DNA of 64,000 nt, from assembly GCF_000244895.1 (NCBI RefSeq), contig NZ_CM001441.1:1550001-1614000 (forward strand), written 5' to 3'. Of the stretch, positions 1 to 64,000 are shown in pieces. Position 1 is the stretch's first letter, and each line of letters starts with the position of its first letter. The position numbers and the translations under genes are program-made. This DNA is from Desulfosporosinus youngiae DSM 17734. GTDB lineage: Bacteria > Bacillota > Desulfitobacteriia > Desulfitobacteriales > Desulfitobacteriaceae. The notes beneath the pieces were generated by a model, which made no database searches, was not told the DNA's origin, and saw nothing but the letters and a program-made list of their open reading frames with translations.

Positions 1-347
1 GGGTAAAATACAGACCTTCCCGTCAAGAGGAAGGTCTGACTTGTAAGTGAACTAAGGAAGGGTTCACGATGAACCGTGAAGGTGAACCGCTCACTTTACG
101 ATATTTTATCAGCGGAAAAAGAATAATAAAAGGTAGATTATTAGAGATTAGCTTTTTCCCTAATGGACGCCACCCCTGTAATATTTAGATAGATGGAGAT
201 GCTCTCCTCTTTTTCTGCCTGATTACAACCCCAATCATATCGAAATCGGGAATACAAAGGTCACTCTGCATACGTTGGTAAAGGCAATAGAGTGGGGATT
301 GCTTTTTATTAAGATAATCTAAGTCAAATACAAAAGCAGAAAGCATA
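1..347. other. Intergenic region with hairpin and unidentified gene remnant
   Basis: No intact gene is visible. A hairpin with a 10-bp stem (CAGACCTTCC paired with GGAAGGTCTG) sits at 11-38. A short open stretch on the plus strand ending at the TAA at 320-322 reads like the C-terminal end of a lost protein (it ends EWGLLFIKII), but I cannot assign a family. Confidence 0.4.
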
Positions 348-388
348 TTGACGAAGATCGATATGAAGCATATACTATAACATATCGA
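348..388 (+). promoter_or_regulatory. SigA-type promoter overlapped by an ArsR-like operator
   Basis: A -35 box TTGACG (348-353) and a -10 box TATACT (371-376) are separated by 17 bp. An inverted repeat overlaps them: TCGATATG (358-365) and CATATCGA (381-388). The same arrangement, with identical half-sites, lies upstream of the arsR gene at 19333, so this is very probably an ArsR-controlled promoter. Just downstream (about 418-436) the sequence reads like a degenerate arsR start (L-E-T-N-Y-K then stop), which suggests that an arsR copy was lost here. Confidence 0.65.
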
Positions 389-551
389 TAGAAATAGATG
401 TGAGGTGAAATTTATTGGAAACCAATTATAAATAATCGGCTATAAGAGAAATTGCAATAATTGAAGGTTTTGGAAAATAGAAATTACTTGCGTCCTGTTT
501 ACTTTTGCTGTGTCGTCATATAAAAATAAATAATACAAGGAGCTGGTTCAT

Positions 552-998
552 GTGTTAAAGAGCAATGGTTCCACAAGCTGTGGCTGTGGCCCTAGTTGTT
601 GTGATGCCTCAAAAGACGTCAAAATGGGAAAAAGACGCATCATAATAGATTCATTGTTTCTTGATGTAAGTGTCTGTACACGCTGTCAGGGAACAGATAC
701 AAGCCTTGATGAAGCTCTTTCAGAAGTATCAACGGTTCTTAAGGCAACGGATGTTGAAGTGGTTGTAAATAAAATAAATGTAAATACTGAAGAGCTCGCT
801 AAGCAATATAAGTTCGTCAGTTCCCCTACCATTCGAGTGAACGGTCATGATATTCAAATGGAGGTCAAAGAGAGTTTATGCGAATCTTGCGGCGATTTAT
901 GCGGTGAAGATGTTGACTGCCGGGTTTGGGTATATCAAGGAAAGGAATATGCGGTTCCACCTAAAGCAATGATCGTTGAAGCAATGAAGAATAAATAG
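552..998 (+). CDS. DUF2703 family cysteine-rich protein (arsenic-associated)
   Basis: A 148-aa cytoplasmic protein of the DUF2703 family, which is commonly found beside arsenic genes; its function is not established. The N-terminus is a Cys cluster (C10, C12, C16, C17). The core looks thioredoxin-like, with a CTRC motif (C42, C45) after a hydrophobic beta strand and an SPT tripeptide (91-93) in the cis-proline position. A second Cys cluster follows (C110, C113, C117, C123). These features suggest As(III) or metal binding or thiol redox chemistry, but this is inference. The start is GTG at 552 behind AAGGAGC; the ATG at 550 is out of frame and stops at once. The ArsR-type promoter at 348-388 lies upstream. 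Confidence 0.75.
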   Translation: MLKSNGSTSCGCGPSCCDASKDVKMGKRRIIIDSLFLDVSVCTRCQGTDTSLDEALSEVSTVLKATDVEVVVNKINVNTEELAKQYKFVSSPTIRVNGHDIQMEVKESLCESCGDLCGEDVDCRVWVYQGKEYAVPPKAMIVEAMKNK

Positions 999-1012
999 AA
1001 ATTTATAACCGA

Positions 1013-1162
1013 TACGGAAGTGGCTGTCGCTTGGCTGACCGTATCAGCGGAGCAGGTCAATCAGTATGCACAATATGCTCTCGGCATTAATAAAAAAGTT
1101 GTATCGTAAAGGAAGGTTTAAAACCTAAAGATATTGTCAAGATAATAGAAAACGCAAAGTAG
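1013..1162 (+). pseudogene. Remnant of a small thioredoxin-like protein
   Basis: There is no intact ORF. Two adjoining open stretches in different frames read INKKVVS and then EGLKPKDIVKIIENAK before a stop at 1160-1162. Together they resemble the C-terminal end of the small thioredoxin/glutaredoxin-like proteins (redox-active disulfide protein 2 type) that often accompany arsenic permeases. The Cys-containing N-terminal half is not recognisable. The family assignment rests on this short stretch only. Confidence 0.35.
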
Positions 1163-1229
1163 TGGTTTGTGTCATCACTAGGGCAGCTATTTTTATTACT
1201 AAGACTGATCAAAAATCGCCTTTATTGAA

Positions 1230-1269
1230 TTAGGGGATATCCTGACATGACAGGTTTTTCCCTAATTGT
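1230..1269. other. Long imperfect inverted repeat
   Basis: The outer arms AATTAGGG and CCCTAATT enclose CCTGACATGACAGG, itself nearly palindromic. There is no clear T-run on either side, so it may be a protein-binding site or a remnant terminator. Its inner part (AGGG, 5-6 bp, CCTGA) is shared with sites at 4823-4838 and 14028-14043. Confidence 0.35.
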
Positions 1270-1345
1270 TAAATGAAGAAAAATCCGTTAAAATACCCTT
1301 GTGATATTGGCACGGAACAAAGAAAGAACCTTGTAGCGAGCTGAA

Positions 1346-1477
1346 AAGCTTTCCGATGTTGGAAAGGCCTTAGGATGGGGAATTAAGGAGTTCAAAGCTG
1401 AACCGAATGGGGAAAACGCTTTGAAAAATGAAATGAAAGATAAGCAGCAAGATCAAAATGACAATGTAGCGAGCTGA
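1346..1477 (+). pseudogene. tatA: tatA remnant (C-terminal part of a Tat translocase subunit)
   Basis: A 43-codon open stretch without a start encodes KLSDVGKALGWGIKEFK followed by a polar tail. This matches the amphipathic helix and tail of TatA/TatE, where the family has (G)KLPEVGKALGKGIREFK. The N-terminal membrane helix and the FGPG hinge are missing. A 16-bp direct repeat (TGTAGCGAGCTGAAAA) occurs at 1332-1347 and at 1465-1480, which suggests that the tail was duplicated and the gene partly deleted. The position beside two Tat-dependent molybdoenzymes makes sense for a former tat gene. Confidence 0.55.
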
Positions 1478-1689
1478 AAAACAGGATGATCGGCCCGAGC
1501 CTCGTAGCTAACTACTGGGTTCGGGTTCTTTACTACACGGAGTTAATTGTGACCCTGTTTGGTATCCTATCATTACAAATAGTTAAGGCCTAAAAAGAAT
1601 GATATACTTGTTGTGAAAGTATTATGAAGAAGGAAAGAATCTTTATAAAGGCTCGGCTAAAGCCTGTTCTAGAAAGAAGGTTGGTACCG

Positions 1690-2631
1690 GTGAATAAATG
1701 CAGATCCGGTTTCTATGTCAAGCTCGTTATTCTGCTTGTCTTTTCGATGTTGACTCTATCTGGTTGTCAAGGAACGGCGAATTTGCCGCAAGTGAGTATT
1801 AAGCCCTCCGATCATTCCCAAACGAATCCACAACCGCTTGAAAATAAGGATGTCTTGAAGGTGGGGATATCCTCCGTACTTTCGCCGAGAGAAACGGTTG
1901 AAAATTATCAACCCTTTGCGGATTATCTCCAAAAAAAGATTGGACGTACGGTTCAATTGGTGCAGCGTCAGACGTATCAAGAAATTAATGAATTAGTCAA
2001 GAACCAACAGGTAGATGTTGCTTTCATTTGTTCGGGTGCCTATGTTGTCGGGGAAAAGGATAATCTGGAGTTGCTCGCAGTCCCGGAAGTAAACGGTAAA
2101 TCAACCTATCAATCATATATTATTGTGAATGCCAATAGCTCGATCCAGCAAATTATGGATTTAAAAGGTCAAGTTTTTGGTTTTACTGATCCGATTTCAT
2201 TTTCCGGGACCATTGCTCCCACTTATATGGTTACTCAGCATAAAACAACGCCTCAGGACTTTTTTGGCCGAGTTGTTTATACCTACAGTCATGATAATTC
2301 GATTAAAGCCGTTTTAGATAATGTCGTAAGCGCGGCAGGGGTGGATTCCTTAGTCTATCAGTATGCCGTGAGCAAGGATCCAACGCTAAAGAACAAATTG
2401 AGGATTATCGGTGAGTCACCGGAAGTGGGGAGTCCTCCTGTTGTCGTGAATCATCAAATTGACCCCAATCTTAAAACAGCCTTACAGGAAGCCTTACTCC
2501 AGATGGATAGTGATCCAATCGGGCGGAAGGCTTTAAAAGCACTGATATATGATCGGTTCGTTCTCCCCAACCCTAAGGCTTATGAGCCGATTGAAACAAT
2601 GGTTAATGCCATTCCTGCCCTTGCTCAATAG
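1690..2631 (+). CDS. PhnD-like substrate-binding lipoprotein of a three-component sensor (module 1)
   Basis: A phosphate/phosphonate-binding (PhnD/TtrS-like) periplasmic protein family member of 313 aa, probably sensing the oxyanion substrate outside the membrane and signalling to the kinase at 2655. The preferred start is GTG at 1690, behind AGAAGG, because it gives a compact lipoprotein signal ending in LSGC (Cys26); the upstream ATG at 1624 would add 22 residues in front of the signal. The core has the family segments: VGISSVLSPRE, then DVAFICSGAYVVG, FTDPISFSG and YTYSHDNSIKAV. TtrS of tetrathionate sensing carries such a domain fused to a kinase; here it is a separate protein, as in arsenate/arsenite sensor operons. 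Confidence 0.8.
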   Translation: MNKCRSGFYVKLVILLVFSMLTLSGCQGTANLPQVSIKPSDHSQTNPQPLENKDVLKVGISSVLSPRETVENYQPFADYLQKKIGRTVQLVQRQTYQEINELVKNQQVDVAFICSGAYVVGEKDNLELLAVPEVNGKSTYQSYIIVNANSSIQQIMDLKGQVFGFTDPISFSGTIAPTYMVTQHKTTPQDFFGRVVYTYSHDNSIKAVLDNVVSAAGVDSLVYQYAVSKDPTLKNKLRIIGESPEVGSPPVVVNHQIDPNLKTALQEALLQMDSDPIGRKALKALIYDRFVLPNPKAYEPIETMVNAIPALAQ

Positions 2632-2654
2632 GAGCCGAAAGGATAAGTTGATGT

Positions 2655-4109
2655 ATGAAACAACGAATGACTCAACGAGTAATTCAATTTTTGATGAAAA
2701 TAAAAATTCAATATAAAATTCTCGGTTTAGTGGTTGGGGTTGTTGTGCTTTTAACAACTATGATGGTTTGGCAAATGGGAAATGTTTTAACGACGAATCT
2801 GCGGGATCAACTGGATAAACGGGCCGTTTCAATTGGGAGTGATGTAGCTGCCCGGGCGACTAACGATTTGCTCATTAATAATACGTATTCGGTCTATGAG
2901 ATGATTAAAGAAACTGTTAAAAACAATCAGGACGTTCTGTATATTTTTATTGTTGATCCTCAGGGAAATGTTCTAGCCCATACTTATGGGGAGGCTTTTC
3001 CGGCAGAACTACTGAAAGCCAACCCCGTGGATTTACAAGAGAGATATCACCTAACGGCTTTTCAGACGGAAGTCGGGGTTGTACGGGATGTCGCGGTTCC
3101 GATTCTTAACGGAAAGTTAGGGATAGCCCGGGTGGGGATGGAAGAGGCTGGGCTGCGCAAGGCCGTTTTATCGATGGTTTGGAGTTTCCTGGCCATTGCC
3201 TTATTTGTGTCGGCTGTGGGTATTATGGCAGCGGTTATTTTAACACGGGTTTTAACCCATCCAATTCATAATTTGGTTTCTCTCACTCAAAAGGTTGCTC
3301 AGGGCGATTTAAAGGTTCAAGGTGTTGTGCATTCGGTAGATGAAATCGGCGTTTTGACGAAAGCCTTTAATCAGATGACGGCAAGCTTAAGTGAAAACGA
3401 CCAAGAACGTGAGGAACTGCTCCAACAGCTTAGAGAAAAAGAGGAGATGCGGGTTCAACTTCTGGAAAAAGTGATGACAGCGCAGGAAGAAGAGCGAAAG
3501 CGAATCTCCCGTGAACTTCACGATGAAACGAGTCAGGCACTGACTTCGTTAATGGTCAGTTTAAAAGTGCTTGAATCCGAAGCTACTTTGCGGTCAGTGG
3601 GTGAGCGGCTTCAAGAGATGCGGCAAGTTGTTTCTCAGACGTTGGAGGAGGTTCATCATCTGGCCCGTGAGCTTCGACCGAGTATTTTAGATGATATGGG
3701 TCTTGTTCCGGCGCTTGAACGCTATATCCGGGATTATGCACAGAAGTACGGCACAGAGGTGGACTTCCATACAACCGGTTTTGAGGGACAGAGAGTTTCA
3801 GGCCCTGCTGAGGTTGCTCTCTATCGGATGATTCAAGAAGCTCTGACCAATGCAGCCAAATACGCGAAGGCTCAATCGATTTCCGTCCTCTTAAACTGGA
3901 GAGAAAACTGGGTTACGGCCATTATCGAAGATGATGGGGTTGGGTTTGATCCGGGAAATGTGACATCGAGTCCCAGTCATGGATTAGGGCTTTTCGGCAT
4001 GCAAGAACGTGCGTCCTTATTAGGAGGCTCTCTAAAAATAGAATCGCAGCCCGGCGCAGGAACCACGGTTTTTATCAAGATTCCTGTCAAGGCCGACCTT
4101 GCTGAGTAG
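2655..4109 (+). CDS. Membrane sensor histidine kinase, HisKA_3 type (module 1)
   Basis: A 484-aa NarX-class kinase. It has a TM helix at about 23-42, an extracellular domain of about 130 residues, a second TM at about 175-197, a HAMP domain (198-250), a coiled-coil linker, a HisKA_3 dimerisation domain with the phospho-acceptor His289 in RELHDETSQ, and a C-terminal HATPase (NAAKYAKA N-box; EDDGVGFDP G1 box; GLGLFGM). It lies 23 bp after the binding lipoprotein and 12 bp before the response regulator, so the three are one transcription unit. It probably receives the ligand state from the lipoprotein and phosphorylates the regulator at 4122. It is paralogous to the kinase at 11771. Confidence 0.9.
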   Translation: MKQRMTQRVIQFLMKIKIQYKILGLVVGVVVLLTTMMVWQMGNVLTTNLRDQLDKRAVSIGSDVAARATNDLLINNTYSVYEMIKETVKNNQDVLYIFIVDPQGNVLAHTYGEAFPAELLKANPVDLQERYHLTAFQTEVGVVRDVAVPILNGKLGIARVGMEEAGLRKAVLSMVWSFLAIALFVSAVGIMAAVILTRVLTHPIHNLVSLTQKVAQGDLKVQGVVHSVDEIGVLTKAFNQMTASLSENDQEREELLQQLREKEEMRVQLLEKVMTAQEEERKRISRELHDETSQALTSLMVSLKVLESEATLRSVGERLQEMRQVVSQTLEEVHHLARELRPSILDDMGLVPALERYIRDYAQKYGTEVDFHTTGFEGQRVSGPAEVALYRMIQEALTNAAKYAKAQSISVLLNWRENWVTAIIEDDGVGFDPGNVTSSPSHGLGLFGMQERASLLGGSLKIESQPGAGTTVFIKIPVKADLAE

Positions 4110-4121
4110 CGGAAAGGGGAT

Positions 4122-4784
4122 ATGAGGATGGATAAAAAATTGAGAATCCTTTTAGCAGATGATCATGCGGTGCTTCGGGCTGGCTTAAAGGTTCTTCTCA
4201 ATGCCGAGCCGGATCTTCAAGTGATTGGAGAAGCGGCTGATGGAGAGGAAGCAATCGCTCAAGTGGAGGCGCTGCGACCGGACCTGCTGCTTCTGGATTT
4301 GACGATGCCGAAGCTAAACGGAGTGGAGTGCATTGAAACCCTTGTTAAGAAACATCCGGAGCTGAAGATTTTAGTACTCACGATGCACGACGATGAAGAA
4401 TACCTTAAGGCGGTGCTAAGAGTTGGTGCAAAAGGGTATGTCTTAAAAAAGGCCGCAGATGTCGAACTTCTATCCGCCATTCGTACCGTCGCTCGTGGCG
4501 AAATGTTTATTTACCCTACGATGGCAGCCGCTTTTATGTATCGCCAGCTAGTCGGCCCGGCTGAACCGAAAAGGAAAGATAAGAAGCTCAAGCAGCTGAG
4601 TGAACGGGAGGAAGAGGTTTTGCGGTATCTAGCTTTGGGGCATACCAATCAGGAAATCGCCGACTTGCTTCATGTGAGTGTTAAAACGGTCGAAACGTAT
4701 AAAGCCCGTCTTATGGAAAAGCTTGAAATGCGCAAGCGTGCTGATTTGGTACGCTATGCGATAGATCATGGAATTATCGAATAA
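4122..4784 (+). CDS. NarL/FixJ-family response regulator (module 1)
   Basis: A 220-aa cytoplasmic DNA-binding regulator. The receiver domain (about 7-125) has the acidic pair D13/D14, the phospho-acceptor D59 in LLLLDLTMPK and the conserved Lys at about 110. The LuxR-type helix-turn-helix (about 155-215) carries LSEREEEVLRYLALGHTNQEI and ends KRADLVRYAIDHGI. It most likely activates the downstream molybdoenzyme operon at 5060. A strong terminator follows, so the regulator trio and the enzyme operon have separate transcripts. The closest relative in the window is the regulator at 13224. Confidence 0.9.
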   Translation: MRMDKKLRILLADDHAVLRAGLKVLLNAEPDLQVIGEAADGEEAIAQVEALRPDLLLLDLTMPKLNGVECIETLVKKHPELKILVLTMHDDEEYLKAVLRVGAKGYVLKKAADVELLSAIRTVARGEMFIYPTMAAAFMYRQLVGPAEPKRKDKKLKQLSEREEEVLRYLALGHTNQEIADLLHVSVKTVETYKARLMEKLEMRKRADLVRYAIDHGIIE

Positions 4785-4809
4785 GTGCAATGTCCTGTTC
4801 GAGTCAGGA

Positions 4810-4856
4810 AAAGCGTTTAATATCAGGGAAATACCTGACATTAAGCGCTTTTTTTT
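4810..4856 (+). terminator. Intrinsic terminator after sensor operon 1
   Basis: A long stem (AGCGTTTAATATCAGG paired imperfectly with CCTGACATTAAGCGCT) is followed by a run of eight T. The centre of the stem, TCAGGGAAATACCTGA (4823-4838), resembles the palindrome upstream of arrC, so the site might also bind a regulator. Confidence 0.75.
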
Positions 4857-5059
4857 ATCGGGAGAAGGGGAACTTTTTATAGGAGTTTACCTGCTACATA
4901 ACTCTACAGAAAAATTTAGAATAAGGGTTGATGAGAACATTCATCAGCCTCCGAGTTCATTTCAACGAATGTAGAAATGAGCCGATAGGGTGCAAAATCA
5001 AGGTTTTGTGCCTGCCCGTATTTGGCGAAGGTGGCGAAAAAACTTAAGGAGTTGAGAAA

Positions 5060-5656
5060 ATGGGAAAACGGTATGCTATGGTGATTGACCTGCGCAGATG
5101 CGTAGGCTGTCACGCCTGCCAAGTGGCTTGTAAGAGCGAGAATAATGTACCCCTTGGCGTCTTCCGTAACTGGGTTGATGAGCTTGAGACCGGCAAATTC
5201 CCCAATGTCTCCCGCCATCGTCTGCCCCGCCTCTGTAACCACTGTGAGAACCCGTCCTGTGTGAAGGTTTGTCCGGTGAATGCCACAACACAAAAAGAGG
5301 ACGGAACGGTGGTTATTGACTACAGTCGTTGCATCGGGTGCAAATACTGTATCGCAGCCTGCCCTTATGATGCAAGGTTTATCAATCCTGAGAGAAAAAC
5401 AGCTGAAAAATGTGACTACTGCTACGCCCGGCTAGAAGCAGGGTTGCTTCCCGCCTGTGTCAATACGTGTATCGGTGGGGCTCGTGTTTTCGGTGACTTA
5501 AATGACCCGACCAGTGAGGTTGCCAAATTAGTCGCTACCCAGCCGGTGAAAGTCTTAAAACCGGAAACCAACAACGCTCCTCAAACCTATTACATTGGGG
5601 CCGATGAAAAAGCGATTCGTCCTAACTATACTGAGATAGTGGGAGGTAATAGATAA
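5060..5656 (+). CDS. ttrB: Four-cluster ferredoxin subunit of a TtrA-type molybdoenzyme
   Basis: The 198-aa electron-transfer subunit of the DMSO reductase family (TtrB/PsrB/NrfC type). It has sixteen Cys in four groups: CVGCHACQVAC near the N-terminus, CNHCENPSCVKVC, CIGCKYCIAAC and C-x2-C-x11-C-x3-C near residues 115-133. This is enough for four [4Fe-4S] clusters carrying electrons from the membrane subunit to the catalytic subunit. There is no signal peptide, so it is probably exported together with the Tat-targeted catalytic subunit. The start has AAGGAG ahead of it. The order B-C-A matches ttrBCA of tetrathionate reducers (also reported for a selenate reductase operon); substrate specificity cannot be read from this subunit. 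Confidence 0.85.
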   Translation: MGKRYAMVIDLRRCVGCHACQVACKSENNVPLGVFRNWVDELETGKFPNVSRHRLPRLCNHCENPSCVKVCPVNATTQKEDGTVVIDYSRCIGCKYCIAACPYDARFINPERKTAEKCDYCYARLEAGLLPACVNTCIGGARVFGDLNDPTSEVAKLVATQPVKVLKPETNNAPQTYYIGADEKAIRPNYTEIVGGNR

Positions 5657-6696
5657 TGCCTACTATTCATTTGTTCCAGATAACCCATGAGATGCCTTGG
5701 GGCTTACTGATCGCCATGTACCTTTTCTACACGGGAATTAGTGCCGGTGCGGTATTAGTTACGAGTTTAGGACCTGTCTTTGGGGTCAAGGAGCTGAAGA
5801 AAACGGCTCAAGTCGGTGCCATCATTGGACTCTCCTTACTCATCATTGCTCCGATTCATTTGATCTTCGACTTGGAGCAGCCGCAACGTTTTATTAGTCT
5901 CTTGTTTAATTTCCATGCGACTTCGCCTATGTCCTACGGAGTCTTTATTCTCCTTCTTTATGGAATTGCGTTACTCTTCTATCTTTTGAACTTGAAGCAA
6001 GGGAATGAAAAGAATATCAAAACCTTTGGTATGGCTTCTTTCGTATTAGCTTTAGGCATAGAAGCATACACCGGTTTCCTCATTGGTAACGTCCAGGCTC
6101 ACGCCCTTTGGAATACCGCGTTAATGCCTGTGATCTTTCTTTTCTCTGCTCTCGCTTCAGGGACAGCAATGGTTCTTGTTGTTCTGAATTTCTATGAAAG
6201 AACGTCAGGAAGTTCCCTGGCGAATGAACGAAAAACCTTAGCCCAATTTTTCAAGTGGTTTACTCTTGCAGATCTTTTACTGATGGTTATCCTTGTCATT
6301 GTTCTTCTTAACGGAAACGATGCTCAATATGCCAATGCATACTATCTCCTTCACCAAGAAGGTCTTACATTTATTGGCTTAGAAAACGGGATTGGTCTGC
6401 TTTTACCGTTTGTTCTTCTCTCACTTGGTTCTTCAAAAAAGTCCTTTGTCAATGTATCGGCTGTTTTAGTCATTTTAAGCGCTTTGGTTATGAGAATTAC
6501 CTTTGTCGTCGGAGGTCAAACACTCCCCATGACGGGCAATTCGCTGATGGAATACTCTCTTAAGTCCAGCCACCTTATTATTGCGATTGTTTTGGCAATT
6601 GTGGGACTTGGCGCGATAGGTATACTTCTTAAAACCTTCGTCGCAAATAAGCAATCGACCATCTCGAATACCAAGAAGGGGGTTGTTTCTCAATGA
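5656..6696 (+). CDS. ttrC: NrfD/PsrC-type quinol dehydrogenase membrane subunit
   Basis: A 346-aa polytopic membrane protein with about nine hydrophobic helices, of the NrfD/TtrC/PsrC family. It anchors the enzyme and oxidises menaquinol. Recognisable features are the early helix with YTGISAGAVLV and the loop DLEQPQRF, which matches the conserved D-L-x-x-P-x-R-F of the family. Its start directly follows the ferredoxin gene, and its end overlaps the catalytic gene by ATGA, so the three are translationally coupled. Confidence 0.85.
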   Translation: MPTIHLFQITHEMPWGLLIAMYLFYTGISAGAVLVTSLGPVFGVKELKKTAQVGAIIGLSLLIIAPIHLIFDLEQPQRFISLLFNFHATSPMSYGVFILLLYGIALLFYLLNLKQGNEKNIKTFGMASFVLALGIEAYTGFLIGNVQAHALWNTALMPVIFLFSALASGTAMVLVVLNFYERTSGSSLANERKTLAQFFKWFTLADLLLMVILVIVLLNGNDAQYANAYYLLHQEGLTFIGLENGIGLLLPFVLLSLGSSKKSFVNVSAVLVILSALVMRITFVVGGQTLPMTGNSLMEYSLKSSHLIIAIVLAIVGLGAIGILLKTFVANKQSTISNTKKGVVSQ

Positions 6697-9497
6697 TTGT
6701 CACACGCCGTAAGTTCTTACAGGGAGCCGCTGCTTTAGGTGCCTCCTTAGCCGTTGCTCCATTGGCCTTTGCCAAGTCGGATTCGGATATTCCCAGTTGG
6801 AAACAAGGTTCCCCAGTAAGTGATACGTTAGATACCGATCCCGGCGTTCAATTAGTCTATTCCACGTGTTTAGGCTGCCGCAGCGACTGTAGTCTTCGCG
6901 CTAAGCTTAAAGACGGTGTCCTCTTAAAGCTTGATGGGAATCCCTATAGCCAGATGACCCTGGATAATCCATTGCCCTATGCTGCCGATCCTCAAGAAGC
7001 TCGCAAAGCTGCCGGTAAACTATGCTCCAGAGGTCAAGCGGGGTTACAGCTTTTATATGATCCTTTACGAGTTCAACAACCCCTTAAGAGGGTTGGTAAA
7101 CGCGGTGAAAACAAATGGCAAGCCATCAGTTGGGAACAAGCCTACAAAGAGATCATTGAGGGCGGAGACCTTTTTGGTGAAGGGAACGTTGAAGGGTTAA
7201 AAGCGGTTCGCGATTTGGAAACCCCCATTGACCCGGCAGCTCCTGAACTTGGGCCGAAGGCAAACCAATTTATTTTCTTAGCGGGACGGATTGAAAATGC
7301 AAGGGCTGATTTTTCCAAACGATTTGTCAATAATGGACTTGGTTCGATAAACTGGTTTGATCACACCACTGCGTGTGAACAGAGTCATCATATTTCATCT
7401 GCTCAAACCTATGCAGGGAAAAATAACTTAAAACCGGACTTCGAAAACGCAAAATATATTGTAAACTTCGGTGCCAACTACGGAGAAGCCAATTTCCCGA
7501 TGAACGGACTTAGCCGAAAATTAGCTAACTTTCGTGCGAAAGGCGGAAAGCTGGTTACTGTTGATCCCCGTTTCTCTGTCTCAGCATCCCAATCGGATGT
7601 TTGGGTTCCCATTCTTCCTGGCGCAGATGCAGCCTTAGCTCTAGGTATGGTTCAATGGATCATTGATAACAAGCGCTATGATAAATCCTTCTTGGAAGCA
7701 CCTTCTAAAGATGCCGCCGCCAAAAAAGGTGAAAGCAGCTGGACAGATGCGACGTACCTGATCCGCGAAGATAATGGAAAGTTCTTACGCGGGGATGAGC
7801 CTGGCCTCGGCGGGACGAAAGAGGATTATGTCATTTTGGTGGGCGGAACACCGACACTCGCGGGAAAGGCTGATGCTGGGGAGCTGCTTGGTGAAGTGGC
7901 TGTCAATGGCCTCGCTTGTAAAACGGTCTTCCAGAGAATCAGTGAACGTGCCAAGGAAAAATCCCTTGAAGAATACGCTAAGCTCTGCGGAATTCCCAAA
8001 GAACAGCTCATTCAAGTTGCGGATGAATTTAGTTCTTATGGAAAATTAGCTGTGGCCGACTATTATCGCGGACCGGTCCAGCATACCAATGGCTTCCAGA
8101 ATGGTCGGGCAATTTGCATTCTAAATCTCCTTGTGGGGAATATTGACCATAAAGGAGGGTATCAGGTTGGCGGAAGCAACGTAAGTTACGCCGGAGATAA
8201 AGGACCTTATACCGTCTCTAAACTTAACCCTGGTTCGGTCGCACCGAAAGGGATTCGCATCTCCCGGGAACAGGCAAAGTATGAAGACAGCTCGGAATTC
8301 AAGGCTAAGGGTTACCCGGCTAAACGTCCTTGGTTCCCCCTGACGAGCAATGTCTATCAAGAAGTTATTGCAGGAATCGCGGATGGATATCCCTATCCCT
8401 GTAAGATCCTGTGGTTGCATATGGGTACGCCGCTCTATACTGTACCGGCCATTAAAGAAGCTTTGACACCGGCCCTCAGGGATACGAAAAAAGTTCCACT
8501 CTTTATCTCGACAGATATTGTCATCGGCGATACCACGATGTATGCAGACTATGTCCTGCCCGATGTTACCTATCTGGAACAGTGGTGTGTTACAGGGGCT
8601 GCTCCGACAATCCTGGGTACATCGACTTCGGTTCGTCAGCCTTTGACCAAGGTTTTCCCGAACGCGAAATCAGTAGAGAACATGATGATCGATATTGGAA
8701 AAATCATGGGTCTTTCCAACTTTGGGGATAACGGATTCGGCCCAGGAATGCCTCTCAATAAGGAAGAGGACTGGTATCTGAAATTAGTGGCTAATCTTGC
8801 CAACACTTACGGTAAGATTCCGGGTGCAAGTGAAGCTGAACAAATTAAATATATTCTGGACCGTGGTGGAATATTTGCTCCAGATGGGGCCTACGATGGT
8901 TCGCTGATGAAAAACAAGATTGGAAATCTTTGTAGCCTTTATGCAGAGAAAGTTGCCACAACGAAAGATTCGATGACGGGTCAAAACTTTGATGGGCTAC
9001 CGCTCTATCAACCGATCATGAATGCCAAAGATGAAGAGATTAAAGATAATGACTATCCGTTTATTGCTACGACGTACAAGACTGCTTTCCATACTCAAAG
9101 CCGTACTGTAAGTGCTCCCTGGCTGATGGAAATTCTTCCTGAGAATTTCATTGAAATGAATGACGAGGATGGCACCAAACTTGGACTGAACAATGGAGAT
9201 ACGGTGAAGGTGAGCGGGCCAACGAGTAAAGAAGGAGTCCTGGGCAAAGTCCTCCTTCGCCCGGGAATTCGCCCAGGGGTCATCAGCGCTTGTGTGGGAT
9301 TTGGTCACTGGCATTATGGCGCTGCGGATACCATCATCGATGGCAAAACGGTAGCCGGCGATAAGACTCGCGGTAAAGGAGTTAATATCAACTACGCAAT
9401 GCGTCTTGATGAGTCCATCGGGAACGTTTGCCTGGAAGATAAGATCGGCGGGAGCTGTTCCTTCTATGATTCCCGGGTTAAGGTTGAAAAAGCCTAA
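6693..9497 (+). CDS. ttrA: TtrA-like molybdopterin oxidoreductase catalytic subunit
   Basis: A 934-aa Tat-exported catalytic subunit of the DMSO reductase family. The Tat signal is TRRKFLQGAAA (5-15). The [4Fe-4S] motif is C59-x2-C62-x3-C66 with C111 far downstream, a long spacing typical of TtrA. Segments at about 135-190 (KRVGKRGENKWQAISWEQ, EGGDLFGEGNVEGL, TPIDPAAPELGPKANQ) are characteristic of the tetrathionate reductase branch and absent from ArrA. Cys228 in DHTTACEQSHH is the likely Mo ligand. The C-terminal molydopterin-dinucleotide domain ends with GFGHWHYGA. I infer tetrathionate reduction as the best guess; selenate or another chalcogen oxyanion is possible because close relatives differ in substrate. 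Confidence 0.8.
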   Translation: MIVTRRKFLQGAAALGASLAVAPLAFAKSDSDIPSWKQGSPVSDTLDTDPGVQLVYSTCLGCRSDCSLRAKLKDGVLLKLDGNPYSQMTLDNPLPYAADPQEARKAAGKLCSRGQAGLQLLYDPLRVQQPLKRVGKRGENKWQAISWEQAYKEIIEGGDLFGEGNVEGLKAVRDLETPIDPAAPELGPKANQFIFLAGRIENARADFSKRFVNNGLGSINWFDHTTACEQSHHISSAQTYAGKNNLKPDFENAKYIVNFGANYGEANFPMNGLSRKLANFRAKGGKLVTVDPRFSVSASQSDVWVPILPGADAALALGMVQWIIDNKRYDKSFLEAPSKDAAAKKGESSWTDATYLIREDNGKFLRGDEPGLGGTKEDYVILVGGTPTLAGKADAGELLGEVAVNGLACKTVFQRISERAKEKSLEEYAKLCGIPKEQLIQVADEFSSYGKLAVADYYRGPVQHTNGFQNGRAICILNLLVGNIDHKGGYQVGGSNVSYAGDKGPYTVSKLNPGSVAPKGIRISREQAKYEDSSEFKAKGYPAKRPWFPLTSNVYQEVIAGIADGYPYPCKILWLHMGTPLYTVPAIKEALTPALRDTKKVPLFISTDIVIGDTTMYADYVLPDVTYLEQWCVTGAAPTILGTSTSVRQPLTKVFPNAKSVENMMIDIGKIMGLSNFGDNGFGPGMPLNKEEDWYLKLVANLANTYGKIPGASEAEQIKYILDRGGIFAPDGAYDGSLMKNKIGNLCSLYAEKVATTKDSMTGQNFDGLPLYQPIMNAKDEEIKDNDYPFIATTYKTAFHTQSRTVSAPWLMEILPENFIEMNDEDGTKLGLNNGDTVKVSGPTSKEGVLGKVLLRPGIRPGVISACVGFGHWHYGAADTIIDGKTVAGDKTRGKGVNINYAMRLDESIGNVCLEDKIGGSCSFYDSRVKVEKA

Positions 9498-9582
9498 TCA
9501 ACGTCAGAGGATAATGATACCGAAATAAATAAACCCTATAAATTACAACCCACTATTTGCAGGGAGCCAATAAGTCAATTAA

Positions 9583-9610
9583 GATGGTGCAGAGAGGGCT
9601 CTGCACCATC
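9583..9610 (+). terminator. Perfect hairpin between catalytic and chaperone genes (module 1)
   Basis: A perfect 12-bp stem, GATGGTGCAGAG and its complement, has loop AGGG and no T-run. It lies between the catalytic gene and the TorD-type chaperone gene. It may reduce read-through or protect the 3' end of the upstream message. An analogous hairpin lies at 18392-18423 in module 2. Confidence 0.6.
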
Positions 9611-9700
9611 ATTGCACCTAAGTGGAAAAGGGAGATTTTGTGTTATTAATGGTATTGCGGGATACTATCGTTATAGATATAAATCGGGGAGGGTCCCAGT

Positions 9701-10381
9701 ATGGAGCATGCAAATACGGAGCAAACATTTTTGCCGGGAATTAAAGAAGCGGAGACTTCTCGTGCAGTCCTCTATAATCTCTTCGCTACACTTCTCGCTC
9801 GTAAGACGGATGAAACTTGGCTAAATCCTCATTTTCAAAAGCAACTTCAGTTCGGACTTCCTGATTCCGAAGGGAAAGCAGCGGTTTTAAGTGCCCTGGA
9901 AAGGGCTCGAAAGGATTTGGGCTATTATCAGGAGCTTCAACTCGATTATGACCGATTGTTTATCGTACCCGGACCGAATCTGACCTTTCCCTACGAATCG
10001 TGCTACACCTGTCGGAATATCGACGGAACGTTTGGCCGGCTCTGGCAGGAACCGGCTCAGGATATGCAACGAATTCTTAAGGAGTGGGAGATTGAATTCG
10101 CTGAGGGTTGGGATCTAATTCCGGATCATATAGCTGTTGAGCTATTCTTTATGTCTGAGCTTTGTCAAAGACGTGCGAATGCTAAGGGACCGGATGATGG
10201 AGAGGCTATCAGGAATTGGCAGGTAAACTTTTTTCATAAGCATTTGTCGCCTTGGGTTTTTGAATTTCTTAATCGTCTGGAGGAGAAGGCTGAAACGGCT
10301 TTTTATCGAGGTGGAGCGAAACTTCTATATGAGTTTCTGACAGAGGAAAAGATAGATCTTGTCTTGTATGAAGAAAAATAG
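9701..10381 (+). CDS. TorD-family molybdoenzyme maturation chaperone (module 1)
   Basis: A 226-aa cytoplasmic all-helical protein of the TorD/DmsD family. It shows the N-terminal RAVLYNLFATLLAR helix, a central YDRLFIVPGPNL segment and PDHIAVELFFMSEL, the family's E-P-D-H-I-x-x-E-L signature. It should bind the Tat signal of the catalytic subunit at 6693 and hold it until the Mo cofactor is inserted. The start has GGGGAGGG ahead. It lies about 200 bp after the catalytic gene, behind a hairpin, so it may be expressed at a lower level. Confidence 0.85.
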   Translation: MEHANTEQTFLPGIKEAETSRAVLYNLFATLLARKTDETWLNPHFQKQLQFGLPDSEGKAAVLSALERARKDLGYYQELQLDYDRLFIVPGPNLTFPYESCYTCRNIDGTFGRLWQEPAQDMQRILKEWEIEFAEGWDLIPDHIAVELFFMSELCQRRANAKGPDDGEAIRNWQVNFFHKHLSPWVFEFLNRLEEKAETAFYRGGAKLLYEFLTEEKIDLVLYEEK

Positions 10382-10422
10382 TTAATCCGAAGAATGTTCA
10401 TTAGAAGGTATACAGCAGTGGG

Positions 10423-10599
10423 ATGTTTAATTTTCTTGGTGTAGTGAACGTTGCTCGGAAAGGGATGCTAACCGAGCAATATATAGAGAAGCTAAAGATG
10501 GAAGTGGTCGTGAGTTTGTCTATCTTTTGGATGAAGCAAGCGGGAGTAATGCAAGATATATCTCATTTTGTCACAACTTATAAGGATAATTGTCGGTAA
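10423..10599 (+). CDS. Small hypothetical ORF
   Basis: A 58-codon ORF (ATG 10423, TAA 10597) in an otherwise empty gap. It has no convincing ribosome binding site and no family I recognise. It may be the C-terminal end of a lost gene rather than a functional small protein. A strong terminator follows at 10636-10670, so something upstream is or was transcribed. Confidence 0.25.
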   Translation: MFNFLGVVNVARKGMLTEQYIEKLKMEVVVSLSIFWMKQAGVMQDISHFVTTYKDNCR

Positions 10600-10635
10600 A
10601 ATATCATAACCGTTTGCCATTGAATCTACTGATCC

Positions 10636-10670
10636 CATAACGATGAGTCACTCACCGTTATGTTTTTTTT
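10636..10670 (+). terminator. Intrinsic terminator after module 1
   Basis: A perfect 7-bp stem CATAACG/CGTTATG followed directly by eight T. It separates respiratory module 1 from sensor operon 2. Confidence 0.85.
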
Positions 10671-10805
10671 ATTAAACAACTATTTTATGGAATAACTAAT
10701 TTAAAAATGATTTCTGTTGACATCTATGAAAACCTGTATGAACCAAGATCGATCTAGATTAAAGTAGTAAATTAAGCTATTATTAGCCTGATGGGAGGTA
10801 GAGTG

Positions 10806-11771
10806 ATGTCCAATAAGCTTTTTACACGCAGGGAGGCAATCTGGATTGGGACCCTTAGCCTGTTACAGGTGGGTGTTCTTACTTCTACTTCTGTAGGCTG
10901 GTGGGACCTTAAGCCTAAAAAAAGTCAAACTGAAATAAGCTTTACAGATCTGAAAGCCCCCCCGAAAAGCCAATCGCATAGTGAACTTGCACTTCTTCGT
11001 ATCGCCGTTGCATCAGTTATTTCCCCCATGGAAAATGTGGATCTTTACGGGGATTTATTAAATTTGCTCGGTGAACGGCTTGATATGCAGGCGCAAATGG
11101 TCCAGCGAGGAAATTATTCGGATACTAACCTTCTCATTGAGAATGGGGATGTTCAAGTTGCATTTATATGCTCTGGTGCCTTACTTGGTAAAGAGAAAGC
11201 CGAACAAGCCGAACGAATCCTGGTTGCCCCGGAGATTGCTGGGTCATCCAAGTATAGATCCTATATTATTGTTCCTTCCCATTCGCAGGCTCATTTTTTA
11301 AAAGATTTACGTGGACAGACCTTTGCTTATACTGATCCACTCTCTTTCTCTGGTCGCATCGCTCCCCAATATATGATAAAAAAGGCCGGATTCAATCCTA
11401 CTACCTTTTTTAATAATACAATTTACACTTACAGCCATGATAATTCTATAAAGGCTGTTGCCGAAGGACTTGTTCAAGGGGCTGCGGTAGACAGCTTAAT
11501 ATATGACCTTACCATGTCTCGACGGCCGGAACTCTTGGACAAAATAAAGATTATCGACCAGTCAGAGGAAGTAGGCAATCCTCCCGTTGTGGTTTCCTCT
11601 CAAATCGATCCAGAGCTGCGGGCTCGTATCAAAAACGTCCTCCTCACCCTGCACTTAGACGATGAAGGACGTAAAGCCTTAAGACTCCTTCAATTTGACC
11701 GGTTTGTTCACGCAGATTTAGATCTTTATGATCAGGTCTGGGAAATGTCCCGTGAAGTGGGGGGAAGTTAA
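10806..11771 (+). CDS. PhnD-like membrane-anchored binding protein (module 2, ArrS-like)
   Basis: A 321-aa paralogue of the protein at 1690, and probably the extracytoplasmic arsenate (or other oxyanion) sensor for the arr operon. The start is ATG 10806, with GGGAGGT 6 bp upstream. Instead of a lipobox it has an N-terminal hydrophobic helix (about 12-30), preceded by an Arg pair, so it is likely anchored by an uncleaved or Tat-like signal. The family segments are present: RIAVASVISPMENV, VAFICSGALLG, YTDPLSFSGRIAPQY and YTYSHDNSIKAVA. Its stop overlaps the start of the kinase. The gene order S-K-R-C-A-B resembles operons described for arsenate respirers. Confidence 0.8.
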   Translation: MSNKLFTRREAIWIGTLSLLQVGVLTSTSVGWWDLKPKKSQTEISFTDLKAPPKSQSHSELALLRIAVASVISPMENVDLYGDLLNLLGERLDMQAQMVQRGNYSDTNLLIENGDVQVAFICSGALLGKEKAEQAERILVAPEIAGSSKYRSYIIVPSHSQAHFLKDLRGQTFAYTDPLSFSGRIAPQYMIKKAGFNPTTFFNNTIYTYSHDNSIKAVAEGLVQGAAVDSLIYDLTMSRRPELLDKIKIIDQSEEVGNPPVVVSSQIDPELRARIKNVLLTLHLDDEGRKALRLLQFDRFVHADLDLYDQVWEMSREVGGS

Positions 11772-13219
11772 TGGTCATTATTAAGAAATTATTTTATTGG
11801 CCCCAGTCTGCTCCCATTAAAATAAAGATTATGGGCATTGTTATGCTTTTTGTCTCTTTATTGGGATTGATCGTAATAATGGAAACCCGCTCACATATGC
11901 AGCAGATTTTGAGAGAGCAGTTAGAGCAAAGGGGACGTGCCATTGCCAGTGATGTAGCGGCAAGAAGCGCTAATCCCTTGTTGGTAGGGGATTCCTTTAG
12001 CCTATATGAAATCGTTCAAGGACTTTCATCCCATTATGAGGATGTCCGATATCTTATGATCTTTGATAAGAATGGCGAGCTTCTGACAGATACTTTTGGC
12101 GATGGTATCCCTAGTGGGCTCACTAATTTAAGATCTATTCCAGCTAACCTTTCTTATGATGACACCTTCTCCTTTAACTCAGATGAGGGAGAAATTATCG
12201 ATGTTCTTGTCCCTATCGCTGAGGGAAAAGTAGGTTGGCTGCGGCTTGGTATGTCGGAAATCAGCATTTATAGCAGTATTGATCAATTATCCCAGCTGCT
12301 CCTTATTACGACCGTCATTATTTCGCTATTAGGAATCTTAGGTGCAATTCTTATCTCTCATTTAGTGACAAAACCGATTCGCGATCTGGCTACCGCCAGC
12401 CAGGGAATTGCCTTAGGTGACTACAGCTTACGTGTATCCACTTATGGTGCCGATGAAATAGCGGATTTAGGACACAATTTCAACGCAATGGCCTCCAGCA
12501 TACAAACTTACGCCAAGGAAAGGGAAGCTTTGGTAGAGGAGCTACAAGCCAAGGAGATTGTCCGCCAGGAATTGCTCAAGAAGGTCATTTCTGCCCAAGA
12601 GGATGAGCGTAAGCGCATTTCCCGGGAGCTACATGATGAAACCAGCCAAAGTCTAACCTCTTTGATTCTTGGCCTAAAATATCTCAGTGAACTAGAGGAA
12701 CCAGTCAAAAATACAGCAATGGCTTCTGAACTTAAGGATCTGGCTTCCTCAACCTTAAAGGAAGTCCACCGCATTGCTGTGGAACTTCGTCCAACGGTCC
12801 TTGATGATATGGGCTTGATTCCAGCCATTGAACGGTTTGTAAAATTCTTTAAAAGCCAATACCGCATAGATGTGGATTTCCACGTCCAAAACCGCCTTGA
12901 AAGCCGTTTACCTAACGAAATCGAAATCACTCTTTATCGGATTGTTCAGGAAGCCCTCACAAATGTGGCCAAGTATGCGGAAGCTCAAAACGCAAGTGTT
13001 GTCTTGGAGATCAAGCCTGAATATGTAAATCTTATAGTGGAAGATGATGGAAGAGGCTTTGATATAGATCTTGACTATAAGTCTTCGGCCAGCGATAATC
13101 ATCTGGGAATTGCCGGCATGCAGGAACGAACTTCACTCTTAGGAGGTGAGTTCACCATCGAGTCCTCCCCAGGTCAAGGAACTACGGTGTATACCCGTAT
13201 ACCTATGGAAAGGAGATAG
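11771..13219 (+). CDS. Membrane sensor histidine kinase, HisKA_3 type (module 2)
   Basis: A 482-aa kinase with the same layout as the one at 2655: TM helices at about 17-37 and 172-195, HAMP, a coiled-coil linker, His288 in RELHDETSQSL and a C-terminal HATPase (VEDDGRGFD; HLGIAGMQER). The ATG overlaps the stop of the binding-protein gene (TAATG), indicating translational coupling. It presumably relays binding of the arsenate-type ligand to the regulator at 13224. The two kinases share nearly identical H-box sequences, so cross-talk between the modules is conceivable. Confidence 0.9.
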   Translation: MVIIKKLFYWPQSAPIKIKIMGIVMLFVSLLGLIVIMETRSHMQQILREQLEQRGRAIASDVAARSANPLLVGDSFSLYEIVQGLSSHYEDVRYLMIFDKNGELLTDTFGDGIPSGLTNLRSIPANLSYDDTFSFNSDEGEIIDVLVPIAEGKVGWLRLGMSEISIYSSIDQLSQLLLITTVIISLLGILGAILISHLVTKPIRDLATASQGIALGDYSLRVSTYGADEIADLGHNFNAMASSIQTYAKEREALVEELQAKEIVRQELLKKVISAQEDERKRISRELHDETSQSLTSLILGLKYLSELEEPVKNTAMASELKDLASSTLKEVHRIAVELRPTVLDDMGLIPAIERFVKFFKSQYRIDVDFHVQNRLESRLPNEIEITLYRIVQEALTNVAKYAEAQNASVVLEIKPEYVNLIVEDDGRGFDIDLDYKSSASDNHLGIAGMQERTSLLGGEFTIESSPGQGTTVYTRIPMERR

Positions 13220-13223
13220 CTAG

Positions 13224-13871
13224 ATGACTCGTCAAATCAGACTATTCCTAGTAGATGATCACTCTGTTTTGCGTAGCGGACTGAAGATGATTCTTAATTC
13301 CCAAAAGGATATGGTGGTTATCGGAGAGGCAGATTCCGGTTCAGCTGCCATCGCTAAGATCAAGCAAATCAATCCAGATATAGTTTTATTGGATATTTCC
13401 ATGCCTAAGATGAGCGGCCTGGAGGCTTTAGAGAAGTTATCAAAAGTTAGCTCGGCAAAGATTTTGATGCTCACCATGCATGCTGATGAAAAGTATCTGC
13501 AGGAAGCTTTAAAAGCTGGAGCCAGTGGCTATGTGCTTAAGCAGGCCGCTGATACTGAATTGCTTCAAGCCATACGGGATATCGCCCAGGGCGAGATTTA
13601 CCTGGACTCTAATTTGGCACAGAACCTGGTAAAGTCTATTTATAGCCCCCGGAAAGAAAGCAACAGCTCGGATTCAAATCTGACTGAACGTGAAAAAGAA
13701 GTCTTGCGCTATATCGCTTTAGGCTATACTAATAAGGAGATTGGGGAATCTCTATTAGTCAGTGTTAAAACTGTAGAAACCCATAAAGCCCGCATTATGG
13801 AAAAGCTTCAATGTCACAAACGATCCGAGCTAGTCCGCTATGCTCTTGAACACGGGTATATTTCCACCTAA
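13224..13871 (+). CDS. NarL/FixJ-family response regulator (module 2)
   Basis: A 215-aa response regulator with acidic pair D11/D12, phospho-acceptor D57 in VLLDISMPKMSG, and a C-terminal LuxR helix-turn-helix (LTEREKEVLRYIALGYTNKEIGESL). The gene has AAAGGAG ahead and is followed by a terminator. It probably activates the arrCABD operon that begins at 14134. A palindrome at 14027-14044 is a candidate binding site. Confidence 0.9.
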   Translation: MTRQIRLFLVDDHSVLRSGLKMILNSQKDMVVIGEADSGSAAIAKIKQINPDIVLLDISMPKMSGLEALEKLSKVSSAKILMLTMHADEKYLQEALKAGASGYVLKQAADTELLQAIRDIAQGEIYLDSNLAQNLVKSIYSPRKESNSSDSNLTEREKEVLRYIALGYTNKEIGESLLVSVKTVETHKARIMEKLQCHKRSELVRYALEHGYIST

Positions 13872-13914
13872 ATATTAAGATTTTAGTAAAAATTATTAAA
13901 ATAATTCTAGCTTA

Positions 13915-13947
13915 ACGAGTAGGGGTTTTCCCCTATTCGTTTTTTTG
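13915..13947 (+). terminator. Intrinsic terminator after sensor operon 2
   Basis: An 11-bp stem (ACGAGTAGGGG with CCCCTATTCGT, one mismatch), loop TTTT and a seven-T tail. Confidence 0.85.
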
Positions 13948-14026
13948 TATCCTTAATCTAAAGGCCATGAACAGCAGATTTCCAGGAATAGTTTGCGGGT
14001 TAACTAGCGCACCACACTGTTTTGCA

Positions 14027-14044
14027 GTCAGGGTATTCCCTGAC
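14027..14044. promoter_or_regulatory. Palindrome upstream of arrC, candidate regulator site
   Basis: GTCAGGG-TATT-CCCTGAC lies about 90 bp before the arrC start. It is not followed by a T-run, so an operator is more likely than a terminator. Related AGGG/CCTGA sites occur at about 1230-1245 and 4823-4838 near the other sensor operon. Confidence 0.4.
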
Positions 14045-14133
14045 CCTTCGGGGTTCTTACCGATTTATCTTACTTTTATAATTGATAAAATCAAATATGA
14101 AAGTAATCACAAAATATTAAAGGAGGTCACAGT

Positions 14134-15048
14134 ATGGAATTGCATGCACCATGGGACATCCGTGTAACACTGGATTTGTTCCTCGGTGGGTTGGGAGTCG
14201 GATTATTCCTCCTCTCAGTCCTGCTCACAGTCTATGACAAAAATCGTTACCACAAACTCGCTGCAATGGGGGCCTACTTGGCACCGGTGCTAGTCGGCGG
14301 AGGGGTTCTTTTCCTTCTATCGGAACTCGGTCGACCCGCACGTTTCGTTTACACACTTCTTAATTTCAATCCCCAATCTATAACCTCCTGGGGAAGCGTT
14401 GTCCAAATGATCTTCGTTGTTCTTTCCCTCATCTACGCCTGGCTTTATTTCAAAAACAATACCTCCGGCTCTCTATTTAAGGGTGTAATGGGATTGGGTG
14501 CAGTATTCGCTCTCTTTGTCGGGGGATATCATGGTCTTTTGCTTTCATCCCTTGGTCGTCCCCTTTGGGTAGGAGGTATGGTAACCGCTCTTTTCTTGGT
14601 TTCCTCCTTATTAGGCGGCACTGCCCTCATGCTGCTTATCAAGGCACTTGGTCTATCCGTTGGAGTTCCCAAAAGCGCCTCCGGCGAAGTCGCTCCTGCA
14701 TCAGAAGTCAAAGGCTTTAATCTCGGTTTCTTAGTGTTCATTCTCAGTGCACTGCAGCTGGTTCTCTTAATAAGCTGGCAGGTCTCTCTGACCAGTAGTG
14801 GTTTGGAACCAGCCGCCACTTATAGCAGTCTCATGGACCAATATAGCGGCCCGTGGATAGGTTTGGTTCTGATCTGTGGTTTGATTCTTCCCCTTTCCGG
14901 CAGCCTCTATTCCTTAATCAAAGATAAGACGGCAGAAATGTCCAAGGGGATGGGCCTCGTGCTTTCAGTCCTTATTATCGTTGGCGGCTTTACCTTTAAG
15001 CATCTTGTCCTGTTAACCGGTCAGATTAGGCTGCCTTTCTTCTTCTAA
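14134..15048 (+). CDS. arrC: Arsenate reductase membrane subunit, NrfD family
   Basis: A 304-aa polytopic membrane protein with eight or nine hydrophobic segments, of the NrfD/PsrC family. It should oxidise menaquinol and pass electrons to ArrB. LSELGRPARF (about 53-62) corresponds to the conserved D/E-L-G-R-P-x-R-F loop. The start is well defined by AAAGGAGG. It is the first gene of the C-A-B-D operon; a C-first order is seen in Gram-positive arr operons that lack a Shewanella-type CymA partner. Confidence 0.85.
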   Translation: MELHAPWDIRVTLDLFLGGLGVGLFLLSVLLTVYDKNRYHKLAAMGAYLAPVLVGGGVLFLLSELGRPARFVYTLLNFNPQSITSWGSVVQMIFVVLSLIYAWLYFKNNTSGSLFKGVMGLGAVFALFVGGYHGLLLSSLGRPLWVGGMVTALFLVSSLLGGTALMLLIKALGLSVGVPKSASGEVAPASEVKGFNLGFLVFILSALQLVLLISWQVSLTSSGLEPAATYSSLMDQYSGPWIGLVLICGLILPLSGSLYSLIKDKTAEMSKGMGLVLSVLIIVGGFTFKHLVLLTGQIRLPFFF

Positions 15049-15122
15049 AATCCCTAATCGATAGAACACTTGTATGAATGCAATACCCGTGAGCAATAAG
15101 AAAATAATGTGAGGTGGACTCA

Positions 15123-17651
15123 ATGAAAATTACACGCAGAAGGTTTCTGCAAGCTTCGGCAGCGACAGGGCTCTTAGTTGCTGGAACCGCAGGTTTTCCG
15201 GCTCTTCAAGCTCTCGCCCAAGGCGAGAGTACAGCCTCCAGTAAAGGAAAATGGGTGAGCACCCTCTGCCAAGGCTGTACCTCCTGGTGCGCCATGCAAG
15301 CCTATGTGGTCAATGGCCGGGTAGTCAAAGTCAGAGGAAACGAAAACAGTAAAGCCAGTCACGGCAAAATCTGTCCAAGACCTCATCTGGCCATCCAACA
15401 GGTCTATGATCCGGATCGGGTCAAGGTACCCATGAAGCGCACTAACCCTGTCAAGGGACGTAATGAAGATCCAAAGTTTGTCCCCATCACCTGGGAAGAA
15501 GCCATCGATACCATTACCGACAAAATGATGGAACTCCGTGAGAATAACGAACCTGAAAAATATGTCTATTTCCGGGGCCGCTATGGGGGCGCCACCGATA
15601 TCTCCTATGATGCCACCACCAAGGTTTTTGGCTCTCCCAATAATATCTCCCACAGCTCCATCTGTGCGGAAGCAGAGAAATTCGGCCCCTATTATACAGA
15701 AGCTTATTGGGACTATCGGGATTATGATTTAGCAGAAACCCGCTATGTCCTCAATTGGGGAGCAGATCCCGTTGCCTCTAACCGCCAGGTCCCCCATGTT
15801 ATGAATGTATGGGGTAATGTGGCGGATCAAGCAACGATTGTAACTATCGACCCACGCCTTTCTGCTTCGGCTGCTAAATCCCAGGAGTGGATGCCGGTTA
15901 TTCCAGGGGAAGATGGTGCCCTGGCCGTGGCCATTGCCCATGTTATTCTGACTGAAGGGTTATGGTATAAGGAGTTTGTGGGAGATTTCAATGAGGGAGT
16001 CAACCTCTTTAAAAAAGGTGTGACCGTTCCTGAAGAAGCCTTTACAGAAAACTATACTTCCGGCCTGGTCAAGTGGTGGAATCTAGAGCTGAAGGATCGC
16101 ACTCCGGAGTGGGCAGCTGAACGTGCCGGAGTACCAGCAGAGCAAATCATCCGCGTTGCCCGAGGATTCGCTAAAGCCGCACCCCGCGCTATTTCGTGGC
16201 TGTCCCCCGGCACTTCCATGCAGGTTCGTGGAGCTTATTCTACAATGGCAGCTCATGCTCTCAATGGTTTGGTAGGTTCAGTCGATAACGTGGGAGGAAC
16301 TTTAAGAGGCTCCAGTGTACCCACCGGCAAAATCCCTGGTTATGAAGCTTATCTGGATGATATCTCCAATAAGGGAACCAAAGCTAAAAAGATTGACCAA
16401 AGGGGTACTAAGGAATTCCCTGCCCTGAAAGATGGTAAATCCGGAGGTGGTGTTCTTACCAACCGCGTCGCCGATGCCATGCTGGATAAGAACCCTTATG
16501 AAATCAAAATGGCGATTGCCGATTGGTGTAACCTCCCCTTCTCCTGTACCGGTGCTCAGCGCTGGGAAAAAGCCCTGGAGCAGCTCCCCTTCCTGGCCCA
16601 TATTACTACTAACCCTTCTGAAATGACCCAGTATGCGGATATCGTCCTTCCCGCACCGATGCATGTCTTCGAGAAATGGTCCTTCAACAAGAGCAAAGCC
16701 AATAAATATGGATTTGCCTCAATTCAACAGCAGGTTATCGAGCCTCTTTGGGATGTGGTCAATGATGAAACCGGTGTCTCCTGGCTTATCGCCGAGTCCT
16801 TGGCCAAGAAAGGCTTCCCCAACCTGCTGGATTATTTCCGGAACGAATTTAAAGATCCCGAAACCGGTAAAGCACCAAGCAATCACGAAGAATTCACGAT
16901 GATAACCCTCAAGATGCTGACTCATACCCTCTGGGATCCCAGTGCCGAAAAAAAGGGAGATAAACTCAATGGCTGGCTGGATTTCGTGGACAAGGGAGTT
17001 TGGAATAGTGTTGAACCGCCTTATTTCAAAAACTGGGAAAGCTTTGGTACCAAGACAGCCAAGTTTGAGTTCTATAGTGAAACTCTGAAAGCGGCTCTCG
17101 AAGGTCATGCTGAAAAGCATAATACTACAATCGATGATGTTATGCAGGCGACCCACTACCTGGCCCGTGGAGAACAAGCCTTTGTTCCCCACTATGAAGA
17201 GCCCTTGCGTCATGGAGATGCCGCAGAATACCCCTTCATTTTCTTCGAGCATCGTTCAAGACTGAATCGGGAAGGCCGCTCAGCCAATACACTTTGGTAT
17301 CAAGAATTCAAGGATGTTGATCCCGGTGATGAGCCTTGGGATGATGTTGCTAAAATCAACCCTGCAGACGGAACAAGCCTGGGTATCAAAACCGGAGATG
17401 CCATCCGTATTACCTCTCCACAGGGAAGTATCACTTGTACCGCCAAGCTCTGGGAGGGTGTTCGCCCCGGCACAGTGGGCAAATGCTATGGCCAGGGACA
17501 TTGGGCCTATGGCAAGATTGCCTCTTTGGACTATGGTAAAAAGCCCCGGGGAGGAAACAATAACGAAATTCTTCCCTCAGACTTCGAGCGCTTAAGCGGA
17601 AGCACTGCCCGTCACGGTGGCGTAACCCGCATCAAAATCGAAAAAGTTTAA
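15123..17651 (+). CDS. arrA: Respiratory arsenate reductase catalytic subunit
   Basis: An 842-aa Tat-exported molybdopterin enzyme that reduces As(V) to As(III) outside the membrane. The start is ATG 15123 behind GAGGTGG; an in-frame GTG nine bases upstream is less likely. The Tat signal is RRRFLQASAATG. The [4Fe-4S] ligands are C49, C52, C56 and C84. Segments diagnostic of ArrA are present: RGRYGG (151-156), SPNNISHSSICAEAEKFGPY (171-190, Cys181 the Mo ligand), YWDYRDYD, GADPVASNRQVPH and DPRLSASAAKS. The length fits ArrA (about 850 aa). It is clearly distinct from the TtrA-like enzyme at 6693, which has a longer cluster-binding loop. Confidence 0.92.
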   Translation: MKITRRRFLQASAATGLLVAGTAGFPALQALAQGESTASSKGKWVSTLCQGCTSWCAMQAYVVNGRVVKVRGNENSKASHGKICPRPHLAIQQVYDPDRVKVPMKRTNPVKGRNEDPKFVPITWEEAIDTITDKMMELRENNEPEKYVYFRGRYGGATDISYDATTKVFGSPNNISHSSICAEAEKFGPYYTEAYWDYRDYDLAETRYVLNWGADPVASNRQVPHVMNVWGNVADQATIVTIDPRLSASAAKSQEWMPVIPGEDGALAVAIAHVILTEGLWYKEFVGDFNEGVNLFKKGVTVPEEAFTENYTSGLVKWWNLELKDRTPEWAAERAGVPAEQIIRVARGFAKAAPRAISWLSPGTSMQVRGAYSTMAAHALNGLVGSVDNVGGTLRGSSVPTGKIPGYEAYLDDISNKGTKAKKIDQRGTKEFPALKDGKSGGGVLTNRVADAMLDKNPYEIKMAIADWCNLPFSCTGAQRWEKALEQLPFLAHITTNPSEMTQYADIVLPAPMHVFEKWSFNKSKANKYGFASIQQQVIEPLWDVVNDETGVSWLIAESLAKKGFPNLLDYFRNEFKDPETGKAPSNHEEFTMITLKMLTHTLWDPSAEKKGDKLNGWLDFVDKGVWNSVEPPYFKNWESFGTKTAKFEFYSETLKAALEGHAEKHNTTIDDVMQATHYLARGEQAFVPHYEEPLRHGDAAEYPFIFFEHRSRLNREGRSANTLWYQEFKDVDPGDEPWDDVAKINPADGTSLGIKTGDAIRITSPQGSITCTAKLWEGVRPGTVGKCYGQGHWAYGKIASLDYGKKPRGGNNNEILPSDFERLSGSTARHGGVTRIKIEKV

Positions 17652-17677
17652 TTCACAAAACACGGAGGTGAATAACA

Positions 17678-18373
17678 TTGGCACGATATGGAATGGTCAT
17701 TAACTTGCATAAATGCGTGGGCTGCGGAGCCTGCGGCATTGCCTGCAAGAATGAAAATAACGTGGATCAGGGGATGTTTTGGGCCCATCATATTAAACAG
17801 ACAACCGGTGTCTTCCCCAATGTAACCTACGAATATGTCCCTACTCTTTGCAACCACTGTGATCATGCCGCCTGCGTCAGAGCTTGCCCCACCAAAGCCA
17901 TGTATAAGGATAATCAGGGGCTGACCCTTCATAATCCTAATAAATGCATTGGCTGTAAGAGCTGTATTCAAGCCTGCCCCTATGAAGTGATTAACTACAA
18001 CGCCAAGGAACCCCATGGCCATTGGCGGGATAAAACCTCTGTCATTGCACAGTGTACTACCAATGGAGCCGAAACAGCGGAAAAAGTCGGCGAAAAAATC
18101 CCCTACTATAACCCTGACCGGGCAGCTACCTATGCCGGTATCCGTCCCAAGGGCATCGTTGAAAAATGCACCCTGTGTGATCACCGTCTAGCCAAGGGAG
18201 AAATCCCCTATTGCGCCGCCTCTTGTCCTGCTGATGCTCGAACCGTTGGGGATTTTGATGACCCCACAAGCGAAGTCAGTCAGCTGATCGGTAAATATGG
18301 TTACAAGCAGTTAAAACCAAATGCCGGTACTCAGCCCAAAGTATTTTACATCAGAAATTTCCACCATTCATAA
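17678..18373 (+). CDS. arrB: Arsenate reductase iron-sulfur subunit
   Basis: A 231-aa four-cluster ferredoxin-type subunit. Its sixteen Cys are arranged as CVGCGACGIAC (about 13-23), CNHCDHAACVRAC, CIGCKSCIQAC and C-x2-C-x11-C-x3-C (about 168-186). It carries electrons from ArrC to ArrA. It is longer than the module-1 subunit because of an insert after the third Cys group, as in known ArrB proteins. The start is TTG or the ATG two codons on; the annotated start follows GGAGGTG. It lies 26 bp after arrA. Confidence 0.9.
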   Translation: MARYGMVINLHKCVGCGACGIACKNENNVDQGMFWAHHIKQTTGVFPNVTYEYVPTLCNHCDHAACVRACPTKAMYKDNQGLTLHNPNKCIGCKSCIQACPYEVINYNAKEPHGHWRDKTSVIAQCTTNGAETAEKVGEKIPYYNPDRAATYAGIRPKGIVEKCTLCDHRLAKGEIPYCAASCPADARTVGDFDDPTSEVSQLIGKYGYKQLKPNAGTQPKVFYIRNFHHS

Positions 18374-18391
18374 AAAGGGTTCATATTAAAA

Positions 18392-18423
18392 GTGCAAGCG
18401 GGTCGAAAACGGCCCGTTTGCAC
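18392..18423 (+). terminator. Hairpin between arrB and arrD
   Basis: A near-perfect 13-bp stem (GTGCAAGCGGGTC with GGCCCGTTTGCAC), short A-rich loop and no T-run. Its position before the chaperone gene parallels the hairpin at 9583-9610. Confidence 0.6.
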
Positions 18424-18452
18424 AATGTTAAGAATGAAAGGTTGGGTTAGGA

Positions 18453-19037
18453 ATGGTTACTCACGATACTGGCACTATAACCCAAGCGGCAAACTCCTAT
18501 AAGCTTCTCTCCCTGCTGTATGGTTTCCCCTCTGAGGCAATGGCAGAAGTGCTATCCCTTCTTAAAGAAACTCTTGAAAATTACAGACCTGATTTAATGC
18601 CTGTGGTATTAGAAATGGAAGAATACCTTATGGGCACAACAGATTTTGAGGTTCTTAACATAGAGCATGCCAAATTATTTGTTGGGCCTTTTGACCTCTT
18701 GGCACCACCGTATGGTTCCATCTATATCGACGGCCAGCGCAGACTCATGGGGGATTCCACGCTTAAGGTATTAGAAGCGTATGGAGACGCTGGGCTTAGG
18801 CTATCTGATGAATTTAAGCAACCTCCTGATCACATTATTACTGAGCTTGAGTTCGTCTATTACCTTATAGCGAAATACCTTGAGACGAAGGATAATCAAT
18901 GGCTTACTATGAAAGATACCTTTATGAACAACTATCTAAAGTCTTGGATAGCTGACTTTACCAACAGAATTGAAGAAAATGCCCAAAGCCTTTTTTACAA
19001 AGGATTAGCAAATTTAACTTTAGAATTGGTCAGCTAA
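18453..19037 (+). CDS. arrD: TorD-family chaperone for ArrA
   Basis: A 194-aa TorD-like protein. An N-terminal helix reads SYKLLSLLYGFPSEAM, a central HAKLFVGPFDLLAPPYGS segment follows, and PPDHIITELEFVYYL is the family signature. It is predicted to guide Mo-cofactor insertion and Tat export of ArrA. It lies about 80 bp after arrB behind a hairpin. It is only distantly related in sequence to the module-1 chaperone, as expected for partners of different enzymes. Confidence 0.85.
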   Translation: MVTHDTGTITQAANSYKLLSLLYGFPSEAMAEVLSLLKETLENYRPDLMPVVLEMEEYLMGTTDFEVLNIEHAKLFVGPFDLLAPPYGSIYIDGQRRLMGDSTLKVLEAYGDAGLRLSDEFKQPPDHIITELEFVYYLIAKYLETKDNQWLTMKDTFMNNYLKSWIADFTNRIEENAQSLFYKGLANLTLELVS

Positions 19038-19101
19038 TTAAGTCATTAGATAAATATGTGGGGTTAAGCAGAGTGCTGAGTAATGTTAACAGCATAGACA
19101 A

Positions 19102-19150
19102 AGGCCGGAACAAACGACATAAATGTGCCGTTTTTTCTGGCCTATTTTAT
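19102..19150 (+). terminator. Intrinsic terminator after the arr operon
   Basis: AGGCCGGAA pairs with TTCTGGCCT around an AT-rich interior and is followed by a T-rich tail. Confidence 0.65.
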
Positions 19151-19268
19151 ATCTTTTCATAAGGTAGTGATTGCATTCTGGAATGCCAGATCCGTTCAGC
19201 CGTGCGGCCTATTGTGAGTGGAAATAATTTGCGTTAAAGAATATATTTGTTGGACTGATTTCTTCATA

Positions 19269-19308
19269 TTGACGCCCTTCGATATGAGGCGTATAATAAA
19301 CATATCGA
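19269..19308 (+). promoter_or_regulatory. arsR promoter and ArsR operator
   Basis: TTGACG (19269-19274) and TATAAT (19292-19297) with 17-bp spacing. The inverted repeat TCGATATG (19279-19286) / CATATCGA (19301-19308) covers the spacer and the sequence downstream of the -10 box. ArsR bound here would block RNA polymerase until As(III) binds. The same promoter-operator lies at 348-388. Confidence 0.75.
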
Positions 19309-19332
19309 TAAAAATGGATATGAGGTGTAGAT

Positions 19333-19656
19333 ATGAATATGGAAAATAAATATCAAAATAACGCAAAAGTCTTTAAAGCGCTTTGCGATCCGAATCGGCT
19401 GATGATTATGGAAATGTTGCAAAGTGCTGAGAGATGTGCCTGTGAAATCCTTGAGGATTTGCAGATCGGACAATCAACCTTATCACACCACATGAAGATT
19501 CTCTGTGAATCAGGACTTGTGGATAGTCGAAGAGAAGGAAAGTGGATGTACTATTCTTTTAATAAGGAGGGGTGTGAAGCTGCAAAGAATCTGTTGGCTG
19601 AAATAACAAGTCAAAAAGAAAATAATAATGTGGGAGGTCGCAAATGTGAGTGCTGA
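19333..19656 (+). CDS. arsR: Arsenical resistance operon repressor
   Basis: A 107-aa ArsR/SmtB winged-helix repressor. The recognition helix region is [17 protein letters not shown]. The As(III)-binding pair C35/C37 lies in ERCACEIL, the position of the classic ELCVCDL site, and two further Cys end the protein (KCEC). The start is ATG 19333 behind GAGGTG; the promoter carries its presumed operator. The end overlaps acr3 by 11 bp, so repressor and pump are cotranscribed. Confidence 0.93.
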
Positions 19657-20722
19657 AGCCCAAACGAAATTATCTGTACTCGATCGCTTTCTAACTCTAT
19701 GGATTTTTCTTGCTATGGGGATAGGGGTGTTGGGGGGATACCTCTTTCCAAGCGTTGCCAAGACTTTAGAGAGTATGAGTACTGGTACGATTTCATGGCC
19801 TATAGCCATCGGTCTTATTATTATGATGTATCCGCCGCTGGCAAAGATAAAGTATGAGGAAATAGGCAAAGTAGCCCAAAATAAAAAGGTTCTCCTACTG
19901 TCCTTGGTTCAAAACTGGATAATCGGCCCTGCATTGATGTTTATCTTGGCTGTCTTATTGTTACCTGATATGCCGAACTATGCCATTGGCCTTATTATTA
20001 TTGGTCTAGCACGTTGCATAGCCATGGTTATTGTCTGGAATACGTTGGCCAAAGGAGATAATGAATATTGCGCTGCTCTAGTTGCCTTGAATTCTATCTT
20101 CCAGATCCTACTGTATTCGGTATATATATATTTCTTTGTCACCGTCTTACCTCAATGGTTAGGACTTTCCTGGGGTGGGCAAGTGATTCATGTTGCTATG
20201 GGGGATGTAGCTAAGAGTGTTTTAATCTATTTAGGAATTCCTTTTGCAGCTGGTTTTTTAACCCGATTTATTTTCTTAAGAATTAAGAACAAAGAGTGGT
20301 ATGAAAAGGTCTTTATTCCTAAAATATCGCCCCTTGCTTTAATAGCCTTGTTATATACCATTATTGTGATGTTTGTCTTAAAAGGACAATTTATCGTGGC
20401 ACTTCCTTTTCATGTGGTTCGCATTGCCATTCCGCTGTTAATCTATTTTGCCATTATGTTCTTGATCAGTTTTTATATGTCCTATAAGCAAGGTGTCAAC
20501 TATGAGCAGACAGTAACTCTTGCCTTTACCGCAGCCAGCAATAACTTTGAACTTGCCATAGCTGTTGCAGTTGCTGTTTTTGGAATCGCATCGGATCAAG
20601 CCTTCGCAGCCGTTATTGGGCCACTCGTTGAAGTGCCTGTGATGATTGCTTTGGTTAATCTCGCTTTTTACTTTAAGAGAAAGCACTTCGACAGAAAAGG
20701 GGTTGCAAATTCTAGTATCTAA
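19646..20722 (+). CDS. acr3: Arsenite efflux permease Acr3
   Basis: A 358-aa, about ten-helix membrane carrier of the Acr3/BASS family that exports As(III). I choose GTG 19646, behind GGGAGG, rather than ATG 19628. Conserved features are the TM4 Cys in [19 protein letters not shown], then [10 protein letters not shown], and TM9 with [18 protein letters not shown] containing the essential Glu. Its partner ATPase ArsA lies downstream after the IS110 insertion. Acr3 can act alone or with ArsA. Confidence 0.93.
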
Positions 20723-20782
20723 AGAAAAGAAAAATAATGTTTAGGTATTAAATAATTTTACAAATAAATAGGAGTGATTAGT

Positions 20783-20881
20783 TTGAAAGAACCCGGAAAT
20801 ATGATCGCATTTAAAAAAGGTCATAACAAAATAAGCCTGCTAAATAGCGGCTTTCAAAAAAATTTGTTTGTAAGGTTTTAA
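20783..20881 (+). pseudogene. Short ORF fragment next to the IS110 end
   Basis: A TTG start with GGAGTG ahead opens a 32-codon frame that stops at 20879, inside the 3' end of the transposase gene. It could be the first part of a gene, formerly between acr3 and arsD, that the insertion removed or interrupted. No family is recognisable. Confidence 0.25.
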
Positions 20882-22134
20882 GTTGTATTAGGCATATCGG
20901 GTATTTGGTAGCCTAAAGTTTGCAGGTAGCGAATAGCCATTTCCTCAGTGATCTGCGATGCATAAGTTTGTTTTGGTTTGGAGTCGATTTTGTATAGTTC
21001 AAAATTAAACGTCTCACCCTTATCTAGCATATGGTAGATACATTTTAGCAGTGTATGTGCAATAGCAATAATGGCCTTTTTGTGACCTCGACGTTTCTTA
21101 ATCTGGTCATATCGGTTTTTGAAATACGGACACTTTTTACTCTTAATTGCAGCATTTGCACATTGAACTAGTAATGGCTTGATATATACACCAGCTCGTG
21201 AAATACGAACAGATTTCTTCTTGCCAGCACTTTCATTGTTTTGAGGAGTAACTCCAGCCCATGAGCATAGATGCTTGGAGGAATTAAAAACTGCCATATC
21301 GCTACCGATCTTACCGATTATAGCGATGGCAGTAAAAACATCCTTGATACTTGGCAATGATAAAATTATCTCTATTTGTGGCAAATAGGGCTGAGCTAAG
21401 CCTAAAACAACCCGTTCGATATCAGTTATATGTTTCTCGATGTTCTCAAGATGATGCAGACAAACACGCATTTTATCTGCTTGAGGCTTAGTTAAATTCC
21501 CATTGATTGATTTTGTAATTGTTTCTGCTTTATCTTGCATTCTTCCGTGTAACATTGATGAAACCTCGAAATCCATATCATCCGGATTATCAAGTATGTG
21601 ATTAATGATTCTCATCGAGCTTACGCCAAAAGTATCAGAAACAACACTAGAAATCATAATATTTGAAACAGTTAGAGAGTTTTGGATGCGGTTTTTCTCG
21701 CTTGACTTAACATTGATGAGCTTAAACCGATACCGCATTAAATCACGAATTTGACGAATTGGTAAGGGTGGTATAAAGCTACTGGGAACTAAACCGTGCT
21801 TATGTAAATCGCAAAGCCAAATAGAATCTTTCTTATCGGTTTTCTTGCCTCGAATACCTTTAACATACTTTGGATTAGCAACGACAACATCACAGTAATC
21901 TTCCAAAATGTTAAAAACAGGGTGCCAGTACTTGCCTGTAGACTCCATACAGACATGAACGCAAGAGTGAGCTTTCAACCAATCCAAAAGTTGAAGCAAA
22001 CTCTGGGTAAAGGTTGAAAATTGCCTCGTTTGGTAATCCGTAACCCCCGATTTGTTAGTAGTACCAACCGTTGCAACAACAAACTTCTTGTGGACATCAA
22101 TTCCACAGCAAATAGGAAAAACAATTTTGAGCAT
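20878..22134 (-). CDS. IS110-family transposase
   Basis: A 418-aa DEDD recombinase. The N-terminal RuvC-like domain shows CGIDVHKKFVVATV (first Asp), the MESTGKYWHP segment with the Glu, and KTDKKDSIWL with the final Asp pair. The C-terminal Transposase_20 domain has SLPSIKDV and LCSWAGVTPQNNESAGKKK, which contains the catalytic Ser region. I start at the Met 14 codons inside the longest frame because GGGGA precedes it. It is oriented against the ars genes and may be active, since the frame is intact. Confidence 0.88.
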   Translation of the reverse strand: MLKIVFPICCGIDVHKKFVVATVGTTNKSGVTDYQTRQFSTFTQSLLQLLDWLKAHSCVHVCMESTGKYWHPVFNILEDYCDVVVANPKYVKGIRGKKTDKKDSIWLCDLHKHGLVPSSFIPPLPIRQIRDLMRYRFKLINVKSSEKNRIQNSLTVSNIMISSVVSDTFGVSSMRIINHILDNPDDMDFEVSSMLHGRMQDKAETITKSINGNLTKPQADKMRVCLHHLENIEKHITDIERVVLGLAQPYLPQIEIILSLPSIKDVFTAIAIIGKIGSDMAVFNSSKHLCSWAGVTPQNNESAGKKKSVRISRAGVYIKPLLVQCANAAIKSKKCPYFKNRYDQIKKRRGHKKAIIAIAHTLLKCIYHMLDKGETFNFELYKIDSKPKQTYASQITEEMAIRYLQTLGYQIPDMPNTT

Positions 22135-22410
22135 AAACACATCCCCGCATAAGTTTATAGTGGATAAAGCAGACATTGACTGTTTGCTACATAATAAACG
22201 GGAATTGTTTATACAAGGATTAGTTTACGTGCTCTATGGCACACTTATTTGTACTTGAAAATAGCAAACGGCACATCTTAAAATGCGGGCAGGGTGCTAA
22301 ACCCTGGACCACTCACCTCCCCGTGCTCTGTAGTGTATCTGCTTATCCAATTGGATTATATCCACTAGGAGACACTTTCATAAATTTTTGTGCCTTGAGC
22401 ACAGCGAAAG
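22135..22410 (-). ncRNA. Candidate IS110 bridge RNA region
   Basis: This is the non-coding leader on the 5' side of the transposase gene. Read on the minus strand it contains several inverted repeats, including CCAGGGTTTAGCACCCTG, inside a G-rich stretch. Known IS110-group elements encode a guide-like bridge RNA here that pairs with target and donor. The structure was judged by eye only; exact ends and binding loops are not defined. Confidence 0.4.
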
Positions 22411-22424
22411 GAATGGAACTTAAA

Positions 22425-22820
22425 ATGAAAAAAATACAAATCTTTGAACCGGCGATGTGCTGTCCTACAGGCCTTTGTGGTGTCGGCGTTGACCAAGAAC
22501 TCCTCAGAATTTCAACGGTCCTCAGTGCCTTGAATAAAAAAGGTATCGAGGTTGAGCGATTCAATCTTACAAGTGCCCCAATGGAATTCGTTAATAACAA
22601 AACCATTAACGACCTCCTTAATACTAAAGGAGTCGATGATCTACCGGCTATCGTACTTGACGGGGAAATTGTCTTAACAGGAAGATATCCTTCCAATGAT
22701 GAATTTTGTAAAATTTTGGATTTACCCAGTGGAACTTTAAACGAAAAATCTAATCCATTTGAAGTCACTACCAAAAGCAGTTCAGATTCCTGTGATTGTT
22801 CAGATGGGGGATGTTGTTAA
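22425..22820 (+). CDS. arsD: Arsenite metallochaperone
   Basis: A 131-aa ArsD with the thioredoxin-like fold. It shows MKKIQIFEPAMCCPTGLCG with the As(III)-transfer cysteines C12, C13 and C18, and a Cys-rich tail (CDCSDGGCC). It hands As(III) to ArsA. The start is ATG 22425; the longer frame upstream is IS110 flank. The tail overlaps the region where arsA begins. After the IS110 insertion its transcription must come from read-through or a promoter in or near the element. Confidence 0.9.
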   Translation: MKKIQIFEPAMCCPTGLCGVGVDQELLRISTVLSALNKKGIEVERFNLTSAPMEFVNNKTINDLLNTKGVDDLPAIVLDGEIVLTGRYPSNDEFCKILDLPSGTLNEKSNPFEVTTKSSSDSCDCSDGGCC

Positions 22821-22821
22821 A

Positions 22822-24558
22822 ATGAAGGCATTTACTCCTGAGAAAATTCAATTGACAAAATATCTTTTCTATACAGGAAAGGGCGGTGTCGGCAAGACTT
22901 CAACAGCTTGCGCTACCGCGGTGAGCCTTGCGGATAATGGCAAAAAAGTTTTGCTTATTAGCACTGATCCTGCCTCCAATCTTCAAGATGTTTTCAAAAC
23001 TGACCTTAATAATAAGGGTGTGGCAATTAAAGAGGTCCCTAATCTTGTAGTGGCTAACCTTGATCCTGTACAAGCGGCTGCAGAATACCGCGAAAGCGTG
23101 ATTGCACCTTATCGGGGTAAACTTCCCGAGGTCGTTATCAAAAATATGGAGGAACAGCTTTCAGGGTCCTGCACCGTTGAGATTGCAGCTTTTAACGAGT
23201 TTTCCCAATTTATAACGGATGAAACAATGCAGGAAGAGTATGATCATATCATTTTCGATACGGCACCGACAGGTCATACGCTGAGAATGCTGCAGCTTCC
23301 CTCGGCGTGGAGTCAATTCATCAGTGAGAGCACGCATGGGGCATCTTGTTTAGGGCAACTCTCCGGTTTGGAGAGTAAAAAGGAAATGTATAAAAAAGCT
23401 GTAGAAACCTTAGCAGACGGTGACTTGACAACCCTTATTCTGGTTTCGCGTCCCGAAGAAACTCCGCTCAAAGAGGCTGTGCGAGCGTCGAAGGAGCTGG
23501 CGGATTTAGGAGTAAACAATCAAGTATTGATATTAAACGGAGTCCTTGCTTCCTATGATGATGCAATTTCCGAAAGTCTTTATCTCAAGCAACAGAAGGC
23601 ACTTGAAGAAATGCCAAAGGGTTTACGGAACTTACTCACCTATACGGTGCCACTCAGAGCGTATAATGTCACGGGGATAGAAAATGTCCGGGCTTTGCTC
23701 ACCCAGGACAACTTGTTTATTCATAAAGAAAGAATTCAGGAAGAAACCATTCCGCAGCTTAAAGATGTCATTGATGATCTGCATAACACCCATAAAAAGG
23801 TCATTTTTACGATGGGGAAGGGCGGGGTCGGTAAGACAACGATTGCAGCGGCCGTTGCCTTGGGATTATCGGAAAGAGGGAAAAAGGTGCATCTTACGAC
23901 CACAGATCCTGCGGCCCACCTCCGATTTGTCATCAATGAGAATAGCGGGATTACCTTAAGCCACATTGATGAGCAGGCAGAACTCAAAAAATATCAAGAG
24001 GAAGTCCTTTCTAAGGCAAGAGAAACAATGTCGGAGGAGGATATTGCCTATATCGAGGAAGACTTGCGTTCTCCTTGTACCCAAGAGATTGCAGTATTCA
24101 GAGCGTTTGCCCAAATTGTCGAGAAAGCCGAAGATCAAGTGGTGGTTATCGACACCGCGCCGACAGGGCACACCTTGCTTTTACTGGATTCCACCCAGAG
24201 TTATCACCAAGAGATTAAACGTTCACAAGGCGATATTCCGGAATCGGTGAAAAAACTTCTGCCGAGACTTCGAAATTCAGAGGAGACGGAAGTCATCATT
24301 GTTACCCTTGCGGAAGCTACACCGGTCTACGAAGCAATGCGTCTTGAAGGAGATTTGAAACGGGCAGGGATTGCGACGAAATGGTGGGTTATTAACTCTT
24401 CTCTGTATCGTACAGGAACCACCAATCAATTATTGGCGGCAAAGGCAAGTCATGAGATCGAGTGGATCAATAAGGTGGATGAACATTCAAAGGGGAATTT
24501 TGCTGTAATCCCGTGGAGCGCCGAAGACATTAAAGGAGATAAACTGCTTGAACTCTAG
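22822..24558 (+). CDS. arsA: Arsenite-activated pump ATPase
   Basis: A 578-aa ATPase made of two homologous halves. There are P-loops GKGGVGKTS (about 19-27) and GKGGVGKTT (about 331-339), each half followed by the switch/signature DTAPTGHTL. The metalloid-site Cys appear in SGSCTVEIA and SPCTQEIA. It energises As(III) extrusion through the membrane carrier and takes As(III) from ArsD. ATG 22822 follows GGGGGA at the end of arsD, only 1 bp after the arsD stop. Confidence 0.93.
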   Translation: MKAFTPEKIQLTKYLFYTGKGGVGKTSTACATAVSLADNGKKVLLISTDPASNLQDVFKTDLNNKGVAIKEVPNLVVANLDPVQAAAEYRESVIAPYRGKLPEVVIKNMEEQLSGSCTVEIAAFNEFSQFITDETMQEEYDHIIFDTAPTGHTLRMLQLPSAWSQFISESTHGASCLGQLSGLESKKEMYKKAVETLADGDLTTLILVSRPEETPLKEAVRASKELADLGVNNQVLILNGVLASYDDAISESLYLKQQKALEEMPKGLRNLLTYTVPLRAYNVTGIENVRALLTQDNLFIHKERIQEETIPQLKDVIDDLHNTHKKVIFTMGKGGVGKTTIAAAVALGLSERGKKVHLTTTDPAAHLRFVINENSGITLSHIDEQAELKKYQEEVLSKARETMSEEDIAYIEEDLRSPCTQEIAVFRAFAQIVEKAEDQVVVIDTAPTGHTLLLLDSTQSYHQEIKRSQGDIPESVKKLLPRLRNSEETEVIIVTLAEATPVYEAMRLEGDLKRAGIATKWWVINSSLYRTGTTNQLLAAKASHEIEWINKVDEHSKGNFAVIPWSAEDIKGDKLLEL

Positions 24559-24590
24559 TCTTTATCAACGACTAAGTGAGGGAATTAATA

Positions 24591-25004
24591 ATGAATAAAG
24601 TAAAGGTTGCCTTTGTCTGTGTACACAATTCTTGTCGTTCACAGATGGCTGAGGCTCTAGGTAAAAAATTCGCTTCAAATGTTTTCGAGTCGTACTCAGC
24701 CGGTACCGAAACAAAGCCTGCTATTGATAAAGACGCCGTCCGGATCGTAAAACAGCTTTATGATATTGATATGGAAAAGACTCAAGTTTCCAAGTTGATT
24801 CAAGCTATCCCACAACCAGATATTGTGATTACGATGGGGTGCAATGTTAATTGTCCGTACGTACCGTGTAAGTACCGAGAAGACTGGGGTCTTGAAGATC
24901 CAACTGGAAAAAGCGATGATGAGTTTATCAGAGCGGCAAGAATCATCGAAGATAAAGTTTTGAAACTTAAAGAACGGATAATGAGCGGTGAAATTAGTGC
25001 TTAG
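24591..25004 (+). CDS. arsC: Cytoplasmic arsenate reductase, thioredoxin-coupled LMW-PTPase type
   Basis: A 137-aa protein that reduces As(V) to As(III) for efflux. The P-loop C10-V-H-N-S-C-R16 matches C-x5-R of low-molecular-weight phosphatases and S. aureus-type ArsC. Further Cys at 84, 88 and 93 (MGCNVNCPYVPC) provide the disulfide relay. The DP pair in the segment LEDPTGKSDDEF supplies the general acid. The start is ATG 24591 behind AGGGA; the frame upstream from GTG 24576 is less likely. Confidence 0.9.
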   Translation: MNKVKVAFVCVHNSCRSQMAEALGKKFASNVFESYSAGTETKPAIDKDAVRIVKQLYDIDMEKTQVSKLIQAIPQPDIVITMGCNVNCPYVPCKYREDWGLEDPTGKSDDEFIRAARIIEDKVLKLKERIMSGEISA

Positions 25005-25019
25005 GTATTAAAGAATTAT

Positions 25020-25286
25020 CTGGCTTGGACACTTGGATTCTAGTCCCTGATACCAAGATATTAATGTATGGTGTGCTGTTGGTAAAAGGGATCGTTGGAA
25101 CGACCGAAATTTTAAATCCTCTGGCCATTGCAACTCGATAAAGCGATCTCTCATCGAACGCTGATCTTACCCCAGTTGGGTGCACCGGGCGTAAGTGCTC
25201 ATGAGGTAACCCAGCATTCGGGGTTGAAGGTTGTTTACGGTTCGATAGAGGCCATGGCAGAAATGTGTTTAGGTAAAACTGAATAA
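25020..25286 (+). pseudogene. Degenerate fragment resembling HgcA-type corrinoid protein
   Basis: Two plus-strand open stretches in different frames together resemble the corrinoid domain of HgcA. The first (to about 25139) reads ILMYGVLLVKGIVGTTEIL, corresponding loosely to the cap-helix region NVWCAAGKGTFGTEEL but without the Cys. The second (25116-25286) reads AISHRTLILPQLGAPGVSAH, then EVTQHSGLKVVYG, then diverges and stops. The SHRTLILPQLGAPG stretch is the basis of the call. No membrane domain or hgcB partner is visible. HgcA takes part in mercury methylation; this copy cannot be functional. Non-methylating homologues share parts of this sequence. Confidence 0.5.
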
Positions 25287-25378
25287 AGTCAAGGGCAAAC
25301 CTGCCTAAAGGCAGGGACGCAAAACCGTAGGATCTAAGGTGCTTAAAAGGCGCTATGAATAGCCTGGTTGCCAATGTT
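25285..25378 (+). ncRNA. Cyclic di-GMP-I (GEMM) riboswitch
   Basis: The core GGGCAAACC (25293), a CCTGCC-TAAA-GGCAGG hairpin, GGGACGCAAA (25314-25323), a second variable stem and the closing GGTTGCC (25366-25372) match the class I c-di-GMP aptamer. A terminator follows within 10 nt, as in switches that control transcription. The first downstream gene is about 400 bp away and belongs to a mobile element, so the original target gene seems to be lost. Confidence 0.85.
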
Positions 25379-25380
25379 GC

Positions 25381-25408
25381 AAGCCTGTCTTTTAGACAGG
25401 CTTTTGTT
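25381..25408 (+). terminator. Expression-platform terminator of the riboswitch
   Basis: AAGCCTGTCT, loop TTT, AGACAGGCTT, then T-rich sequence. Confidence 0.85.
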
Positions 25409-25780
25409 GTATATGCTTTACAACATTGATTAATGCTTCTCAGGTCTGCCTTTTGCTGACATTTGTACTTGGCGAACGGGGGCCTCAGGATTCATTGCCG
25501 CGCTTACCGTTATCAATTCATCAGGAGGTCGAAATAAAGACAGAGCACTTTGTCTATACGGCCTTCCATCAATTCAATACCGCCGAAAACCAGCACTTCG
25601 CTTATTGCAAAGTGCTGGTTTTTTCTCAGCAGTTGATTTCACAATATTCAGTCAATTAGGTGCGAAAAACTTTACATGCTGCACCGCTTTCTGCAAAAGC
25701 ACATCAGTTCCGAATTGCCGCTCACCTCCGCTTGTTCTTCATTTCCAGATTTTAAAGATCGCGAAATGGAGGACAAGCCG
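25409..25780. other. Gap with terminator, mobile-element border
   Basis: I see no convincing gene. A strong intrinsic terminator lies at 25586-25624 (AAAACCAGCACTT with AAGTGCTGGTTTT and a T-run). The sequence before it may be the tail of a removed gene; an open frame without a good start runs through it. Confidence 0.4.
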
Positions 25781-26230
25781 ATGGCTAAATTAGAAAAAAG
25801 GGTGAACTATCGTAAACAGTATCCCGGTTTAAGCGATGAACAGATTGAGGCACTGGAAAAAAGCGACCGCAAGATGGAGTACCAACAATACGACCTGAAA
25901 GCAGAGCGGTACCGGATTGACTATGTTAAGCGGACCGTTGCATTCGTTCCCAGCCGGGAAGACTCCTATGAACGGCCGCTGGAGGAAAACCGGCAGTTTG
26001 CCGATGAGCGGGTAAGCGTAGAGAATGCTGCAGTGAAAACGGTCATGCTTGAGAAAATGCAGACTTGCCTGGAACTCCTGGCACCGAAGGAAAAGGAGCT
26101 GATCACTGAGCTGTTTCTTAAAGGCAAGAGCGAACGGCAGCTGTCAAGGGAAACCGGTATTCCTTATATGACCATTCATGACCGGAAGATTAAGATTCTG
26201 GGCAAATTAAAAAAACTCATGGATAAGTAA
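25781..26230 (+). CDS. Sigma-70 region 4-like protein of a mobile element
   Basis: A 149-aa protein. The C-terminal half (about 90-147) is a sigma region 4 helix-turn-helix: LAPKEKELITELFLKGKSER, then QLSRETGIPYMTIHDRKIKI. The N-terminal half is charged and lacks region 2. Such short sigma-like proteins occur in clostridial conjugative and mobilisable elements, where they probably regulate element genes. I choose ATG 25781 because GGAGG lies 8 bp upstream; the frame is open further upstream but without a site. A terminator follows directly. Confidence 0.7.
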   Translation: MAKLEKRVNYRKQYPGLSDEQIEALEKSDRKMEYQQYDLKAERYRIDYVKRTVAFVPSREDSYERPLEENRQFADERVSVENAAVKTVMLEKMQTCLELLAPKEKELITELFLKGKSERQLSRETGIPYMTIHDRKIKILGKLKKLMDK

Positions 26231-26244
26231 AAATAGTTCCGTGC

Positions 26245-26286
26245 AACCCCCTCACTCAACGTGGAAATAAGTGAGGGGGTTTCTTT
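26245..26286 (+). terminator. Intrinsic terminator after the sigma-like gene
   Basis: A perfect 12-bp stem AACCCCCTCACT / AGTGAGGGGGTT with a T-rich tail. Confidence 0.85.
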
Positions 26287-26544
26287 ATGCCCTTTCTGTT
26301 CTTTGAAAACTAAAAATCCGGCAGCATAAATACATGAACTGTCCAGCCGTGCTGAGCGGCAGCGACGTTGACAGGCGCGCCAAGACTACCTGCGGATGGG
26401 TGACAGGTATCCGTCGAACCGATGGCATCGAAGGCGACGAGCGGGAATGCCCGGTCATAAAACAGCCCGTGGTGGGCTGTTTCGCAAGGAAATGGACAGG
26501 GATAATGCTACTTCCGTCCAGCCACAGCCCTGCTGCAAGCAGGA

Positions 26545-26785
26545 TCAGGCAATGGGGGCGGCTTCCAGAGATCCTGGGAGAGGTGAATTCCTATGAGGTT
26601 TGTTTAACCGGCAGACCGTTTATGCTGCCGCCCTGGAAGAATCATGGATTCTTTTGTGCTTCGGGAAGTAGCGTCGAATAGAAGCACGGCAACTGTTTTG
26701 GAAATGAAGAACAAACTCATCACTTTGATCTTAGATACTGCGCGGCGGGGCTTAAAAGTTCTGCCGTGTAGTATCTAAGCTAAAT
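26545..26785 (+). repeat. Structured non-coding repeat, copy A
   Basis: A chain of stem-loops: CGGCAG-ACCGTTTATG-CTGCCG (about 26629-26650), AAGAATC-ATG-GATTCTT, GTGCTTC...GAAGCAC, then a long hairpin from 26731 to 26778 (TTAGATACT at one end, AGTATCTAA at the other). Copy B at 27655-27890 has the same order of stems with changed sequences. Both copies lie directly upstream of a resolvase-like gene or its remnant. I do not recognise a named RNA family. The ORFs that can be drawn here look artefactual. Confidence 0.5.
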
Positions 26786-26807
26786 CTTATGTATTGGTGG
26801 GATAAAA

Positions 26808-27596
26808 ATGACGGATGAGAAACAAAGGGCCTGGGTTTACCTGCGAGTTGGCGCTTCCGGGGATGCAAATTACTGCTTGAAAAAGCAAAGTGAGGTACTC
26901 TCGGACTATGCTAAATGGCAGGGATATGAGGTCGTCGGAATAGCTCAGGATATCGGCAGCGGTCCGAGTTTTAAACAAAACGGTTTGGCCAAAGTGGCGG
27001 AAGCCGCTGCTGCAGGCGAGATGAAGGCCTTGTTCATTGCAAGTCTTGGCAGAGATGAGGTACCAACTATTAATTTTCTCCGCGGGCTGAATGAACAGGG
27101 CATTAAGATTTTCTCGGCCAAAGAGGGTGAGATCAATGCTGCTCTCTTTAAGATACTTTCCCCGCAAGTGGTTGACGCCTTGATGAATTTAGCGAATCCG
27201 CGAGTCATGGAACATCCTTATTTAGTGGCTTATTCCGAGGATGATATCTACGTTCCCCATGTCTTAAAGGTAACTCCGAAAAATATCGCAGCCTTTATCG
27301 CTCAAAGTACGACCGGGGCAGGGGGCGACGTACTTATCACTACACCCAGTGATGTGGCCGTTATTTCAACCCATGATGGCGTTATCGACTATTGCTCGGA
27401 TCAGGATTTTTTAGAAAATGAACTACTTCCTATGCTTACTTCCATGCAGCAGGGGGATATGGAGATCCCTGCTGTGGAGGAAATGGCTGAGGGAGGCGTT
27501 CTTGATTCCCGGCAAGAAGCTGATCCGGAACGGGCGGAAACGGATGCTCAGACACTGGAGGATAATCCGAGTATGACCCTTAAAATGGAATATTAG
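26808..27596 (+). CDS. Resolvase-like protein lacking the catalytic serine
   Basis: A 262-aa protein. Residues 8-110 resemble the serine-recombinase catalytic domain (VYLRVGASGD, then KKQSEVLSDYAKWQGYEVVG and FIASLGRDEVPTINFLRGL). The nucleophile position of the YxRVS motif is Gly here (YLRVG), so strand cleavage is doubtful. There is no recombinase DNA-binding domain. Instead a C-terminal part of about 130 residues, which I do not recognise, ends in an acidic tail. Two decayed relatives lie just downstream (27926-28296 for the C-terminal part, 28409-28814 for the N-terminal part). A regulatory role in the element is a guess. Confidence 0.55.
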   Translation: MTDEKQRAWVYLRVGASGDANYCLKKQSEVLSDYAKWQGYEVVGIAQDIGSGPSFKQNGLAKVAEAAAAGEMKALFIASLGRDEVPTINFLRGLNEQGIKIFSAKEGEINAALFKILSPQVVDALMNLANPRVMEHPYLVAYSEDDIYVPHVLKVTPKNIAAFIAQSTTGAGGDVLITTPSDVAVISTHDGVIDYCSDQDFLENELLPMLTSMQQGDMEIPAVEEMAEGGVLDSRQEADPERAETDAQTLEDNPSMTLKMEY

Positions 27597-27654
27597 GATT
27601 GAGCTAAAATTTGACTTTCGTCGGCCACTGTCTACCTAAAAGCAGGGGCGGTCA

Positions 27655-27890
27655 ATGGGTTGTTTTCGGAGATTCCGGGGTATCGCCCATTGCCGGATCT
27701 TGGGTGAGTTGCAGTTTCTAAGGGGGGCTGAATCGGCAGTCCGTTTATACTGCCGCTCTTTAAGATTAGGGTTCTTATGCTGTTTTGGAGTAGGCGCATT
27801 GAAGCGCGGCAATTGTTTTGGAAAGGCCTGCAAGGAGATCTCTTTGATCTCAGATAGCCGCGGCAGAGGAAATTCTCCTGCCGCATCCAT
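27655..27890 (+). repeat. Structured non-coding repeat, copy B
   Basis: Homologous to copy A at 26545-26785. CGGCAG-TCCGTTTATA-CTGCCG is conserved, then AAGATTAGGGTTCTT, GCGCATTGAAGCGC, GGAGATCTCTTTGATCTC and GCGGCAG...CTGCCGC. An extra outer stem CAATGGG/CCCATTG encloses the left part. Bases differ between the copies on both sides of stems, so structure appears to be kept. It precedes a good Shine-Dalgarno (AAGGAGGA) and the pseudogene at 27926. Confidence 0.5.
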
Positions 27891-27925
27891 GTGAGATTAA
27901 AGGCCGAAACTAAGGAGGAATCCCA

Positions 27926-28296
27926 ATGAAAACGTCAAGACAGGATGAGATTATAGGAAAGACCGGGTCATTGGCTATGTATACGGCTATGACTGAAGTC
28001 GGAGGGCATTTTATTTTGAAAATACCACGGCTAACATCACCGACTGTATTATGCTCCACGGAGAAAATGCGGACAAAATGATTTGAACGGACAGACTCGC
28101 TCATCTGACTATAAATTCCTTCGGAGCTATCATCAACCGCTGCCCGGCTCAGACACTGCTTCAGGAAATTTTGCAAGATCTGATCCCCATGCAGATGGGG
28201 GAAAAAGAACCTGGGAAAATTCTGAGCGCGGATGAAGCGGCGTACCAAGCCCTTCTGGAGTCCAGGGAAGGGGTCAGCCCGCGAAAAGTGAGCTAA
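27926..28296 (+). pseudogene. Degenerate copy of the C-terminal half of the resolvase-like protein
   Basis: An ATG behind AAGGAGGA opens the reading frame, but frameshifts and stops break it. Readable pieces are ENTTANITDCIMLHGENADKM and TDRLAHLTINSFGAIINRCP, then LLQEILQDLIPMQMGEKEP. The last piece aligns with FLENELLPMLTSMQQGDMEIP of the gene at 26808. It is therefore a decayed duplicate of the same gene family. Confidence 0.45.
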
Positions 28297-28349
28297 AGAT
28301 GTTGTAGCAACAGCTGGGCCAGAAAGCCCAGGATATAAAATGGCTGAAG

Positions 28350-28386
28350 AGGCAGGGGGGAAATACCTCTGCTTCTTTTTTCTAAA
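28350..28386 (+). terminator. Probable intrinsic terminator
   Basis: GCAGGG...CCTCTGC stem followed by CTTCTTTTTT. Confidence 0.55.
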
Positions 28387-28408
28387 GAAAGGGGAGAGGG
28401 AGGGATCA

Positions 28409-28814
28409 TGATGAGAGAATGGAAACGTGCCTAGATCTATAGTCAAATCGATGCACCTGAAGATAGCCATGGCAGTTTAAAAACCAGCGGAATGACCTTT
28501 TTGATTATGCCAACCAAATGGAGCTGGAGGTTGTGGGAGCTTCTCAGGATACCGGAGGCAGTTGGGATTTCAGCCACAACGGGCTGATGGAGATGATGTA
28601 GGCTGCCAGGGAGGGTAAATTTGAGGTGCTGCTGATCAAGAGGGTTGACCGTTTAAGCCTGTATCCAGGAAAAACTCTTGGACTGCTCCGGGAGCTGGAG
28701 AGGTTGGGCATTCAGATTTTCTCCCCGCTGGAAGGTCAGATCCACTCGGACTCTTTTAAGCCTTTTGCTGTGATCAGGGGAGGTGCGCCGGATGTCAAGG
28801 GACCAGGAAGCTAA
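28409..28814 (+). pseudogene. Degenerate resolvase N-terminal domain
   Basis: Readable pieces IYSQIDAPEDSHGSLK, YANQMELEVVGASQDTGGSW, GKFEVLLIKRVDRLSLYPGK and LERLGIQIFSPLEGQIHSD follow the order of the serine-recombinase domain of the gene at 26808. An in-frame stop after MMREWKRA, a frameshift near 28484 and a stop in MEMM-AAREG break the gene. The YxR-S motif is also abnormal (IYSQI). Confidence 0.55.
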
Positions 28815-28956
28815 TGAAGTGAAATACAAGGCAGCGGTCAAACTGCTGGAGATCATGTTGAGCAAGGGCCTGATTACCCTTGCTGAATACCGGAAAATCG
28901 ATGAATTGAACCGTCAAACCTTCACGCCTGAACTTGCTGAGGTATATGTGAAATAA
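28792..28956 (+). CDS. Small SHOCT-like protein preceding a serine recombinase
   Basis: A 54-aa protein with KAAVKLLEIMLSKGLITLAE followed by YRKIDELN, resembling the short helical SHOCT-like proteins that commonly sit just before large serine recombinase genes in clostridial elements. It overlaps the end of the preceding pseudogene and lies 84 bp before the recombinase at 29041. Its role is unknown; the conserved pairing suggests an accessory of the recombinase. The start ATG follows AGGGGAGGTG. Confidence 0.6.
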   Translation: MSRDQEANEVKYKAAVKLLEIMLSKGLITLAEYRKIDELNRQTFTPELAEVYVK

Positions 28957-29040
28957 TACTAGCTATCTCAAAAATGCTGTGGTAATGTGTGTTGCTGACA
29001 GGGGTCAAAAAAGGTCAAACAGGAAAGAAAGGAGAAAAGC

Positions 29041-29732
29041 ATGGCCAAAAAAATCACCAAGATTGATCCTGTAAAGCAACAAATTACCCTGCAGTTACAG
29101 CCGAAAAAGCGGGTTTGCGCCTACTGCCGGGTCAGCAGCGACTCCCTGGGAACAGCAGAATTCTTTCACCGCCCAGCTGGAGTATTATCAGCCCCTGATC
29201 AAAGGGCGGGAAGACTGGAAATTCGCCGGGATCTATGCCGATGAAGCAAGAAGCGGAATGAAGATGCAAAAAAGAGATGACTTTTTAAGAATGATGAAGG
29301 ACTGCGAAAAGGGCCGGATCGATATGATTATCACGAAATCCGTGACCCGTTTCGCCCGAAACACCGTAAACAGCATCCAAGCCATCCGAAGATTAAAGGA
29401 ACTTGGCATTGCTGTCTTTTTTGAAAAGGAAAACATCAACAGCTTGGCAGAGAAAAGCGAACAGATGCTGACCATCTTAAGCTCGCTGGCCCAGGGAGAA
29501 GCTGAAAGCATCTCCAGCAACAACAAATGGGGTATTCTCAAACGTTTTCAGGACAGCACCTATATCATTAGTACACCGGCTTACGGCTATACCAAAAATG
29601 AGAACGGAGAGCTGATCATTCAGGTGGTAGAAGCTGTCGTAGTCCGTCGTATTTTCCGGGACTACCTGAATGGCAAGGGGACCCACATAATCGCCAAAGA
29701 GTTATCGGAAGAAGGCGTCCCCACCGAACTAA
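29041..29732 (+). pseudogene. Frameshifted large serine recombinase, 3' end replaced by istB
   Basis: An N-terminal catalytic domain with RVCAYCRVSSDSL (catalytic Ser), then a +1 frameshift near 29147 (CTGGGAACAG where CTGGAACAG would keep the frame), followed by the normal continuation SGMKMQKRDDFLRMMKDCEK, TKSVTRFARN, LKELGIAVFFEKENI, LAQGEAESIS and the start of the Recombinase domain (GYTKNENGELIIQVVEAVVV, then GKGTHIIAKELSEEGVPT). At about 29732 the sequence switches in frame to IS21 IstB. The zinc-ribbon and coiled-coil parts are gone, so this is not a working recombinase. Confidence 0.8.
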
Positions 29733-30456
29733 TAGACATGCGCCTATCTGCCATGGCGGAAACCTTCAGAGAACAGTTGCGTAATCCAGAATACCAAGAG
29801 CTTTCTTTCGAAGATCGATTTAGTATGCTAGTGGATATAGAATGGTCTCGCAGACAAAACAATGCATTGGCACGACTCATTAAATCTGCTCAACTTCGAA
29901 ATAATCAAGCATCAATCGAAGATATTGAATATCATCCCGATCGAAAGCTGGATAAATCACAAATTCTGCGTTTGACCACGGGCCAATATATCGAAGAGCA
30001 TCACAATATTATTCTTAAAAGTGCCTCAGGAAACGGGAAAACCTATTTGGCCTGTGCTTTGGGAATCGCGGCCTGCCGTCAATTCTACAAAGTAAAATAT
30101 GTTCGATTACCTGATTTGCTCGACGAGTTAGCTGTGGCTAGAGGCGAAGGTATCTTTCAAAAGGTGATGAAACCATATCAAAAAGTAAATTTGCTCATTC
30201 TAGATGAATGCTTCTCACACCGTTAAAAGGGAATGAAGCCCGTGACTTACTGGAGATTATTGAATATAGACATCAGCAAGGTTCCACTATTTTCTGTTCA
30301 CAATTTGATCCCATGGGATGGCATGAGAAAATAGGAGAGGATACCTTGGCGGATGCCATTTTAGATCGCATTATTCATAATTCTTATCAGATTCTGATCG
30401 ACGGCAAAGAGTCAATGCGAGAACGACATGGGCTTTCTCGGAAAGGTCGCGAATAA
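29733..30456 (+). pseudogene. istB: istB remnant (IS21 family ATPase), fused and frameshifted
   Basis: Aligns from about residue 10 with the intact IstB at 38103-38846: DMRLSAMAETFREQL, Walker A-like SASGNGKTYLACALG (GASGAGKTYL in the intact copy), VKYVRLPDLLDELAVARGEG. A one-base deletion at about 30210 (GATGAATG-CTTCTC, where TGG-CTT is expected) ends the frame at DECFSHR; the remaining C-terminal part continues in another frame from 30214 (TPLKGNEARDLLEIIEYRHQ, ending MRERHGLSRKGRE). The first ten codons and all of istA are missing. Confidence 0.85.
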
Positions 30457-30638
30457 TGGTTATCACCAAGAATTATATTCAAAAACTAGAAGAATACTAT
30501 CGATTCATCTTCTCTAAGGAATTAAAGAATGAATTGATCTGCCAGCTCGGCGAAGAGCCTACTCCTTTCGAATACAGTGACCAAGACCTATGGGAGCAAT
30601 CAAGAAAAATAGTATTATCATATTACAGAGAACGTTGA
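30456..30638 (+). CDS. Small protein downstream of istB
   Basis: A 60-aa charged protein (KNYIQKLEEYYRFIFSKELK). Its ATG overlaps the istB stop codon, so it belongs to this IS21 copy. The other IS21 copy in the window has no such gene after istB. No domain is recognised. With istA lost, it is probably non-functional. Confidence 0.4.
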   Translation: MVITKNYIQKLEEYYRFIFSKELKNELICQLGEEPTPFEYSDQDLWEQSRKIVLSYYRER

Positions 30639-30639
30639 T

Positions 30640-30790
30640 TTAACTACCAAAATCTATCGGGAGCTACTATCTTTAAGATAGTGGCTCTCTGCTTGTCCAA
30701 GGTGGCTCAATACTATGTCGCAAGCGGCTCAAAAACATGGCAGAAGCGGCTCATTCGCTTGGCCATAATCAGTCCACGGTGTATATCCCC
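30640..30790 (+). repeat. Right-end terminal repeats of an IS21-family remnant
   Basis: Four copies of (G/C)(T/C)GGCTC spaced about 20 bp apart (GTGGCTC, GTGGCTC, GCGGCTC, GCGGCTC) follow a hairpin GAGCTACTATCTT. Multiple short repeats of this kind are typical of IS21 ends and resemble those at the ends of the IS21 copy at 37784-47868. Confidence 0.6.
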
Positions 30791-30988
30791 TACGACTATT
30801 GGTACACTGTGTCCCTGGAACGCGATCATCATGTGGGTTTTGACAATGTGCCGGAAAAGATAGTGGATTTGCTTAGGACGTGCCATGTGGAGCAGCCGAA
30901 AATGGAGGATAGCCTCACCCAGGCTGATGAGCAGGGCAAAGCAAGCATTCCGGAATCGGGGCAGCCGAATGGACCCGTTATGAAATGA
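30776..30988 (+). pseudogene. C-terminal gene fragment next to the IS21 end
   Basis: An open frame reads STVYIPYDYWYTVSLERDHH and continues VGFDNVPEKIVDLLRTCHVE before stopping at 30988. The Met codon that could start it (30737) lies inside IS21 terminal repeats, so this is probably the 3' part of a gene cut by the insertion. I do not recognise the family. Confidence 0.35.
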
Positions 30989-31137
30989 GGGAGGAACTGT
31001 TTGGAAACGATGCAACTAACTGGTTAAAACAATTAGATGAGATTGTAACCAGGGCTATCAAGGGTGTTACTATAGATCTGAATTCAGTTGTATTAATACC
31101 GCAAAACCATCAAATTTCCAAGCGATTGGGAATATAG
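30985..31137 (+). CDS. Small hypothetical ORF coupled to the preceding fragment
   Basis: 50 codons (MREELFGNDATNWLKQLDEI...). ATG overlaps the preceding TGA (ATGA), and a GGGAGG lies just inside rather than before the start. It ends just before a bidirectional terminator. Function unknown. Confidence 0.3.
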   Translation: MREELFGNDATNWLKQLDEIVTRAIKGVTIDLNSVVLIPQNHQISKRLGI

Positions 31138-31141
31138 CCGA

Positions 31142-31177
31142 ACAAAAAATACAGCCTGCAATGGCTGTATTTTTTGT
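31142..31177. terminator. Bidirectional terminator
   Basis: A perfect 15-bp stem (ACAAAAAATACAGCC with its complement), loop TGCAAT. T-runs occur on both strands; it serves the plus-strand fragments to the left and the minus-strand gene to the right. Confidence 0.85.
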
Positions 31178-31178
31178 A

Positions 31179-31421
31179 TTAATCTTCGGGAAAAGAGATT
31201 CCATGCTTTTTGAAAAATTTATACATGTTCAGCTTGCTTGCGCATAAGGAAGAGCCTTTACGAGTACCATCAGAAATGGCGGGTTTAAAATCCATTGCTG
31301 CTTTAGTGTATCCTTCGATGTTACCATCCTTACGGCCTTTTTGATAATAAGCTTGAGAAATTTCAGCTCCTATTAACATGAAACTTTCAGGTGAAATATT
31401 GGGGAACTTGTTAAAATCCAT
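31179..31421 (-). CDS. Hypothetical 80-aa protein
   Basis: A small basic protein (MDFNKFPNISPESFMLIGAE, then YYQKGRKDGNIEGYTKAAMD). A GGGGG stretch precedes the ATG at a good distance and the shared terminator follows the stop, so it is likely expressed. There is no signal peptide, Cys motif or known domain visible. Confidence 0.5.
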   Translation of the reverse strand: MDFNKFPNISPESFMLIGAEISQAYYQKGRKDGNIEGYTKAAMDFKPAISDGTRKGSSLCASKLNMYKFFKKHGISFPED

Positions 31422-31492
31422 AAAGCAAACCCCCTAGCTGTTTATGGATTTATTATGTCATTAAAAAGGAGATTTATTCGAGTGGCTTTGTG

Positions 31493-31708
31493 TTATCTGG
31501 GTGGATTACACACAGAATATGGCCCATACCCTCCAGTTTTAGCCTCTTGAAGCATAGTCTGTATCTTGCTCTTTGCAAGATACAGACATCCATCCCGGTG
31601 ATATTTTTCGCCAGTCTTGGTTATGTACACAAGCGTGCCTTGAGGATCTTGTGTATCGGTTGCTGTGTCATGACAACTGGCGGTGAGCTGGGCGTTACAG
31701 CAGTAGCA
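31493..31708 (-). pseudogene. Fragment with C-terminal Cys/His domain of secreted nuclease/competence-type proteins
   Basis: A minus-strand open stretch of about 71 codons without a start. It contains YITKTGEKYHRDGCLYLAKS followed by EAKTGGYGPYSVCNPP. This matches the short domain with the pattern TGxKYH-x2-xC-x2-L-x-KSK...GY-xPCSVC-xPP found at the C-termini of some Firmicute nucleases and ComEC-like proteins; the second Cys position has Tyr (PYSVC for PCSVC). A stop and probable frameshift precede it. A perfect 13-bp hairpin (31557-31587) lies inside. Confidence 0.55.
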
Positions 31709-31937
31709 TCATTTCTTCATAGCGGATTAAAACCGATGGCTGGCAGTACCGGGGAAGAGATTGAGTATCCTGTTATGTCGAGTTTGTTGTGAGTGTGGAC
31801 TCTGTGTGAAATGGAGTTATGAATATTGGAAAATATGTGAGATTATTGATGAAAAAGATCACCCAAAGATATACAATTAGAATAACAATGTTGCTTGTAG
31901 TGGTATTAGGAGAGGCAACTTAAAAGTGGGTGATAAT

Positions 31938-33407
31938 ATGCATATTAAGAATTTAAAGATATCCAATATGGGATACATAAAAAGTTCTGACTTAAGATTT
32001 GAATCTAACAATATAAATATAATTCAAGGTGCAAATGGAAGTGGAAAAACTACTGTTTTAGCGGTGCTATATTCAATGTTTCAAGATTAGGAAACTTTAA
32101 AATACAAAAGCAATCAGAGAGAAAATGCCCAAATCGCGGTTTCAATTGAAAACCAAGGAAAGAACTACGAGCTAGTAAAGCATTACCAAGATGGGGAAAC
32201 GAAGATTCTTGTTAACTCGCTGAAAGAAATGAAGCAATTGACATCGATAGAATATGATAAAATCTTCCTTTTTAGTGGCGAATTTATTCATGATAGATAT
32301 TGGCTATCGGATTCGAAAATAAAGATAGCGCTAGACTTGCTAGATAATTTATATATTAAAGACGAAAATCTGTCTGATATGTATAGTCATAAGGATACAA
32401 AATATCGTTTTGTATCTCAAGGTTATCAAAGCTATTTAACGATTTTAAGCATATTAGCTACTATACCGAATGGCAGCGTTTTTTTAGGTGATGAACCGTT
32501 TGCAAACCTAGATAGGATAATGGCAGAGAAAGTATACGATACGATGGAGAAATTAGATGGTATTCAATTTATATTGACCGCTAATTCTCAATTTCATATG
32601 AATAGGCCCTTCCAGAAAGTCGAGCTAGTCGTCAATGATATTTTTCATAGAAATGCAAATCTCACGTTTAACTATGAAAGATTTTTCTACAAGGATGTAA
32701 AAGAAAAATTATCAGCATTCGATAAAGATAGCGGGCAAATTGCTAATCCCAAGCCAATTGTAAAATATCGCTTGAACGAGTTGGTAAATGAAGAAGAAAA
32801 TAGGAATGTTGAATTCAAAGAGATAAAGGGTAATAACCCTTGTGAGTCCATTATTTCGAACGCGGAGATATATATTATTGCATATTTAAATAGTTGGGAA
32901 ACTGGTTATGGCATAATTAAATGGGGGATTAGTGATAAAGGAAGGATAAAAGGAGTAAGCCTCTTAAAAGAAGATCGGGATAATATAAGAAAAAAGCTTA
33001 CTGAACGCATTTCCCAAGTGAAACCATACATAAGCCAAGATTTATTACATATTTCATTTGAAGAAATAATCGATGATTCAGAAGATATAATTCCAGAGGT
33101 TTATATCGTTGAAATAGCTATTGAAGCCATTAAAAAGGAAGAATTATTTTCAACATCAAAAGGAGAAGTTTATATGAAAACAGAAGGTGGGAAAATCAAG
33201 CTTACTTCATACGAAATTCAACAAGAATTAAAAAGACGCTTCTTAACCCAATAAGAAGCCGAAATTGCTGAGCAAGTTAGTAGAAATATTATATATGACG
33301 ACCTACAATCGCTGGTGATGGATGTTATGGGGTATTACTGGCGTTCACATTGGCTCGATTTTCGATCAGAGTTGCGGGAAAGATGTGATAAACTTAAACT
33401 ATGCTAA
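31938..33407 (+). pseudogene. Stop-interrupted ATPase with AlbA_2 (Schlafen-type) domain
   Basis: One reading frame from ATG 31938 encodes MHIKNLKISNMGYIKSSDLR and a Walker A GANGSGKTT, is interrupted by TAG at 32088 (codon 51), and continues in the same frame to TAA at 33252 and then, still in frame, to TAA at 33405. It contains a Walker B-like segment (GSVFLGDEPFANLD), then an AlbA_2-like segment (NVEFKEIKGNNPCESI; SWETGYGIIKWGISDKGRIK). The coiled coil of SMC/Rad50-type proteins is absent. It could be a broken defence ATPase or be restarted at Met 32229, which would lack Walker A. It heads the AT-rich island that continues to 37.5k. Confidence 0.65.
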
Positions 33408-33455
33408 TCTGTAATGGATGAGGAATTGTAAATTATAAATTCAGGAGGAAGAAAT

Positions 33456-33749
33456 ATGAGAAATGGAGGACAGCTTACAGGCAAAGAATTTGAAGAAATC
33501 AAAATGTTGGCTGATAAAGCTGTAAGTGCTCATAATAAAAAATCAGCTGATCCTTTTATAAAACGCTTAGATTTTATGCAAAGAACTCTGGATATAGAGC
33601 CTTATAAGAGGTATGTTCTTGCTGAACTTGTATCCAATGTAAGCGCTGCGGCAGGACGAGTAAGAGATAAAGATCATTGGATAGATGCTGTGAATCAAAG
33701 TCTTTTCAAGTTAAAATCTTCTACTGAAGATATGGGAGACATAAAATGA
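33456..33749 (+). CDS. Hypothetical 97-aa protein heading the FRG-OLD-HEPN island
   Basis: A small helical protein (LTGKEFEEIKMLADKAVSAH, then RYVLAELVSNVSAAAGRVRD). A strong AGGAGG precedes the ATG and the stop overlaps the FRG gene start (ATGA), so the two are translationally coupled. No family is recognised. The tight coupling suggests a partner or antidote of the FRG protein; this is inference. Confidence 0.6.
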   Translation: MRNGGQLTGKEFEEIKMLADKAVSAHNKKSADPFIKRLDFMQRTLDIEPYKRYVLAELVSNVSAAAGRVRDKDHWIDAVNQSLFKLKSSTEDMGDIK

Positions 33750-34834
33750 GATACTCAAAAAAAGAGTTGGAAGGTCTGCCGATTCCAAAAGAGATAGTTG
33801 TAAAGGATTTAGCTGAGTATATAAACTTGTTTTCAAATAATGAATTTGAAAACTACATATTTCGTGGAGAGCCAACAAATTACCATGAGACAATATCTTC
33901 TGCACTTAGAAATAAGGAGTATCCTTTTATTCCAATGAAAAATGAATTTAGACGAGAGATTTTCCATAGACTTACCCCTGATGAACGCAGTAACTTTTTG
34001 GCTTTTGCTCAACATCATGGAATACCAACTAACCTTATTGATTTTACGAGATCGCCTTTGGTTGCATTGTTTTTTGCGTGTCAACCATTTCATAATCCAG
34101 ATGAACGCCTTGAACAGGAAAGAGGGTTTGTATATCTTCTTAAAGATGAACTGATTGATATTACAGATTTGCTTTCGCGCAATGAAGATAAGAATTTCCT
34201 TGATCTTTTTATACGAAATGAAAATAATATTATTTTGGATTCATATCGGGCAATTGCTGATTTCTACAAACAGCATCCTGAAAAATTCTACTATTATTTC
34301 AAGCAGTTAGCTGACGATTGGCAGTATTACTTTATTGATATGCAACCCCGTATTCCTAAAAAGTCTAAATTTCCATTGTACAATAATGGGCAATATGCAA
34401 GTGAGTTGCCCTATGAATATGTAAAAGACGGTAAAGAATTGATTGCCGAAATTAAGCGGCAATATGGGTCAATAGACTTGGTTGCGCTTGAATACACACT
34501 AAAACTGCAGTCATTCTTAAAGCGAATCTTGGATGTTGAAGCACCAGTATGGTGGCTTAACTGTATCCCCAACTTTCTATACACACCAATATTATCGTTT
34601 GAAAGAGGGCGGAATCAGCAAGGTTTATTTGTCTATCAGGCATATCTCTCTTTTGATGAAAGAACATATAATACGCATATCCTTTCCCATCAAAGGGTAT
34701 GGCCTGATGTTATAATCGTTATTGAGAATAAAGGAAAAGTACTGCATGAGTTGGATTTCATGGGTATTAATGAAAAATTCATATATGGCGATTATGATAG
34801 TATTGCAAGGTATATAAAGAAAAAGTATGACTGA
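33746..34834 (+). CDS. FRG-domain protein
   Basis: A 362-aa protein with an N-terminal FRG domain: NYIFRGEPTNYHETISSALR (about 36-55) and FLAFAQHHGIPTNLIDFTRS followed by PLVALFFAC (about 88-116). These correspond to the FRG-x-x...PS-L-x-R and QHYGLPTRLLDWT-x-sP-x-ALFFA motifs. The domain's biochemical activity is not firmly known; it recurs in proteins linked to phage defence and toxin-like functions. The C-terminal half (about 130-362) is unassigned. It is coupled to the upstream small gene and followed after 104 bp by the OLD-like gene. Confidence 0.8.
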   Translation: MRYSKKELEGLPIPKEIVVKDLAEYINLFSNNEFENYIFRGEPTNYHETISSALRNKEYPFIPMKNEFRREIFHRLTPDERSNFLAFAQHHGIPTNLIDFTRSPLVALFFACQPFHNPDERLEQERGFVYLLKDELIDITDLLSRNEDKNFLDLFIRNENNIILDSYRAIADFYKQHPEKFYYYFKQLADDWQYYFIDMQPRIPKKSKFPLYNNGQYASELPYEYVKDGKELIAEIKRQYGSIDLVALEYTLKLQSFLKRILDVEAPVWWLNCIPNFLYTPILSFERGRNQQGLFVYQAYLSFDERTYNTHILSHQRVWPDVIIVIENKGKVLHELDFMGINEKFIYGDYDSIARYIKKKYD

Positions 34835-34938
34835 AGAAATGAACGGAGATATGAAGTAATGGCTTCATGATCAGTTTGAAGCATTATCCCTTTTCCTTCT
34901 ATAAGATTCACCTCATAGCATTAAGGAGTTAATTTATT

Positions 34939-36438
34939 ATGGAATTAGTTATGCATATTAATAATGTAAAATCTATAAGGGATTTTACTTTTAAGTTCCC
35001 TCTGGAAAAAGGATTGTATGCTATAACGGGGGAAAATGCATCAGGAAAGAGTACTCTTGTGGCATGTGCCTCTACTGTATTTTTTATGATGCCTATGTAT
35101 GATTATTTTGGAAGACCCGATGGTGATGCTTATATTGAATTTACGTTGGGCACCTCCGTACGGGGCTGGCATTATCACAACAAGCAGTGGTTGCAGAAAA
35201 CTTCTACGCAGAAAATGGCATTAAACGGATTCTATGAAGGTAGTATTATTTTTGGAAACCGTTTTAAAGATACTTCTTTTTCTGTTATACGTATTCTTGA
35301 TAGATTATCATCTAGTGACATGGGTTGTGCAGATGAGTTTATTAGAACCAACTTGGGTGTTATTCTTCATGATGACCCCAATCATTATGAAAAACTACTT
35401 GTGATTAAAAAGGAAGTAGCAAGGGAAAAAGGGCTTTTTGGCGAACCGTACTTTTATGAATTGCCACAGAACAGATATATTAGTCAAGCAAGGATGTCTA
35501 CCGGAGAGAATCTGCTTATCAGCATTTTGCACTCTCTTAACATTGTTCGAAAGAAACGGATTACACATAATGAAGGAAGACCATGTATTGTATTTTTAGA
35601 CGAAATAGAACTTGCGCTTCACGCTTCCTCACTTCGACGCTTAGTACACTTTTTGCAAAGAATCTCAGATGATTTAGATTTATCCATCTTTTTCTCAACA
35701 CATTCATTAGAACTAATTAGAGGGATTAAACCTCAAAATATTTACTATTTAACCAAGCAAATTGATGGTTCAATTTCAATAACAAACCCCTGTTACCCTG
35801 CCTTTGCAACACGCAACTTATATAGTGATGACGGCTATGGAAATGATGTTGTTATTTTTGTTGAAGATGAAGTTGCGAAATGTATTGTTGAAAGAATATT
35901 GTTAGAGAAAGATATTCTTCACAATATACGTGTCAAGGTTTTACCGACAGGTGGTTGGACAAACACAATTACGATGGCACATGATGTTATCTCGTCTCGC
36001 CTACTTTTAAAAGATACCAAACTAGTTCTTATACTGGACAAAGATATAAAAGACGAAGTGCCTAAATTTATGGCTAACCATAAACAGTATAAATATCTCA
36101 GTCCTGATTATCTGCCAATAAGCAGTCTAGAAAAATATTTAAAAGCAAAGTTAGTTAATAAGGTGGATAGTCAATTATATAAACAGTTAGATAATTATCT
36201 CTTTCAAGGGAGACCGCTATCGTCTGCTTTACGTAAGTATCAAGTAGAAACAAATATTCACGATGATTTAGACGGAAAAACTTTATATGGTTATTTAATC
36301 AATGAACTTAGAAGCATACGAAAGGATAGAGAAGATTTGGCAGAAATAGTTGTTATATATCTTATGGAAACGGACAAAAACTTGGTTGATACACTTGCAA
36401 ATTATTTAAGAAAGAAAATAGAGGATGGTTTGTCGTAA
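34939..36438 (+). CDS. OLD-like protein: AAA ATPase fused to TOPRIM domain
   Basis: A 499-aa protein. The N-terminal ABC/AAA_15-type ATPase has Walker A GENASGKST (about 33-41), a signature-like RMSTGENLLISIL, Walker B IVFLDEIELALH and the H-loop FFSTHSLELI. The C-terminal TOPRIM-like domain starts with VVIFVEDEVAKCIVERIL and has LVLILDKDIKDE as the DxD motif. This is the architecture of OLD nucleases (as in Gabija GajA), or of a fused AriA-AriB/DUF4435 pair. It is expected to be an ATP-regulated nuclease. AAGGAG precedes the ATG. Neighbours suggest a multi-gene defence system. Confidence 0.8.
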   Translation: MELVMHINNVKSIRDFTFKFPLEKGLYAITGENASGKSTLVACASTVFFMMPMYDYFGRPDGDAYIEFTLGTSVRGWHYHNKQWLQKTSTQKMALNGFYEGSIIFGNRFKDTSFSVIRILDRLSSSDMGCADEFIRTNLGVILHDDPNHYEKLLVIKKEVAREKGLFGEPYFYELPQNRYISQARMSTGENLLISILHSLNIVRKKRITHNEGRPCIVFLDEIELALHASSLRRLVHFLQRISDDLDLSIFFSTHSLELIRGIKPQNIYYLTKQIDGSISITNPCYPAFATRNLYSDDGYGNDVVIFVEDEVAKCIVERILLEKDILHNIRVKVLPTGGWTNTITMAHDVISSRLLLKDTKLVLILDKDIKDEVPKFMANHKQYKYLSPDYLPISSLEKYLKAKLVNKVDSQLYKQLDNYLFQGRPLSSALRKYQVETNIHDDLDGKTLYGYLINELRSIRKDREDLAEIVVIYLMETDKNLVDTLANYLRKKIEDGLS

Positions 36439-36573
36439 CTGATATTTACCAAACCTTATATCTTTATTAATTTAAATTTAATTGTAGACTCCCTATTATT
36501 TATAACATACCAAATTATTGAAAAGTCAAAGATGATGAAGTTGGTAATTTTAAATTTAGTAAGGGAGATGGCC

Positions 36574-37515
36574 ATGATGCATGACTCTATCGAAATTGAT
36601 GATAATGATGAAAACTTGATCGTCCTTAAGGAAACGTTAGATGAAATGTCAGATTTACTTGACTTCACTTCTGATAGTGCATTCCAACAGATTCAAATGG
36701 AGTGGATTGGGAACAAAACTTATTTAATACAAGGACAGGCTTTAGATGCGGCAAGACATACATTATCAAGCATATGGGGGTGCTGCAAACACGCCTGCTT
36801 TTCAGATGCGTTTACGCTGGTAAGGAAATTCCGTGACGATTTAGTACAATACTTATTCGTGATTTCTACACTTAATGGAATAGAAGGTTTATCTGAAGAA
36901 GAAGCAGAGAAATATCTCAACGATATAACAGATACTGATAAAGTTACAGAAGGTTTAAACCTACTACTTGAAATCATATCATCTGGTCGAAAAAAGAAGC
37001 CCCACGAGAAGGCTGTGGATTCATGGTTAGACAACACATTATCAGATGATGCCCATTTCCAAGACAGAAGGCTATATTTTGATGCCTCCAAATATATCTT
37101 TTTATTAAAAAATGATGATACTATTAAAAACTGTTTCGAGTTGTATTTAAAGCCTTTATGGTCAACTCTTGATCGCGAACTAAATAATTATGTACATGCT
37201 AATGGCATCAAATATGTCATGTCTAATTTGCCCAATTATATCTACGATCGTAGAAAGGATATAATAGTTCATCTTGTATCAGCAATAAGAGGTATTATGG
37301 TGATTTTTATATCACTGATAATACTTATCAAACCTTTATCTATCCAGTCTTGCGATTATATTAATTATCTTGACATAGGAGAAACGCCTCCGGAAGGGAG
37401 CGAATATTGGGTTGCCTCAATTATACAGAACTTCATTGATGCAGATATTGCCCGAGTATCTTCAGGTCTAAAGCAATTTCTGAAAGAAAATAACAAATAT
37501 AGTATGCAGATATGA
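36574..37515 (+). CDS. Putative HEPN-like protein at the end of the defence-like island
   Basis: A 313-aa protein I could not assign to a family. I start at ATG 36574 behind GGGAGA. It has a mostly helical composition. The segment LDRELNNYVHANG fits the RX4-6H motif of HEPN ribonucleases, with R and H separated by six residues. A hydrophobic helix (about IVHLVSAIRGIMVIFISLII) follows and could be a membrane segment. The combination resembles abortive-infection effectors, but the call rests on one motif and context. It lies 135 bp after the OLD-like gene, and a terminator follows. Confidence 0.5.
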   Translation: MMHDSIEIDDNDENLIVLKETLDEMSDLLDFTSDSAFQQIQMEWIGNKTYLIQGQALDAARHTLSSIWGCCKHACFSDAFTLVRKFRDDLVQYLFVISTLNGIEGLSEEEAEKYLNDITDTDKVTEGLNLLLEIISSGRKKKPHEKAVDSWLDNTLSDDAHFQDRRLYFDASKYIFLLKNDDTIKNCFELYLKPLWSTLDRELNNYVHANGIKYVMSNLPNYIYDRRKDIIVHLVSAIRGIMVIFISLIILIKPLSIQSCDYINYLDIGETPPEGSEYWVASIIQNFIDADIARVSSGLKQFLKENNKYSMQI

Positions 37516-37571
37516 GTAGCCTCCAGATTTCCATTGTTCATATTAAAAATAGATATGATGAAATTGTAATG

Positions 37572-37614
37572 AATAAAGCCTTCAAAGCTTTGATACGCTT
37601 TTGAGGGTTTTATT
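37572..37614 (+). terminator. Terminator closing the FRG-OLD-HEPN island
   Basis: AATAAAGCC...CAAAGC pairs with GCTTTTGAGG...TTTTATT around TTTGATAC; a T-rich tail follows. Confidence 0.65.
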
Positions 37615-37783
37615 GCTTGCAATTTACTTAATATTGTCAAGCAACAAAGAGGAGCACATTTCTAAAAAATGGCATTCATAGGAAACGAATTTTTAAATAT
37701 ACTCCACCGCCAAGGGGATACCAGCTTCTTTGGACATCTTTTTTGTATCCTCAAGGCACGTTGAGTGCTGTGTTAGGATTGAA
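37615..37783 (-). pseudogene. C-terminal fragment of a gene cut by the IS21 element
   Basis: A minus-strand open frame reads LTQHSTCLEDTKKMSKEAGI and ends PLAVEYI at a stop near 37699. With one TTGAA copy and the IS21 element removed, the frame continues for some 20 codons into the other flank (47874 onward), so the element may have interrupted it. I do not recognise the protein. Confidence 0.3.
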
Positions 37784-37954
37784 TGAATATTACGGTTTTG
37801 TAGAGCCGGTGTTCCGGTAGTGACTGAGCCACCTCACCGGGAAACTAGAGCCACCCTTCCGGAGGTTGAGCCATCTACAGCTCGCTCTAATAAACATTCA
37901 TATGACACCAATAATTAGGATGCGCGCAGGATAAGATAGCAGCGGTGTAGCCGA

Positions 37955-38074
37955 GGCTGTGGAGAGTGTGGATAAGCTCTTTTAAGAATGACCCCAAAGT
38001 GCTTATCCAAGCCTTGTGGTCAACCCGAAGCGATTAAGCGTAGGGTTGTCCACAAGGCGGCACTATCCACAGCC
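37955..38074. repeat. Three-way-junction inverted repeat with a DnaA-box-like motif
   Basis: The outer stem GGCTGTGGAGAGTG (37955-37968) pairs with CACTATCCACAGCC (38061-38074). Inside are two further stems: GGATAAGC (37970) with GCTTATCC (38001), and CCTTGTGGTCAACCC (38012) with GGGTTGTCCACAAGG (38043). TGTGGATAA at 37967-37975 is a perfect DnaA-box consensus (complement TTATCCACA). It lies between istB and the left IS end. Confidence 0.7.
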
Positions 38075-38102
38075 CTCTGGAGTAAGAGTATTTAACGTGC
38101 AG

Positions 38103-38846
38103 TTATTCTTGTATTCCTTTGCGTTTGCGCATGGAATCTTCACCATCAATCAAGATCGTGTAAGAATCATGGACAATTCTATCTAGAATCGCATCGGCTA
38201 AAGTACCTTCTCCAATCTTGCCATGCCAACCTGCGGGGGAAAATTGAGAACTGAAAATGGTTGAACCTTTTTTGTGTCTTGCTTCAACAATTTCTAAGAC
38301 ATCACGGGCTTCACTATTGGTCAACGGGACAAGCAACCATTCATCCAAAATGAGCAGACTGACGTGCTTGTATTGTTTCATAACTTTCTTGTAGACGCCC
38401 TCTCCTCTTGCCACGGCTAATTCATTCAGCAAATCAGGTAAGCGAATGTACTTCACAGTATAGAAGTTACGGCAGGCTGCAATGCCAAATGCACAGCTAA
38501 GGTATGTTTTTCCTGCTCCGGATGCCCCAAGGAAGATGATGTTGTGTTTCTCTTGGATGTAAGTACATGTAGATAACCGATTAATTTGGGTTTTGTCCAG
38601 TTTTCTATCTGCATGATACTCAATGTCTTCAATACACGCTTGATTAAAGTAAAGGTCTGCTTTACGGATCAGCCTTGTAAGTTTGTTGTCCTTACGCCTG
38701 GCCCATTCCGTATCAACCATGAGTCCAAATCGTTCCTCAAAGCATAATTCATTAAAGGTTGGGTCTTGTATTTGTTGCCGAAATGATTCCGCCATAGAGG
38801 TGAGCCGCATTTCGTTGAGTTTGCCGATCGTTGTTTCGTTAACCAT
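38103..38846 (-). CDS. istB: IS21-family helper ATPase IstB
   Basis: A 247-aa AAA+ ATPase that selects targets and activates the transposase. It has an N-terminal helical domain (NEMRLTSMAESFRQQI), Walker A LGASGAGKTYL, VKYIRLPDLLNELAVARGEG, Walker B SLLILDEWLL and DAILDRIVHDSY near the end. The frame is intact. Its start overlaps the istA stop. It is not useful for transposition in this copy because istA is broken, unless another intact IstA is supplied. Confidence 0.92.
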   Translation of the reverse strand: MVNETTIGKLNEMRLTSMAESFRQQIQDPTFNELCFEERFGLMVDTEWARRKDNKLTRLIRKADLYFNQACIEDIEYHADRKLDKTQINRLSTCTYIQEKHNIIFLGASGAGKTYLSCAFGIAACRNFYTVKYIRLPDLLNELAVARGEGVYKKVMKQYKHVSLLILDEWLLVPLTNSEARDVLEIVEARHKKGSTIFSSQFSPAGWHGKIGEGTLADAILDRIVHDSYTILIDGEDSMRKRKGIQE

Positions 38847-39379
38847 TATGAATTCCTCCCATAGTAGTCTGCGCCTCGGGTAAAGCCAAAGCCGGAGGGA
38901 TTTTCAGGGTTAACCGGTTCCTCTTTGGTGATTTTATCTTGGCCCGTTTGGATAATAGTTTGAATGCTTTTGTAGCTTGGGTTTGGCGTGTAGGAGAGTG
39001 CTTTTTTACAGGCTGCCTCTAAGCGGCTAACCGAGTATTTATCGGCTATCTTGAGTAAGCCCATGCAGCTTTTATACCCTTGTTGTTCTATACGATGAGA
39101 GGATAAGATAGCTTTGACAACGACAGTGGTGTTTTCCCCGATGCTTTTAGCCCAGGATACGAAGCGCTCTGCATTCCAGGCGGTGTACTTTTGATGGTCT
39201 TCCGGCATATGCTCCATGACCGTACTATATTGGCCAGGACGACCGTGCAATCGGGAGTGTGAGCAAATCCGATGGTTATTAAAAAATACTTCAACTACAT
39301 TACGGGTTATTCGAACATCGACCTTGTGTTTGATGTATTCATAAGGAACGCTGTAGTGCATCTTGTCCACTGAAATATG
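38846..39379 (-). pseudogene. istA: istA fragment 3 (C-terminal part)
   Basis: C-terminal portion of the IS21 transposase: FHISVDKMHYSVPYEYIKHK, then VEVFFNNHRICSHSRLHGRP and MPEDHQKYTAWNAERFVSWA, the usual IstA end. It begins exactly at the RIT1 insertion point; the residues before it (VQFNYHI) are at the other side of RIT1 at 42854. The Met at 39370 is internal, not a true start. Confidence 0.88.
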
Positions 39380-39469
39380 AAATGGAAAGCTGGAGAAAAT
39401 GTAAAGTCACATTCCTCAAGCGCTAAAAGCATGCTATTCTGAATGCTATGACTTTACATTTTAATCGGC

Positions 39470-40483
39470 TCACAATGACTGTAACCATTCCATTAGTGAA
39501 TTGTCTGTTTGCCACATAGGAACTTCTAGCTTTATGACATCTGGACACACAGCTTCAATAGCTTTGCGTTTCTGCTCACTATTGCAACGTGCATAAATTT
39601 CAGTTGTTGAGATTTCTGAATGTCCCAGATAATCTCTAATATAAATAAGTGGTACTCCAGCCTGCAGCATATGCATGCTTTTACTGTGTCTGAGTCCATG
39701 CGGTGATACAGTTTCCGGAATAATTGAAGGATTATTCTGACGAGCAACCGCTACATACTTATCGAGGATATAAGTTATTCCTGCCCGCGTGAGTTTTTTC
39801 TTGTTGCGGTTTGAAAATAACGGTACCCTATGCTCCTTTTTATAGTCAGCATGACAAATATTAATGTACTGCCTCACAAACTGTGCCGTTTTATCCATAA
39901 GAGGAATTATCCGTGTTTTACTTCCTTTGCCGGTCAGACGCAAAGTTGAAGGCTTTTCCTGACGGAAATCTTCAACACAAAGGTCTGCAATCTCTTGGAC
40001 TCTTGCAGCGCTGTCATATATTAAGCTCAATAGCACAAGATCCCTAAACCCTGATCGTGACGTTGTATCGACTGCATCAAGGACTGCTTTCACCCCTTCA
40101 ATAGTCAGGTATTCCAAAGGGTGTTCCGCCTCCTTCTTCCTTGGAATGGACCGTATCTGCTGGCACTGATAAATATAATCCGGTGTCTGCATCTGTACAT
40201 ATGCAAAGAATGATTTGATTGCAGCAAGCCTAATATTTCTGGTCGCTACACTTGAATTCCGTTCCCTTTCCAGCCAATCAAGATAGGCCAGAATCACATC
40301 TTTATTGAGTTCAGGGATTTCAACGTGATCCGGATTAAGATTTCTGACATCTTTGAGGTATGAGAACAATAGCATGTAGGAATCCCGTTTGGACGAGATG
40401 GTATTATTGCTGAATCCTCTTATGCCAGGAAGATACTCCGTCATATATCTGCTCATATATCTTGCCAGGTTTGTAGGTTTCAT
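39470..40483 (-). CDS. RIT1 tyrosine recombinase, third gene
   Basis: A 337-aa phage-integrase-family recombinase. The core-binding domain is followed by a catalytic domain with SAARVQEIADL (Arg I), a Lys in TGKGSKTRIIPL, HGLRHSKSMHML (HxxR), YLGHSEISTTEIYAR (His and nucleophilic Tyr). I start at MKPTNLARYM (40483), which overlaps the previous stop by ATGA and has GAGGTG ahead. All catalytic residues are present. Confidence 0.85.
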   Translation of the reverse strand: MKPTNLARYMSRYMTEYLPGIRGFSNNTISSKRDSYMLLFSYLKDVRNLNPDHVEIPELNKDVILAYLDWLERERNSSVATRNIRLAAIKSFFAYVQMQTPDYIYQCQQIRSIPRKKEAEHPLEYLTIEGVKAVLDAVDTTSRSGFRDLVLLSLIYDSAARVQEIADLCVEDFRQEKPSTLRLTGKGSKTRIIPLMDKTAQFVRQYINICHADYKKEHRVPLFSNRNKKKLTRAGITYILDKYVAVARQNNPSIIPETVSPHGLRHSKSMHMLQAGVPLIYIRDYLGHSEISTTEIYARCNSEQKRKAIEAVCPDVIKLEVPMWQTDNSLMEWLQSL

Positions 40484-41451
40484 GGCTGCACCTCTGGAAT
40501 GGCATAAGCACAAACCTTGGTGACTGCCGAAAGGATATCGGGATAAACTTCCGCCGTCATTTTCATATACTGGCTTGTCGCTGCTAAGGATTCATGGCCC
40601 ATATATGTGGATAATGCCGGCAGCATGTTTGAAAGATCGGCTCCTTCTTGCGTAGCCTTCTGAAGGACATGACAGCAATGAGTATGGCGAATGTCATGAA
40701 TTCTTGGGCCATAGCCTCTTCCTGCATGCTTTATTCCTGCCTGTACAAGTACCTCACGGAATCGGAGATAGACATTATGATGCGAGTATCTTTCCCGGGT
40801 AATTCCGATGAATAGGTATTCTTCAGGTCGATACAGAGGATGCATAACAGCGCAATACTGTTTTAGAATATCCAGCATACTATCTGAAACGGGGGTTAAC
40901 CGATCTTTATTGAACTTTGCTTTTTCAATGCGAAGAATGCCATTGACAAGATCAATGTGCTCTAATTTCAGGTTCAACGCTTCCATCACGCGAAGACCGG
41001 TACAATACAGAAGCCGGATCAGAACTGGCATGACCAGATGCATCGTAGATCTCCGATTCGGATAAATCCTGTTGCTTTGCATAAAGATTTCTTCCATTTC
41101 CGCATGTGTGAAAATATATGCAGAATACGGTGATTTTCGCTGGCGAATATATTCAAGGTTGACCGGTATGTAAGATTCATAGCCGGAAGCCATCAGATAC
41201 ATGGAAAACTGACGGATGCAACTGATCCGCTGCTGATAACTGCTCCTGTGTGATTCATAAGGCTTCTTTTGACACCATATATCCATAAGTTCTTTTGTTA
41301 TTACTGGAACAGAAATGTTCATTGAACAACAGAGGTCATCAAACTGTATTAACAACGGTACTTCCGATGTATATTTGTAGCCAGCGCTCCTTTTATAATC
41401 AAGAAAGTCCTGTAACAGATCTGAAAAAGTACTTTTGAATTCTCTGCTCAT
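40480..41451 (-). CDS. RIT1 tyrosine recombinase, second gene
   Basis: A 323-aa tyrosine recombinase with CTGLRVMEALNL (Arg I), HDIRHTHCCHVL (HxxRH), YMGHESLAATSQYMK (His, Tyr). The start MSREFKS at 41451 overlaps the preceding TGA by ATGA and follows GGGAGGT. It forms the middle member of the trio and presumably acts in one synaptic complex with the other two. Confidence 0.85.
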   Translation of the reverse strand: MSREFKSTFSDLLQDFLDYKRSAGYKYTSEVPLLIQFDDLCCSMNISVPVITKELMDIWCQKKPYESHRSSYQQRISCIRQFSMYLMASGYESYIPVNLEYIRQRKSPYSAYIFTHAEMEEIFMQSNRIYPNRRSTMHLVMPVLIRLLYCTGLRVMEALNLKLEHIDLVNGILRIEKAKFNKDRLTPVSDSMLDILKQYCAVMHPLYRPEEYLFIGITRERYSHHNVYLRFREVLVQAGIKHAGRGYGPRIHDIRHTHCCHVLQKATQEGADLSNMLPALSTYMGHESLAATSQYMKMTAEVYPDILSAVTKVCAYAIPEVQP

Positions 41452-42695
41452 AAGCGGATACCTCCCATCCATATGCCTTCAATACCTGGAACCTCCAAAG
41501 CAAGCGGACGGAGATGATAGATATCCACTTTTAAATAAATCTTTGTTGTATCCGTGATGGAATGCGACAAGGTTTCCGAAATGACTGAGAGCGGTACTTT
41601 TTTTTCAAGCATGGCAGTAGCCAGGCTGGCGCGTAAGGCATGTGGGCCATGGCGTCTTCCGGAATTAATGACAATCCCGGCATCACGAAAAGCTTTTGTT
41701 ACGATGGTGTGAAGGGAGGCTGGTTTTAGCACATGGTGGGGTGCCTGCATCTGCAGGAACACATGATTATCATCAACATTTGGACGGCAATCCTTGAGAT
41801 ATTTGATGATGGCATTGCCGACATCTGCTGGAAGTGGGAGTACGGTATGCTTTCCTGTTTTCCTGGTAATGAATTCGATTGTGCTTTTATCCCAGTGGAT
41901 TGCACTGAATTTTAGCCCGCAGATATCAGAAGCCCTCATTCCAAGCCTGACTGCAATAAGAACCATTGCATAATTCCTGATCCCCAGAGCACTAAATCGG
42001 TTAAAGGAATCCAGCATGGTTTCGATTTCTCCCGTACCATAAACGGAAGGAATGACTTTCCTTACCCTTACGGTCTGTACACAAGTGGAAAGGTCTTTTT
42101 CAACATATTTATTTACATAGAGATACTTCAGAAGAAGCCTTAGGGAAGAAGAAGCACTCTTTACCGTGGGGAGATTTTTCGATGCAGAGAGCCACTTCAT
42201 GAAGCCCATGATACTAGAGGCATCTATATCTGCAAGATGTCCTATTTTTGATTCATAGAGATATTTTGACAGATGGTTCAAGGTATAGATATCTCTGTTG
42301 ATTGTTGATAATGCATAGCTTCCAGATTTCCTTTCTGATAAAAACTGATTGAAGACTACTGCAAAAGGCTCATGGAACATGCAAGGCCAGAATGACTTTT
42401 CTTTTGTTATCTTCCCATCTTCGGCACAGTTAATCAGGATATGAACGGCGCGAGATCTGCGTTTGTCAATCGGCCTTAGATGGGCAAAGTTATTGCCGGA
42501 TTTAATGCCATAATGATTTTCCAGAAAACATAGCGCCGATTCCCTGCTAAAAGGGATGCCGTTATCTGAAAGATAATCTTTCAATCTCCACCAGGTATAG
42601 GATACCTGTGTTATGTGATCCTGTTTGAGACCATCTCCCTCCATAGCCTGTTTTGCTTGATTAATTAATTCATCGATTGTTAATGGCTGTTTCAT
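41448..42695 (-). CDS. RIT1 tyrosine recombinase, first gene
   Basis: A 415-aa recombinase, the first and largest of the trio. The start MKQPLTIDEL at 42695 has AAGGAGG ahead; the longer frame upstream lacks a site. The catalytic set is LGMRASDICGL, HALRASLATAML, LSHSITDTTKIYLK, with Ser in place of Gly before the conserved His (SHS). The N-terminal SAM-like core-binding domain is longer than in the other two. Confidence 0.83.
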   Translation of the reverse strand: MKQPLTIDELINQAKQAMEGDGLKQDHITQVSYTWWRLKDYLSDNGIPFSRESALCFLENHYGIKSGNNFAHLRPIDKRRSRAVHILINCAEDGKITKEKSFWPCMFHEPFAVVFNQFLSERKSGSYALSTINRDIYTLNHLSKYLYESKIGHLADIDASSIMGFMKWLSASKNLPTVKSASSSLRLLLKYLYVNKYVEKDLSTCVQTVRVRKVIPSVYGTGEIETMLDSFNRFSALGIRNYAMVLIAVRLGMRASDICGLKFSAIHWDKSTIEFITRKTGKHTVLPLPADVGNAIIKYLKDCRPNVDDNHVFLQMQAPHHVLKPASLHTIVTKAFRDAGIVINSGRRHGPHALRASLATAMLEKKVPLSVISETLSHSITDTTKIYLKVDIYHLRPLALEVPGIEGIWMGGIRL

Positions 42696-42853
42696 AAGTG
42701 CCTCCTTACTTGAATGTGTTATTAGTGATTCAAGTATAGAGGGCAAAATGTAAAGAAAATAGATATAAGAATACCCTAATTGGTACAGAGCATCTTTCTA
42801 CTTTACATTTTCTCCAGCTTTCCATTTCACATAAAATGCAAAGCTTTGCATTT

Positions 42854-43123
42854 AATATGGTAGTTAAATTGAACGGTTGCAACCTTCCAAATCGCTAATT
42901 CATAGGGAGCAGCAGGAAGGGGCAGTAGTAGTGCCTTTTCTTCTAAAAATACGGTCTGGCGGCTACCAGGTCTTTTCTGAAAGGGTTTTCGGTTAAATAC
43001 CTCAAGTTTTTCGCGAATCGCCCTATTAAGCTCCGCCAGAGAAAAGAATTGTTGGCGACGGAGAGCTGCAATAATCCAAGTAGATATGATGCCAACGGTT
43101 CCTTCAACACTAGGCTTATCCTT
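42854..43123 (-). pseudogene. istA: istA fragment 2 (middle part)
   Basis: No ORF starts here, but the minus strand is open for 90 codons and reads KDKPSVEGTVGIISTWIIAA, RRQQFFSLAELNRAIREKLE and AAPYELAIWKVATVQFNYHI. This is the part of IstA that follows the catalytic core, including the post-Glu region (VEGTVG). It joins fragment 1 (ending RKPKD) and fragment 3 (starting at SVDKMHYSVP) once both RIT elements are removed. Confidence 0.88.
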
Positions 43124-43236
43124 TTTATCTTAAATTCAAGATAACAAAGATTATCTTCAAAACCATGTTATCTTCAAAATCAGCAGAACTACCTTAAATC
43201 GCAAGGCAGTTCCGCCGTAGTTTAAAGATAATTAAA

Positions 43237-44277
43237 TCAGCTAAATCCGCAGTACTCAAGCAGATACTGCTCTTTGCCCTTCCAGTTTTTCTGTTTTGCA
43301 ATTGTTTTACCAATGGTTCCTTCAAGATCAACAGACTCTAATGCCTTTGTGATGGTTTCTTCATCCGAATAGGAATAAACACTCGTTGTTTCAATACTGC
43401 TGTGGCCAAGGAAGTCTCTTATGTAAGAGATAGGAATCCCTTTTTTATGCATAGCCATTGCAATGCTGTGTCTGAGCATATGGGCATGCAGTCCCTCAGG
43501 AAAAGCAGTATCGGCTTTGTGAGCGAGTTTTCCATATTTTTTAAGAAAGTAATCGACTGTTCCAGCTTTCATCTGTGTTTTCTGCGATTCATGTATGGTA
43601 TAGAACAGTGAAGCGCCCAAGGGACTTCCTTTATGGAAGCTTGCAAGATAGGCGTCCAGATGCTTTACTGTTGATCCAAGAAGAGGGACATACCTTGTTT
43701 TATTCCCCTTGCCATGGATTCTGACCCGTACACTGGTATCGCTGCGGATAATACTGTTCAACTGTAAGTCCAGTAATTCCTGAATTCTCGCGCCCGTTTC
43801 ATAAGCAAAAATTATGAAAAAGCGGTCACGCCTGCCAAGCCTTGTTGTTATGTCGGGCAATGAGAATAAAAGTTTCAGCTGTATCTGTGTTAGATACTCA
43901 ACGCCCGGCTGCTTAACGCCCTTGAATGCGTGGATGCTGGCAACATCAAGATAGACCGGCATCAGTTCCATGTCTTCCTCACTACAATATTTCAGGAAGG
44001 ATTTAATGGCTGACAGCCTCAAGTTAAGTGTCTGCGCAGAATTCTTTTGGGTATTCTTAAGCCACATCAGGAAATCGTAAATGACGCTCCTTGAAAAACA
44101 GGAAAACTCCATCCGATCAAAGCTGATGTTTTTTTCCTCTCGCAGATAATTTCGTAAAAGATTTAATGATTGACGGTAGGCTCTGGCTGTCTTGTCGCTG
44201 AAGTTCCTCTTTGTAATAAGATAATCGGTCAGAAAGTCACGGAGCAACTGGTAAAAGTGCATTTCATTCTTCTTCAT
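43237..44277 (-). CDS. RIT2 tyrosine recombinase, third gene
   Basis: A 346-aa tyrosine recombinase with ETGARIQELLDL (Arg I), HGKGNKTRYVPL (Lys), HAHMLRHSIAMAMH (HxxRH), FLGHSSIETTSVYSY (His, Tyr). The start MKKNEMHFY at 44277 has GGAGGTG ahead and overlaps the second gene by 14 bp. The family match is to the third gene of RIT1. Confidence 0.85.
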   Translation of the reverse strand: MKKNEMHFYQLLRDFLTDYLITKRNFSDKTARAYRQSLNLLRNYLREEKNISFDRMEFSCFSRSVIYDFLMWLKNTQKNSAQTLNLRLSAIKSFLKYCSEEDMELMPVYLDVASIHAFKGVKQPGVEYLTQIQLKLLFSLPDITTRLGRRDRFFIIFAYETGARIQELLDLQLNSIIRSDTSVRVRIHGKGNKTRYVPLLGSTVKHLDAYLASFHKGSPLGASLFYTIHESQKTQMKAGTVDYFLKKYGKLAHKADTAFPEGLHAHMLRHSIAMAMHKKGIPISYIRDFLGHSSIETTSVYSYSDEETITKALESVDLEGTIGKTIAKQKNWKGKEQYLLEYCGFS

Positions 44278-45241
44278 GATGCACCTCCGGCAGGATGTCA
44301 TCATTCACGGAAGAAAGCCGTTGTTCCATTTCAGGGTAAAAATCTTCCACAAGGGAAAGGTAATAATCCGTATCAGCATAATTGGAATGCCCCATATATT
44401 CGCTCAAGTAAGGATAAAGGGCGTTTATGTCCTGACCTTCCTTTACCCACTGATTCAATCGGTGAACCGCATACCCATGCCGAGCATCATGAACTCTTGC
44501 CGGATTTCCTGTAATTGCATGAGATTCAGGCAGTTTGTCCCAGAACTCATGGAACCAGCAGTCAAGCATTGATTTATTAAAGCAGTTTCCATGCTTGTTG
44601 GGGAAAAACACTTGTCTGTCTGGGAACATGGATTCCATGATGAAATCATACTCGCTGCATACCTCCTGCAGATCTTCGCTCATGTATACGATCCTGGCCT
44701 TCCAGCCTTTGGATTCCCGTATGGATATCTTTCCTGTTTCAAGGTCAACATCCTCTTTTTTTAGCAGGCGTGCTTCCGAGGAACGCAGCCCGCAGCAGTA
44801 CAGCATGCGGAAGATGACCGGTATGACATATCTCCTGGTCGGAGAGAACGGTGAAGGAGGGCACTGATCAATGGCCTTGAAAAAGGCTTTCAATTCGGCA
44901 ACCGTATAAATATGGGCCTCATATTTAATCTGTCTATTCGGGATGTGACCGGGAATGACATAAGCATCGTATCCAAGCCCTTTCAGGTATTTACCAAGCT
45001 GCCTTACCGGAGTAACCCTTCTTAAAAGACCGTTCGAATGCTCTCCAGACTTTGACTGGATCCAGGCAGAGCCCATTGCCCGTGTTATTGTGCTCTCTCC
45101 CGGGAACTTTTCAGCCGCAAGTAAATCAAAGTGATACAGTATTTGGGCTGAAGACCGGTAAGGATAACCCAATGCGCGTTTCTGGATGATAAAGTCTTTA
45201 ATGCAGGTACCGAGGAGACTTTTAAATGTATAATCAGTCAT
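44264..45241 (-). CDS. RIT2 tyrosine recombinase, second gene
   Basis: A 325-aa tyrosine recombinase with CCGLRSSEARLL (Arg I), HDARHGYAVHRL (HxxRH), YMGHSNYADTDYYLS (His, Tyr). The start MTDYTFKSLL at 45241 has GGGGAGGTG ahead and overlaps the first gene by 8 bp. It is the counterpart of the middle gene of RIT1. Confidence 0.85.
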   Translation of the reverse strand: MTDYTFKSLLGTCIKDFIIQKRALGYPYRSSAQILYHFDLLAAEKFPGESTITRAMGSAWIQSKSGEHSNGLLRRVTPVRQLGKYLKGLGYDAYVIPGHIPNRQIKYEAHIYTVAELKAFFKAIDQCPPSPFSPTRRYVIPVIFRMLYCCGLRSSEARLLKKEDVDLETGKISIRESKGWKARIVYMSEDLQEVCSEYDFIMESMFPDRQVFFPNKHGNCFNKSMLDCWFHEFWDKLPESHAITGNPARVHDARHGYAVHRLNQWVKEGQDINALYPYLSEYMGHSNYADTDYYLSLVEDFYPEMEQRLSSVNDDILPEVHHEEE

Positions 45242-46817
45242 CAGAAGCACCTCCCCGCCATGAAACCCTGCCTATGACGGACAGATCCAGCGCGCACATC
45301 CGAAGCATGGATTCCTCCATGGACAAATAAGGTTTGTCGGATTCCTTTGAGGTGTGTCCAAGCGCATCGGTAATGACCTGGTGAGGTACTTTAGCAACCA
45401 GAAGTTTATGTACCATGGAATACCGGAAAAGGTGCACGCCCCTAGCAGTACCGTTTACCGGCTTTATCCCCAGGCAGCCAAGCAGTCTGGAACAGGTTGA
45501 GTAAACAGAAGTCAGTTTATTGTAAGGCGCCTGTTTCCGTAAGAATATATATGGGTAATGGTCGGCTCGTTTCGGTCTCTCATTCAGAATGTAATCCATC
45601 AGTGCGTTGCCAACATCTTGGAGCAATGGCAGTACGAGAGGTTCGCCAGTCTTTTTCTGGATCAGCCTGATTTTATCATTGCGCCAGTCAATCGCCTGAA
45701 AAGTGAGATTGCAGATATCGCAATCACGCAATCCCAGATGCATGGCAAGAAGGATTACTGCTTTTGTGCGTTTAGACTCTTTAGCCAGCTGTGCAACCAG
45801 TTTTGTCTGATCTTTTTCAGAAATATATGCGGCAACCGAGCCCCGCTGTACAAAGCCTCCCATTACAATGCCGGACAAATCTTTCCTGATCAGGCCGACT
45901 GTATGAAAGAACTTAAGCAGTGAACGCAGGATTGGAAGTATGGTTGCCATGCTCCGTCTATTGCAGATGCCTGCAAACTTTGTAATGACAAGATGGATCT
46001 TTTCGGGTGAAAGAGACAGTAAATCTTTCGGTGTTTCTATCCCGGTGAACTCCACGGTTTTTCGGAATACATAATCGTGCAGGTCGATTGTGGATCGGCT
46101 GAGGTTGCGCTGCTCCAGCGACCCAAGGTACTGTGAACGAATGGATTCTACCTCTAAGCTGCTAAAGTCGGCATCTCGGTTGATCATTCCCCAAAGAAAG
46201 CGCCCTGTATTTGCGACTTCCATCAGGACATGTGCCGCCTTACGGTTAATTTTCCACTTCCATTCCTTCATGGAGCCTTTATTACGTAGGTTATTTATTT
46301 CTTGGATGAAGCATTTCATCAATGTTTCATCATATCCAGAGACACCGGCATCATAAAAATAGCATCGTATGTCCATCCAGGAATGCTTGTATTGCCCCAT
46401 AGTAGAATCCGTGAGCTTAAGGTATCTCATTTCAATCTCAGCCTTGACAAGGAGGTAATCAATATGCACGTCTGCTGTTATTGGGAACTCCCTGCTCTGA
46501 AAAAACCCATGGACTTCTGCATCATTCGGCATGGGTGGTTCGTTGAACGGTATGCCGTGTTCATCTCTGGCTTGTGTACAGGCTAATGTGTCAACCAATT
46601 TTACGCAGCGAACATGCAGTGCGCGGCGTTCCGGTGAACCATTGTCCTCTCTAATGAATGCATCATATAACTCTTCGCATGGTTCCGTAATGCCAAGTGA
46701 TTTAGCACACTTTAGCATCTGGTTGAAGTAGCGGCGTCTGGACTCCCAGGTTTCATTGGCAAGTTCAGATTTCAACTGCTGCAAAAGGGTATTGATAGTA
46801 GTTTCAAGCTTTGTCAT
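45234..46817 (-). CDS. RIT2 tyrosine recombinase, first gene
   Basis: A 527-aa recombinase, longer than its RIT1 counterpart because of an extended N-terminal region (about 150 residues) of unknown role. The catalytic set is LGLRDCDICNL, HLFRYSMVHKLL, ALGHTSKESDKPYLS. The start has AAGGAGG ahead. The frame is intact, so RIT2 may still be mobile. Confidence 0.83.
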   Translation of the reverse strand: MTKLETTINTLLQQLKSELANETWESRRRYFNQMLKCAKSLGITEPCEELYDAFIREDNGSPERRALHVRCVKLVDTLACTQARDEHGIPFNEPPMPNDAEVHGFFQSREFPITADVHIDYLLVKAEIEMRYLKLTDSTMGQYKHSWMDIRCYFYDAGVSGYDETLMKCFIQEINNLRNKGSMKEWKWKINRKAAHVLMEVANTGRFLWGMINRDADFSSLEVESIRSQYLGSLEQRNLSRSTIDLHDYVFRKTVEFTGIETPKDLLSLSPEKIHLVITKFAGICNRRSMATILPILRSLLKFFHTVGLIRKDLSGIVMGGFVQRGSVAAYISEKDQTKLVAQLAKESKRTKAVILLAMHLGLRDCDICNLTFQAIDWRNDKIRLIQKKTGEPLVLPLLQDVGNALMDYILNERPKRADHYPYIFLRKQAPYNKLTSVYSTCSRLLGCLGIKPVNGTARGVHLFRYSMVHKLLVAKVPHQVITDALGHTSKESDKPYLSMEESMLRMCALDLSVIGRVSWRGGASDD

Positions 46818-46963
46818 ATGTTATCCTCCTTCTGCCTGTATCAGGCTGTCTAAAGGATAACCCTATATACGGATTTATTATCTTCAATTTCATGCTATTG
46901 GCTGGCTGTAAATTTAGCAGTTCTGCTGATTTTGAAGATAACATGGTTTTGAAGATAATCTTT

Positions 46964-47701
46964 GGGTTTTCTCACCCGTGCCGGAATAACAGCGGTTCCG
47001 TAGTACTCTGCCATTTCGTGATAGGACTTGTTGATAACTGGAGTATACCAGGACGTTCGTTCTACACCAGTTTTCAGATTATCCGGAACGAGGATTCGAG
47101 TAGCACCCCCAAAGTACTTATATGCATTGATATGGGCTGTAATCCAGGACTCCTGGTTTTGGTTCAGAAATGCTTCCACATAGGCATATTGACTGTACGA
47201 GAGGACGGTTACAAAAACATAAGCATCAATGCTCTCGCCTGTATCCGTATCGATAATGCTTGCTGTTTGGCCTGCCCAGTCGACTTCCATTTGCTCGCCA
47301 GGCTTTCGTCCGATGTGCATAGTTGCCTTGGTTTTGGCCACATATTGTTGGTAATGATAGCAAAACTGAGAATACATAAGTGGAATTTCATTGCTGAGTC
47401 TGGAAGATTCACAGTATTCATTCCAAAGCAGGCTGAGGGTTACGCCGCTCTTCGCCATTTCTTTATGAATGTACTCGTTATCTGGGCGTTTTCGGGTTAA
47501 TGGTAATGAAGATTCGGGAAAGAAAAGCTTGTGCAACTCACCGTTCGTCCTATCTGGGTTCAATGGCCACGAAACACTAAGTTCCTGAGACCGTTTCAAG
47601 ACCCTGGCGACAGTGTTGCGTGAACATTCGCAGCTCACTGCGATGCTGCGTTGACTGATTCCTTGGCTAATAAGCCGAAGAATCTCGCGATAATTGGTCA
47701 T
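46964..47701 (-). pseudogene. istA: istA fragment 1 (N-terminal part)
   Basis: N-terminal part of the IS21 transposase. It has a helix-turn-helix (LISQGISQRSIAVSCECSRN), an rve/DDE domain with MEVDWAGQTASIIDTDTGES (first Asp), and ILVPDNLKTGVERTSWYTPV (second Asp). It runs to PARVRKPKD, where RIT2 is inserted; the frame then reads into RIT2 and stops at 46895. An intact istA would be about 500 codons. Confidence 0.9.
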
Positions 47702-47997
47702 TTGATGACCTCCTATGAATGTAATTTACACTCCTCTCTTGAGTGCATAGCTACATTCTAATAAGGAGTTTCATCAAATGGCTCCCTATCCGGAAAGGTG
47801 GCTCTAAAAATCCGGAACTATGGCTCTCATCGTCCGGAATAGTGGCTCAATTTGGTCCGGATTATTCATTGAACGGGTGAAATGCCTATGAACAGAGTGA
47901 TGCAGATGACTCGTAAAGCTGATAATTTAGTGCAACCCTTGAGTAGATAATAAAGATATTTAAAATATTGAGTTTCATAAAGAAGGAGGCTCACATT

Positions 47998-48960
47998 ATG
48001 GCTAAAAACGATAACATGCTGGCAATTCTGTGGATGCTGAATTCAGGCGTAAAAATGACTGCAAAACAGATTTCTGAAAAGCTAGAAATAAATATAAGGA
48101 CAGTTTATCGGTATATTGATGCACTATGTGCCAGTGGCGTACCTATAATATCTGACCCAGGTCATAATGGCGGGTATAGCCTGCTGAATAATTTTATCAG
48201 GGCACCTCTGCTATTTGATATGGAAGAAAAAAAGGCACTCCTTCAAGCTGCTGTTTTTGCAAAAGAAGCTGGATGCCCTTCGAGTGAGGCATTAGGCAAT
48301 GCAACATCAAAGTTGAAAATGTATTCGAATCAGGAACAGGAAAGTATACTTAACCATCATTTAGCCGGATTTGAAGTTATAAACGGCATGGTAAATCCTT
48401 CCGTTCAGCCGATATTGGCGGAATTGGAGCAGGCTGTAGAAAAGGAATTCTCTGTAGAAATTGATTATCGCACAAGCCGTGAAGAGCAACCAAAGAATAG
48501 GATGATAGACCCCTATGGAATGGTTTACTGGAACAACAAATGGTATACTGTTGCATTTTGCCACTTAAGGAATGAAATACGAAGCTTTCGGGTAGATCGG
48601 ATTTTACTAATCAAGTGTACTCAAATAATATTTAAGCGTCCAGCTGATTTTTCGGCCGGTGAATTTTTTATGAAAAACCTGTTACCTGATTTGGTGGGTA
48701 AGGAGGGGTTAATTTCTTTAATTATCGAAGGCAGGTCAGAGGCGTTGGATGAACTATGCATGCATTGGTTTTTAGGGCATCATCTGAAAGAGCGAACATC
48801 TAATCAAGCCATCTTTTTATTTGAGGAAAAATCAATTCATAGTTATGTCCCTTATTTTCTCCTATCCTATGGTAAATCCATTCAAATAATCGAACCACAA
48901 AGTTTGAAAGAAAGACTTGTTGCTATTGCATCGGAGTTAATGGAATACTATCAACTTTAA
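47998..48960 (+). CDS. WYL-domain transcriptional regulator
   Basis: A 320-aa regulator. The N-terminal winged HTH (HTH_11/DeoR-like) reads LNSGVKMTAKQISEKLEINI followed by RTVYRYIDALCASG. The WYL domain in the middle (about 145-220) has KEFSVEIDYRTSREEQPKNR and YGMVYWNNKWYTVAFCHLRN with RSFRVDRI. WYL proteins bind nucleic-acid-type ligands and control stress or defence genes. The start is ATG 47998 with AAGGAGG ahead. It may regulate the following genes; a terminator separates it from them. Confidence 0.85.
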   Translation: MAKNDNMLAILWMLNSGVKMTAKQISEKLEINIRTVYRYIDALCASGVPIISDPGHNGGYSLLNNFIRAPLLFDMEEKKALLQAAVFAKEAGCPSSEALGNATSKLKMYSNQEQESILNHHLAGFEVINGMVNPSVQPILAELEQAVEKEFSVEIDYRTSREEQPKNRMIDPYGMVYWNNKWYTVAFCHLRNEIRSFRVDRILLIKCTQIIFKRPADFSAGEFFMKNLLPDLVGKEGLISLIIEGRSEALDELCMHWFLGHHLKERTSNQAIFLFEEKSIHSYVPYFLLSYGKSIQIIEPQSLKERLVAIASELMEYYQL

Positions 48961-48963
48961 TAG

Positions 48964-48998
48964 CTTCACTGACAGCAGATGTCAGTGAAGTTGTTTTA
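48964..48998 (+). terminator. Intrinsic terminator
   Basis: A perfect 11-bp stem CTTCACTGACA / TGTCAGTGAAG, loop GCAGA, tail TTGTTTT. Confidence 0.85.
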
Positions 48999-49067
48999 TA
49001 ATGAGGATAGTCACTGATTACCGATGGTCGGTATTCCTTGATGAATAAAATAAGGAGAAATTGCAAA

Positions 49068-49694
49068 ATGAATAATACAGTATATCTTTATGTGTTTGAC
49101 ACAATGTCAGACTGGGAAATAGGTTACTTAACTGCCGAGCTGAACTCGGGAAGATATTATAAAAAGGGACTTGACCCATCAAAAATAGTGACTGTTGGAA
49201 TTGAAAAGACGATTGTAACAACAATGGGCGGATTGAAAATACTGCCAGATATCAAACTGGATGAGTGCAGTATTGAAAGCACAGATGCATTGATTTTACC
49301 TGGTGGAGATACATGGACAGAAACAATTCACCAACCCATTTTAAAAATCGTTGAGAGGTGTTTAAAGGAAGGTATATTGGTCGCAGCCATTTGTGGTGCT
49401 ACAATGGGGCTCGCCCAGAATGGATTGCTGAATTTACGTTGGCATACAAGCAATGATCTGGAATACCTTAAAATGATCTGTCCCACTTACACGGGCGAAA
49501 AGTATTACAAAATGGAGTCTGCTGTAACTGATGAAAAACTGATTACTGCATCTGGAATAGCTCCGTTAGAATTTTCTGTACACGTCTTGAAAGCGCTGGG
49601 TGTGTTTTCTTCAAAAACATTAGATGCCTGGTATAGTCTTAATAAGACTCATGAATCCAAATATTTCTATGAGTTGATAAATTCAATTCAATGA
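49068..49694 (+). CDS. DJ-1/PfpI family protein (class I glutamine amidotransferase-like)
   Basis: A 208-aa protein with the flavodoxin-like DJ-1 fold. It has YLYVFDTMSDWEIGYLTAEL at the N-terminus, ALILPGGDTW, and the nucleophile elbow VAAICGATMGLAQNGLL (Cys about 105). The start is ATG 49068 with AAGGAG ahead. A short palindrome ACCGA-TGG-TCGGT lies just upstream at about 49020-49032. The likely function is stress-related hydrolase or glyoxalase-like; substrate unknown. Confidence 0.8.
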   Translation: MNNTVYLYVFDTMSDWEIGYLTAELNSGRYYKKGLDPSKIVTVGIEKTIVTTMGGLKILPDIKLDECSIESTDALILPGGDTWTETIHQPILKIVERCLKEGILVAAICGATMGLAQNGLLNLRWHTSNDLEYLKMICPTYTGEKYYKMESAVTDEKLITASGIAPLEFSVHVLKALGVFSSKTLDAWYSLNKTHESKYFYELINSIQ

Positions 49695-49745
49695 AGGTAT
49701 AAGCATAAAATTGAAATGTTATGATCATTTAAAGAAGTTATAAAA

Positions 49746-50270
49746 ATGACTAAAAGCATAAAATATATGGGAGTGTCAGGTAAATATACAAAGAATGGAA
49801 CACCCAACGGCTTTACATCTATTACCCCATTTATAACAGTGAAGAATCCTTCTGAAGCAATAGAGTTCTATAAAACTGTTTTCAATGCAAGGGTTAAGGA
49901 TATTACTGAATACCCGGATGGAAATGGTAATAAAATAATTGTTCATGCAGAATTAGATTTTGGAAATGGTTTTTTGCAACTGGGAGCAGCGAATCCGGCA
50001 TATAAATTAGTCTTGCCGCCAAATGAGGACAATGCGTGTTATTCTTTAGGAATTTACGTAATTAATGCTGATCAGGTATTTGAAAATGCGGTAGCAAGAG
50101 GAGCAAAAGTAAGGGAACCGGTTGCAAGCTTTGTTTCAGGTGATCGATTCGGAAGTATATTGGACCCTTTTGGAGTAAGATGGTCTATTATGACTAGGAT
50201 TGAGGATTTGTCAGAAGAAGAAAGTAGTCGTAGGGTTGCTGAATGGGCCAAAAGCTTTAGTGGAGAATAA
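49746..50270 (+). CDS. VOC/glyoxalase superfamily protein (PhnB-like)
   Basis: A 174-aa protein with vicinal-oxygen-chelate repeats: FITVKNPSEAIEFYKTVFNA, HAELDFGNGFLQLG, GIYVINADQVFENAVARGAK and SGDRFGSILDPFGVRWSIM. This is the PhnB/DUF1428-like type commonly annotated as glyoxalase or bleomycin-resistance-like. The metal ligand set is not certain. It lies about 50 bp after the PfpI gene, so probably the same operon. Confidence 0.8.
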   Translation: MTKSIKYMGVSGKYTKNGTPNGFTSITPFITVKNPSEAIEFYKTVFNARVKDITEYPDGNGNKIIVHAELDFGNGFLQLGAANPAYKLVLPPNEDNACYSLGIYVINADQVFENAVARGAKVREPVASFVSGDRFGSILDPFGVRWSIMTRIEDLSEEESSRRVAEWAKSFSGE

Positions 50271-50583
50271 ATGCAATAAATGTCAGCGAGTGGTCGAAAG
50301 AGGAGAGTTCACAAATTTACCTGGAGAGGGAAAACCCTTAAAGCTGGAGCCCTTTAACCCGTATGTATCTAAAGAACAGGTAATAATGAATAAGGTACTC
50401 AATAGCTCCGGGTTAATACCAATTGAGATATTAATTCTAAAAGCAATAGATGAAATAAAAGAAAAGCTTAAGGATTCAAAGCTAAAGAGTGAGCAAAATG
50501 CCCTGAAAGTAAAACTAAACGAATTAGAAATTACATTCGATATACAGATGGAGGCACGTCGAAATTTCTTTGATAATAGTTGA
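50260..50583 (+). CDS. DUF1992 (DnaJ-C28-like) protein, N-terminus atypical
   Basis: Carries the DUF1992 signature VERGEFTNLPGEGKPLKLEP followed by NPYVSKEQVIMNKVLNSSGL, then a coiled coil. The family normally begins with a short helix (L-A-E-x-K-I-x-E-A) before the RGEF motif; here that part is replaced by ENKCNKCQRV. There is no good ribosome site: the start could be GTG 50260 or the overlapping ATG 50200. It is probably a truncated gene fused to the end of the VOC gene. Confidence 0.6.
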   Translation: MENKCNKCQRVVERGEFTNLPGEGKPLKLEPFNPYVSKEQVIMNKVLNSSGLIPIEILILKAIDEIKEKLKDSKLKSEQNALKVKLNELEITFDIQMEARRNFFDNS

Positions 50584-50711
50584 TTTGATCGTTCAGATCT
50601 TATTCATTGGTTTCAGAACACTGTTTTAGGCCTTGTCCAATTTCGCATTATATAATCCTGCATTAGGATAAATCCCGATCAGTCAGCGAATACATAGAAT
50701 GTGAGGTCATG

Positions 50712-52220
50712 ATGGCAACCACTTATGAACGATATCTAAAACTGAATATTGACGGTTCCCGCGTTGGCTTGGGGAGTGGCGAGAGCGAAAGCAGCTACTT
50801 CTGCACACCCAAAGGGGCGAAAGTGATCGGCTGGGCCGGTGTGGATGGCAGCCACTATTGCTTCGTGCGTGGCTTTGGCGAGATGGTGTTTGCCGTCAGT
50901 CCACTGAATACACCGGGAAACTATGTGCATCCGGTGGCAAGAAATTTTAGGGACTTCCTGCGGCTCCTGCTGGCTTGCGGCGATACTGCGGCACTGGAAC
51001 AGGTATCCTGTTGGGAGCAGGCGCAGTTTGGCGTCTTCCTGCAGGACAATCCTCTCACCGGTGAACAGCGGGCTGTGCTGGATTCCATTGGGGAGAAGCT
51101 GCTGCTCGCGCCTATGGAGCAGCCCTTTGCTTATATCAAAGAGCTGCAGGCCGGGTTTGATTACAGTCGCCTCAAATATCCGGAAGATTACTATGAGTGG
51201 GTTCCTGTCGAGCCGAAGATACCCGAATGGAAGGTTTATTTTGACGGCAACTTTTGGGGGCATCAGGGCCGTGAAAGAGCCGGCAAGGAAATTTCTCTCC
51301 ATAGGCAGTTTGTCTGGGAGGATGAAGTCTGGTATATCCCTGCGATTTACACCTGCAGTAAAGGCTTGGTCGTGGACTTTTGCCCACAGGTTCCGGCCGA
51401 GCGTATTCGTTCCTTTATGGACAAGTGGAATCTCTCTATTGAGAGCGTTAGAACCGACTTTAGCGATGAACAGCGGATGCAGATCGACGCAGAAAATCCG
51501 CTGGCCGTCAATACAAATCCGAACGTTGTGTTGAACGGAACTGTCCTTTCAGGCTCTCATGGCTGCGGTGTGTCATGGAATCCCTGCTTCCCGGAGAGCA
51601 ACGGCCTTGAGGTCAAGAGCGTGACCCGGCATTATGGCCTTGATCCTGCCTATGGCTGGGCAATCTGGCGCTCTGTTTTTCCTTGGAAGACGAAACGCAA
51701 ACCGCAGATCAGGTCGCTCAGCGTAACCCTGATGCAGGAGCCTGTCGCTATGCAGGGACCGCACTTCCATGTGTCGGCACCCGGTGAACGCATCAAGTTT
51801 ACACACCCGACCACCGGCGTACAGCATACGCTGACCGTACAGGAATATGAGCGGCAGGAAATACCCCGTGAGCGTTTTGGCAGCCAAGATCAGGAGTTCC
51901 CGATGCACTATACTGTGATGAGCTATACGCTCTCGCCGGATCTGCCTGACGCTGCATTCACCGTCACTGATTGCCTTCGTTCCGACCGACCTCGGCAGAA
52001 ACGCACCAATCCCAATGAGCCCCAGGCATCGGACAGCGCTTTTAGCTTCGGCATCATTGGCGGCGCAGTTGATCCGACAGCCATTATTTTCGGCGGCAGC
52101 GGCCAGGGCAGGCTCCATGCAGTCTGTTCCGCCCTGCACTTTGAGCCGGTGGATGATGTGGAGTGGCGCATGGTGTTTCATGAAAAGAGACGCGAGGATA
52201 TTACGGTGGAGCTGATATAA
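50712..52220 (+). CDS. Hypothetical protein, about 500 aa
   Basis: A soluble protein of 502 aa from ATG 50712 (or 50709), with GAGGT ahead. It is Trp/Cys-containing and reads smoothly with higher GC codon use than its neighbours. Recognisable local features are a repetitive GSHYCFVRGFGEMVFAVSPL near residue 45 and GSHGCGVSWNPCFPE near 280. No signal peptide or membrane helix. I do not recognise a domain; the base composition suggests a different origin from the AT-rich genes around it. Confidence 0.6.
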   Translation: MATTYERYLKLNIDGSRVGLGSGESESSYFCTPKGAKVIGWAGVDGSHYCFVRGFGEMVFAVSPLNTPGNYVHPVARNFRDFLRLLLACGDTAALEQVSCWEQAQFGVFLQDNPLTGEQRAVLDSIGEKLLLAPMEQPFAYIKELQAGFDYSRLKYPEDYYEWVPVEPKIPEWKVYFDGNFWGHQGRERAGKEISLHRQFVWEDEVWYIPAIYTCSKGLVVDFCPQVPAERIRSFMDKWNLSIESVRTDFSDEQRMQIDAENPLAVNTNPNVVLNGTVLSGSHGCGVSWNPCFPESNGLEVKSVTRHYGLDPAYGWAIWRSVFPWKTKRKPQIRSLSVTLMQEPVAMQGPHFHVSAPGERIKFTHPTTGVQHTLTVQEYERQEIPRERFGSQDQEFPMHYTVMSYTLSPDLPDAAFTVTDCLRSDRPRQKRTNPNEPQASDSAFSFGIIGGAVDPTAIIFGGSGQGRLHAVCSALHFEPVDDVEWRMVFHEKRREDITVELI

Positions 52221-52280
52221 ACCTGATCTAAGAGATTATTTTCTATGGATAATGCGAAGCGTTAATTTAAGGAGTGCGTA

Positions 52281-52730
52281 ATGAGTATGGATATTCAGCT
52301 TGCTGAAAAGAAACATGAACAGGCCATTTTTGAATGTGTAAGTATGGCTTATAGTATGTACATTGAAAGAATGGGTAAAAAGCCCGCTCCTATGCTTTCG
52401 GATTATTCTAAACTTATTGAGAAGAATGCTGTTTATATAGCAATAGATTTGGAAGAATTTATGGGCATGATTGTCTTTTTTCCCAAAGGGAATTCCCTGT
52501 TTATCGAAAATGTAGCGGTTCATCCAGATTTCCAGGGAAAAGGAATTGGACGTAAATTAATTGAGTTTGCTTTAAATTTTGCCCAAAAAGCGGGTTTGCA
52601 AGAAGTCAATCTTTATACAAATGAGTTAATGACTGAAAATATCAGGTATTATCTTGGGCTGGGGTTTGTCGAAGTGGGACGCCGATTAGAAGATGGTTAC
52701 AGACGAGTGTATTTTGTAAAATCTTTATGA
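52281..52730 (+). CDS. GNAT-family N-acetyltransferase
   Basis: A 149-aa acetyltransferase with the acetyl-CoA pyrophosphate-binding motif VAVHPDFQGKGIGRKLIEFA (about 75-94, Q-x-x-G-x-G) and a C-terminal YYLGLGFVEVGRRLEDGYRR. Substrate unknown. AAGGAG precedes the ATG. Confidence 0.85.
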   Translation: MSMDIQLAEKKHEQAIFECVSMAYSMYIERMGKKPAPMLSDYSKLIEKNAVYIAIDLEEFMGMIVFFPKGNSLFIENVAVHPDFQGKGIGRKLIEFALNFAQKAGLQEVNLYTNELMTENIRYYLGLGFVEVGRRLEDGYRRVYFVKSL

Positions 52731-52833
52731 CTCAGGTATTCTTTAGGACATGGAGGTAAAGTGGGAGATAATTAGAGAAACTAAATAAAAATAAGGAGGA
52801 AACTGCCGGGATTGCCGTGAATGTATATCGGAT

Positions 52834-53244
52834 ATGAAAGATATTTCAGATCATGGAGGCTCGGCTTCCGGAAAGGATAGTAGGATGTCGAAGAAATATA
52901 TGATGTTAAAACCTGAAGAAGAGGCTGCAGCGGAAACGGATTCAACCATCAAAGAGATGTTTTGTTTTGGAGAAAATTCCAGTAACTACCGATTCGTGGA
53001 TGTGGAGGTCAATGACGAAAACCAAAACAAATTACAGGAGCTGGTCAATGAATACAGCGCCCTGATTGAGCAGGAAGGGAACAAGGACCTGGATCTGAAG
53101 GCATTCTTCGCAGGGAAACAAATCAAGATTGAGCATGTAGATGAATTTGAGGAGCCGCGGGATGTATTCATCCTGCTGGTTTATTTCAAAGAGGTCTGCA
53201 AGCTTAGGGATTTTGAGCCTGTAGCCGTTATTGAGATTGCCTAG
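52834..53244 (+). CDS. Hypothetical small acidic protein
   Basis: The 136-codon frame starts at ATG 52834, but ATG 52885 (MSKKYMMLKPEEE), behind AAGGATAG, is a likelier start. Upstream the frame stays open without a start and encodes NCRDCRECISD, so a 5' portion may be lost. The protein is acidic (RFVDVEVNDENQNKLQELVN; KIEHVDEFEEPRDVFILLVY). No family recognised. A terminator follows at 53376. Confidence 0.5.
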   Translation: MKDISDHGGSASGKDSRMSKKYMMLKPEEEAAAETDSTIKEMFCFGENSSNYRFVDVEVNDENQNKLQELVNEYSALIEQEGNKDLDLKAFFAGKQIKIEHVDEFEEPRDVFILLVYFKEVCKLRDFEPVAVIEIA

Positions 53245-53375
53245 GGTAGGTTTTTAGCAAGTTTTTGGATTTAGAGGAGTAGTCTAAGATGAGGTTTCGT
53301 GATGGGCTATTGTTGTCCTCTATCCAAATTTCCTTCCGTGGGAGCACATTAGACGTATAGGGAACGGGTTTAAAG

Positions 53376-53398
53376 AGCCGCCGTCCAGGGCGGCTTTT
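53376..53398 (+). terminator. Intrinsic terminator
   Basis: A 7-bp GC stem AGCCGCC / GGCGGCT, loop GTCCAG, then TTTT. Confidence 0.75.
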
Positions 53399-53434
53399 AG
53401 TTTGCAAGATCTCAGATAATTATGAATGTAGAAT

Positions 53435-54406
53435 TTAATATTTTTCAGTAATTACCCCAAATGAAGAAGCCTTTATATGGGAATTCCCAAGCAGAGATTC
53501 AAGCTGATCCTTTGTGCCATAAACTATAGCTCCCAGGATAGGAACCTTCGAGGGATCTGTATAACCTTTAGTAGTTAAGCTGTCTAAGATGGCCAGGAAT
53601 TTCTGGTTGCTGCTGATTTTTAAATTATAAAGAAAACTATTGTAGTCGGTTCCGAAGTTTTCATTGTCCGCAGATGGTCTTAGATTAAAACCTAAAGTAT
53701 CGAACTCACTTATAAAGGTGGCTTTAGCATCGTATTTTTCAGCCTCTTTCTTATAGCGGTTCATCTCATCTTTCGTAAAGCTATCTATCCAGCACCAGCT
53801 TATATTAACACCAGGGAGTATATTGGCTAATTCAGAAATAGTGTAGGGCTTATCAAAGGATAAGCCAACCTCAATGAGTTTGTCATTGCCGATTTGACTT
53901 AGGTTTGCCAAATCGTTCTTATATTCTTTATAGGTAATTTGGGGATGAAAAAAAATCATCTTATTATAACCAAATTCCCAATAAGTTGAAGGCCAATCGC
54001 CGGCCGAATGACCGCCTCCCCGCCCTCTTGTCATAATAAATTGAGGCAAAAGGCCAAAAGGCTGTACCCGTTCTTCTAAAACGGCAGGTTTATTCCCTAT
54101 GGTTCGGCTGATAGTGTAATTACTTCTGCCTCCTAAGAAACCAAAGGTATCCACTGACTTGCTAATATAGCCGTTGGGAACCGTGAGCTCGATATAAGCA
54201 CTCATAGTCTGAAAGGTTTTATTACTCATGTTAATGGTCAAGGCAGCATTTCCCGCTGTAATAAGAAGAAAAGCCAAGCAAGCTACAAGTAAGGAAATAA
54301 GAACCGTTCGTTTAGTGGATTTTTGTTTGCCTTTTTTGATGGCTCTGTCTAATTTATCCTCATCGAAAATTTGGTCTAACTCATTATCATTCAATTTATC
54401 TCCCAT
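53435..54406 (-). CDS. Anti-sigma factor (sigma-regulator type), membrane-anchored
   Basis: A 323-aa protein with a cytoplasmic N-terminus (DNELDQIFDEDKLDRAIKKG), one TM helix (TVLISLLVACLAFLLITAGN, about 34-53) and an extracytoplasmic C-terminal domain typical of the sigma-factor-regulator proteins of Bacillus-type ECF pairs (SFDKPYTISELANILPGVNI). It overlaps the ECF sigma gene by 11 bp and should bind that sigma factor until a signal is sensed outside. Confidence 0.85.
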   Translation of the reverse strand: MGDKLNDNELDQIFDEDKLDRAIKKGKQKSTKRTVLISLLVACLAFLLITAGNAALTINMSNKTFQTMSAYIELTVPNGYISKSVDTFGFLGGRSNYTISRTIGNKPAVLEERVQPFGLLPQFIMTRGRGGGHSAGDWPSTYWEFGYNKMIFFHPQITYKEYKNDLANLSQIGNDKLIEVGLSFDKPYTISELANILPGVNISWCWIDSFTKDEMNRYKKEAEKYDAKATFISEFDTLGFNLRPSADNENFGTDYNSFLYNLKISSNQKFLAILDSLTTKGYTDPSKVPILGAIVYGTKDQLESLLGNSHIKASSFGVITEKY

Positions 54407-54905
54407 GGTGATCCCTCCACACCCTTTTAAATGCTGTTCTGGCCCTAAATAAATAGGTCTTAACCGTCTGATCCGGAAGAGCTAACATCTTTCCGATTTC
54501 CTTGTAACTTAATTCCATTTCATATTTCAGGATTAAGAGTTCCTTGTAACTTTCTTTTAAGCTATTTAGACAGTCATGAATTTCCGTTGCCTTTTCTTCC
54601 AGCAAAAGAATATCTTCGAGCGCATTATCCTTCGCTATTTTTTTCAAAAAATGAGTCTCATCAATTAGCAGTTCTTCTCTGACAGAAGCTTTCTTTAGAT
54701 AATTTCGGTAATTATTCAGAGCAACCTTAAAAACCCATGCTGATAGCTTCTCCGGTTCTACAGCATGAAAGTGTTCGATTGCCTTAACAAAACTATCTTG
54801 AACAATTTCTTCGGCAACTTCCTTGCGGCAACCGTGTTTTAATAAGTAGCTATAAATAATTGAAGCTTGTTTACTATACAAATTAGTTAGAACATCTTTG
54901 CTCAT
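54396..54905 (-). CDS. ECF-type RNA polymerase sigma factor
   Basis: A 169-aa sigma-70 family protein with region 2 (YSYLLKHGCRKEVAEEIVQD, then FVKAIEHF and LSAWVFKVALNNYRNYL) and region 4 (SLKESYKELLILKYEMELSY, then KEIGKMLALPDQTVKTYLFR). First gene of a two-gene operon with its anti-sigma factor. The product probably controls an envelope or stress regulon; targets cannot be deduced here. Confidence 0.9.
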   Translation of the reverse strand: MSKDVLTNLYSKQASIIYSYLLKHGCRKEVAEEIVQDSFVKAIEHFHAVEPEKLSAWVFKVALNNYRNYLKKASVREELLIDETHFLKKIAKDNALEDILLLEEKATEIHDCLNSLKESYKELLILKYEMELSYKEIGKMLALPDQTVKTYLFRARTAFKRVWRDHHGR

Positions 54906-54955
54906 TTGAAATCCTTCCAGAAGGTTCTGCCCTTATTTATTAAGACAATTGATTC

Positions 54956-55073
54956 AATAAAAAGTATACAGTTTTAGAAAACTATTCCCAATCGCTGAGC
55001 CAGGGTATTGCCTTTATTACAAATTCACGCAGCTTCCGCGTTGGAGGCTTTGTTGATGGGCTTGGGCTGCTAT
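54956..55073 (+). ncRNA. Conserved non-coding element, copy 1 (candidate cis-regulatory RNA)
   Basis: Shares ordered blocks with 58832-58979: AAAGTATACAGTTTT, then GA-AACT, TGAGC-AGGG, TTGCCT-TTTA, ATTCACG-AG, TTCCGCGTTGG, GGGCT, with variable stretches between. It ends about 80 bp upstream of the flavoprotein gene at 55154, on the same strand. No known family identified. Confidence 0.5.
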
Positions 55074-55153
55074 GCTACAATATAATTATCGAACACTTGT
55101 TGTAAGATGATCTATATCTTAATATCTTTTGCGTGGGAGCTGCTGTATAAACG

Positions 55154-56392
55154 ATGACTTCTATAAAAAAACGTATACTTATTATTGGAGGCGGTGCCTC
55201 CGGGATATTAGCCGCGATCACTGCTGCCAGGAATGGAGCCGAAGTTATCCTTTTGGAGAGAAATCCCCGCATTGGCAAAAAGCTCCTGGCGACCGGCAAT
55301 GGTCGCTGTAATTATACCAACGTGAATGTTGATGTTTCTTGTTATCATGGGCATCATCCCCATTTTGTCAAAGGCGTACTAGGGGCATTTGGCGTTCAGG
55401 AAACTTTGGATTTCTTTGAACAATTGGGGATCGTTCCTAAGATTGAGGAATTTGGTAAAATCTTTCCTATGTCAGGCCAGGCCTCCAGTATTTTGGATGT
55501 ACTAATGTATGAACTGAATGAAGCAGGAGTCAGTATTGTCTGCAATGCCTATGTGCGCAGTATCCGTAAAGAGAAAAACCGCTTCATTTTAACCTTTGAG
55601 GATGATACCGAAATTACCGGAGATATTGTGATCCTTGCAGCAGGCGGTAAAGCTCTGCCTTCAAGTGGTTCAGATGGCAGCAGTTATAGTATGGCTAGAG
55701 AACTTGGCCATACTATAACCGAACTATTTCCTGCTCTTGTCCAACTCAAGCTGGAAGGTGGATTTTTCAGGCAAATCGAAGGGGTGAAATTTTTTGGCAC
55801 TGCGGAAATTATCCATAAGGGTAAAATGTTAGCCAGGAACAGCGGCGATATTCTCTTTGCCAATTATGGTGTCTCAGGTCCGCCAATTTTACAAATCAGC
55901 CGGGAAGCCGGTAAACTTTTACAGGAACACCAAGAAGTCTTTTTGCGCTTAACGATTTTGGATAGTATGAACAGAGAAGAACTACGAAACCTTCTTATTA
56001 AACGGTTTAATTTCATGCCTCAAAAAACAATCGCCTTTAGTTTAGTAGGTCTTGTTAATAAACGTCTCATCCCGGTAATACTTAAAGAAGCCGGATTTAC
56101 AGATATAAAACGTTCGGTTGCCAGTCTGAACGTTCAGGAAAGGGAAAAAATTCTTGAGGTTCTGCAGGATTGGCGTTTCTTAATCCGTGGAACTAAAAGC
56201 TGGCCCAGCGCTCAAGTCACTGCAGGAGGGATTGACACGAAAAAAATAAACCCTGAAACTATGGAATCCAGGATTGTTAAAGGATTGTATTTTGCCGGTG
56301 AAATCATCGATGTCGATGGGTTGTGCGGCGGGTTTAATTTGCAGTGGGCTTGGTCTTCCGGATATGTCGCAGGGAAAAATGCAGCGATTTAA
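55154..56392 (+). CDS. HI0933-family FAD/NAD(P)-dependent oxidoreductase
   Basis: A 412-aa flavoprotein with the FAD-binding Rossmann motif IIGGGASGILAAITAARNGA (about 10-29), the family segment GKKLLATGNGRCNYTNVNVD, a mid segment VILAAGGKALPSSGSDGS, and the C-terminal AGEIIDVDGLCGGFNLQWAW. Members are annotated as BaiN-like or aminoacetone oxidase family enzymes; the true substrate is unknown. The conserved non-coding element at 54956-55073 precedes it. Confidence 0.88.
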   Translation: MTSIKKRILIIGGGASGILAAITAARNGAEVILLERNPRIGKKLLATGNGRCNYTNVNVDVSCYHGHHPHFVKGVLGAFGVQETLDFFEQLGIVPKIEEFGKIFPMSGQASSILDVLMYELNEAGVSIVCNAYVRSIRKEKNRFILTFEDDTEITGDIVILAAGGKALPSSGSDGSSYSMARELGHTITELFPALVQLKLEGGFFRQIEGVKFFGTAEIIHKGKMLARNSGDILFANYGVSGPPILQISREAGKLLQEHQEVFLRLTILDSMNREELRNLLIKRFNFMPQKTIAFSLVGLVNKRLIPVILKEAGFTDIKRSVASLNVQEREKILEVLQDWRFLIRGTKSWPSAQVTAGGIDTKKINPETMESRIVKGLYFAGEIIDVDGLCGGFNLQWAWSSGYVAGKNAAI

Positions 56393-56463
56393 AAAGAAGA
56401 AGCCGGTAGGGTGGATTACACAGGAAGGGCTAATTGGCAGCATTAATTATAGGAGGACATGTT

Positions 56464-57588
56464 ATGAAAATTTCCAAGAAAGATGCGTTGTTTTGGTTTG
56501 AATTCTTTGCAATCTTGCCAGAGGAAGAGGAAGTCATGGCAAAACAACAAGAAATCATTTACGCTACCTTTGCCCAAATTGAGGCTGCCATTGATCATAG
56601 AAATGATATCTTAATGTCGGAAATCAAAGGTTTGAAAACTTTGCAGAATAGAACTTTTTTTGTGGGAGATGAAAGTAAATTCTCCAAAGGATGTCGTTCT
56701 TGTCTGTTGGGAACCGGTTTGAGTGCCGTCAGAAAAACAAACAAATGTAACTTAGAGTGTAAGTTCTGTTATCATTATGGAGAACTGGACAATATTTCTC
56801 CCGTTGGCGAAGGCATGTGGGAAATCGGGGACACAAAATTTTATGTGAAAGACATTGATTTGCTTCTTTCCATCCAACAGAAACCCACGGGCATTTCCTA
56901 TGTTTATTTAGAGCCATTCATGGAAATTGAAAAGTACTATCCGGTTATCAAGAAATTCAGTGATGCAGGGATTCATCAACATCTCTATACAAATGGCACT
57001 TTAGCTACGGAAGAGACCTTGAAAGCTTTAGGTGAAGCCGGCCTTGACGAATTGCGTTTCAACCTGGGTGCTTCGAATTGTTCGGATAAAGTCATAAAGA
57101 ATATGTTGATAGCGAAAAAATATATTGAAAATGTAGGTATTGAAACGCCAATGACCCCCGAGTTCTTCGAAACCTTTTTCAAGAAGAAGCAAGCGATCTT
57201 AGAGACAAAACCCGATTTTATCAATTGTGCGGAACTGCACCTAAATGCTAATAACATAGATAATTATTACGGGGAAAACATGTATATTTCCAGACATGGC
57301 TATATATCCCCGATTTGGAGCAGGGAGTTAACTCTGAAATTCATGAACATAGCCGTTGAAGAAAGCTGGGATTTAGCGGTTCATGATTGCTCAAATTATA
57401 CGAAATTTGCCAGAGGTTTGAATTTCAGCGGCAATGAGGGTAAGTGGGTCGGATCCAGTAATTATACCTGTGCGTTTTTCAGGATACCCTACGAAGTATT
57501 TTTACCCATACTGCGTGATGACAATTTTCAATTTTTAAGTGAAGAGGAATTGCCTGCCGGTTATAGACCAGGAGAGCTGGTTTTTTAG
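56464..57588 (+). CDS. Radical SAM protein
   Basis: A 374-aa protein with the radical-SAM cluster motif C-x3-C-x2-C in KTNKCNLECKFCYHYGELDN (about 95-114), preceded by another Cys pair (KGCRSCLLGTGLS). The central SYVYLEPFMEIEKYYPVIKK and LYTNGTLATEETLKALGEAG fit the TIM-barrel core. Target unknown; it resembles uncharacterised enzymes that act on small molecules. The start is ATG 56464 behind AGGAGG. Confidence 0.85.
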   Translation: MKISKKDALFWFEFFAILPEEEEVMAKQQEIIYATFAQIEAAIDHRNDILMSEIKGLKTLQNRTFFVGDESKFSKGCRSCLLGTGLSAVRKTNKCNLECKFCYHYGELDNISPVGEGMWEIGDTKFYVKDIDLLLSIQQKPTGISYVYLEPFMEIEKYYPVIKKFSDAGIHQHLYTNGTLATEETLKALGEAGLDELRFNLGASNCSDKVIKNMLIAKKYIENVGIETPMTPEFFETFFKKKQAILETKPDFINCAELHLNANNIDNYYGENMYISRHGYISPIWSRELTLKFMNIAVEESWDLAVHDCSNYTKFARGLNFSGNEGKWVGSSNYTCAFFRIPYEVFLPILRDDNFQFLSEEELPAGYRPGELVF

Positions 57589-57678
57589 TGAATGCACCGA
57601 ACCGTTGTATTTAGACACTTAAAATTAAGTTTTTTGCGGATAGAGGGATTAGGCAGTTAACAAAGAATTTTATTTTTA

Positions 57679-57722
57679 AAAACGCAAGGCTAGCTTATTT
57701 CGAGATGGCCTTGCGTTTTTTG
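57679..57722 (+). terminator. Intrinsic terminator after the radical SAM gene
   Basis: AACGCAAGGC pairs with GCCTTGCGTT around an 18-nt interior, followed by T-rich sequence. Confidence 0.8.
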
Positions 57723-57732
57723 TGTCATTACC

Positions 57733-57760
57733 CCAAATTCGTCTGCGCAGACGAATTTGG
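57733..57760. repeat. Perfect 28-bp palindrome
   Basis: CCAAATTCGTCTGC followed by its exact reverse complement. Nearly the same palindrome (34 bp, one mismatched pair) occurs inside the DUF3102 gene at 58196-58229. The gap 57589-57931 otherwise holds only the terminator and no gene that I can support. Confidence 0.8.
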
Positions 57761-57931
57761 AGGGGAAGGCATTCTTTAACCATGCAGAAAAGTATGTCCC
57801 TATATTCTACGAGCTTGTACCCTGGGGGGTTACTGCTGTAACAAAAATTCTATCGATTATGTCCAGGCCCTCACCTTCGAAGCCCGTCTACATATGCTGT
57901 AATTAAAGCGATAAAAAAGGCGGGAAATAAT

Positions 57932-58723
57932 ATGGGAGAACCCACTACCATCGAGCGAACACCGCAGATCATTGCCGCTGAGATCAATAAGCTTAAACAA
58001 CAGACCTATAAAATCATGCTTACCAATGCCATGGAGATCGGCAAGCGCCTGAAAGAGGCTAAAGCCTTGTTCTCCCATGGAGAATGGGGAAAATGGCTGG
58101 TGGAATCAGTGAGCTATTCCCAGCGCACAGCCAACAGGCTGATGCAGCTCTTTGAAGAATATGGAGATAAGCTATTTGCTGACAGTAATGACGACAGGTC
58201 AAATTCGTCTGCGCAGATGAATTTGACCTACTACCAAGCCGTTATTCTGCTGGGGCTTCCTGAAGATGAGCGGGAGGAATTTATCCTGCAGCATGATGTT
58301 GAAGCAATGAGCACGCGCGAGCTGAAACAGGCTCTCAAAGAACAGAACCAAACTGCTTCGGGGATAGAGCAGGCTCAAGGGATGCTCACGCCCAATAATC
58401 TCGGAGAGATCAAAATCGAGTATCGAACCGTTAATAAAACCGATAAATCAATAAGCAGGCCAAAAACTGAAGCTTCTCAAGCCTTTACCAAACAGTATGA
58501 AGAAAAATGCACCGCTTGCTGCCGAACCATCGCCGATACTTACCAGGAACTGCTGGTAGCTCTCGGCCAGCTGGCCAGACTTGACGCGGCGGTGAAGGAA
58601 AAATGCAGTAAGGACGCGAGCAGTCTTGCTGAGTATATGGTGGAAAGACTTAAAGAGTGGCCGCCTGTTCCTAAGACGAACATGAAGTCCGTTGAAACGT
58701 ATGCCACTTATGAAAGGTGGTAA
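57932..58723 (+). CDS. DUF3102 family protein
   Basis: A 263-aa protein. The N-terminal DUF3102 domain (about 10-130) reads AAEINKLKQQTYKIMLTNAM, EIGKRLKEAKALFSHGEWGK and SYSQRTANRLMQLFEEYG, followed by a variable tail. The family is common on clostridial plasmids, phages and integrated elements; its DNA-related role is not established. The palindrome that encodes SNSSAQMNL lies in the middle of the gene. Confidence 0.75.
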   Translation: MGEPTTIERTPQIIAAEINKLKQQTYKIMLTNAMEIGKRLKEAKALFSHGEWGKWLVESVSYSQRTANRLMQLFEEYGDKLFADSNDDRSNSSAQMNLTYYQAVILLGLPEDEREEFILQHDVEAMSTRELKQALKEQNQTASGIEQAQGMLTPNNLGEIKIEYRTVNKTDKSISRPKTEASQAFTKQYEEKCTACCRTIADTYQELLVALGQLARLDAAVKEKCSKDASSLAEYMVERLKEWPPVPKTNMKSVETYATYERW

Positions 58724-58831
58724 GTCGAAGGGCAGGGGAAGCACCTTTAGATGGAGGAGAGTTTCAACAATGCTTGATATCGATATAACTGCTGGAGGGC
58801 TTTTTGCCCTTTAGTACAGGGGGTGAAGTTT
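58724..58831 (+). other. Short intergenic stretch with mini-ORF
   Basis: A GGAGGAG followed by ATG 58770 opens a 14-codon frame (MLDIDITAGGLFAL) that ends at once; this looks like a truncated gene start. A GGGC-TTTTT-GCCC hairpin lies within it. Confidence 0.3.
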
Positions 58832-58979
58832 TAATAAAAGTATACAGTTTTGGAGAACTTAAAAGCTGAGACTAAATAATTATTTCCAGCAGCAGTTGAG
58901 CAGGGGGTGTTGCCTATTTAGCTGATATTCACGTAGGTTCCGCGTTGGTGGGCAAGCGTGTCTATTATGCAGGGCTTAC
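58832..58979 (+). ncRNA. Conserved non-coding element, copy 2 (candidate cis-regulatory RNA)
   Basis: Same ordered blocks as 54956-55073 (AAAGTATACAGTTTT, TGAGCAGGG, TTGCCTATTTA, ATTCACG, TTCCGCGTTGG, AGGGCT), with longer variable inserts. It ends about 180 bp upstream of hen1 on the same strand. The spacing of conserved blocks suggests a folded RNA or a promoter-linked element. Confidence 0.5.
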
Positions 58980-59158
58980 TCCTTTTTTGTGTCGCACATA
59001 ACATTAATGACTGGAATGATATTATAGGATATACTAAATTAAGGGAATTTTCCTTAAAGAGAAAGAAAAGGTCGTTGACTCCTTCTGACAGTGACCTATC
59101 AAAATATCAGTTTTAATCCACCAGTTAATTTCAAAGTTTTAGAACAGGAAGTGAAGAA

Positions 59159-60556
59159 ATGCTTCTTAGCATCACAACCACTCGTGAACCGGCTACTGAT
59201 CTCGGTTATCTGTTACATAAAAATCCGGCCAGACTTCATTCCGTCCCGCTATCCTTTGGGACGGCTCATATCTTTTATTCCGAGGCAACGCCCCAGCGCT
59301 GTACAGCTAACCTGCTGCTGGATATCAATCCGGTGGATTTAGCCAGAACCAAACAGGCTGCCGGGGAAGACATTGCCTATGTTAATGACCGGCCCTATGC
59401 GGCCTCATCTTTTCTGAGTACAGCAATTGCCAAAGTCTTTGGTACGGCTTTGTCCGGGCGATGTAAGGACAAGCCTGAATTAGCAGTATCCCCCATAATG
59501 CTTGAGGTGACAATTACCACTCTGCCGTGCCTGGAGGGGGAAGAGCTAATCCGGCGCTTGTTTATTCCCCTTGGCTACGATTTGGATATCACATCCTATA
59601 AACTCGATGAACGATTTCCGGAATGGGGAGAAAGCCCCTATTACACTGTTACAATCCGGGGCAGGAAGTGTATCAAGGAATTGTTAGCTCACCTATATGT
59701 CCTGATTCCGGTGCTTGATGAGGAAAAACACTACTGGATTAATCAAGATGAAATAGATGTACTGCTTAGGCGGGGTGAAGGCTGGCTGGCCCGGCATCCC
59801 GAACGGGAATTGATTGCCGCCCGCTTTCTTAAGAGGCAGCGCACCCTGACGGATCGGGCTTTACAGCGGTTAATGAATGGAGAGGGAGCAGAACATTCCC
59901 ATAACCAGCTCCCCGGGCGGGGCTCAGCTCAAAAGGAAGAGGCTTGGGAGGAAAGCCTTAGTCTGCGGGAGCAACGGATCAGAGCTATCGTTGCAGTGCT
60001 AAAAGAGGTTGGGGCCAAGACGGTTGCTGATTTAGGCTGCGGTGAAGGCAACTTGCTCAAGGTTCTCCTTGCGGACAAGGATTTTACAGCGCTGACAGGC
60101 ATGGATGTATCCTACAGGACCCTGGAAAAGGCTCATAAAAAGCTGAAGTTGGAGGATATGCCCTCAGTCCAAAAAGAGCGGCTGCAATTGTTCCAAGGAA
60201 GCTTGCTTTACCGGGATAAACGTCTGCAGGGGTATGATGCCGTCGTTGTCAGCGAAGTTATCGAGCATCTGGATGAAGACAGGCTGAAGACATTTATCCG
60301 GCATGTATTCGGGTTTCTGCGTCCGCCTGCGCTGGTTATCACCACACCCAACCGGGAGTACAACGTGAATTACCCCCAATTGCCGGCGGGGGAATTCCGC
60401 CACGCAGATCACCGTTTTGAATGGAGCCGTTCTGAGTTCAGACACTGGGCCGAGTCTGCTGCGAAGCAGTATGGCTATACTGTGAGCATCAAACCCGTGG
60501 GCTCCCTTGATCCCAAGACCGGAGCACCAACACAACTGGGGGTATTCAGCCGATGA
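59159..60556 (+). CDS. hen1: 3'-terminal RNA ribose 2'-O-methyltransferase Hen1
   Basis: A 465-aa enzyme. The N-terminal region (about 1-240) is the bacterial Hen1-specific domain (LLSITTTREPATDLGYLLHK). The C-terminal SAM methyltransferase has VADLGCGEGNLLKVL (motif I, about 286-300) and the Hen1 metal-site segment VVVSEVIEHLDEDRLKTF with downstream HxxH (ADHRFEWSRSEF). It methylates the 3'-terminal ribose of cleaved RNA before ligation, so the repaired RNA resists a second cut. Its stop overlaps the start of pnkp (ATGA). Confidence 0.93.
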   Translation: MLLSITTTREPATDLGYLLHKNPARLHSVPLSFGTAHIFYSEATPQRCTANLLLDINPVDLARTKQAAGEDIAYVNDRPYAASSFLSTAIAKVFGTALSGRCKDKPELAVSPIMLEVTITTLPCLEGEELIRRLFIPLGYDLDITSYKLDERFPEWGESPYYTVTIRGRKCIKELLAHLYVLIPVLDEEKHYWINQDEIDVLLRRGEGWLARHPERELIAARFLKRQRTLTDRALQRLMNGEGAEHSHNQLPGRGSAQKEEAWEESLSLREQRIRAIVAVLKEVGAKTVADLGCGEGNLLKVLLADKDFTALTGMDVSYRTLEKAHKKLKLEDMPSVQKERLQLFQGSLLYRDKRLQGYDAVVVSEVIEHLDEDRLKTFIRHVFGFLRPPALVITTPNREYNVNYPQLPAGEFRHADHRFEWSRSEFRHWAESAAKQYGYTVSIKPVGSLDPKTGAPTQLGVFSR

Positions 60557-63234
60557 AGATCGTTTTACCGGAGCTGTCGCTGGTCGCCTTAATGGGTCCG
60601 TCCGGAAGCGGCAAATCAACCTTTGCCCGTGATCATTTTAAGCATACGGAAGTTTTGTCCTCGGATGTTTGCCGGGGGTTAGTGGCCGATGATGAAAACG
60701 ACCAAGCAGCGACTAAGGACGCCTTTGAGGTTTTGTACTATATAGCGGCTAAACGCCTGGCGGCAGGAAAACTGACGGTTATCGACGCTACCAATGTCCA
60801 ATTCGAAGCGCGCAAGCCCATTGTAGATTTAGCAAGACGTTATCACTGCCTGCCGGTGGCCATTGTTTTTAACCTGCCGGAAAAAATCTGCCAGGAGCGG
60901 AATATTCAGCGGGCTGACCGGGACTTTGGACCCCATGTGATCCGCCGTCAGGCAGAACAACTGCGGCGTTCTCTGGCAAAGTTAAAAAAAGAAGGCTTCC
61001 GCCATGTATTCGTCTTAAATTCCCTGGCAGAAGCGGCGGATGTTACAATTGAACGCCAGCCCCTTTGGAATAACCTGAAACATTTACACGGTCCCTTTGA
61101 TATTATCGGTGATGTCCACGGTTGTTTTGAGGAGCTTCTTGTTCTATTAAGGAAACTGGGCTATCAAGTTGAAGAGCCGGGCAACGGCGATAAAGAAAGC
61201 CCCGGATACCGGGTGGCGCACCCGGAGGGACGGACGGCTGTTTTTCTGGGCGACCTGGTAGACCGCGGTCCCCGCATTCCGGATGTCCTTGCTCTGGTTA
61301 TGGATATGGTGCAATCAGGTACGGCTTTATGTGTGCCGGGTAATCACGATATGAAATTAGTCCGCCGGCTGCAAGGCAAAAAGGTGGAAATCAAGCATGG
61401 CTTAGAGCATACCTTAACTCAGCTGACGGAAAAACCGGCGGATTTTTCCCGGAAAGCGGCAGAGTTCCTTGATGGTCTGGTCAGCCACTATATACTGGAT
61501 GACGGAAAGCTTGTCGTCGCTCACGCGGGGATGAAGGAAGAAATGCAGGGGCGGGGTTCCGGGAAAGTGCGGGATTTTGCCTTATTTGGCGAGACAACGG
61601 GAGAAACAGACAGTTTCGGCCTGCCGGTCCGCTATGATTGGGCTTCAGACTACCGGGGCAGGGCAACGGTAGTCTATGGACATATCCCGATTCCGGAGCC
61701 GAAATGGGTAAATCAAACCCTAAATATTGACACAGGCTGTGTGTTTGGCGGCAAGCTGACCGCTTTACGGTATCCTGAGCAGGAATTTGTACAAGTGGAG
61801 GCTTTCCGGGAATATTACCCGCCTGTCCGCCCGTTTCTTAAGCCGCTGACTGAAAATGAGCAGCCGCTTTCAGCCCCACGGGAGAAGGATGCCGATAATA
61901 GAGATTCGCTGTCACAAGTACCTGGCGTAAAACCGGGGGCTGCTTTAGCAGCGCAGGCAGATTTAACTGCGCAGGCGGAGGATCGTGGAGCAGCGGACAT
62001 TCTAGACCTCAATGATGTCATGGGTAAACGAATCATAGCCACTCGCTGGCAGGGCAATGTCACAATCCGGGAAGAGAACGCGGCAGCTGCCTTAGAGATC
62101 ATGAGCCGCTTCGCCGCTGATCCCCATTGGCTCATCTACCTGCCTCCAACCATGTCACCCAGTGAGACCAGCAGTGAAGCAGGTTTATTAGAGCATCCTC
62201 AGGAAGCTTTTGCCTATTATCGCTCCCACGGTGTCCGTCAGGTAGTCTGTGAGGAAAAACATATGGGTTCGAGGGCAGTGGTGATTGTCTGCCGGGAAGC
62301 AGGTGTTGCCCAAGAGCGGTTTGGACTTATGGGAAAAAGTGAGGGCATTTGTTACACTCGCACTGGCCGGTCGTTTTTCACTGATAATGCTTTGGAACAA
62401 GAGTTTCTGGCTGGACTTAAGAATGCTATTTCAGCGGCAGGTCTTTGGGATGAACTGACCACAGATTGGCTGTGCCTGGATTGTGAGCTGATGCCGTGGT
62501 CGGCTAAAGCCCAGGGACTATTGCGGGAGCAGTATGCGCCGGTAGGGAATGCCGGAAAACTTGCTCTTAATCAGGCCGTAAAAGAGTTAGAGACAGCCAA
62601 GGCCAGAGGAGTTGATCTTGGTAATTTAGTAGAACACTATAAAACCCGGGCTTTAACTCTGGCTAAATACACAGAGGCTTATGGACGTTACTGTTGGCCG
62701 GTGAATTCCTTAACTGATTTTAAATTGGCGCCTTTTCATATCCTGGCCGCTGAGGGAAAGGTATTTACGGATAAGAATCATGTCTGGCACATGACCATGA
62801 TTGCAAAGATTTGTTCGGGTCAACCCCTTCTCGTCGCTACTCCCTATCAAGTCATCGATGTCGCCGATGAACAAAGCTGCCTAAAAGGGATTCAGTGGTG
62901 GGAGGAATTAACCAGCCGCGGCGGCGAAGGCATGGTTGTGAAGCCTCTGGATTTTGTGGCGGCTTACAAAGGACAAACCATCCAACCCGCTGTAAAATGC
63001 CGGGGCAGGGAGTACTTGTGGATTATTTATGGACCGGAATATACACTGCCGGAAAATCTGAAAAGGCTGCGCCAGCGCTCATTGGGCAGGAAACGTTCCC
63101 TGGCTTTGCGGGAGTTTGCCCTGGGTATTGAAGCTTTGGAACGTTTTGTAAAACGTGAACCTCTTTATCGGGTCCATGAATGTGTGTTTGCGGTGCTGGC
63201 GTTGGAAAGCGAACCCGTTGATCCGCGGCTTTAG
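60553..63234 (+). CDS. pnkp: Polynucleotide kinase-phosphatase-ligase
   Basis: An 893-aa three-domain RNA end-healing and sealing enzyme. The kinase domain has P-loop GPSGSGKST (about 15-23). The metallophosphoesterase domain has IGDVHGCFEELL (about 190), GDLVDRGPRI and VPGNHDMKL. A linker of about 80 residues follows, then the ligase-like adenylyltransferase domain with the nucleophile motif KHMG in CEEKHMGSRAVVIV (about 570) and GEGMVVKPLD. With Hen1 it forms the bacterial Pnkp/Hen1 RNA repair complex acting on tRNAs cut by ribotoxins. The length is close to that of known homologues. Confidence 0.93.
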   Translation: MKIVLPELSLVALMGPSGSGKSTFARDHFKHTEVLSSDVCRGLVADDENDQAATKDAFEVLYYIAAKRLAAGKLTVIDATNVQFEARKPIVDLARRYHCLPVAIVFNLPEKICQERNIQRADRDFGPHVIRRQAEQLRRSLAKLKKEGFRHVFVLNSLAEAADVTIERQPLWNNLKHLHGPFDIIGDVHGCFEELLVLLRKLGYQVEEPGNGDKESPGYRVAHPEGRTAVFLGDLVDRGPRIPDVLALVMDMVQSGTALCVPGNHDMKLVRRLQGKKVEIKHGLEHTLTQLTEKPADFSRKAAEFLDGLVSHYILDDGKLVVAHAGMKEEMQGRGSGKVRDFALFGETTGETDSFGLPVRYDWASDYRGRATVVYGHIPIPEPKWVNQTLNIDTGCVFGGKLTALRYPEQEFVQVEAFREYYPPVRPFLKPLTENEQPLSAPREKDADNRDSLSQVPGVKPGAALAAQADLTAQAEDRGAADILDLNDVMGKRIIATRWQGNVTIREENAAAALEIMSRFAADPHWLIYLPPTMSPSETSSEAGLLEHPQEAFAYYRSHGVRQVVCEEKHMGSRAVVIVCREAGVAQERFGLMGKSEGICYTRTGRSFFTDNALEQEFLAGLKNAISAAGLWDELTTDWLCLDCELMPWSAKAQGLLREQYAPVGNAGKLALNQAVKELETAKARGVDLGNLVEHYKTRALTLAKYTEAYGRYCWPVNSLTDFKLAPFHILAAEGKVFTDKNHVWHMTMIAKICSGQPLLVATPYQVIDVADEQSCLKGIQWWEELTSRGGEGMVVKPLDFVAAYKGQTIQPAVKCRGREYLWIIYGPEYTLPENLKRLRQRSLGRKRSLALREFALGIEALERFVKREPLYRVHECVFAVLALESEPVDPRL

Positions 63235-63316
63235 AGGGGGATGGGCGGCATTTTTGTTTAATGGAATTTTGAATGGCTGTTGAGAGCCTTTCGTTATCTG
63301 TTAGATTAAAGACGCA

Positions 63317-63562
63317 ATGGCCTCCGACTTAAGCTTTGTGTCGGGGGTCGTTGTGGTTATTATTATTGAAAATATTCCAGACCGAGAATTTGTTATGGCT
63401 CAACTTATTGGGACTATTTGGGGGAAATATCCTTTAGGAGTTGGAGACGGCTGGTATGCTTTGTGCATTAAAAGGATGATTGCGGATAATCAATTAGAAA
63501 TTGTTGCAGATAACGATGTATCTCATCCACACGGAAAAATTTTACGAAAAGCCGAGTTGTAA
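63317..63562 (+). CDS. Fragment resembling a DUF3658-type domain
   Basis: 81 codons from ATG 63317. The C-terminal part (PLGVGDGWYALCIKRMIADN, QLEIV, GKILRKAEL) resembles the small C-terminal domain DUF3658 found after DUF1835. The N-terminal 20 residues look non-coding and no ribosome site is visible, so this is probably a truncated gene. Confidence 0.35.
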   Translation: MASDLSFVSGVVVVIIIENIPDREFVMAQLIGTIWGKYPLGVGDGWYALCIKRMIADNQLEIVADNDVSHPHGKILRKAEL

Positions 63563-63717
63563 ATATTATAATCATTTGGGTAAGGGCAAATCTTTATAAT
63601 TCTTATCGATGGCAAGTTTTCCGATTTTTAAGGTTGGCACTGAGTTAAAGGGAATGTCAGGCTTCTCTTTAATTAAAGAAAAACATTACTCCAGATTGAT
63701 TGAGGTGAATATGAACT

Positions 63718-64000
63718 ATGAAAAACCAAATATTAATAATTTTAGCAGTATTGGTTTTGCTCTTAGGATGTAGTTATAGCAAGCAAAGTGAACTCGTTCA
63801 ACTAAAGTTGAATATCGAGTCTTCGGTGGGGGACTCTACCCCCACCGAAGCGAGGCCGGGGGTATCACTCCCACTTGTAGAAGTGGAAGTCTCACGATTG
63901 GATAAAATAGAGAATATGGATGCAAACACAATTATGCCGGGGAAATATTTTGGAGAGCCTTACAACCTTACTTCCTCATTTATACCGGTGCTGACAATTG
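63718..64000 (+). CDS. Lipoprotein, incomplete at the window edge
   Basis: ATG 63718 behind GAGGTG opens a frame to the end of the window. The signal MKNQILIILAVLVLLLGCSY has a lipobox LLGC. The mature part includes an unusual in-frame stretch (63821-63890) made of hairpin-forming sequence. The protein cannot be classified from about 94 codons. Confidence 0.55.
   Translation, partial: MKNQILIILAVLVLLLGCSYSKQSELVQLKLNIESSVGDSTPTEARPGVSLPLVEVEVSRLDKIENMDANTIMPGKYFGEPYNLTSSFIPVLTI
63821..63890 (+). repeat. Hairpin-rich insertion inside the lipoprotein gene
   Basis: A perfect 12-bp stem (CTTCGGTGGGGG, loop ACTCTA, complement to 63850) is followed by a second hairpin (CCACTT-GTAG-AAGTGG). The composition is far more GC-rich than the gene around it and the frame is kept, as with small palindromic mobile repeats that insert into coding regions. 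Confidence 0.6.

Follow-up and report, generated by a model that had tools for sequence, protein, structure and literature searches.

Two RIT elements (RIT1 and RIT2) split a single istA gene in the window, the whole stretch of 64,000 nucleotides of Desulfosporosinus youngiae DSM 17734 DNA that we analysed, and at one end only of each element the terminal inverted repeat (IR) is followed by a hexamer, a 20-bp palindrome (PAL) and a second hexamer. The question raised by this locus is what such a one-sided block represents, and how it comes to lie on the ritA (promoter) side in RIT1 and on the ritC (distal) side in RIT2, a difference that the preliminary description of the locus had recorded and that we found again. 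RITs were described in 2009 by Van Houdt et al., and PMC10214605 reports 34-bp terminal inverted repeats for them. In their passages on these features, Van Houdt et al. 2012 (PMC3414803) mention an overlapping palindromic sequence, give it no role there, remark that the features are at odds with the usual binding sites and find the need for three recombinases hard to see. In a table of a 2023 paper, RIT target specificity, empty site and movement are listed as untested. The comparisons below lead us to consider it likely that the block corresponds to the joint region in a circular intermediate of RIT transposition, with two divergent crossover sites that share PAL, and that integration at one site or the other decides the end at which PAL is found.

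Architecture of the IS21 host and its two RIT elements

The host is an IS21-family element at 38103-47701 with istA and istB on the minus strand, and its istA is split twice, by RIT1 and by RIT2 (Table 1). The two RITs are distinct, with a ritC identity of 34%, and occupy two conserved sites within this one gene. Each contains three overlapping ORFs, all with a Phage_integrase domain, and terminal inverted repeats are present (33 nt at 97% and 46 nt at 100%, spacer bases included); in these two respects, the overlapping tyrosine-recombinase genes and the terminal repeats, the window elements are like the known RITs of PMC3414803. The labels RitA, RitB and RitC were assigned from gene order and from ritC similarity to the Cupriavidus necator pHG1 trio.

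Read from the PAL-free end, RIT1 and RIT2 have the same order, host_L - d - IR ... IR - i - PAL - o - host_R, where d, i (inner) and o (outer) are hexamers of six bases each. In target orientation, d, i and o are AATATG, TATGTG and AATATG in RIT1, and CAAAGA, CAAAGA and AAAGGA in RIT2. Direct reading of RIT1 bore out the end structure outlined earlier, namely the right IR followed by CACATA, a perfect palindrome and AATATG, with AATATG also before the left IR. The outline of RIT2 was likewise correct: the left IR is followed by a hexamer and an imperfect palindrome, and this inner hexamer is the inverted form of the other-end hexamer TCTTTG (46959-46964).

Upon removal of the span from IR to o, the joined istA translation remained open across each site. 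This bears on the idea that the palindrome pre-existed in the target and that RITs insert beside palindromes, which would account for the position of PAL outside the IR and for nothing further. We give this idea almost no credence, since the istA translation stays open once PAL is removed with the element, PAL was not in the uninterrupted targets examined, and PAL resembles the element's own IR; it was rejected as contradicted in the targets examined.

Table 1. Coordinates of the IS21 host, RIT1 and RIT2 features in the window.
Feature	Positions	Strand	Evidence
istB, same IS21	38103-38846	-	Pfam IstB_IS21 1.8e-61
Host istA, 3' part	38846-39373	-	Pfam Mu-transpos_C_2 2.9e-11 on ORF 38846-39370
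RIT1 hexamer d AATATG, PAL-free end, target's own	39374-39379	+	same hexamer in empty site of closest istA homologue L164
RIT1 IR, ritC side; tip motif AAATGGAAAG, second motif AAATGTAAAG 17 bp further in	39380-39407	+	
RIT1 ritC, tyrosine recombinase, 347 aa	39470-40513	-	Pfam Phage_integrase 1.5e-27
RIT1 ritB, tyrosine recombinase, 330 aa	40480-41472	-	Pfam Phage_integrase 6.8e-24
RIT1 ritA, tyrosine recombinase, 432 aa	41448-42746	-	Pfam Phage_integrase 6.4e-27
RIT1 IR, ritA side	42800-42827	-	
RIT1 inner hexamer i CACATA (TATGTG in target orientation), putative carried coupling sequence	42828-42833	+	TATGTG at homologous istA position, L172
RIT1 PAL AAATGCAAAGCTTTGCATTT, perfect 20-bp palindrome, two inverted IR-like half-sites	42834-42853	.	
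RIT1 outer hexamer o AATATG	42854-42859	+	
Host istA, middle part, between RIT1 and RIT2	42860-43118	-	uninterrupted homologue L164, 96% over joined flanks
RIT2 outer hexamer o TCCTTT (AAAGGA in target orientation), foreign to target	43119-43124	+	
RIT2 PAL TTATCTTAAATTCAAGATAA, imperfect 20-bp palindrome, 9/10 pairs	43125-43144	.	
RIT2 inner hexamer i CAAAGA (TCTTTG on minus strand)	43145-43150	+	
RIT2 IR, ritC side; two motifs 17 bp apart	43151-43190	+	
RIT2 ritC, tyrosine recombinase, 355 aa	43237-44304	-	Pfam Phage_integrase
RIT2 ritB, tyrosine recombinase, 328 aa	44264-45250	-	Pfam Phage_integrase
RIT2 ritA, tyrosine recombinase, 527 aa	45234-46817	-	Pfam Phage_integrase
RIT2 IR, ritA side	46919-46958	-	
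RIT2 hexamer d TCTTTG (CAAAGA in target orientation), target's own	46959-46964	+	CAAAGA at empty site of 96% identical istA L164
Host istA (IS21 family), 5' part	46965-47701	-	NCBIfam transpos_IS21 1.4e-52 on ORF 46895-47701

Occurrence of the palindrome block at other RIT ends

RIT loci were gathered by ritC similarity from genome contigs, genomes of the same order, 398 genomes of the phylum and plasmids. The genome contigs gave 27 loci, of which 16 (L007-L022) were scanned and the remaining 11 (L023-L033), none above 30% identity, were only inspected; 40 places were taken from the same-order genomes, another 40 from the draw of 398 phylum genomes, and 10 of 2415 plasmid records entered the scan. 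To pass the scan, a locus needed a PAL with 7/10 pairs or more, separated by 6 bp from a tip similar to the PAL arm, and a matching IR at a distance of 2.6-4.5 kb. Four duplicates (L064, L117, L119 and L153) were removed by flank identity; of these, L117 and L119 are unlike their partners in the inner hexamer or in the orientation of the body.

When many RIT ends were compared, in line with the suggestion of the preliminary description, 62 of 108 loci (58 after removal of duplicates) passed the scan for the plan IR-hexamer-PAL-hexamer, and none of the 180 shuffled controls (60 loci, three mononucleotide shuffles each) did. The block at RIT ends exceeds chance. That description had regarded copies lacking the palindrome or the hexamer as evidence against its reading; such copies are not the rule, yet 46 of the 108 loci failed the scan. 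The passing loci include members of the Clostridia, Bacilli, Alphaproteobacteria, Actinomycetota and Bacteroidota, as well as L149, which is probably spurious and was kept in the scan counts and left out of the hexamer and motif averages. By eye, Cupriavidus pHG1 follows this plan too; its tip is less similar, and it fails the scan. The opposite end of each element served as an internal control, with at most 4/10 palindromic pairs in 53 of 57 loci and 9-10 in the other four. When 116 loci were checked with looser criteria, 59 had PAL at one end, no IR was detected in 34, and 23 were without PAL by that criterion, the last group including both-end and weakly palindromic cases.

PAL was found at both ends in 4 of 57 loci by the scan, and likewise in L238, so that L010, L093, L108, L124 and L238 form the both-end copies; it is at neither end of L011 and L245, and was absent from the inspected ends of L011, L245 and L237. 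Both-end and neither-end copies look like products of recombination between two RIT copies. In particular, L238 and L245 lie on opposite strands of the S. medicae ml42 plasmid pMl2 (NZ_CP140903.1) and are perhaps reciprocal products of an inversion between two RITs. S. medicae ml42 (NZ_CP140901-NZ_CP140903) contains ten near-identical copies of one RIT, in hosts that are IS110-like by eye, and this RIT has probably been active recently.

Similarity of PAL to the inverted-repeat motifs

The IR contains a 10-bp motif twice, and in 54 of 56 loci the second copy lies 17 bp from that at the tip. The mean match of the PAL arms was 8.7/10 to the second motif, taking the best of two arms and four offsets, and 8.4/10 to the IR tip, the latter value being partly selected by the scan criteria. 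On sequence grounds, PAL is two IR-like motifs placed back to back. The PAL of S. medicae and Salipiger is 6/10 palindromic overall and its outer five bases alone pair fully, which suggests that the unit is an inverted half-site pair rather than a palindrome as such. From the likeness of the PAL arms to the IR motifs we infer that the palindrome may be a recombinase binding site, as had been proposed.

A transcription terminator or regulatory hairpin, unrelated to transposition, would also be palindromic, and PAL adjoins ritA in about half of the copies. We hold this reading to be highly improbable and rejected it on four observations: the 6-bp spacing from the IR tip (imposed by the main scan, but also the best spacing in many loci of a free scan), the PAL arms that match IR motifs, the location of PAL at the distal end in 26 of 58 loci, and the weak pairing of only 6/10 in S. 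medicae.

The right flank of the target matched the IR tip of the same element at 3.73/10 and the tips of other elements at 3.28/10 (51 loci, P 0.002, the best of four tests), a resemblance that is expected if the tip replaces host_R in the crossover. We also observed RITs inserted right against the IR tip of another RIT family (L206, 2487-2543; L209, 126-182; and L145), which indicates that an IR tip can act as the right half of a target.

Side, orientation and target polarity of PAL

Of the 58 unique loci, 32 have PAL at the ritA end and 26 at the ritC end, where each of the four both-end loci is counted under its better-scoring end; the end is thus not fixed. The orientation of PAL relative to the genes, readable in near-identical copies with an imperfect PAL, was constant in six of seven informative near-identical families (G157, G295, G050, G218, S. 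medicae and Salipiger), and PAL switches ends in five of these six, G218 being the one without a switch; the pair L122/L123 was uninformative. In S. medicae, 15 of 17 listed loci have PAL, and the 12 distinct copies share a single orientation. Constant orientation combined with end switching is what a fixed joint, IR_C-hexamer-PAL-hexamer-IR_A, would give if either of its sites could be used.

The exception is the Sphingobium plasmid pair L188/L189, in which the same element has PAL on the same side in opposite orientation. This pair may reflect an in-place inversion of the element body. With such inversion through the near-perfect IRs, PAL would stay on a single host side; this would account for changes of side at one target and fits L188/L189, but the inversion would reverse PAL relative to the genes, and six of the seven informative families keep the orientation, five of them with a change of end. 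As a general explanation it is therefore very unlikely, and it was rejected for most families, with Sphingobium perhaps excepted.

Relative to the target, PAL was on the same side of the target motif in 30 of 30 loci from nine classes, and in six of these classes the gene side varied between members. The nine motif classes (at least two members each) were assigned by eye from the 58 listed loci, and the count excludes unassignable loci, one-member classes, the short-flank loci L009, L074 and L112, and L125/L126, which agree with each other. The proposal that the palindrome marks polarity is accordingly upheld with respect to the target and fails with respect to the genes. Additionally, the S. 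medicae pairs L187/L242 and L236/L244 have flanks identical at 300/300 bases and opposite body orientations, with PAL on the same host side; L187 and L242 also have different inner hexamers. Together, the 30 concordant loci and the S. medicae pairs indicate that the target sets the polarity of PAL and that the body orientation is free.

Hexamers and empty sites

The inner and outer hexamers agreed at 5.07/6 in target orientation, compared with 0.93/6 when inverted and 1.79/6 when shuffled between loci (56 loci). Among the 57 unique loci with a d, all three hexamers were equal in 23, only d and o in 12, only i and o in 10, only d and i in 2, and all differed in 10; these classes include the four both-end loci, in which d is not a plain host junction, and the probably spurious L149. 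The comparisons suggest that the hexamers are coupling sequences, some of them carried from earlier targets.

The 23 loci with three equal hexamers, and the 12 in which d equals o with a different i (RIT1 and 11 others, three with PAL at both ends), would also follow from a fixed asymmetric end of IR, hexamer and palindrome together with an ordinary 6-bp target duplication, AATATG in RIT1. Against this, d and o differ in 22 of the 57 loci, the empty site supplies only one of the two, and PAL occurs at either gene end. The explanation is exceedingly unlikely, and ordinary target-site duplication was rejected because d and o are not identical direct repeats in those 22 loci.

Empty sites were sought for 11 loci in which d differs from o, and seven yielded an empty or related site. 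Compared with these sites, the hexamer at the PAL-free end was the target's own in four loci, mixed in one, neither in one and reversed in one. For RIT2, the empty site in the 96% identical istA L164 reads CAAAGA, which is d; of the 18 matches outside the window, 11 uninterrupted istA homologues were examined and none had the outer hexamer AAAGGA. The RIT2 flanks gave no close match among plasmids. The empty site of L107 reads TCGTCA, equal to d (59/60 flanking bases, two M. huakuii plasmids), and its target is a recombinase gene immediately upstream of a ritC homologue (ritB by position). Those of L185 (CTTGAC) and L186 (TTTGAC) also equal d, with 300/300 flanking bases each and one record per locus. 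For L111, 146 records had good coverage; of the four that were read, the nearest is equal to d and three have GCGCAA, which is nearer to o; the nearest relative of L184 reads TTTCAC, neither d nor o. The exact empty site of L239 (300/300) equals o and not d, so hexamer placement is not strict, and a rule that d is always native was dropped. Searches with L077, L112, L115 and L241 gave their own flanks or weak partial matches and no uninterrupted target. In the loci with empty sites, the target's hexamer thus appears to be kept mostly, not always, at the PAL-free end.

The earlier view of the inner hexamer as a carried coupling sequence agrees with RIT1, where TATGTG is absent from the closest uninterrupted targets (which read AATATG) and present at the same istA position in G016 (L172). 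It required one correction, in that the outer hexamer is usually carried too, as AAAGGA of RIT2 illustrates.

A related possibility keeps the same two-site joint and assumes ordinary conservative excision and integration with 6-nt staggered cuts, the heteroduplex hexamers then segregating randomly with no strand bias, so that d and o would be native equally often. The native o of L239 and the mixed L111 are consistent with it, and heteroduplex resolution is described for GInts in the relevant part of PMC5385486. However, d is native in four clear cases (RIT2, L107, L185 and L186) against one for o, and loci with i equal to o and a different d outnumber those with d equal to i and a different o by 10 to 2 (P 0.039), or by 13 to 3 with four hand-added plasmid loci (P 0.021), contrasts in which the loci are not phylogenetically independent. 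We regard random segregation as possible but rather doubtful.

Most hexamers in S. medicae and Salipiger are different synonymous codon pairs for Val-Lys in IS110 targets, an exception being CTTCGC in L241. By eye, RIT sites also fell in codons of catalytic or conserved motifs within other mobile genes in L081, L083, L092, L097, L114-L116, L128, L133, L141, L076, L077, L113, L084, L088, L107, L065 and L109. The motifs hit are presumably the IstA/DDE Glu, IS66 motifs, the IstB Walker A and B and the reverse-transcriptase PQGG, and we take the others to be the tyrosine-recombinase LRHSxA, the methyltransferase PCQ and the zincin HELTH.

Proposed mechanism

Comparison between loci establishes the anatomy of the block, the target polarity, end switching with constant PAL orientation (six of seven families) and the presence of foreign hexamers. 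In the mechanism that we propose, the joint of the presumed circle would be IR(ritC side)-hexamer-PAL-hexamer-IR(ritA side), and the block would stay at one end once the circle has integrated. If PAL consists of two recombinase half-sites back to back, the joint would hold two divergent PAL-hexamer-IR sites that share PAL. The target would be host_L-hexamer-host_R, and the crossover would link host_L to the IR tip and PAL to host_R, with the fixed polarity seen in the comparisons. As either joint site could be used, the body would enter in either orientation and PAL would come to lie at either end of the element, on the same target side, as is seen in the comparisons.

The hexamers would be the 6-nt exchange segments. 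The target's own hexamer would usually remain at the PAL-free end, the circle-carried hexamer would come to lie outside PAL, and the third, from the unused site, would remain between IR and PAL. During circle formation the joint would take up the hexamer from the PAL-free end, by analogy with strand-biased circularizing integrative (SE) elements. The element would thus carry tags from earlier targets. Binding of the recombinases to the tip, the second motif and PAL, and a defined order of strand exchange, are likewise presumed. We lean towards the fuller reading, in which a two-site circle, a target-set PAL polarity and a free body are combined with three hexamers that record the present target and up to two earlier ones, often codons of catalytic motifs in other mobile genes.

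Six donor-product pairs fit a history in which d becomes i, i becomes o and PAL flips (L076 to L077, L115 to L116, L184 to L186, L186 to L187, L218 to L221 and L218 to L242). Nine hexamer-compatible pairs were observed versus 7.3 when hexamer pairs were permuted within families (P 0.31); six of the nine flip as predicted and three do not, versus a permuted mean of 4.5 (P 0.27), and two of the three pairs that would fit use of the other site flip, against prediction. The permuted data fit nearly as often, so the pairs were rejected as proof, and the donor-product history is compatible only.

The preliminary description had proposed a search for circular joints, and with a pattern that fits only TTAT-type tips this gave no circle joint in 398 genomes, the two hits being attributable to chance and neither of them RIT-like. 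Among viral contigs the free-joint search returned 13 stretches; L206 and L209 share one sequence, in which a RIT end abuts the IR of another RIT, and L214 and L204 have 9/10 palindromic centres with no matching IR opposite. In G295 the PAL pattern occurred exactly four times, once per RIT copy (four copies), and this one pattern revealed no solo palindrome scar there. A search for solo scars gave one two-mismatch site in G000 and none in G050 and G157, where the pattern did not fit the genomes' own palindromes.

Significance and comparison with known systems

The two-site joint, carried hexamers, end switching and target polarity were not found in the open-access literature searched; Ricker et al. 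2013 lies outside it, and the RIT end anatomy may be partly described there already. With its two sites and its motifs of three kinds (tip, second IR motif and PAL arm), such a joint offers a concrete, testable substrate. The block and its hexamers suggest how RITs form circles and insert anew, a movement that has yet to be reproduced in the laboratory, and the hexamers could allow earlier targets to be read from sequence alone. In the survey, RITs appeared to prey on conserved motifs within other mobile genes.

Tn916-type elements carry non-homologous 6-bp coupling sequences from former targets, as RITs appear to do with their hexamers, but have one integrase with Xis and a single joint site. 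GInts share with RITs a tyrosine-recombinase operon, 6-nt staggered exchange and attachment sites altered after excision, and differ in having four genes and a poorly conserved 3' end, with no palindrome mentioned in the part of PMC5385486 that describes them. The Tn554 family resembles RITs in a 6-bp footprint carried from the donor (PMC10214605); compared by description only, it differs in its genes, TnpA, TnpB and TnpC, and in that the description mentions no PAL.

Another comparison is with SE elements, as far as their hexamers are treated in PMC9345347 and PMC10214605. The SE circle has a 6-bp spacer between the element ends, and upon integration the donor's left 6 bp are carried next to motif C' and the target's 6 bp lie next to C. 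The placement of d and o in RITs follows this arrangement in four of the seven loci with an empty or related site, with one mixed, one neither and one reversed. The genes differ: SE elements have IntA, Tfp, IntB and Srap and one joint site, whereas RITs have RitA, RitB and RitC, near-identical IRs and, in the proposed joint, two sites sharing PAL. In the window, the ORFs of at least 150 aa between the repeats are three, all Phage_integrase in an ORF list and domain search made without Tfp or Srap profiles, and do not form an intA-tfp-intB-srap set. Unlike that of SE elements, a RIT joint with two sites sharing PAL would allow the body to flip.
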